From NCBI GenBank assembly GCA_003140115.1, contig PLIQ01000323.1, positions 1 to 24,246 on the forward strand: a stretch of DNA of 24,246 nucleotides, given 5' to 3'. Every line of letters begins with the position of its first letter. The stretch's first letter is position 1. This DNA is from Actinomycetota bacterium. Its GTDB lineage: Bacteria > Actinomycetota > Actinomycetes > Streptosporangiales > Streptosporangiaceae. The notes under the pieces are model-generated. The model was not told the DNA's origin, searched no databases, and saw nothing but the letters and a program-made list of their open reading frames with translations. Shown here piece after piece: positions 1 through 24,246 of the stretch. The position numbers and the translations under genes are program-made.

Positions 1-516
1 CCGGGCCAGCTGGTCGGCGTCGGGTACGCCGGCTGAGCCGCGGGCGAAGTGGGCGACCCGTCCGGCCAGGGTCGCCTGGGCGGCGTAGCTGACCCAGCTC
101 GGCCGGGGCACGGCCACGTCGGTGCCGATGACCATGAGCAGGGCGAACAGCAGGGGCTTGCTGCCCGGCCCGGCCACCACCGCGCCCGGCCCGGTCGGCA
201 GGCCGCGCCGGGTGAAGTAGCCGGCGGCCGCCTCGCGCAGCGCGGCCTGCCCGGCCACCGGGCCGTAGGCCGTGCAGCCCGCGGCGTCGGCCAGCGCCTC
301 GCGCAGCAGCGGATGGGCGGGCAGCCCCGCCTCGCCGAACGCCATCGGCAGCACCGGCTGACCACGGCGGCGGCGCGCGTCCAGGATCTCGTTGGCGGCC
401 AGAGTGGCGGATAGCGCTGGGGGGGCCTGGGGGGATAGGTCAGCCCAGGATCGGAGGGTTTCTGGGGGTCGTCCCCCAGGATGAAGGCGCGTGACGAGGG
501 CCACGGAAACTGGCAC
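1..516 (-). CDS. PLP-dependent aminotransferase, class I/II (N-terminal part, leaves the window)
   Basis: Reading the minus strand from a GTG at 516 gives an open frame of 172 codons to the window edge. It contains FGEAGLPAHPLLREALADA, then TAYGPVAGQAALREAAAGYF, then GPGSKPLLFALL and PRPSWVSY. This is the N-terminal order of fold-type I aminotransferases: the substrate-entrance segment, the Y-G-x-x-x-G-x-x-x-L-R-E-A helix, and the cofactor-phosphate segment followed by the P-x-W-x-x-Y strand. The PLP lysine lies outside the window, so the substrate cannot be named. The start is uncertain. AGGAG (516-520) overlaps the GTG at 516, a GTG at 504 has that AGGAG 11 nt upstream, and a GTG at 564 is also in frame. 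The gene is transcribed away from the LysR gene, a common regulator-target arrangement. A broad-specificity amino acid aminotransferase is the safest name. Confidence 0.85.
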   Translation of the reverse strand, partial: MPVSVALVTRLHPGGRPPETLRSWADLSPQAPPALSATLAANEILDARRRRGQPVLPMAFGEAGLPAHPLLREALADAAGCTAYGPVAGQAALREAAAGYFTRRGLPTGPGAVVAGPGSKPLLFALLMVIGTDVAVPRPSWVSYAAQATLAGRVAHFARGSAGVPDADQLAR

Positions 517-595
517 TCCTAGCTGCGGGATGGGCGGACGGCGGCGAAAAGAGGCAGTCGTCACTTTCCCGTGACAACCCTGCACACCAGCTCAA

Positions 596-627
596 GTCTG
601 TGCTTTTCACAGTCTGAGCTTTTCACA
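596..627. repeat. Tandem 16-bp repeat in the divergent promoter region
   Basis: Two adjacent copies of a 16-bp unit, GTCTGTGCTTTTCACA (596-611) and GTCTGAGCTTTTCACA (612-627), differ at one base. They lie between the divergent aminotransferase and LysR starts, where LysR proteins usually bind. The AT-rich CTTTTCACA core is unusual in this GC-rich DNA. A regulator site with two direct half-sites is plausible, and a recent slippage duplication is the alternative. Confidence 0.6.
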
Positions 628-662
628 CCATAAGCGCAAGCGCTCATGTCTGGCGGTGAGCC

Positions 663-668
663 TAAGAT
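663..668 (+). promoter_or_regulatory. Likely -10 element of a leaderless promoter for the LysR gene
   Basis: TAAGAT fits the actinobacterial TAnnnT -10 consensus and ends six bases before the ATG at 675. Transcription would therefore start at or next to the A of the start codon, giving a leaderless mRNA. No Shine-Dalgarno-like sequence precedes the ATG, which agrees. I see no convincing -35 element. Confidence 0.55.
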
Positions 669-674
669 TCTCTT

Positions 675-1625
675 ATGCTTGATCTGCACAGGCTCCGCCT
701 GCTGACCGAATTCGCCGCGCGCGGCAGCATCGCGAAGACCGCCGCGGTGCTCGGCTACACGCCGTCCGCGGTGTCCCAGCAGCTCGCCACGCTCGAGCGG
801 GAGGCGGGCACCGCGCTGCTGGACCGGACCGCGCGCCGGGCCGAGCTGACCGATGCGGGGCGGCGCCTGGCCGGGCACGCCGAGCGCATCCTGGCCATGG
901 TCGAGGAGGCCGAGACCGACCTGTCTGCGGGGGCCACCGAGCCGGCCGGGCGGGTGATGGCGACCGCGTTCCCGTCCGCGGCGATCGCCTTCGCCCCCGC
1001 GCTGGCCCGCAGCCTGCGGACCCATCCCCGGCTGACCCTGGTGCTGCGGCAGACCCCGGCCCGCGAGGGGCTGCGCCAGGTGCGCTCCGGCGAGGTGGAC
1101 GTGGCCATCGTGGACGACTGGACCGGCCGGCTCGCCGATGAGATCGAGGCGGGCGGCTCGATCCTGACCTGCTACCACCTGAACCGCGACCGGCTGGTCC
1201 TGGTCGTGCCGCGCTCGCACCGGGCGGCCGATCCCGGTGCGGCCGTGGACCTGCGGGCGCTGCGCCACGAGCCGTGGCTGGCCGCGCCAGCCGGCGAGCC
1301 GTCCCGGCAGGCGGTGGACCGGCTGCTGGCCGCGGTGGGCGTGACCCCCCCGGTGCTGTCGGAGTTCGAGGGCATGTCGACGATCGTGAGCCTGGTGGCC
1401 CGCGGCATCGGCCTGGCCATCTTGCCCCGGCTGGCCGTGGCCGCGGGCGAGCGCCGGGTCGCGGTCCGGGACCTGCCGCACGGCCTGGACCTGGCCCGGG
1501 ACGTGCACGCGGTGGCCCGCACGGCCAGCGTGCGCCGGCCCTCGGTGGCGGTGATCGTGACCGCGCTGCGCGCCGCGGCCAAGGCGCTGCCCGGTCAGGG
1601 AGCGCGCCCGCTCGGGGCGGCCTGA
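675..1625 (+). CDS. LysR-family transcriptional regulator
   Basis: The 316-residue product has the usual LysR length and layout. A winged helix-turn-helix occupies about residues 1-60, with LRLLTEFAARGSIAKTAA and the recognition helix TPSAVSQQLATLE. A linker helix follows (AGRRLAGHAERIL), then a periplasmic-binding-protein-like effector domain from about 90 to 300 (VRSGEVDVAIVDDW, LVLVVPRSH, GIGLAILPRLAV). Members bind DNA as tetramers and respond to a small metabolite. The aminotransferase diverging from it is the most likely target, and self-control from the shared intergenic region is typical. The start is supported by the -10 element six bases upstream. The effector cannot be predicted. 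Confidence 0.93.
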   Translation: MLDLHRLRLLTEFAARGSIAKTAAVLGYTPSAVSQQLATLEREAGTALLDRTARRAELTDAGRRLAGHAERILAMVEEAETDLSAGATEPAGRVMATAFPSAAIAFAPALARSLRTHPRLTLVLRQTPAREGLRQVRSGEVDVAIVDDWTGRLADEIEAGGSILTCYHLNRDRLVLVVPRSHRAADPGAAVDLRALRHEPWLAAPAGEPSRQAVDRLLAAVGVTPPVLSEFEGMSTIVSLVARGIGLAILPRLAVAAGERRVAVRDLPHGLDLARDVHAVARTASVRRPSVAVIVTALRAAAKALPGQGARPLGAA

Positions 1626-1634
1626 GCCGGTCCC

Positions 1635-1640
1635 TATGCT
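1635..1640 (+). promoter_or_regulatory. Likely -10 element of a leaderless promoter for dapE
   Basis: TATGCT fits TAnnnT and ends six bases before the GTG at 1647, the same geometry as at the LysR and NiCoT genes in this window. There is no ribosome binding site before the GTG. dapE could therefore be transcribed independently of the LysR gene whose stop is only 21 bases upstream. Confidence 0.5.
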
Positions 1641-1646
1641 GGCCTG

Positions 1647-2756
1647 GTGGATCTCGACCTCGATATCGATGGGGCGGCGCTGACCGCCCAGCTCGTGGAT
1701 GTGCCCTCGGTCAGCGGCGAGGAAGGACCGCTCGCGGACGCCATCGAGCGCGCGCTGGCGCCCCTGGCCCACCTGACCGTCAGCCGGGACGGCCACACGA
1801 TCGTGGCCCGGACCGAGCTCGGGCGACCCGAACGGGTCATCCTGGCCGGGCACATCGACACCGTCCCGGTGGCCGGCAACCTGCCGTCGCGCGCCGACGG
1901 GGCCCGGCTGTACGGCTGCGGGACCTCCGACATGAAGTCCGGGGTCGCGGTGCAGCTCCGGCTGGCCGCGCAACTGTCCGCGCCCAGCCGGGACGTCACC
2001 TACGTCTTCTACGAGTGCGAGGAGGTCGCGGCCGAGCGCAACGGGCTGCTCCGGCTCAGCCGCAGCGCCCCGGACCTGCTGGCCGGCGACTTCGCCGTGC
2101 TGCTGGAGCCGACCGCGGGCCAGGTCGAAGGCGGCTGCCAGGGCACGCTGCGCGCCGAAGTGACCGCCGCCGGGAAGCGGGCCCACACCGCGCGGTCCTG
2201 GATGGGCCGCAACGCGATCCACGAGGCCGACGGCATCCTGCGCGTGCTGCGCGCGTACACCCCCCGGGAGCCGGAGGTCGACGGGCTGCGCTACCACGAG
2301 GGCCTGAACGCCGTGGCCATCCGCGGCGGCGTGGCCGGGAACGTCGTTCCCGACGAGTGCGTGGTGACGGTCAACTACCGGTTCGCGCCGGACCTGGACG
2401 GCCAGCAGGCGGCCGATGTGGTCCGGTCGCTGTTCGCGGCCTGGCCGGTCACGGTGATCGACGTGATCGACGGCGCCCGGCCCGGCCTGGGCCATCCCGC
2501 CGCCGCCGCCTTCCTGGGCACGGTCGGCACCGGCCTCGGGCCGCCGCGGGCCAAGCTCGGCTGGACCGACGTGGCCCGGTTCGCCGCGCTTGGCATCGCG
2601 GCCGTGAACTACGGCCCGGGCCTGCCGGAGCTGGCCCACACCGCGGGGGAGTACGTGCAGACCCCGGCCATCGCCGACTGCGAAGCCCGGCTGCGCGCCT
2701 GGCTGGCCTTAGCGGGCCGGGCCGTCGCCGAGCAGGATCCGGACCGTATGCCGTGA
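1647..2756 (+). CDS. dapE: Succinyl-diaminopimelate desuccinylase
   Basis: This 369-residue M20-family metallopeptidase would hydrolyse N-succinyl-LL-2,6-diaminopimelate to LL-diaminopimelate plus succinate in the lysine and peptidoglycan precursor pathway, in the cytoplasm. The dizinc-site residues are all visible: H69 and D71 in LAGHIDTVP, D95 in CGTSDMKSG, the catalytic E125 and E126 in YECEE, E154 in LLEPTAG, and H331 in ELAHTAGEY. H180 in KRAHTARSW is the conserved dimerisation-domain histidine. The length and the GCGTSDMKSG and GWTDVARF segments match the actinobacterial DapE subgroup rather than general M20 amidohydrolases. The last 48 bases overlap the 3' end of the convergent protease gene. 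No other dap gene is present in the window. Confidence 0.92.
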   Translation: MDLDLDIDGAALTAQLVDVPSVSGEEGPLADAIERALAPLAHLTVSRDGHTIVARTELGRPERVILAGHIDTVPVAGNLPSRADGARLYGCGTSDMKSGVAVQLRLAAQLSAPSRDVTYVFYECEEVAAERNGLLRLSRSAPDLLAGDFAVLLEPTAGQVEGGCQGTLRAEVTAAGKRAHTARSWMGRNAIHEADGILRVLRAYTPREPEVDGLRYHEGLNAVAIRGGVAGNVVPDECVVTVNYRFAPDLDGQQAADVVRSLFAAWPVTVIDVIDGARPGLGHPAAAAFLGTVGTGLGPPRAKLGWTDVARFAALGIAAVNYGPGLPELAHTAGEYVQTPAIADCEARLRAWLALAGRAVAEQDPDRMP

Positions 2757-4040
2757 GCCGTTGGGGGCCTGATAACCGACCGACACCACGCGCCCCGGGT
2801 GGTACTGGGCGGTGATGGCGGTCAGCGAGCCGGGCGTGGTGACCGCCTGGCCGTCGACCGAGACGATGACGTCCCCGGGCTTCAGGCCCTGGGTCTGCGC
2901 CGCGGTGCCGCACACGACGCCCAGGATCAGCGCGCCGGTCGCGGTCGGCGCGATCCTGGCCGGCACGCCTGCCCACTGGGCGCCGGTCACGCAGGCCAGC
3001 CCGCCCCGGGCGTTGCTGCCCTGGCCGTCACCGGATCGCCGGGCGGCCGCGGCCTGCTGCCCCGGGTTCGCGCTGGTGCTCTGCGCCACCTGCACGCCCA
3101 GGAAGCCGGGCAGGCCGATGTACACCGTGGAGCTGGATTGGTTGCCCGCGATCTTCTGGGCGATGTCCAGCGCCGTGTCGATCGGGATGGCGAAGCCCAT
3201 CGTGTCGCCCGGCTGCCCGTCAGCCGGGGTGTTGGCCGCCGTGATCATCCCGATCACCTGCCCCGCGTTGTCGGCCAGCGCCCCGCCCGAGTCGCCCTGC
3301 TGGATCGGGGCGTTGGTCTGCAGCATGTGGTTCAGGTCCTCGACCGTGCCCGAGCCTTCGTCGCTGGCCTGGATCGAGCGGTTCAGCGCGCTGATGTCAC
3401 CGGCGGCCGGTTTCACGCCGCCGTGCCCCTGGGCGTCGCCCAGCGCGAGGACCGCGGTGCCCACCTTGACCTGCGCTGAGTTGGCGAAGGTGACCGTGGC
3501 CAGCCCCGAGGCGCCGATGATCTGGAGCAGCGCGACGTCCTGGACGCTGTCGTAGCCGACCACCCGGGCCACGTAGCTCTGGTTCGGGTGGTCGACCAGC
3601 GTCACCTTGACCTCGGTGGCCCCGTCGATCACGTGGTTGTTGGTCAGCACCAGACCCGAACGGGACAGGATCATCCCGGTGCCTTCGGCCGTCTCGCTGG
3701 CGTACTTGATCGTGGAGGTGATGTCCACCAGGCCCGGCTCGACCTTCCGCTCGACCGCCGCCTGGTTCAGTCCATGCCCGCTGCTCGCCTGGTTGTCATG
3801 CACCGACGGGATGCCGTCGGCCGAACTCGCCGACGGGCTGGGCGCCTGGCCGTCGAAGGCCACGGTCAGCCCCGCCCCGATCCCGGCCGCCACCGCCGCC
3901 ACCGTGAGATACACCAGCAGATGCCGGCGTCCCCGCCCCCGCCGCGGCGGATCCGGATCCCACCCGCCGGCCGCGTAACTCCCGTACCCGGGTTCGTCTC
4001 GGTTGCTGTCGTACCACGCGTCGCTCTCGTTCTCGCGCAT
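2709..4040 (-). CDS. Membrane-anchored trypsin-like serine protease with PDZ domain (HtrA/DegP-like)
   Basis: The product, 443 residues from the ATG at 4040, has a short acidic cytoplasmic tail. A basic stretch (PPRRGRGRR) leads into one membrane helix (about 40-62), then an S1C protease domain with the catalytic triad H136 (LTNNHVID), D168 (SVQDVALL) and S251 (QQGDSGGAL). A C-terminal PDZ domain (about 308-440, GLKPGDVIVSVDGQ) completes it. It should act outside the membrane in degrading or sensing damaged or misfolded exported proteins. Two cysteines in the PDZ region (C350, C378) could form a disulfide, and residues 320-366 look like a Gly/Ala-rich insertion into the PDZ fold. The frame stays open to 4163, but 4040 is chosen because GAGGAAG precedes it and the upstream residues look non-native. 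Its stop overlaps dapE tail to tail. Confidence 0.9.
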   Translation of the reverse strand: MRENESDAWYDSNRDEPGYGSYAAGGWDPDPPRRGRGRRHLLVYLTVAAVAAGIGAGLTVAFDGQAPSPSASSADGIPSVHDNQASSGHGLNQAAVERKVEPGLVDITSTIKYASETAEGTGMILSRSGLVLTNNHVIDGATEVKVTLVDHPNQSYVARVVGYDSVQDVALLQIIGASGLATVTFANSAQVKVGTAVLALGDAQGHGGVKPAAGDISALNRSIQASDEGSGTVEDLNHMLQTNAPIQQGDSGGALADNAGQVIGMITAANTPADGQPGDTMGFAIPIDTALDIAQKIAGNQSSSTVYIGLPGFLGVQVAQSTSANPGQQAAAARRSGDGQGSNARGGLACVTGAQWAGVPARIAPTATGALILGVVCGTAAQTQGLKPGDVIVSVDGQAVTTPGSLTAITAQYHPGRVVSVGYQAPNGSRHTVRILLGDGPAR

Positions 4041-4128
4041 CTTCCTCGCCCTCGACCAGACCAGGGTACGTCCCTGAGTGCGACCTGACGGATTGCTTCC
4101 GATTCGTCCCGATCCCGCGCGGCGCGCG

Positions 4129-4156
4129 TTGATCATTTGCGAGGCCGTGGTAGTCT
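4129..4156 (+). promoter_or_regulatory. Promoter, -35 TTGATC / -10 TAGTCT
   Basis: TTGATC (4129-4134) and TAGTCT (4151-4156) are separated by 16 bases, a good match to a housekeeping sigma promoter. It would drive the small membrane protein gene starting at 4215, with a leader of about 50 bases that carries an inverted repeat. Confidence 0.55.
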
Positions 4157-4167
4157 GCGGCAAAGAC

Positions 4168-4188
4168 GCGATATGACGTGATTATCGC
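4168..4188. promoter_or_regulatory. Inverted repeat just downstream of the -10 element
   Basis: GCGATA (4168-4173) and TATCGC (4183-4188) are perfect 6-bp arms around a 9-base centre. The repeat begins about 12 bases after the -10 element, so it would sit at the transcription start and early leader, a common place for a repressor site. It could also be a weak RNA hairpin. Confidence 0.4.
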
Positions 4189-4214
4189 AAGGTGCTCGAA
4201 GGGCAGGGGTCTCA

Positions 4215-4676
4215 ATGTCCGCACCGACTCACAGTGAACCAGATCTTTCCCATCGCGAGGAGATGTCAGTCTCGGGGGCGGCCATGTCCGGCGCGCCGTG
4301 GGGGGCCGCGACGGTGACCGGCGGGGTGGTCGCGGCCGGTGACCTCGGCCTGCATATCATCGGCGGCTTCCATCTCGGCCTGAGCTCCCTCAGCGGGTCC
4401 CTGGCCATGGGCGCGGTGGCCTTCTTCGTGGTGGCCGCGGCGGGCGCCCTCTGGCGGGCCCGGTCAGGCCGCGCCATCCGCTGGGCCAGGAGCAATCCGT
4501 GGCGCTTCGCCCTCCTGCCCGCAATCGCGTGCGCGGCCGTCGCGCTCGTGCTCTCCGTGGTCACCGGCGGCGGCGTCATCGACGGGGTCCTGAGCGGGCT
4601 GTGGCACGGCGGCCTGGTCTACGGCCTGACCGGAGTGGCCGGGGTGACCAAGAGGTCGCGGACGTCAGCTTCCTAG
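4215..4676 (+). CDS. Small integral membrane protein of unknown function
   Basis: I do not recognise a family for this 153-residue protein. It has a polar N-terminus of about 28 residues followed by four hydrophobic stretches (about 30-57, 61-81, 97-117 and 120-143). The positive residues R81-R97 between the second and third stretches suggest a cytoplasmic loop, and the tail KRSRTSAS is basic. There are no obvious catalytic or metal-binding motifs, although two histidines (H47, H53) lie in or near the first helix. The start ATG has AGGGG at 4205-4209, five bases upstream, and a plausible promoter at 4129-4156. It converges on the TlpA-like gene with only 7 bases between the stops, leaving no room for a terminator. 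Confidence 0.75.
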   Translation: MSAPTHSEPDLSHREEMSVSGAAMSGAPWGAATVTGGVVAAGDLGLHIIGGFHLGLSSLSGSLAMGAVAFFVVAAAGALWRARSGRAIRWARSNPWRFALLPAIACAAVALVLSVVTGGGVIDGVLSGLWHGGLVYGLTGVAGVTKRSRTSAS

Positions 4677-4683
4677 GACGCCG

Positions 4684-5277
4684 CTAGCTGGCTGTGGCCA
4701 GCGCGATGCCACGTTTGATGTCGGCTTGGGTGACCGCGCCGAAGATGCGGTCGACGATGCGGTGCCTGGCGTCGAGGAAGAAGGTCTGCGGCAGGGCCGC
4801 CACCCCGTAGGCCGAGGCCGCGGTGACCTCGGGATCGAAGCCCACCGGGTAGCCGACGCCCTCCTTGCGGGTGAACGACATGGCGCTGCTCAGGACGTCG
4901 TTCTCGTCGAGCCCCACGATCGCCACCTTGGCCTGCTCGGTGCGGTAGAACCTGGCCAGCAGCGGGGTTTCCTGCTGGCAGGGCTGGCACCAGGACGCGA
5001 AGAAGTTCACGATGAGCGGTTTCCCGGCGTAGTCGGCCAGCGTGATCTTCTGCCCGGAATGACCCAGGACGGGCAGGCTGAACGCCGGCGCCGCCGGGTC
5101 GGCGGTCGGCCGGGCCGTCCCGCCTGCCGTGGCCGGCCCGGCCGGACCGGAGGCGGCCAAGGTGATCGCGATCAGGGACGCCACCACCGCGAGCGCGGTG
5201 ATCCCGGAGGCGATCTTGTGCCGGACCGCCGTGCGCCACACCTCGCGGGCCGCGCCGGCCCACGTCTGCTGTCCCAT
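4684..5277 (-). CDS. Membrane-anchored TlpA/ResA-like thiol-disulfide oxidoreductase
   Basis: The 197-residue product has an N-terminal membrane helix (about 22-43), an Ala/Gly/Pro/Thr-rich linker, and a thioredoxin-fold domain (about 66-197). The active site C97-Q-P-C100 sits in NFFASWCQPC, and the cis-proline is P163 in ALPQTFFLD. This is the layout of TlpA, ResA and CcmG, which reduce disulfides in exported proteins such as apocytochrome c or copper-site cysteines of oxidase subunit II. The start ATG is the third copy of a 16-bp repeated unit (see 5275-5309). The response regulator gene ends 92 bases upstream on the same strand. The nearby oxidase operon suggests a role in oxidase or cytochrome maturation, which is an inference from context. 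Confidence 0.88.
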   Translation of the reverse strand: MGQQTWAGAAREVWRTAVRHKIASGITALAVVASLIAITLAASGPAGPATAGGTARPTADPAAPAFSLPVLGHSGQKITLADYAGKPLIVNFFASWCQPCQQETPLLARFYRTEQAKVAIVGLDENDVLSSAMSFTRKEGVGYPVGFDPEVTAASAYGVAALPQTFFLDARHRIVDRIFGAVTQADIKRGIALATAS

Positions 5278-5309
5278 GTCAGTGTTGTTCCATGTCAGTG
5301 TTGCCCCAT
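5275..5309 (-). repeat. Triplicated start-codon unit with two 4-codon mini-ORFs before the TlpA-like gene
   Basis: On the minus strand ATG occurs at 5309, 5293 and 5277, exactly 16 bases apart. The first two units read ATGGGGCAACACTGAC and ATGGAACAACACTGAC, each a complete reading frame of four codons (M-G-Q-H and M-E-Q-H) ending in TGA. One base separates each stop from the next ATG. The third unit starts ATGGGACAGCAG and is the real gene start. The units are similar enough to look like tandem duplications of the gene's own first bases. Confidence 0.6.
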
Positions 5310-5369
5310 GTCAGGGCCTTCGTGCGAATCGATTGCCAAGGCCGCCACTGTATGACATCGCCGCCGGCG

Positions 5370-6107
5370 TCAGTGGCCCACGAGCTGGTAGCCCTCGCCG
5401 CGTACCGTCTTGATCAGGCCGAAGCCCAGCTTGGACCGCAGCCGCCGCACGCAGACGTCCACCACGTTGGAGCCGGGGTCGAAATCGTAGCCCCATACGC
5501 TCGCAAGCAGCTGCCCCTTCGGCACCGACTGCCCGACGTGCTCGGCCAGCTCCCGCAGCAGCAGGAACTCCAGCCTGGTCAGCGGCACCGCTCCGGATCC
5601 GATGTCGGCGACCAGGCGGCCCACGTCCAGGGTCAGGCTGCCGGCCCGGAAGATCTCCGCGGCCCGGTCGTGCCCGTTCTCCGCGGTCCCGCCGCGCCCC
5701 CGGACCCGGACCCTGACCCGGGCCAGCAGTTCGGCCAGCGAGAACGGCTTGGTCAGGTAATCCTGAGCGCCCCGCTCCAGGCAATCCACCTTGGAGGCGA
5801 CGTCACCCAGGCAGGACAGGACGAGCACGGCCTGCTCCGGATGCGAGGCCAGCAGCCGCTCGAGGACCACTTGGCCCGTCATCTCCGGCATCACCAGATC
5901 CAGGATGATCAGGTCGTAGTGGCTGCCCAGGGCCCGCCGCAGCGCCTCGGCCCCGGTGGCCGCGAAGTCGGTCGCGTAGCCCGCCGCACCCAGGGCGCGC
6001 CCGATAAAGGCCCGGATCCCGGGCTCGTCGTCGGCCACCAGAATCCTGGCCGGGATCGCGTCCGCTGGGTGCGCGTAGGTGGCCTGAGCCGCTTCCTGCG
6101 AAGTCAT
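5370..6107 (-). CDS. OmpR/PhoB-family response regulator (no adjacent kinase)
   Basis: The 245-residue protein has an N-terminal receiver domain (about 21-135) with the acidic pair D26-D27, phosphoacceptor D70 in IILDLVMPE, S98 at the switch position and K120 in YLTKPFS. A C-terminal winged-helix domain follows (about 150-243: LTRLEFLLLRELAEH, VDVCVRRLRSKLG, IKTVRGEGYQL). These are all the residues needed for phosphorylation-controlled DNA binding. No histidine kinase lies next to it in this window, so its partner is elsewhere or it is an orphan. The TlpA-like gene follows on the same strand after 92 bases. The start ATG is preceded by GAGAGG. Targets are unknown, but the neighbouring thioredoxin and oxidase genes are natural candidates. 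Confidence 0.93.
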   Translation of the reverse strand: MTSQEAAQATYAHPADAIPARILVADDEPGIRAFIGRALGAAGYATDFAATGAEALRRALGSHYDLIILDLVMPEMTGQVVLERLLASHPEQAVLVLSCLGDVASKVDCLERGAQDYLTKPFSLAELLARVRVRVRGRGGTAENGHDRAAEIFRAGSLTLDVGRLVADIGSGAVPLTRLEFLLLRELAEHVGQSVPKGQLLASVWGYDFDPGSNVVDVCVRRLRSKLGFGLIKTVRGEGYQLVGH

Positions 6108-6373
6108 CGCCTCTCGCCGCTCGTGGAGATCTGCCGCTCCCCGCCCGCCGCCAGGCTAGCTGGACCAACCAGCTCACGGTAAGCCTGGGACCCGTCGATC
6201 CTCTCGTGACGTGCTGCCGATGCTCTCGTCTCGGCTGCCGCCGGTCAAGGGTCACCAACGGTCCGGCCGCATCTGTTACACGTCTGTGTCACAAACGATT
6301 GCAACTAGTGCTTCAAAACTTTCGGAACGGCCATCGTGACAGCGGCTGACGTGCGCAGACGATCATCCGTGGG

Positions 6374-6994
6374 TCAGCTGGGCAGGGTGGGAGGCGCGAC
6401 GGCCGCGGACAGCGACTTGCTGGCCGCGTCGATCATGGCGTCGATGGTGGCGCGCTCGTCGTTCAGCACCTGCTGGTCATGCTGAAGGGCCGTGGTCGCG
6501 GCCTTGACCGCCCCCGGCGTGCTGGCCGTCAAGAGCGTGGCGACGTCGATCTGCACTCGCTGGGCGTCCGGGAACCCCCAGGTGACGAGGTCGTTCACGG
6601 TCTGCGCCAGCTGGAACGAGGCCAGCGATTCCGGTGGCTGGTACTGCACCAGGTCGTCCATCGGCATGCTGTTGGCCGGCGAGCAGTTCGCCGCACCGGT
6701 GCTGGCGATGTTGACCGCGGTCGTCACGTCGTGGCTGGTCCCGGTCTGGATCGCCCGCAGCGCGGTCAGCGACTCGCTGACCCCGCCGGCGCACGACTCG
6801 ATGTCGGTGTTCATCTCCCGCACCACTCCGCGCAGGTCCGTGACGCGCTGGGAGGTGGACGGATGATGGGGGATCGCCGCGAGGGTCAGCCCGGCCACCA
6901 GCACCACCGCGCCGGCGAGCATCCACCGGGGCGTGCGCAGCACCGGCCAGCCCGAGCGTAGCGTCGGGATGCCCCTGGTCGTTCCGGCCGTCAT
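6374..6994 (-). CDS. One-helix exported protein of unknown function
   Basis: I do not recognise this 206-residue protein. After a basic N-terminus (RSGWPVLRTPRW) comes one membrane helix (about 25-42), and the rest should lie outside the membrane. The external part looks helical, with two cysteines (C68, C104) that could pair, and an acidic/Ala-rich C-terminal half. A strong ribosome site (GGGAGGAG) precedes the ATG at 6994. It diverges from the cytochrome oxidase operon across 274 bases and lies upstream of the response regulator on the same strand. The context suggests an envelope or respiratory accessory role, but nothing in the sequence fixes a function. Confidence 0.75.
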   Translation of the reverse strand: MTAGTTRGIPTLRSGWPVLRTPRWMLAGAVVLVAGLTLAAIPHHPSTSQRVTDLRGVVREMNTDIESCAGGVSESLTALRAIQTGTSHDVTTAVNIASTGAANCSPANSMPMDDLVQYQPPESLASFQLAQTVNDLVTWGFPDAQRVQIDVATLLTASTPGAVKAATTALQHDQQVLNDERATIDAMIDAASKSLSAAVAPPTLPS

Positions 6995-7268
6995 CGGCTC
7001 CTCCCGGACGATCCTGACGCAAACGATTGTGTCGCGTACGTACCACCGTTACGCATCTGAGCTTCGGTCATCGTACCTGTTCAGAGGCATAATCCGTATA
7101 TCTGGAACCCGCTGGGTGACATGACAATTTCGTCATCCGCGACGCTAGGTGTTGCCCTGGGCCGGCGGCCGATCCGATGATCGACCCCAACAGGTACCGG
7201 TCTGCGCAGCGTTGTTCGCTGCACGGCGGGACGTGGCCGTGCGTGCTGAGAAGCGAGGTGGTGATCCT
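6995..7268. other. Divergent intergenic region before the oxidase operon
   Basis: This 274-base, comparatively AT-rich region separates the divergent unknown gene from the oxidase operon and must hold promoters for both. I see no textbook -35/-10 pair. Features present are CATAAT at 7088-7093, an inverted repeat ATGAC (7121-7125) / GTCAT (7132-7136) around AATTTC, and the 10-mer CAAACGATTG at 7020-7029, which also occurs at 6292-6301. Any of these could be regulator sites. Confidence 0.4.
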
Positions 7269-7994
7269 GTGTCCGTGATGGCCCGGGCGGCAGCTTTGAC
7301 CGCGGCCTTCCTTGTCGTGGTGGGCCTGGGGGTATTTACCGCCCTCTACTACATAGGTGCGGCATCCACCCAGCTCACGACCGTTCATTACGCCGCCTCC
7401 AACGGCCAGGTCAACGTGGTCCTTCAGGAGGACCCGCAGAACGACAGCGCCACCAAGCCGGACTGGGTGAGCTACTACACCCAGGATCCGGCGAGCAAGC
7501 AGTGGGTGCACACCACGTTGTTCTCGATCCCGGCCGGCGTCAAGGTCAACATCACCATCTACGGCTTCGACGGCTGCACACCGCTGCGGAACAACTACTT
7601 CAGCCAGGTGCAGGGCACGATGGGCGGCACGGTGACCGTCTCCCAGTTCGACCAGAATGGCAAGGAGTACGTGACCGACGACACGACGTCGGTCATCAAC
7701 GCCTGGTCGGACTGCAACGTCGGGCACACGTTCGCCATCCCGGCCATGGGCATCTACGTGCCCGTGGCCTCGCCGAACGCCAAGCTCTCGGCGAACAACC
7801 TGTGCAGTTCCTCGCCGTGCACCACGAGCGGCAACCCGTACGCCCAGGAGACGTTCAGCTTCATGTCCCCCAGCCAAGGCGGGGTGTTCCGCTGGCAGTG
7901 CCTGGTCCCCTGCGGCGGCGGCTACCTCGACGGCAACGGCGGCCCCATGCAGACTCTCGGCTGGATGATGGGCGAAATGGACGTGGTGTCCTGA
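7269..7994 (+). CDS. Membrane-anchored cupredoxin-like protein resembling oxidase subunit II with an incomplete CuA site
   Basis: The 241-residue product has one N-terminal helix (about 8-30) and an exported beta-rich domain. Two segments resemble the CuA domain of subunit II. NVGHTFAIPAMGIYVPV (150-166) lines up with DVIHSFWAYQLGVKADA of the next gene, keeping the copper-ligand histidine as H153. FRWQCLVPCGGG (207-218) lines up with the C-x3-C motif as C211 and C215. However, the second histidine is replaced by Y219 and the methionine is not at its usual spacing. Further cysteines are C103, C149, C179 and C184. It may be a copper-binding electron donor, a copper chaperone or a structural subunit. 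The start is the GTG with GAGGTG at 7255-7260, eight bases upstream; the frame stays open to 7149. Its stop overlaps the next start by one base. Confidence 0.7.
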   Translation: MSVMARAAALTAAFLVVVGLGVFTALYYIGAASTQLTTVHYAASNGQVNVVLQEDPQNDSATKPDWVSYYTQDPASKQWVHTTLFSIPAGVKVNITIYGFDGCTPLRNNYFSQVQGTMGGTVTVSQFDQNGKEYVTDDTTSVINAWSDCNVGHTFAIPAMGIYVPVASPNAKLSANNLCSSSPCTTSGNPYAQETFSFMSPSQGGVFRWQCLVPCGGGYLDGNGGPMQTLGWMMGEMDVVS

Positions 7995-8974
7995 TGGCGA
8001 CGACCGAAACCCCAGCGGCCCCCGGCGCCCGGTCCGACGCGCGGCACGCCTGGCGCTTGCTCGCGATCTGGTTCGTCCTGGCCCTGGCCGCGGACCTGGT
8101 CATCTGGTTCGTCTGGAAGCCGCACCTGCCGCCGGGTGACATGTCCAGCTCGGCCCGGCACCAGCAGTTCGACATCGGGGTGCTGGCCGTGACCGGGGCG
8201 CCGGTGTTCATCGGCGTGATCCTCTACTTCATCTATGCGATCGTGGTCTTCCGGGCCAAGCCGGGCGACGACAGCGACGGCGAGCCGATCTACGGCAACA
8301 TCAAGGTCCAGGCCACCTGGATCATCGGCACCTCGGCGATCGTGCTCTTCCTGGCCGTGTTCGGCACGATCGAGCTGGTCGGCCCGGCCGGGGCGGGCGC
8401 GGGGGAGGGCCCGTCGCCCATCTGGACGCTGGCCGGCAAGCAGACGACCAGCTGGTCGCCGGGGACCAACGACGTGCTCGACGTCCAGGTGATCGGCCAG
8501 CAGTGGGTCTGGACGTACCGCTATCCGCAGTTCGGCGGGATGGAGAGCTCCGAGCTCTACCTGCCGGTGAACACCCCGGTGGCCTTCCACGTGACCTCGC
8601 TGGACGTGATCCACAGCTTCTGGGCCTACCAGCTCGGGGTCAAGGCGGACGCCAACCCGGGCGTGGACAACGTGGCCTACACGACGGCGAAGGCGCTCGG
8701 CGGCTTCACCGTCCGCTGCAGCGAGCTGTGCGGCATCTGGCACGGCGCCATGTACAACTACGGCCAGGTCGTCTCCCCGACGGCGTTCCAGTCCTGGGCG
8801 AGCGGCGTGCAGGCCAAGGAACAGTCGGACGGAGTGCTCGCCGCCCTGCCCGCGTACGCGCTGACCTACGACCCCACCGTGATTCCCCAGCTCGGCAAGA
8901 ACATCGTCACGATCGACGGCATCACCGGTGCCGCGGGCTCCTACTACGGCCCTGGCAACCCGGTGACGCCGTGA
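7994..8974 (+). CDS. ctaC: Cytochrome c oxidase subunit II
   Basis: The 326-residue protein has an N-terminal hydrophobic stretch (about 23-41), two further membrane helices (about 60-86 and 106-128), and a C-terminal cupredoxin domain. The complete dinuclear CuA site is visible: H207 in DVIHSFW, then C242, E244, C246, H250 and M253 in CSELCGIWHGAM. QQWVWTYRYP (169-178) holds the tryptophan that takes electrons from the donor. There is no fused cytochrome c domain, so an external donor is needed. The ATG overlaps the stop of the cupredoxin-like gene (TGATG), which argues for coupled translation. There is no lipobox. It passes electrons from the donor to haem a of subunit I. Confidence 0.95.
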   Translation: MATTETPAAPGARSDARHAWRLLAIWFVLALAADLVIWFVWKPHLPPGDMSSSARHQQFDIGVLAVTGAPVFIGVILYFIYAIVVFRAKPGDDSDGEPIYGNIKVQATWIIGTSAIVLFLAVFGTIELVGPAGAGAGEGPSPIWTLAGKQTTSWSPGTNDVLDVQVIGQQWVWTYRYPQFGGMESSELYLPVNTPVAFHVTSLDVIHSFWAYQLGVKADANPGVDNVAYTTAKALGGFTVRCSELCGIWHGAMYNYGQVVSPTAFQSWASGVQAKEQSDGVLAALPAYALTYDPTVIPQLGKNIVTIDGITGAAGSYYGPGNPVTP

Positions 8975-9016
8975 CGCACGTCAACTCCGCCACGACATCG
9001 GTAAAGAGGTGACGGG

Positions 9017-11002
9017 ATGGCCATCGAGACCCAGCCGGAGCGAGCCGACCCCACGGGCCGCGGTCCCGAGCCCGCGGGAGCGGCCGTGCGGCCCTGGTGG
9101 CTGCGCCCGGGCATCCCGGCCGGCCTGATCGGGGCCGTGATCGGCTACTTCCTCGGTCACTGGCTCGGCAACTTCCTGGGCGGGGACTACGCTCGCAGTT
9201 CGCTGGCCGACGCCAACGACGTGGCCATCGTGCTCGGCTACGCCTTCGCCGTGCTCGGCTGGCTGGCCGGCCTGGGGGTGTTCAACGACCTGTTCGGGCT
9301 CATGCTCGGCCGGCCGCTGCCCGAGGAGCGCAGGCTGGTCGGCAAGGAGGATCCCGGCCTGGGCAAGTACTTCCGGTACACGCTGGACCACAAGGTCGTG
9401 GGCATCCAGTACCTGTACGGCATGATCGCCTACTTCCTGACCGGCGGCCTGTTCGCCATGGCCATCCGGAGCGAGCTGCTCTCGCCGTCGTACCACCTCA
9501 TCGGCCCCGAGCAGTACCTTGAGGTGGTCGGCGAGCACGGCACGATGATGATGATGATGATGTCCTCGGTCATCCTCGGGCCGTTCGGCCAGTACTTCGG
9601 CCCGCTGCTGATCGGGTCCAAGCGGGTCGCGTTCCCCCGGCTCGAGGCGCTCGGCTTCTGGCTGACCCCGGCCTCCTACGTCATCCTGCTGTCCGCCATC
9701 TTGTTCGGCGGGTTCCCCACCGGCTGGACCGGGTACGAGCCGCTGGCCACCCAGGCCACCTCGGGCATGGACGCCTACTACTTCGCGTTCGGCCTGATGG
9801 GCATCTCGATGATCCTGGCCGGCTTCAACATGATCGTCACGATCATCAACTACCGGGCCCCCGGGATGCGCTGGAGCAGGCTCCCGATGTTCGTCTGGTC
9901 CATGTTCACCGTGGCGTTCCTGCAGGTGCTGGCGGTCCCGGTGCTGGTCGGGGCGTGCTATATGGGCCTGAGCGACCGGACCTTCCAGACCGCGTTCTTC
10001 ACCAACCAGCTCGGCGGCAGCAGCTACCTGTACGAGAACCTGTTCTGGTTCTTCGGCCATCCGGAGGTATACATCCTGGCCCTGCCGGGGTTCGGCGTCA
10101 TCTCCGAGGTGGTCTCGGTGTTCTGCCGAAAACCGCTGTTCGGCTACAAGATCGCGGCGGCCGGCATGCTCGGCGTCGGCATCTTGTCCTTCTTCGTCTG
10201 GCAGCACCACCTGTTCGACAGCGGGATCAACCCGGACATGCGGCCGCTGTTCATGCTCACCACCGAGCTGATCTCGATCCCGACCGGGTTCATCTACCTG
10301 GTCGGCATGGGCACCTTCTGGAAAGCCAGGATCCGGTTCTCCATCCCGATGCTGTTCGCCCTGGCCTTCTATTTTAACTTCCTGATCGGCGGCATCAGCG
10401 GCGTGTTCCTGTCAGACGTGCCCGCCGACACAACCGAGCACGGCTCGTTCTTCGTCATGGCCCACTTCCACTACACGATCATGGGCGGGCTGATCTTCGC
10501 GTTCTTCTCCGGCATCTACTACTGGCTGCCGAAGATGACCGGGATCAAGCTGAACGAGACGCTGGGCAAGATCCACTTCTGGACCATGTTCATCTTCTTC
10601 AACAGCACCTTCCTGCCCCTGTTCGCGCTCGGCGTGATGGGCATGCCGCGCCGGGTGTTCGAGTACGCCCGCAACCTGGAGACGCTCAACGACTGGGTCT
10701 CGATCTCCTCGTTCTTGCTGGGTGTTTCGATCCTGATCTTCCTGTTCAACTTCGTCATGTCCATGCTGTTCTGGCGGACACCCGAGGTCGGAAACCCGTG
10801 GCGGTCGCGCAGCCTGGAGTGGCAGCTGTCGACTCCGCCGCCGCCGGAGAACTTCAAGCGGGTGCCGGTGATCCTGTCCAGTCCCTATGACTACGGGGTC
10901 AAGGACGCGCTGCCGGTGGCCGACCTGAACCCGCCGCCCGGCGTGATCGGCTCCGCCTACGCGCCGGCCGGCGCAGTGCCAGCCAGTACAGGGGAGGCAT
11001 AA
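9017..11002 (+). CDS. ctaD: Cytochrome c oxidase subunit I, divergent
   Basis: This 661-residue haem-copper oxidase subunit I starts 42 bases after ctaC with AGAGG seven bases upstream. All redox ligands are present: haem a H174 and H485, haem a3 H483, and CuB H348, H397 and H398. The cross-link tyrosine Y352 and the helix VI glutamate E350 are in GHPEVY. By-eye alignment shows D-channel entrance positions changed (usual N, D, N become Q192, R203, E210) and the K-channel lysine replaced by I426 in IPTGFI. An N-terminal extension of about 118 residues with two extra hydrophobic stretches precedes the usual LDHKVVGIQYL start. Six consecutive methionines follow the haem a ligand (177-182). The tail PWRSRSLEWQLSTPPPPENF is typical. 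The role, O2 reduction, is well supported; proton pumping is open. Confidence 0.95.
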   Translation: MAIETQPERADPTGRGPEPAGAAVRPWWLRPGIPAGLIGAVIGYFLGHWLGNFLGGDYARSSLADANDVAIVLGYAFAVLGWLAGLGVFNDLFGLMLGRPLPEERRLVGKEDPGLGKYFRYTLDHKVVGIQYLYGMIAYFLTGGLFAMAIRSELLSPSYHLIGPEQYLEVVGEHGTMMMMMMSSVILGPFGQYFGPLLIGSKRVAFPRLEALGFWLTPASYVILLSAILFGGFPTGWTGYEPLATQATSGMDAYYFAFGLMGISMILAGFNMIVTIINYRAPGMRWSRLPMFVWSMFTVAFLQVLAVPVLVGACYMGLSDRTFQTAFFTNQLGGSSYLYENLFWFFGHPEVYILALPGFGVISEVVSVFCRKPLFGYKIAAAGMLGVGILSFFVWQHHLFDSGINPDMRPLFMLTTELISIPTGFIYLVGMGTFWKARIRFSIPMLFALAFYFNFLIGGISGVFLSDVPADTTEHGSFFVMAHFHYTIMGGLIFAFFSGIYYWLPKMTGIKLNETLGKIHFWTMFIFFNSTFLPLFALGVMGMPRRVFEYARNLETLNDWVSISSFLLGVSILIFLFNFVMSMLFWRTPEVGNPWRSRSLEWQLSTPPPPENFKRVPVILSSPYDYGVKDALPVADLNPPPGVIGSAYAPAGAVPASTGEA

Positions 11003-11004
11003 CG

Positions 11005-11667
11005 ATGACGGACCTGACCTCCACACCCTCCGAAGCCGCGGCCGCGGCAGAGGACGAGGGCTTCTACCACGAGTCCGCGCTGAACGCGACCTGGACCGGC
11101 TCGCGGCTGGCCATCGGCGGGCTGACGTTCCTGTTCGGCGCGTTCCTGTTCGCCTACTTCTACCTGCGGTCCCTGAACTCCTCGGGCCTGTGGCAGGGGC
11201 CCGGCTTCGTCCGCCCGTCGCTGTGGATCGGCACCACGATCATGCTCCTGGCCGAGGTGTCGGCTGGCGTGCACTACTTCGGCCTGCAGCGGATCAAGGC
11301 CGGGGGCAAGAGTACCTGGCAGATCACCGGGCTGCTGGCCCTGGGCCTGGGGCTGGCGGCCGTGGCGTTCCAGATTTACCAGCTCGTAGACCTGCCCTTC
11401 GCACCGGGCAGCTCGGGCTACGCCAGCGTCTTCACCGGCTTCTACCCGGTCTTCCTCGTGATCCAGCTGGCCGTGCTGCTCTGGCTGGAGATCCTGCTGG
11501 CCAGGTCACGGTTCATCCCGGCCCTGTCGTTCGTGGAACAGCCCCCCACATACACTGAGACCCACGCCGTGCAGCGGTTCCAGGCCTCGCTCAGCGCCTT
11601 TTCCACCACCTGGAACTACATGGCCCTGATGGCCCTGCTGTTCTGGTTCCTGTTCTACGCTCTGTAG
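11005..11667 (+). CDS. ctaE: Cytochrome c oxidase subunit III
   Basis: The 220-residue protein begins two bases after ctaD, with GGGGAGG at 10991-10997. After a polar N-terminus it has five hydrophobic helices (about 36-54, 72-90, 104-122, 144-165, 197-219), the five-helix form of subunit III usual in actinobacteria. Recognisable pieces are FLFGAFLFAYFYLRSL in the first helix and TWNYMALMALLFWFLFY at the end. Subunit III stabilises subunit I and supports sustained turnover. Its place in the order II-I-III is the standard one. Confidence 0.93.
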   Translation: MTDLTSTPSEAAAAAEDEGFYHESALNATWTGSRLAIGGLTFLFGAFLFAYFYLRSLNSSGLWQGPGFVRPSLWIGTTIMLLAEVSAGVHYFGLQRIKAGGKSTWQITGLLALGLGLAAVAFQIYQLVDLPFAPGSSGYASVFTGFYPVFLVIQLAVLLWLEILLARSRFIPALSFVEQPPTYTETHAVQRFQASLSAFSTTWNYMALMALLFWFLFYAL

Positions 11668-11702
11668 TAACGTCCCGAAGCGAAGAGGGAGAGGGACCTG
11701 GA

Positions 11703-12122
11703 GTGGATTCCAACGTCAGCGCGTGGACCTTCGGCGGATCGATACTGACCTTCGCCTTCCCGATGATCCTGTTCATCGTGGTCGCGGGCGCGCTGTACGT
11801 CCTGTACACCAAGCCGGAGTCCGTTCCCGGGCATAGTGCCCCGTGGCTGCAGCGGTCGGTGTCCTACACGGCGGTGCCCGGGAAGGCAGCGGTCGCTCAC
11901 GACGCCCGGGCCCAGGCCGCCCTCGAGGCGGCGCAGGTCAGGCCCGCCGCGGCCGGAACGGCCGGGATCGTCACGGGCGCAACGGCCGAGCCGGACCCCG
12001 CTGCTGAGACCCCAGCGGCCGAGACCCCAGCGCCTGAGACACCGGCCGCCGAGACCCGCGTTGCCGAGACACCGGCCGCCGAGACTCCAGGCCCGGCGAC
12101 CGAGACCGAGGACGCGGAGTGA
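11703..12122 (+). CDS. Small one-helix protein with A-E-T-P repeat tail in the oxidase operon
   Basis: The 139-residue product starts at a GTG with GAGGG at 11691-11695. One membrane helix (about 11-35) is followed by a region that includes [17 protein letters not shown] and an Ala-rich helix. The tail (about 98-138) is acidic and low in complexity, built from imperfect repeats of A-A-E-T-P. I know no family for it. Its position between subunit III and the haem o synthase, with 4-bp overlap to the latter (GTGA), suggests a small oxidase subunit or assembly factor, comparable in position to small subunit IV proteins. The tail is probably disordered, and its length may vary between strains because the coding repeat (about 11998-12115) is prone to slippage. 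Confidence 0.75.
11998..12115 (+). repeat. Coding repeat encoding A-E-T-P units
   Basis: Imperfect repeats of about 12-15 bases, with core GCCGAGACNCC, encode the low-complexity acidic tail of the small oxidase-operon protein. Copies differ mainly at third positions, so the repeat is under amino-acid-level rather than purely sequence-level conservation. Confidence 0.55.
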
Positions 12123-13114
12123 CCTCTGCTGCCGCACTTCCCCAGCTCGACCAGCGCGGGACCCCGCCTCGTGGCCGCCGTACCGCGGGTACGGTGGCGC
12201 GCGCGCTGGTCGCGCTGACCAAGCCGCGGATCATCGAACTGCTCCTGGTCACCACGGTCCCGGCCATGCTGCTGGCCCAGCGCGGGCTGCCCTCGCTCAA
12301 GCTCGTCCTGGTCACGCTGATCGGCGGCACTCTCGCCGCGGGCAGTGCGAACACGATCAACTGCTACATCGACCGGGACATCGACGCGCTGATGAAGCGC
12401 ACCTCGCGCCGCCCCCTGGTCGTGAACGGCAAGGGCACCATCAAGCCCTGGGAGGCCCTGGCCTGGGGCATCCTCCTGGGGGCGGGCGCCACCCTCCTGC
12501 TCGGCCTGATGGCCAACTGGCTGGCGGCCTCGCTGGCCGACACGGCCATCTTGTTCTACATCTTCGTGTACACGCTGCTGCTCAAGCGGCGCAGCCCGGC
12601 CAACATCGTGATCGGCGGCGCCGCGGGCTGCTTCCCGGTGCTGGTCGGCTGGGCCGCGGTCACCGGTACGGTCAGCCCGGCCGCGGTGGTGCTGTTCGCC
12701 GTCATCTTCTTGTGGACCCCGCCGCACTTCTGGGCGCTGGCCATGAAGTTCCGCAAGGACTACGCGGCCGCGAACGTGCCGATGCTGCCCGTGGTGGCGT
12801 CGCCCGCCGCGGTCGCCCGCAAGATCTTGTGGTACTCCTACGCCATGGTCGCGGCCACCTTGGCCCTGGTCCCGTTCGCCGGCTGGATCTACGGCGCCGC
12901 GGCCGCCGCGCTGGGAGCCTGGTTCCTGGTCGAGGCGCACGGGCTGGACACCCGCATCCGGGCCGTTCAGGCCGCGGAAAGCGCAACCCCAAGCGGCGCC
13001 GAAGCCCCCGCCTCGCCGGCCCCGATGCGGCTGTTCCACCTGTCCATCGCGTACCTGACCCTGCTGTTCGCCGCGGTCGCGGCCACCGCCCTGCTCCCGT
13101 GGGGCCACTGGTAG
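12119..13114 (+). CDS. ctaB: Protohaem IX farnesyltransferase (haem o synthase)
   Basis: This 331-residue UbiA-family membrane prenyltransferase attaches a farnesyl group to haem b to make haem o, the precursor of haem a for the oxidase encoded upstream. The first aspartate motif is N81-x3-D85-x3-D89 in NCYIDRDID, followed by RRPLV. The second conserved region is [17 protein letters not shown] with [11 protein letters not shown], typical of CtaB rather than other UbiA enzymes. About nine hydrophobic segments are visible. The GTG start overlaps the previous stop (GTGA) with GAGGAC five bases upstream. A linker of about 25 Ala/Pro/Ser residues before the last helix ([19 protein letters not shown]) is longer than usual. 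No haem a synthase (ctaA) lies in the window. Confidence 0.95.
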
Positions 13115-13190
13115 GGCCCCGGTCTGATCCAGGAGTAATGGGTCTCACCTACGTCGTTGCCGACGGCATGGTAGAGCGGAAGATGCGCGC

Positions 13191-13196
13191 TACGCT
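13191..13196 (+). promoter_or_regulatory. Possible -10 element for the LolA-like gene
   Basis: TACGCT fits TAnnnT and lies 15 bases before the ATG at 13212. Transcription would begin near 13202, giving a very short leader that holds only GGTGAGG. No convincing -35 is seen. If real, the LolA-like/ABC genes form a unit separate from the oxidase operon. Confidence 0.35.
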
Positions 13197-13211
13197 AGCG
13201 GGTGAGGTGTT

Positions 13212-14348
13212 ATGGCTAGAGTTCCGAAGCTGTCCCGGCGGATCAGGTGGGCGATCCCGGTCGGCGCGCTCGTCGTCACCAGCGCGGTGATGGCCGGGTC
13301 GCTGATCTCCGTCGCCCAGGCCTCGCCCGGGCTGCCGTCCAGGACCCCGGCCCAGCTGCTGGCCCAGGTCGCGGACTCGGTCACCCCGCCGCTGACCGGG
13401 ACCGTGGTGGAGACCACCTCGCTCGGCCTGCCGAGCCTGCCCGGCACGGCGAACCCGACCTCGATCGCCTCGCTGCTCACCGGGTCGCACACGGTCCGGG
13501 TCTGGTACTCCGGCCCGCGGCACTTCCGGCTGGCCGTGCCCGAGCCGCTGAGCGAGACCGACGTGATCGCGGACGGCAACACGGCCTGGCAGTGGGAGAG
13601 CACGGCGAACGCGGTCACCGAGTACTCGCTGCCCGCTGAGGCCAAGGCCCCGCAGGCCGCGCCCACCACCGCCCCGCTCACCCCGCAGCAGGCGGCCCAG
13701 CAGGTGCTGGCCGCGGTGGGCCCGACCACCACGGTGAGCGTGGACAGCAACGTCACGGTGGCCGGCCAGCCCGCCTACGAGCTGGTCCTGGCACCCAAGG
13801 ACTCCCGGTCGCTGGTCGGGCAGGTCCAGATCGCCATCGACGGCAAGAACGGCGTGCCGCTGCGCCTGCAGGTCTACACCCGCGGCGCGAGCAGCCCCGC
13901 GTTCGGTGTGGGCTACACCTCCATCCAGTTCGTCACCCCGGCACCCGCCGACCTGACCTTCACCCCGCCGCCCGGGGCCACGGTCACCCGCGTGAACCTG
14001 AGCGCGCCGTCCGGCTCGGACCGGATGCAGGGCGACGTCAGCACCATCGGATCGGGCTGGCTGACCGTGCTCGACCTGCCCTCGGCCGGGCTGACCGCCC
14101 CGAGCGGCAGCGGGCCGGCCCCGGGCAGCGGCGGCTCCAGTGACAGCGCAGCGGTGCTGAACGCTCTGCTGCTCTCGGCCACGCCGGTCAGCGGCGCCTG
14201 GGGCAGCGGTCGGCTGCTGCGGACCAGCCTGGTCTCGGTGCTGATCACCGCCGGCGGCCGCACGTTCGTCGGAGCGGTGCAGCCCAGCGTGCTGTACGCC
14301 GCGGCCGGCCAGGCCCCGGCCGGCTCCTCGTCGACGCAGGCACCTTGA
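13212..14348 (+). CDS. Exported LolA/RseB-like lipoprotein-carrier-fold protein
   Basis: The 378-residue protein has a twin-basic-flanked signal or anchor helix (RRIRWAIPVGALVVTSAVMAG, about 10-30) and a possible cleavage site after A37 (AQA-S). The exported domain alternates beta strands such as VRVWYSGPRHFRLAVP, DVIADGNTAWQWES, YELVLAP and VQIAIDGKNGVPLRLQVY. This is the pattern of the half-barrel shared by LolA, LppX and RseB, annotated in actinobacteria as LolA-like or DUF2092. No lipobox cysteine is seen. Such proteins carry or sense lipids outside the membrane. The stop overlaps the TTG start of the ABC ATPase by four bases, so the three genes are probably one functional unit. GAGG precedes the ATG. 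Confidence 0.8.
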   Translation: MARVPKLSRRIRWAIPVGALVVTSAVMAGSLISVAQASPGLPSRTPAQLLAQVADSVTPPLTGTVVETTSLGLPSLPGTANPTSIASLLTGSHTVRVWYSGPRHFRLAVPEPLSETDVIADGNTAWQWESTANAVTEYSLPAEAKAPQAAPTTAPLTPQQAAQQVLAAVGPTTTVSVDSNVTVAGQPAYELVLAPKDSRSLVGQVQIAIDGKNGVPLRLQVYTRGASSPAFGVGYTSIQFVTPAPADLTFTPPPGATVTRVNLSAPSGSDRMQGDVSTIGSGWLTVLDLPSAGLTAPSGSGPAPGSGGSSDSAAVLNALLLSATPVSGAWGSGRLLRTSLVSVLITAGGRTFVGAVQPSVLYAAAGQAPAGSSSTQAP

Positions 14349-15274
14349 CCGCGATCTCTTCCACCGGGCTGACCAAGCGCTTCCGCGGCGGCCAGCTGGC
14401 CGTCGACCACATCGACCTCGCGGTTCCCGACGGCGCGGTGTACGGCTTCCTCGGCCCGAACGGGTCCGGCAAGACCACCACGATCAGGCTGCTGCTCGGC
14501 CTGGCCTTCCCGACCAGCGGCCAGGCCGAGCTGCTTGGCGTGCCGGTGCCGGGCGGCGTCAACCGGGTGCTGCACCGGGTCGGCTCGCTGGTCGAAGGGC
14601 CGGCCTTCTACCCGTTCCTGTCCGGCCGGGACAACCTGGCCCGGTACGACGCCGCGGACCGGACCGCCGACCCGCGCACCATGCCGGACCGGATCGGCCA
14701 GGCGCTGGAGCGGGTGGGCCTGCTGAGCGCGGCTCGCAAGCGGTACCGGCACTACTCGCTCGGCATGAAGCAGCGTCTGGCCATCGCGGCCAGCCTGCTG
14801 CGGCCCCGGGACCTCATCATCTTGGACGAGCCGACCAACGGGCTCGACCCGCAGGGGACCCGGGAGGTGCGCGCGCTGGTCCGCCAGATCGCCGCCGACG
14901 GCACCACGGTGTTCGTCTCCTCCCACCTGCTGGCCGAGGTCGAGCAGGTCTGCACGCACGTCGGGGTGATGCGCACCGGCCGGCTGGTGTTCCAGGGCCC
15001 GCTGGCCGAGCTGCGCCGGACCGGCGCCGCCCGGGTCGTCGTGCAGACCGCCGACGCCGACGGCGCGGTCAAGGTGTTCGCCACCTTGGGCCTCACCGAC
15101 ACCCAGGCCGGCCCGGACGAGGCCTCGGCCCTGCTGGGCGGCGCCGAGCCGGAACGCGTCTGCGCCGAGCTCGTGCACGCCGGGATCGGCGTCCGCGGCT
15201 TCTGGGTCGCCGCGCCCAGCCTCGAGGACCTGTTCGTCGGGCTCACCGGGGAGGGTTTCGATGTCGACGGCTGA
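14345..15274 (+). CDS. ABC transporter ATP-binding protein (BcrA/CcmA type)
   Basis: The 309-residue cytoplasmic ATPase has Walker A GPNGSGKTT (37-45), signature SLGMKQRLAIA (138-148), Walker B LIILDEP (157-163) and the switch histidine H194 in SSHLL. The Q-loop position carries Glu in SLVEGPAFYPFLSG, as in the bacitracin-exporter-like subgroup. A regulatory tail of about 90 residues follows the ATPase core. It pairs with the permease encoded next, whose start overlaps by 14 bases. The TTG start makes a TTGA overlap with the previous gene; no better start fits the conserved N-terminus ISSTGLTKRF. The substrate is unknown; the upstream LolA-like gene suggests something hydrophobic or a lipid-linked molecule (inference). 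Confidence 0.92.
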   Translation: MTAISSTGLTKRFRGGQLAVDHIDLAVPDGAVYGFLGPNGSGKTTTIRLLLGLAFPTSGQAELLGVPVPGGVNRVLHRVGSLVEGPAFYPFLSGRDNLARYDAADRTADPRTMPDRIGQALERVGLLSAARKRYRHYSLGMKQRLAIAASLLRPRDLIILDEPTNGLDPQGTREVRALVRQIAADGTTVFVSSHLLAEVEQVCTHVGVMRTGRLVFQGPLAELRRTGAARVVVQTADADGAVKVFATLGLTDTQAGPDEASALLGGAEPERVCAELVHAGIGVRGFWVAAPSLEDLFVGLTGEGFDVDG

Positions 15275-16157
15275 CGCCCCCGCGCTGTCCGGCTCGCTTC
15301 CGGCCGCGCCCGTCGCTGCCCGTAACCCGGCTCGGGCCTGGCTGCGGCTGTTCGGCGCCGAGCTCCGGCTGGTCTTCGGGCGCCGGCGCAACCTGCTGCT
15401 GCTCGGCGTGACCGTAGTGTTCCCGGTGGTCATCGGGATCGCGTTGCGGGTGGCGGCGCCGCATCCGCAGGGCGGCAACGGCCCGGGGGTGGCGTTCTTC
15501 AACCAGCTGGCCGGCAACGGCGTGTTCCTGACCTTCATCGCGCTGTCGACCCTGCTCATCCTGGTTCTGCCGGTGGTGGTGGCGGTGGTGGCCGGGGACT
15601 CGGTGGCCGGCGAGGCCGGCTACGGAACGCTGCGCTACCTGCTCGCGGTCCCGGCCGGGCGGACCCGGCTGCTCGCGGTCAAGTTCGCCGCGATCATGGT
15701 GTTCGGGCTGGCCGCCACGGTCATCGTGGCCGCAGTCTCGCTCGCGGCCGGCGCCGCGCTGTTCCCGGTCGGGCCGGTGACGCTGCTCTCCGGCACCACC
15801 GTGCCGCTGGCCGACGGGCTGCTCCGGGTGCTGTTCGTCACGTTGTACGTGGCCGCGGGGATGGCCGCGCTAGGCGCGATCGGGCTGGCCATCTCGACCC
15901 TGACCGAGCACGCCATCGGCGCGATCGCCGCCATCGCGATCCTGGTCGTGACCAGCGAGGTGGCTGACCAGGTGCCGCAGCTCGCGGCCATTGGGCCCTA
16001 CCTGCCCACACACTGGTGGCTGTCCTTCGACTCCATCCTGCGCACCCCGGTCGACACGTCCACCCTGCTCAAGGGGCTGCTGTCGTTCGGCGTCTACGCG
16101 GTCCTGTTCGGGTCCTTCGCCTGGGCCCGCTTCACCTCGGCCGACGTCACCAGCTGA
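15261..16157 (+). CDS. ABC-2 type transporter permease
   Basis: The 298-residue membrane protein begins inside the end of the ATPase gene, with GGGGAGGG at 15248-15255. After a cytoplasmic N-terminus (ARAWLRLFGAELRLVFGRRRN) it shows six hydrophobic stretches in ABC-2 order. GDSVAGEAGYGTLRYLLAVPAGR (about 113-135) is the typical cytoplasmic coupling segment between the second and third helices. It forms the membrane half of the exporter with the preceding ATPase. Genes of this kind lie near ctaB/ctaA in mycobacteria (Rv1456c-Rv1458c region), so the location next to ctaB is a recurrent actinobacterial arrangement. The substrate is not predictable. Confidence 0.9.
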   Translation: MSTADAPALSGSLPAAPVAARNPARAWLRLFGAELRLVFGRRRNLLLLGVTVVFPVVIGIALRVAAPHPQGGNGPGVAFFNQLAGNGVFLTFIALSTLLILVLPVVVAVVAGDSVAGEAGYGTLRYLLAVPAGRTRLLAVKFAAIMVFGLAATVIVAAVSLAAGAALFPVGPVTLLSGTTVPLADGLLRVLFVTLYVAAGMAALGAIGLAISTLTEHAIGAIAAIAILVVTSEVADQVPQLAAIGPYLPTHWWLSFDSILRTPVDTSTLLKGLLSFGVYAVLFGSFAWARFTSADVTS

Positions 16158-16158
16158 G

Positions 16159-16170
16159 CCCGTCCGCGGG
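16159..16170 (+). terminator. Weak hairpin after the ABC permease
   Basis: CCCG and CGGG arms around TCCG begin two bases after the permease stop. The 4-bp stem is short and has no T-run, so it is only a possible terminator. Confidence 0.25.
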
Positions 16171-16198
16171 TCGCTCCCTGACATGTGCGTCTGGTGCG

Positions 16199-16221
16199 TT
16201 ATTGCGACTTGGTCGCAATAA
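16199..16221. promoter_or_regulatory. Perfect palindrome overlapping the NiCoT promoter (likely metal-repressor operator)
   Basis: TTATTGCGAC (16199-16208) and GTCGCAATAA (16212-16221) are perfect 10-bp inverted arms around TTG. The left arm contains the presumed -35 hexamer TTGCGA (16202-16207) and the right arm lies in the spacer, so a bound dimer would block RNA polymerase. Nickel uptake genes in actinobacteria are repressed by the Fur-family regulator Nur, which makes Nur or another metal sensor a good candidate. The exact protein is an inference. Confidence 0.7.
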
Positions 16222-16231
16222 CTTCTACACT
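16202..16231 (+). promoter_or_regulatory. Leaderless promoter of the NiCoT gene
   Basis: TTGCGA (16202-16207) and TACACT (16226-16231) are spaced 18 bases apart. The -10 element ends six bases before the GTG at 16238, so the transcript should begin at the start codon. There is no ribosome site before the GTG, which agrees. Confidence 0.6.
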
Positions 16232-16237
16232 GCAGCG

Positions 16238-17395
16238 GTGACCAATTCCTGGGAGGTCGTCCCCGCCGCTGACCAGCGTGCCCGCCTGATCAGGAGCCGC
16301 CTGACCAGGATCCGCCAGGGGCTGACCCCGGCCGAATGGGCCCGCTTCGGCGGCATGGTCGCGACGGTGGTGACGCTCAACGTGGCCGGCTGGGTGATGC
16401 TAACCGCCGCCCTGGGCGGGCACTACCACATCGGCAAGACGACGGTGTTCGGCGTGGGCACCGGGGCCTTGGCCTACACCCTGGGCATGCGGCATGCGTT
16501 CGACGCCGATCACATCGCGGCGATCGACAACACCACCCGCAAGCTGGTCGGGGAGGGCAAGCGCCCGCTCTCGGTGGGGTTCTTCTTCTCCCTGGGCCAC
16601 TCCAGCGTGGTGTTCCTGCTCGCGATCCTGCTGAACTTCGGCATCCGGGACCTGGACCGCCAGGTCAGCAACGACGGCTCCGGGCTGCACAGCATCACCA
16701 GCATCGTCGGGACCTGCGTGTCGGGGTTTTTCCTGTTCCTGATCGCCGCGTTCAACATCGTCATCCTGGCCGGGATCCTCAAGGTGTTCCGGGAGATGCG
16801 GACCGGCGCGTATAACGACCAGGAGCTCGAGGAGCAGCTGAACAAGCGCGGCCTGATGAACCGGTTCCTGGGCCCGCTGGCCCGCCGGGTCGACACGCCG
16901 TGGAAGATGTACCCGATCGGGTTCCTGTTCGGCCTGGGCTTCGACACCGCCACCGAGGTCGCGCTGCTGGTCCTGGCGGGCACGGCGGTGGCCGGCGGCC
17001 TGCCGTTCTACGCCATCTTGTCGCTGCCGATCCTGTTCGCGGCCGGGATGAGCCTGTTCGACACCGCCGACGGCTGCTTCATGAACTTCGCCTACGACTG
17101 GGCCTTCTCCCGGCCCGTCCGCAAGGTGTACTACAACCTGACCATCACCGGTCTCTCGGTTTTCGTGGCCGTGTTCATCGGCGCGGTCGAGCTACTGGGC
17201 CTGCTCGCCCAGGACCGCAACCTCAACGGCTCGTTCTGGGGCTTCCTGGAAACCTTCAACATCAACACCGCGGGGTTCTTCGTCGTCGGGGTGTTCGTGG
17301 TGACCTGGATCGTCGCCCTGGCCGTCTGGCACTTCGGCCGCATCGAGCAGAAGTGGGAAACCGGCCGCCCCCTGGCCGCCGACACCCCCGAATAA
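16238..17395 (+). CDS. Nickel/cobalt permease, NiCoT (HoxN/NixA) family
   Basis: The 385-residue protein carries the NiCoT signature RHAFDADHIAAIDN (85-98; H86, D89 and H92 are the metal-selectivity residues) in the second helix. Further family motifs are FSLGHSSVV (118-125), LGFDTATE and LFDTADGCFMNFAY. About eight hydrophobic helices are present, with a large charged cytoplasmic loop (FREMRTGAYNDQELEEQLNKRG) in the middle. It imports Ni(II) and/or Co(II) for enzymes such as urease, hydrogenase, Ni-superoxide dismutase or B12 synthesis; none is encoded here. The frame is open further upstream into the permease gene, but the GTG at 16238 is chosen because the operator and leaderless promoter lie directly before it. 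Confidence 0.94.
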   Translation: MTNSWEVVPAADQRARLIRSRLTRIRQGLTPAEWARFGGMVATVVTLNVAGWVMLTAALGGHYHIGKTTVFGVGTGALAYTLGMRHAFDADHIAAIDNTTRKLVGEGKRPLSVGFFFSLGHSSVVFLLAILLNFGIRDLDRQVSNDGSGLHSITSIVGTCVSGFFLFLIAAFNIVILAGILKVFREMRTGAYNDQELEEQLNKRGLMNRFLGPLARRVDTPWKMYPIGFLFGLGFDTATEVALLVLAGTAVAGGLPFYAILSLPILFAAGMSLFDTADGCFMNFAYDWAFSRPVRKVYYNLTITGLSVFVAVFIGAVELLGLLAQDRNLNGSFWGFLETFNINTAGFFVVGVFVVTWIVALAVWHFGRIEQKWETGRPLAADTPE

Positions 17396-17399
17396 CCTA

Positions 17400-17414
17400 G
17401 CCCGGTCCCCGGGC
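17400..17414 (+). terminator. Hairpin terminator candidate after the NiCoT gene
   Basis: GCCCGG (17400-17405) and CCGGGC (17409-17414) form a perfect 6-bp GC stem with a 3-base loop, four bases after the stop codon. There is no T-run, as is common in actinobacteria. Confidence 0.55.
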
Positions 17415-17434
17415 GGCGGCCATCCCGCCTCCTT

Positions 17435-17464
17435 AGCGCGAGAAACCGCAGCGCGAGAAATCGC
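17435..17464. repeat. 15-bp tandem repeat
   Basis: AGCGCGAGAAACCGC (17435-17449) is followed directly by AGCGCGAGAAATCGC (17450-17464), one mismatch. The second copy with its flank forms a 5-bp stem with a GAAA loop. Confidence 0.6.
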
Positions 17465-17624
17465 GGACTTATCGGATGCCACGGGGACGATGGCGATCGT
17501 AATGCGGCGAGCCCGGCATAAGGAGCATTCACCCGCGCATTCCGCCGCGCCGGGCGAATCCTTTTCCCGGAACTCGGTGACGTCGCGGGCCGGTGGCCGG
17601 GGTTCGGTTTGGGCAGGTCGCCGA

Positions 17625-17646
17625 CCTCGATCCGCCGGATCCGAGG
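17625..17646 (+). other. Hairpin in the leader region of the glycan operon
   Basis: CCTCGATCC (17625-17633) can pair with GGATCCGAGG (17637-17646) around a GCC loop, leaving one bulged base. It could act in RNA, or as an operator in DNA; it lies too far from any stop to be an obvious terminator. Confidence 0.35.
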
Positions 17647-17864
17647 AGGCGCTTTCCGCCATGCGCCATAAGGCTTCCGAGACATTCGACTCCAATCGGT
17701 AGCATCTCTAGTACTCTTGGCGAGCGAAGTAATAGGGCTCGGCGAAAGCGGGTAAGGACCGGGCTGGGGAAGCTATTACTTTACGGGGAAGGCACTGGCT
17801 AGTTCCCGGCTGACAGGTGGCGTTTCGGGACAAGCCGACAATTACAGAATATGGGGGCATTTGC

Positions 17865-19190
17865 GTGGAATCGTCATACTCGGCGCGTCAATGGGATCTC
17901 CCTCAGATAAGCAGCCATCTGCTGGCGGAACAGCCGGCTGGCGGTGCCGTACCCCGCCGGCGCCCGCTCGACATCTTGATTGTGACGTCTGAGGCTCCGC
18001 CCATCGTCTCCGGGATCTCCACCTGCATTGACCGGCTGGCCACCGGGCTTATGGCCCGCGACCACCGGGTCAGGGTGCTTTCTTGCGCCCAGATCCGCCG
18101 GCTCGCGTTTGGCGAGTGGCGGCTGTCCTCCTTCGTCGCCCACTGGCCGCGGATAGTTCGCCAGTTGCGGCATTTCGACGTGGTGAACTTGCACGGGCCG
18201 GTACCGACCATGAGCGATGTCTTCCTCTGGCTGTCCGACTGGCTGCCGCCGTACGTCCGTCCGGCCATCGTTTACACCCATCACTCCCCGATCGACATCC
18301 AGGGCGCGTCCCGGATGTCGACGTACTACAACACGCTCCACCGGGCCCTGGCCCTGCGGGCCGACCGGATCGTGGCCAGCAGCCCGCACTACGCCCGCCA
18401 GCATCGCAGCCGGTACGGCCCCATGGTTCGCTCCATTCCGTGGGGGGCGGACCCGCGGGTGTCACCGCCCGCTCGGGCCCGGCGAGCCGCGGGCGAGCTG
18501 AACGTCCTGTTCGTCGGGCAGATGCGCCCGTACAAGGGGGTGGAGACGCTGCTGGCCGCCGCGGCCGGTCAGCCCTGGCTGAAGCTCACCTTGGTGGGAG
18601 AGGGGGCCGGGCTCGCCAGCTACCAGCGCATCGCGGACCGCCTGGCCGTCACCAACGCCCGGTTCACCGGACGGTTGTCCGACGCGGAGCTACAGCACCA
18701 GTACGCGATCAACGACGTGGTGGTGCTGCCCTCGGTCACCCAGGCCGAAGCCTTCGGCCTGGTGCTGATCGAGGGCATGGCGGCCGGATGCGTCCCGGTG
18801 GCGTCCGACCTGCCGGGGGTCAGGGATGTGGCCGGCCCGACCGGCCTGGTCGTGCCGGCCGGAGACCCGCAGGCCCTGCGGGCCGCCTTGCGCGGACTGG
18901 CCCAGGACACCGGACGAATGGAACGCCTTCAGGTGGCGTCCAGGCTCGCCGCGCAGGCTCTCACCTGGGACCGCTGCGTCGCCTCCTACGAAGGGGTCCT
19001 CACCGAGGCCGTACGCAGCCGCTACGCCAGACTGCACGGGCTCACGATCTTGCCTGAGCTGGACGAGCCCGAACCGTGGTGGGCGATCCCGGCGCCGGGC
19101 GCCGATCCGTGGAATGACGGCTTGCTGCCGGCTCGTCAACCACTACCCGTACCGGAGGTGTCGGCCAGCATCGCCGAGCTTGGCCGTTGA
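17865..19190 (+). CDS. GT4-family glycosyltransferase
   Basis: The 441-residue GT-B enzyme has an N-terminal Rossmann domain starting at PLDILIVTSEAPPIVSGIST, the usual acceptor-side G-rich opening. The C-terminal nucleotide-sugar domain has VLFVGQMRPYKGVETLL, LTLVGEGAG and the E-x7-E motif in AEAFGLVLIEGMAAG, with the two glutamates eight residues apart. It should be cytoplasmic, transferring a sugar from a nucleotide donor to a lipid-linked or glycan acceptor with retention. It is followed by a flippase/GT-C fusion and another GT4 with 4-bp overlaps. The start is uncertain: the GTG at 17865 has GGGGG seven bases upstream, while an in-frame GTG at 17817 has no ribosome site. A C-terminal extension of about 60 residues after the catalytic fold is Pro-rich. 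Confidence 0.9.
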   Translation: MESSYSARQWDLPQISSHLLAEQPAGGAVPRRRPLDILIVTSEAPPIVSGISTCIDRLATGLMARDHRVRVLSCAQIRRLAFGEWRLSSFVAHWPRIVRQLRHFDVVNLHGPVPTMSDVFLWLSDWLPPYVRPAIVYTHHSPIDIQGASRMSTYYNTLHRALALRADRIVASSPHYARQHRSRYGPMVRSIPWGADPRVSPPARARRAAGELNVLFVGQMRPYKGVETLLAAAAGQPWLKLTLVGEGAGLASYQRIADRLAVTNARFTGRLSDAELQHQYAINDVVVLPSVTQAEAFGLVLIEGMAAGCVPVASDLPGVRDVAGPTGLVVPAGDPQALRAALRGLAQDTGRMERLQVASRLAAQALTWDRCVASYEGVLTEAVRSRYARLHGLTILPELDEPEPWWAIPAPGADPWNDGLLPARQPLPVPEVSASIAELGR

Positions 19191-22100
19191 GCCTCCTGGC
19201 CCCGCGCCGGGCCCGGCCGAGCCGCGTCGACGCCGAATTCTCGGCGGCGGCGGGCGGTGTGATTCTGGTCGGGCGCTTCGCCGCCGGGGCCGTGCTCAAC
19301 TATGCCTTCGGGCTCGGGCTCGCCTGGCTCCTGGTACCCGCGCGGTTCGGCGTGGTCAGCGCGATTCAGAACGTGCTGTTGCTCGCCGCGGGACTGCTCA
19401 CCGCCGGGCTGCCGTGGGCGCTGGCCATTCGCGTCGCGGAGACCCACGGGGACCATCAGGCGGCGAAGCCCGAGTTCCGGACGGCCCTGGTCGCCAACCT
19501 CGGCCTCGGGGTCGTGCTGGGCACGGCGTTCATGGCCGCGCAGCTGTCGGGCCCGCGGCTGGTGCCCACCGGCTCCGTGGTCCTGGACCTGCTGGTGGCC
19601 GCGGAGATGCCCCTGCTGGCCGTGAACGCCATCCTGGCCGGAGTGGCCCAGGGCAGCCGGAGGTTCGCCGGGCTGGGCACGATGCAGGCCGGAGAGATCC
19701 TGCTGAAATGCGCGGCCGCCGCGGTGCTGGTGGCCGGGCTGCATACCGGTCCGGCCGGCGTCGCGCTCAGCTTCTTCCTCGGCACCGCGGGGTCGGTACT
19801 GATCGGCGTGCGGGCCTGCCGGGGACTTCTCCCCGGTCGCGGCCCGCTGGCGGGGCCTGGTTTCCTGGTCGACTCGGGCTCGATCTGGTTCGCGTCCGCC
19901 TCGGTGACCTTCCTCATCACCGCGGACCTGCTGGGCCTGGAGCTAGCCGGCCGGGCCGCGGGCGTGACGGTCGCGGTGCTCGGGAGCTACCAGGCCTGTA
20001 GTCTGCTGGCCCGGGCCAGCTTTTACGTCAGCGATGCGCTGGCCGATGCGGTTTTCCCCTTCATCGCCCACAGCGCGTCCCTCCGGGACAAGCACCGCTG
20101 GTTCGTGGCGGCCGCCCGGTGGGTGCCGCTGCTGATCATCCCGGTTCAGGCCGCCCTGTTCGCCGCGCCCGGACCGGTGCTGCGGTTGTTCCTGCCGCAC
20201 CAGTATTCCTCTTCCCTCGCTGAGGCGCTGCTCCGGGTGCTGGCCGCGGGAACGCTCGGCGCGCTCGTGACCGACATGCTCATGAAGAGCCTGTTCGCCG
20301 CCGGCCTGGGCCGTCAGGCCGCGCGGCAGATGCCCATCGCGGTCGCGGCGGAAGTGACCGGCCTGCTGATCCTCGTGCCCCACTTCGGCGCGCTGGGGGC
20401 GGCCTACGCGTACCTGCTGGCGAGCTATGTGAGCGTCCTCCTGCTGGCGCCGCTGTACCTGAAGGCACTTAACGTCCGCCTTCCCTCGGTTCGCCAGCTG
20501 GCCCGCTACCCCATCGAGTTCGTCCCCACCGCGGTCTTGTTCGCCGTGGCCGGACGCGCTCCGACCCTGGCCGCCTGGGGCCTGCTCGCGACGGGCACGT
20601 TGCTTTTCGTCAGGCCCGCCCGCCGCATGCGGCTGATCACGGACGAGGACATCGGCTTCCTGGAGAGCCTGCGCGGCCGGTGGAGCGCTCGGGCCCGGCC
20701 GCCGACCCGCCCCCGCTCCGGGAAACGGAAACTGCCGGCCGGGTGGCGCGCCGACGTCTGCCTGGCCGTGTTCTGCGCCTGCGTCGCGGCGGCCGCCATG
20801 CTGTACAACATTTCCACCAGCCCGGACGTGACCTACGACGAGGCCGTCTACACCTTCGCGGCCCAGCAGGTCGCCCAGGGCTGGCACCTGACGCTGGATA
20901 ACCAGCCGCTGTTCGTTCACCCGCCGCTGATGTTCCTGGTCCAGGCGACCTGGCTGCGCTTCACCAGGCACGCCTCAGGTGCGCTCGTTCCGGCCATCCG
21001 TGCCGCACGCCTGCTGGCCGCCTCGGTCGGCGCCGTGGACGTCCTGCTGATCGCGGCCCTGGCTTACCGGCTGACGGGCAGCGCCACTCCCGCCAAGCGC
21101 AGGGTGCTGACCGGTGTGATCGCCGTGGTCGCCGCCCTGGACCCCGTCCTTACCCGTTATGACCGCCAGGACGTGATCGAGCCGTTCGCGCTGTGCATCA
21201 GCCTGCTGACGCTGCACGCGGCCTGGCACCTGCGTACTCGCGGGTCGCTGGCGTACGTGTCTGTCACCGGTGTCCTCGGCGGCCTGGCCCTGCTGACCAA
21301 CGAGATCACGTTCTGCCTGATCGCGGTGCCGCCGCTGTTCGCGTTGCTCGAGCGGGATGGCCAGCTGATCCGGCGCTCGCTGGCCGCATTCGGGATCGCG
21401 ATTTCCTTCTACCTGTTGTTTCTGCTCTGGGCGCTGGAACTCGGCCTGGCCGGCGTCTTCGTGAGCATTCAGACCACGACGCTGCAGCGGTTCATCGGCC
21501 TGGTGCAGACCAGCGGCCTCAACGTCCCCGGGGTATCGCTGACGGCTGCCCTCGGCCGATCGGTCGGCCAGTACGCCAGCAGCTACATCGTGCTGGTCGG
21601 CGGGTTCGCCGCGTTCGTATGGTGCCGGCGCCGGCGGAACACCGCGAGCGGGAACTTCCTGGCGGCCTGGCTCATGGCGAGCTATGCCGCCGGCGGCTAC
21701 ATCGTGGCCCTCGGGACCCTGAACGAGCAATTCTTCGTCTACCTGATCCCGGCCAGCATCGTCGGGACCGTGCTGTTCGCGGATGCGGTGCTGGCCGGCT
21801 GGATCCGTCGCCGTCGCATCTGGACCGGCGGCGTCGTCGGCCCGGTCCGGACCTCCTGGCTGCCGCTGTCGATCGTTGCGGTCGGCTGCGCGGGCCTGGT
21901 GGGCCTGTCCGCCGCCGACTGGATGGCCAACTACAGCGGCCCCAGTGACGGCGTCGTGCTGGCCGACCAGTTCATCGCGAAAACGCTTCCCGCCTGTGAC
22001 GTCGTCAACGTCAGCGGCGACCCCCTGAAGTACTCCTACACGCTGGCCGGCCGGCCGTTCGCGTATTTCTCGGTCGGACCCGCCGCGCTCGCGGACGGGG

Positions 22101-23059
22101 TGCACTACTTCCTGCTGTCGCCCGAGGACGCCGCCGAGCGTGACGGCGACATGAGCCCGGAGCTGGCCAGCTGGATCAGGGACCACGGCCAGCGGCTGGC
22201 CATCTTCCCCAGCCAGGTCTACCAGACGGTGCAGCTCTGGCACGTGTCCTCCAGTCCCTTTGACCCGGTCGCGGACGTGACCGACATCGCCGACGGCATC
22301 TACGTCAACACGGTCGGTTCGGACTGCGGCGGGTACACCGTGACGGACGGGCCCCGGGGCCAGTTTTACGTCGCCTACCAGGCCCGCGGCGGCAAGCAGC
22401 TGCTTGGTGATCCGCTCAGCCGGCCCGTCGTGGAGGGCCGGGCCCGGGTTGAGCAGTTTTTCGCTGCCATGGTGCTCGCGACCTCGGGCGGCCGGGCCGT
22501 TCACGCGCTGCCCGTCGTGGCCATGTTCGCGAAGGACGCCCCCGGTGCGTACCGCCGCGCCCTGCTGCCCCCGGTCCGCTCCCGCGCCACGACCGCCGAG
22601 CGGCGCGGCTGGCTGACGAATCCGTCCATCACGCGCGCCTACCTGGACGGCGAGCCGATGACCGCGAGCAGTTACGCGGCCGCCGTCCGGCGTTACGGCG
22701 AACCGCTCGGACCGCCCGCCGCGCGATCCGGAGCCGGAGTCCAGCAGGCTTTCGCCGACGTGGTGCTCGACGTGCCGGCGCAGGGGGGGAGCGTGCACGC
22801 GGTGCCGGTCACTCCCGCCGCCCTCGCGGCGCGGGTGCTGAGCGTGCCCGCCCGGGACCGCGTCCTGCAGCGGGGGCCGACCCTGCCCAACCCGTATGTC
22901 CCGGGGCCCCCGGAACCCACCACGGCGAAGCCGTTCGCGCTGACCCTGAGCGCGGCCCTGCTCCTTTACGGCGGAATTGTCGATCGGCTGGCCTATCGGC
23001 GCCGCGGCGGGCCGCGGACCCCGGCCAGACCGCCTCGGCGGGACGGAGGGACGTCATGA
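19187..23059 (+). CDS. Fusion of lipid-linked-sugar flippase (MVF/MATE-like) and GT-C mannosyltransferase-like enzyme, with exported C-terminal repeats
   Basis: One uninterrupted frame of 1290 residues. Residues about 20-480 have some 12-14 hydrophobic helices in the pattern of Wzx/MurJ-type polysaccharide flippases (for example VPARFGVVSAIQNVLLLAAG and GALGAAYAYLLASYVSVLLL). A basic linker (RGRWSARARPPTRPRSGKRK) leads to a GT-C domain (about 520-910) with D551-E552 in VTYDEAVYTFA, H578 in FVHPPLMFL and RYDRQDVIEPF, typical of ArnT/PMT-like enzymes using polyprenyl-phosphate sugars. An exported part (about 915-1245) carries two similar repeats and is closed by a membrane helix (about 1248-1266). 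No start codon with a ribosome site lies near the junction. The TTG start makes a TTGA overlap with the GT4 gene; the stop overlaps the next ATG. Confidence 0.88.
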   Translation: MSLLAPRRARPSRVDAEFSAAAGGVILVGRFAAGAVLNYAFGLGLAWLLVPARFGVVSAIQNVLLLAAGLLTAGLPWALAIRVAETHGDHQAAKPEFRTALVANLGLGVVLGTAFMAAQLSGPRLVPTGSVVLDLLVAAEMPLLAVNAILAGVAQGSRRFAGLGTMQAGEILLKCAAAAVLVAGLHTGPAGVALSFFLGTAGSVLIGVRACRGLLPGRGPLAGPGFLVDSGSIWFASASVTFLITADLLGLELAGRAAGVTVAVLGSYQACSLLARASFYVSDALADAVFPFIAHSASLRDKHRWFVAAARWVPLLIIPVQAALFAAPGPVLRLFLPHQYSSSLAEALLRVLAAGTLGALVTDMLMKSLFAAGLGRQAARQMPIAVAAEVTGLLILVPHFGALGAAYAYLLASYVSVLLLAPLYLKALNVRLPSVRQLARYPIEFVPTAVLFAVAGRAPTLAAWGLLATGTLLFVRPARRMRLITDEDIGFLESLRGRWSARARPPTRPRSGKRKLPAGWRADVCLAVFCACVAAAAMLYNISTSPDVTYDEAVYTFAAQQVAQGWHLTLDNQPLFVHPPLMFLVQATWLRFTRHASGALVPAIRAARLLAASVGAVDVLLIAALAYRLTGSATPAKRRVLTGVIAVVAALDPVLTRYDRQDVIEPFALCISLLTLHAAWHLRTRGSLAYVSVTGVLGGLALLTNEITFCLIAVPPLFALLERDGQLIRRSLAAFGIAISFYLLFLLWALELGLAGVFVSIQTTTLQRFIGLVQTSGLNVPGVSLTAALGRSVGQYASSYIVLVGGFAAFVWCRRRRNTASGNFLAAWLMASYAAGGYIVALGTLNEQFFVYLIPASIVGTVLFADAVLAGWIRRRRIWTGGVVGPVRTSWLPLSIVAVGCAGLVGLSAADWMANYSGPSDGVVLADQFIAKTLPACDVVNVSGDPLKYSYTLAGRPFAYFSVGPAALADGVHYFLLSPEDAAERDGDMSPELASWIRDHGQRLAIFPSQVYQTVQLWHVSSSPFDPVADVTDIADGIYVNTVGSDCGGYTVTDGPRGQFYVAYQARGGKQLLGDPLSRPVVEGRARVEQFFAAMVLATSGGRAVHALPVVAMFAKDAPGAYRRALLPPVRSRATTAERRGWLTNPSITRAYLDGEPMTASSYAAAVRRYGEPLGPPAARSGAGVQQAFADVVLDVPAQGGSVHAVPVTPAALAARVLSVPARDRVLQRGPTLPNPYVPGPPEPTTAKPFALTLSAALLLYGGIVDRLAYRRRGGPRTPARPPRRDGGTS

Positions 23060-24246
23060 CCAGTCGCGCGGCGCAGGCCACGGGCGGGCAGCGAGAAGGA
23101 CGCTCGCTGCGCGTCCTGGTGGACGGCCGGGTCATGCAGGACCGTTACCACGGCATCGGCCGGTACACCTACGAGTTGCTGCGTGAGCTGAGCCGGCACG
23201 CGGTCGACCTGGTCATCTTGTACAGCCCGGACTCCGGCCGGCTGGACGTGAGCGAGCTGCTATCCCGCCGCACCGTCCGGGCGGTCCCCTGCCGGGTTCC
23301 GGTGGCGTCCCTGCGTTCCCAGTGGGTGCTCTCACGAGCCGTGCTGAGCACGCGGCCCGATGTGGTGTTCATCCCTTATCACCTCAGCGCCCCGGTGCTG
23401 GCCGGGCGGGTCCCCGTCGTCTCGGTGATCCATGACTGCGTGTTCGAACGGGACGCCGCGGCCAACGGCCCGTCGGCGTTCTCGGTGGCGTACCGCACCG
23501 CGACCCGGCTGGCCATCTGGTCTGCCGCCGCGCTAGCGACCCCGTCCCAGGCGTCCCGGCGCGACATCCGCCGCTTCTACGGCGCCGAACTCCCGGACGA
23601 GGCGGTCCTCCCGCACGGTGTGGGCCCTCAGTTCTTCTCGGTGCGAGACCGGCTCCGGCCCTCCGGACTCGCCCTTCCCGATCGCTACATCCTTCACGTG
23701 GGAGCGCAGCGTCCGCACAAGAACCAGCGCGTCCTCGTGGAAGCCATGTCGGTCCTGCGGGTCGGCCACCCGGATCTCGGGCTCGTTCTGGTGGGCCAGC
23801 CCGACCCCCGGATTCCCGATGAGATCGGAAAGCTCGTAACGGCACTGGAGGTGGGGGATCTCGTGTACCGCTATACCGGCGTCCAGGACGGAGCGCTCCT
23901 TGACCTGTATGGCAATGCGGCCGTGTTCGCCTATCCCTCGCTGGTCGAGGGGTTCGGGATGCCCGTCCTGGAGGCCATGGCGGCCGGGCTTCCGGTGGTG
24001 GCCAGCGACGCCGAGGCGATCCGGGAGGTCGCCGGAGACGGAGCCATCATCGCGCCCGCCCAGGCGACCGCGGCGTGGGTGCGGGCCCTGGACCAGGTGC
24101 TGACCTACCCCCGGTTGAGACGGGAACTACGCGAACGCGCGCAAGCCGTAGCCGCCGGGCGTACCTGGGCCCGCTCAGCCGAGCGCACCCTGGCCATGCT
24201 GGCGCGCGCGGCAGCGCGGGACGGGCAGGCAGCGCGGGACGGGCAG
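23056..24246 (+). CDS. GT4-family glycosyltransferase (3' end beyond the window)
   Basis: The frame opens at an ATG overlapping the fusion gene's stop (ATGA) and stays open for 397 codons to the window edge. The acceptor-side motif VDGRVMQDRYHGIGRYTYELL (split around residue 33, H-G-I-G-R-Y) and VIHDCVF are typical of mannosyltransferases of the WbaZ/MtfB kind. The donor domain has LHVGAQRPHKNQ (K222), LVLVGQPDP and the E-x7-E motif E298-E306 in EGFGMPVLEAMAAG. The catalytic fold appears complete by about residue 385, and the last visible residues are a repeated A-A-R-D-G-Q. It is the third member of the glycan operon, acting in the cytoplasm on nucleotide-sugar donors. Confidence 0.9.
   Translation, partial: MTSRAAQATGGQREGRSLRVLVDGRVMQDRYHGIGRYTYELLRELSRHAVDLVILYSPDSGRLDVSELLSRRTVRAVPCRVPVASLRSQWVLSRAVLSTRPDVVFIPYHLSAPVLAGRVPVVSVIHDCVFERDAAANGPSAFSVAYRTATRLAIWSAAALATPSQASRRDIRRFYGAELPDEAVLPHGVGPQFFSVRDRLRPSGLALPDRYILHVGAQRPHKNQRVLVEAMSVLRVGHPDLGLVLVGQPDPRIPDEIGKLVTALEVGDLVYRYTGVQDGALLDLYGNAAVFAYPSLVEGFGMPVLEAMAAGLPVVASDAEAIREVAGDGAIIAPAQATAAWVRALDQVLTYPRLRRELRERAQAVAAGRTWARSAERTLAMLARAAARDGQAARDGQ
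24211..24246 (+). repeat. 18-bp tandem repeat at the window edge
   Basis: Two identical copies of GCAGCGCGGGACGGGCAG (24211-24228 and 24229-24246) encode A-A-R-D-G-Q twice at the C-terminal end of the second GT4. The repeat reaches the window edge and may continue. Confidence 0.7.

What the first reader, a model, noticed from the sequence alone, without database searches (positions are those of the whole stretch)
19187..23059. Flippase fused to a polyprenyl-phosphate-dependent (GT-C) glycosyltransferase in one 1290-residue protein
The sequence shows a single frame joining a complete MVF/MATE-like flippase region to a GT-C region with the D-E and H-P-P loop motifs, then an exported repeat region and a last helix. 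The two activities are normally separate proteins. Joining them would couple export of a lipid-linked sugar to its use on the outer face, a one-protein flip-and-transfer machine. Flanking GT4 genes with 4-bp overlaps would supply the cytoplasmic steps. That coupling is inference; the fusion itself is read directly.
Basis: partly seen in the sequence, partly recalled or inferred. Interest (0 to 1): 0.7.

Follow-up and report, generated by a model that had tools for sequence, protein, structure and literature searches.

The report
Fused lipid-sugar flippase and GT-C transferase
One bacterial membrane protein joins a transporter that probably flips lipid-linked sugars to an enzyme that probably attaches such sugars outside the cell; the join is real and recurs in related bacteria, but what it makes has not been tested.

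Summary
Window 19187-23059 is one uninterrupted 1290-codon frame: a MOP (Wzx/MurJ-like) flippase, a short linker, a GT-C glycosyltransferase with D-E and H-P-P motifs, an exported region with two LGFP-like stretches, and a last helix. It is no sequencing accident: 97 distinct sequences, window included, carry both halves, two on named Actinoplanes contigs of 6.0 and 9.2 Mb. Homologues also occur as two genes, but in the 8 loci seen these are adjacent and at the nearest start codon overlap by 4 or 8 bp or lie 2 bp apart; the fused/separate state changed several times. In 7 of 8 two-gene loci a complete DPM1-like GT2 domain, of the kind that makes polyprenyl-phosphate sugars, is encoded nearby. 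That fits a GT-A / Wzx-type flippase / GT-C transmembrane glycosylation system such as GacI/GacK/GacL (PMC8035078). The window and the two other fused loci examined lack that GT2 nearby. Flipping the donor and using it in one chain is the best reading; flipping an oligosaccharide-lipid is a serious rival. New variant of a known kind.

The parts
19187..23059 (+). fused flippase / GT-C glycosyltransferase gene, 1290 codons, TTG start
   Evidence: open frame and translation; GC3 0.87-0.96 throughout; 96 other sequences with both halves
19223..20626 (+). residues 13-480: MOP-type (Wzx/MurJ-like) flippase domain, 14 helices by my count
   Evidence: model pLDDT 86.2; Foldseek best hit WzxE 9g9p, E 2.8e-7, TM 0.74 on the target; relative P0189 hits PF01943 and PF03023 above cut-off
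20627..20740 (+). residues 481-518: linker, placed in the cytoplasm by topology; low confidence at 508-516
   Evidence: linker length 4-123, median 18, in 67 of 88 fused sequences, those with both domain ends aligned
20741..21934 (+). residues 519-916: GT-C glycosyltransferase membrane domain
20837..20842 (+). D551-E552, first extracytoplasmic loop
   Evidence: kept in 37 of 37 rows
20918..20926 (+). H578-P579-P580 motif
   Evidence: each kept in 35 of 36 rows
21935..22927 (+). residues 917-1247: ectodomain, exported by topology
   Evidence: strand-containing region in the model
22370..22522 (+). residues about 1062-1112: first LGFP-like stretch (likeness recalled, by eye)
   Evidence: alignment; weak Foldseek hit of the model to C. 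glutamicum mycoloyltransferase A C-terminal domain 6swz, E 0.038, TM 0.31 on the target
22682..22831 (+). residues about 1166-1215: second LGFP-like stretch (by eye)
   Evidence: alignment; the L002 relative hits PF08310 weakly, E 0.27, below cut-off
22928..23008 (+). residues 1248-1274: last transmembrane helix
   Evidence: model
17976..19190 (+). GT4a glycosyltransferase gene (the listed ORF begins at 17817); overlaps the fused gene by 4 bp
   Evidence: PF00534 E 9e-27; start from a home-made gene finder; 46-57% identical relatives near the pair in 8 of 10 other loci
23056..24246 (+). GT4b glycosyltransferase gene, runs off the window; overlaps by 4 bp
   Evidence: PF00534 E 3.1e-30; 36-49% identical relatives in 5 of 10 other loci

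Best explanation
[quoted passage not shown] A GT-A enzyme (DPM1-like GT2) charges polyprenyl phosphate with a sugar on the inner face. The N-terminal Wzx-type flippase domain turns this lipid-linked sugar over. The GT-C domain, tethered to it by a cytoplasmic linker, transfers the sugar on the outer face to a cell-surface glycan held by the LGFP-like ectodomain. Shown: one chain with the two predicted folds in this order; conserved acidic and H-P-P loop residues; the two-gene form as neighbouring, mostly overlapping genes; a DPM1-like domain near the pair in 7 of 8 two-gene loci. Inferred: substrate of the flippase, donor of the GT-C, acceptor, the role of the ectodomain, the source of the GT-A step in fused species, and that fusion matters by keeping the two activities together rather than by a built channel.
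For: Single frame. 97 distinct fused sequences, window included. Flippase fold nearest WzxE. GT-C fold; the structures that PMC8035078 section 8 lists for GT-C enzymes of such systems (AftD, ArnT, STT3, AglB, PglB) are all in the match list, though any GT-C fold might give that. PF13231 (PMT_2) at E 0.01 in 18 of 31 members scanned; that review lists PMT-2 for 8 of 17 GT-C enzymes. The nearest start codons of two-gene pairs give overlaps of 4 bp (4 of 8) or 8 bp (3 of 8) or a 2-bp gap (1 of 8); in L001 and L003 an earlier start is also possible. DPM1-like GT2, best PDB hit dolichol monophosphate mannose synthase 5mlz E 7.2e-39, in 7 of 8 two-gene loci; in L009 the order is DPM1-like GT2, flippase, GT-C with no GT4a between. 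Wzx-type flippases have been suggested for this job (GacK).
Against: The DPM1-like domain was not found near the gene in any of the 3 fused loci examined (window, L008, L040), though the window ends right after GT4b and the L008 genome has weaker DPM1-like hits elsewhere (E 3.7e-17 and 2.0e-12). MOP flippases with solved activity carry lipid diphosphates (recalled). The fold cannot tell lipid-phosphate from lipid-diphosphate donors: STT3 and AglB score as high as ArnT. In the genus of G005, 7 of 13 matching genomes have only a GT-C relative and no flippase match, so related GT-C proteins may do without this flippase. The distance correlation of the halves has no control gene. No activity is known for any member that I saw.
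Confidence: 0.55

Rival explanations
1. The flippase half moves the acceptor, not the donor: an undecaprenyl-diphosphate oligosaccharide built by the GT4 enzymes is flipped by the Wzx-like domain, and the fused GT-C then extends it with a sugar from a separately flipped lipid, or transfers it whole as an oligosaccharyltransferase would.
For: Nearest flippase structures are WzxE and MurJ. GT4 genes overlap the fused gene in the window and one or more lie near the pair in 10 of 10 other loci. STT3 and AglB are among the best GT-C fold matches. No DPM1-like gene near the 3 fused loci.
Against: A DPM1-like polyprenyl-phosphate sugar synthase domain lies near 7 of 8 two-gene pairs; no phosphoglycosyl transferase was noticed, but not every neighbouring gene was annotated. 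GT4b is absent in 5 of 10 and GT4a absent or a remnant in 2 of 10 other loci, while the flippase is next to the GT-C in 10 of 10 (the loci were picked by their GT-C). PMT_2 proteins are mostly lipid-monophosphate users (recalled).
Confidence: 0.3
2. The two halves work in one pathway but not on one another's substrate; the fusion only fixes their ratio and location, as other fusions in the same gene cluster do.
For: Linker length varies from 4 to 123 residues and is of low confidence. Other members fuse too: flippase with a PF13480 protein in P0117, GT-C with a phosphatase-like tail in L003 and P0107, GT2 with GT4a in L001 and L002. The fused/separate label changes 8 times on the GT-C tree, at least 5 by starred branches.
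Against: Flippase and GT-C are adjacent or fused in the window and in all 10 other loci, which is closer than most other members; how other pairs co-vary was not measured.
Confidence: 0.13
3. Assembly or frameshift artefact that joins two genes.
For: Relatives are two overlapping genes, so a one-base error could in principle join them. No reads were available.
Against: 96 further sequences carry the fusion, including Actinoplanes sp. TFC3 and a 9.2 Mb contig whose length equals that of P0188's contig, Actinoplanes sp. N902-109; GC3 is steady through the junction.
Confidence: 0.01

Closest known systems
GacI / GacK / GacL-type multi-component transmembrane glycosylation system (review PMC8035078: section 8 and passages read)
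   Same: GT-A enzyme, Wzx-type flippase and PMT-2 GT-C enzyme; sugar added outside the membrane
   Different: here flippase and GT-C are one chain; large ectodomain; no DPM1-like GT2 found beside the fused genes; substrates unknown; sequence kinship to the Gac proteins not tested
GtrA-type three-component systems such as CsbB/GtcA/YfhO (PMC8035078)
   Same: division of labour
   Different: their flippase is a small GtrA-type protein, here a MOP flippase of about 14 helices
WzxE and MurJ lipid flippases
   Same: fold of residues 13-480
   Different: no sequence hit in PDB; they are separate proteins that carry lipid diphosphates (recalled)
ArnT, PMT, STT3/AglB (GT families 83, 39, 66; numbers recalled)
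   Same: GT-C fold, acidic first loop
   Different: 10-15% identity in the structural alignments with them; no fused flippase; CAZy family not assigned here
Citrobacter youngae GT136 ribofuranose system (PMC11127046, passages read)
   Same: lipid-phosphate sugar synthase, flippase, GT-C
   Different: its flippase model has four helices; its GT-C founds another family; separate genes

Membership tests
MOP superfamily flippase (Wzx/MurJ kind) | two-bundle MOP fold of about 14 helices | tested here: met
   model of residues 1-930, pLDDT 86.2, helices 13-480; Foldseek WzxE TM up to 0.74 on the target, MurJ chains 0.56-0.73
MOP superfamily flippase (Wzx/MurJ kind) | Pfam profile match at cut-off | tested here: inconclusive
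   window piece 10.9 bits to PF01943, cut-off 28.2; relatives pass, P0189 47.7 bits and PF03023 31.7
MOP superfamily flippase (Wzx/MurJ kind) | transport of a lipid-linked sugar | not testable with these tools
   needs a flipping assay
GT-C glycosyltransferase, PMT_2/ArnT-like | GT-C fold | tested here: met
GT-C glycosyltransferase, PMT_2/ArnT-like | acidic residue(s) in the first extracytoplasmic loop | tested here: met
   D551, E552 in 37 of 37 rows
GT-C glycosyltransferase, PMT_2/ArnT-like | PF13231 match at cut-off | tested here: inconclusive
   window segment 17.2 bits, cut-off 26.1; relatives pass: L001 35.8, L003 28.9, L008 26.9
GT-C glycosyltransferase, PMT_2/ArnT-like | polyprenyl-phosphate sugar as donor | not testable with these tools
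   indirect only: DPM1-like domain near two-gene relatives
Multi-component transmembrane glycosylation system | GT-A polyprenyl-phosphate sugar synthase | tested here: inconclusive
   none found in the window, which ends in GT4b; present in 7 of 8 two-gene loci, not found in 3 of 3 fused loci
Multi-component transmembrane glycosylation system | flippase plus GT-C encoded together | tested here: met
   same chain; neighbouring genes in relatives
Multi-component transmembrane glycosylation system | glycosylation of a surface polymer | not testable with these tools
   no product known
LGFP repeat | PF08310 match at cut-off | tested here: inconclusive
   no hit for the two window pieces; L002 relative 12.0 bits, cut-off 22; weak structural hit to 6swz

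The most novel reading that the evidence does not exclude
A self-contained flip-and-transfer enzyme: the flippase domain hands the lipid-linked sugar straight to the tethered GT-C active site, so that this lipid pool need not mix with those of peptidoglycan or protein mannosylation; the fusion arose more than once from an overlapping gene pair, and the cluster's own DPM1-like synthase was lost alongside (3 of 3 fused loci, about two lineages).
Probability: 0.25. Interest if true: 0.75.

Novelty: new variant of a known kind. Interest (0 to 1): 0.5.

Why it matters
[quoted passage not shown] subtilis systems whose flippase is unknown. A natural fusion names a partner and gives a single protein in which flipping and transfer could be measured together. 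It would also tie a large Wzx-type flippase, not only small GtrA-type ones, to a GT-C enzyme. Database names describe one half at a time: 'oligosaccharide flippase family protein' for P0188 and 'glycosyltransferase family 39 protein' for P0190.

Tried and rejected
Profiles: Pfam, NCBIfam and PDB sequence searches of the window protein gave nothing; PDB searches with two alignments gave nothing either. Frameshift or assembly artefact: rejected for the family. ORF clusters include antisense frames; at least three proteins first scanned from them look antisense and were dropped; the module table rests instead. Genome counts were limited: 1 of 197 genomes of the class of G002, the centre itself; 13 of 67 in the genus of G005, of which 6 have flippase and GT-C (2 fused, 4 separate, five of these six being loci already held) and 7 only a GT-C relative; 1 of 150 in the family of G002, again the centre. 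Only 2 to 10 candidates per genome were scored there, so these are lower bounds. No held genome of the window's own lineage was reached; one homologue, 62% identical, is named Streptosporangiaceae (P0045), and placing the window there is a guess. Protein searches listed 120 of 124 hits, 58 and 25, each among about 7995 scored candidates, so the counts are not complete. The 60 'flippase only' rows include fragments (P0127, P0154 and others), P0117 and the 8 locus genes; the 41 'GT-C only' rows include P0120 and the 8 locus genes. Tree: 123 of 128 rows; 5 dropped for short coverage (P0080, P0094, P0118, P0126, P0178), P0120 left out beforehand; quick method with long branches that meet, so 8 changes is rough, and P0075, counted as separate, may be a fragment. 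Linker statistics use 67 of 88 fused rows. The distance correlation used 94 pairs (r 0.968), 23 outer ones (0.884) and 8 separate ones (0.971), without a control gene. The ectodomain was not folded alone (cap reached), so its kinship to LGFP stays weak. Papers: six full-text searches for a natural flippase/GT-C fusion; two searches found no paper, one search listed 12 of 60, and I judged the rest by title and start of abstract. One search listed PMC3412221, which holds the words 'flippase fused to' and 'Wzx fused'; I did not read it (probably reporter fusions, recalled). I saw passages of PMC13390465, PMC11127046 and PMC8035078 and section 8 of the last. Most subscription journals and preprints are not in that library.
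Full report
What is there. Window 19187-23059 (+) is a single open frame of 1290 codons. Third-position GC stays at 0.87-0.96 in all windows and is 0.94 over the junction. The gene overlaps the GT4 gene before it by 4 bp and the GT4 gene after it by 4 bp, so the three are likely translated from one message (inference).

Is the fusion real and general? Yes. Of 192 sequences mapped for the domains, 88 have both flippase and GT-C (79 with and 9 without the ectodomain by my length rule), 41 GT-C and ectodomain without flippase, 60 only flippase (fragments included), 2 only ectodomain, 1 none by the rule. A third search brought 12 new ids, 10 with both halves, one of them (P0190) evidently the protein of locus L008 (same strain and contig length); that makes 97 distinct fused sequences, window included. 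Nine loci in named genomes came from one scan: 8 have two genes (4 Actinoplanes or Paractinoplanes, 4 Pseudonocardia) and one, Actinoplanes sp. TFC3, is fused, without most of the ectodomain but with the last helix. A further fused locus lies on a 9.2 Mb contig (G249, L040) of the same length as the contig of P0188, named Actinoplanes sp. N902-109.

How fused and separate forms relate. In the two-gene loci the nearest start codon of the GT-C gene gives an overlap of 4 bp (L001, L003, L005, L006) or 8 bp (L002, L004, L009), or a gap of 2 bp (L007); earlier starts are possible in L001 and L003. On a tree of 123 GT-C domains the label fused/separate needs 8 changes, at least 5 by starred branches (quick method, long branches). 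Distances of the two halves agree: r = 0.968 over 94 pairs, 0.884 over the 23 outer ones, 0.971 over the 8 separate pairs with 0 of 2000 permutations as high; there was no control gene, so this shows joint inheritance, not interaction. The pair has been inherited as a unit and has fused or split several times.

The cluster. Ten loci besides the window were compared with tblastn. GT4c (cut by the edge of the fetched stretch in some), a lipoprotein with weak likeness to GH42, and a single-helix phosphatase-like protein that seems to lack the catalytic cysteine (by eye) are in 10 of 10; a PF13480 FemAB-like protein in 6 of 10; GT4b in 5 of 10; GT4a in 8 of 10, with a remnant in L004 and none in L009. 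In L001, L003, L005 and L006 GT4a and GT4b lie upstream on the other strand. A GT2 domain, in L001 and L002 fused in front of GT4a, is complete in 7 of 8 two-gene loci, a remnant in L004, and not found in the 3 fused loci (window, L008, L040). Its best PDB match is dolichol monophosphate mannose synthase, E 7.2e-39. Three fused loci represent about two lineages, so the link between fusion and loss of this domain is suggestive only, and the window ends at 24246, inside or at the end of GT4b. The L008 genome has weaker DPM1-like hits elsewhere.

Likely working. A polyprenyl-phosphate sugar synthase, a flippase and a GT-C enzyme are the three parts of the transmembrane glycosylation systems reviewed in PMC8035078. 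That review states that Wzx-type flippases have been suggested for some, names GacK as one, lists PMT-2 for 8 of 17 GT-C enzymes and says that ectodomains of some large GT-C enzymes are thought to bind the acceptor polymer (section 8). The fused protein fits that scheme, with flippase, transferase and a putative acceptor-binding region in one chain. Which lipid is flipped is not shown. The main rival is that the flippase moves an oligosaccharide-lipid made by the GT4 enzymes. The linker (4-123 residues, median 18, 67 of 88 rows) and the low pTM argue for a tether, not a fixed channel. Against the scheme, 7 of 13 matching genomes in the genus of G005 have only a GT-C relative.

Novelty. Six full-text searches for a natural flippase/GT-C fusion listed none recognisable as one from titles and abstract starts. 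Database names cover one half at a time. The parts are known kinds; the fused arrangement, its recurrence, and the DPM1-like domain near its two-gene relatives appear undescribed within what I could search. I rate it a new variant of a known kind.

Noticed in passing
P0119, P0120, P0121, P0195: Large proteins (1000-1581 aa) share the ectodomain (38-39% identical); in those read (P0119, P0120, P0195) the GT-C-like domain has lost the aspartate of the D-E pair (D551) and the H-P-P motif, and carries receiver-like or coiled-coil-like N-terminal parts: possible dead GT-C paralogues with a sensing or scaffolding role (motif judged by eye).
   Followed up: partly
G005:C12:262257-264571: A GT-C relative in the Actinoplanes sp. 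TFC3 genome has a weak flippase match (E 9.3e-16) right beside it, so a second, differently arranged pair may exist.
   Followed up: no
P0117: The same flippase family fused to a PF13480 (FemAB-like) protein instead of a GT-C; a PF13480 gene is also a neighbour in 6 of 10 loci.
   Followed up: partly
L003:12200-12718, P0107, L002:12187-12849, L008:12726-13382: Phosphatase-like (DSP-PTPase-like, below Pfam cut-off) single-helix protein that seems to lack its catalytic cysteine; separate gene in some loci, fused behind the GT-C last helix in others.
   Followed up: partly
P0196: Distant flippase relative with a long C-terminal part that looks like a nucleotidyltransferase by eye.
   Followed up: no
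L004:7894-9972: Remnants of the GT2 and GT4a domains in front of the flippase, as after a large internal deletion.
   Followed up: no
window 9017-13114 and 16238-17395: Cytochrome oxidase subunit I and heme o synthase genes, and a NicT-type nickel transporter just before the GT4a gene; they look ordinary.
   Followed up: no
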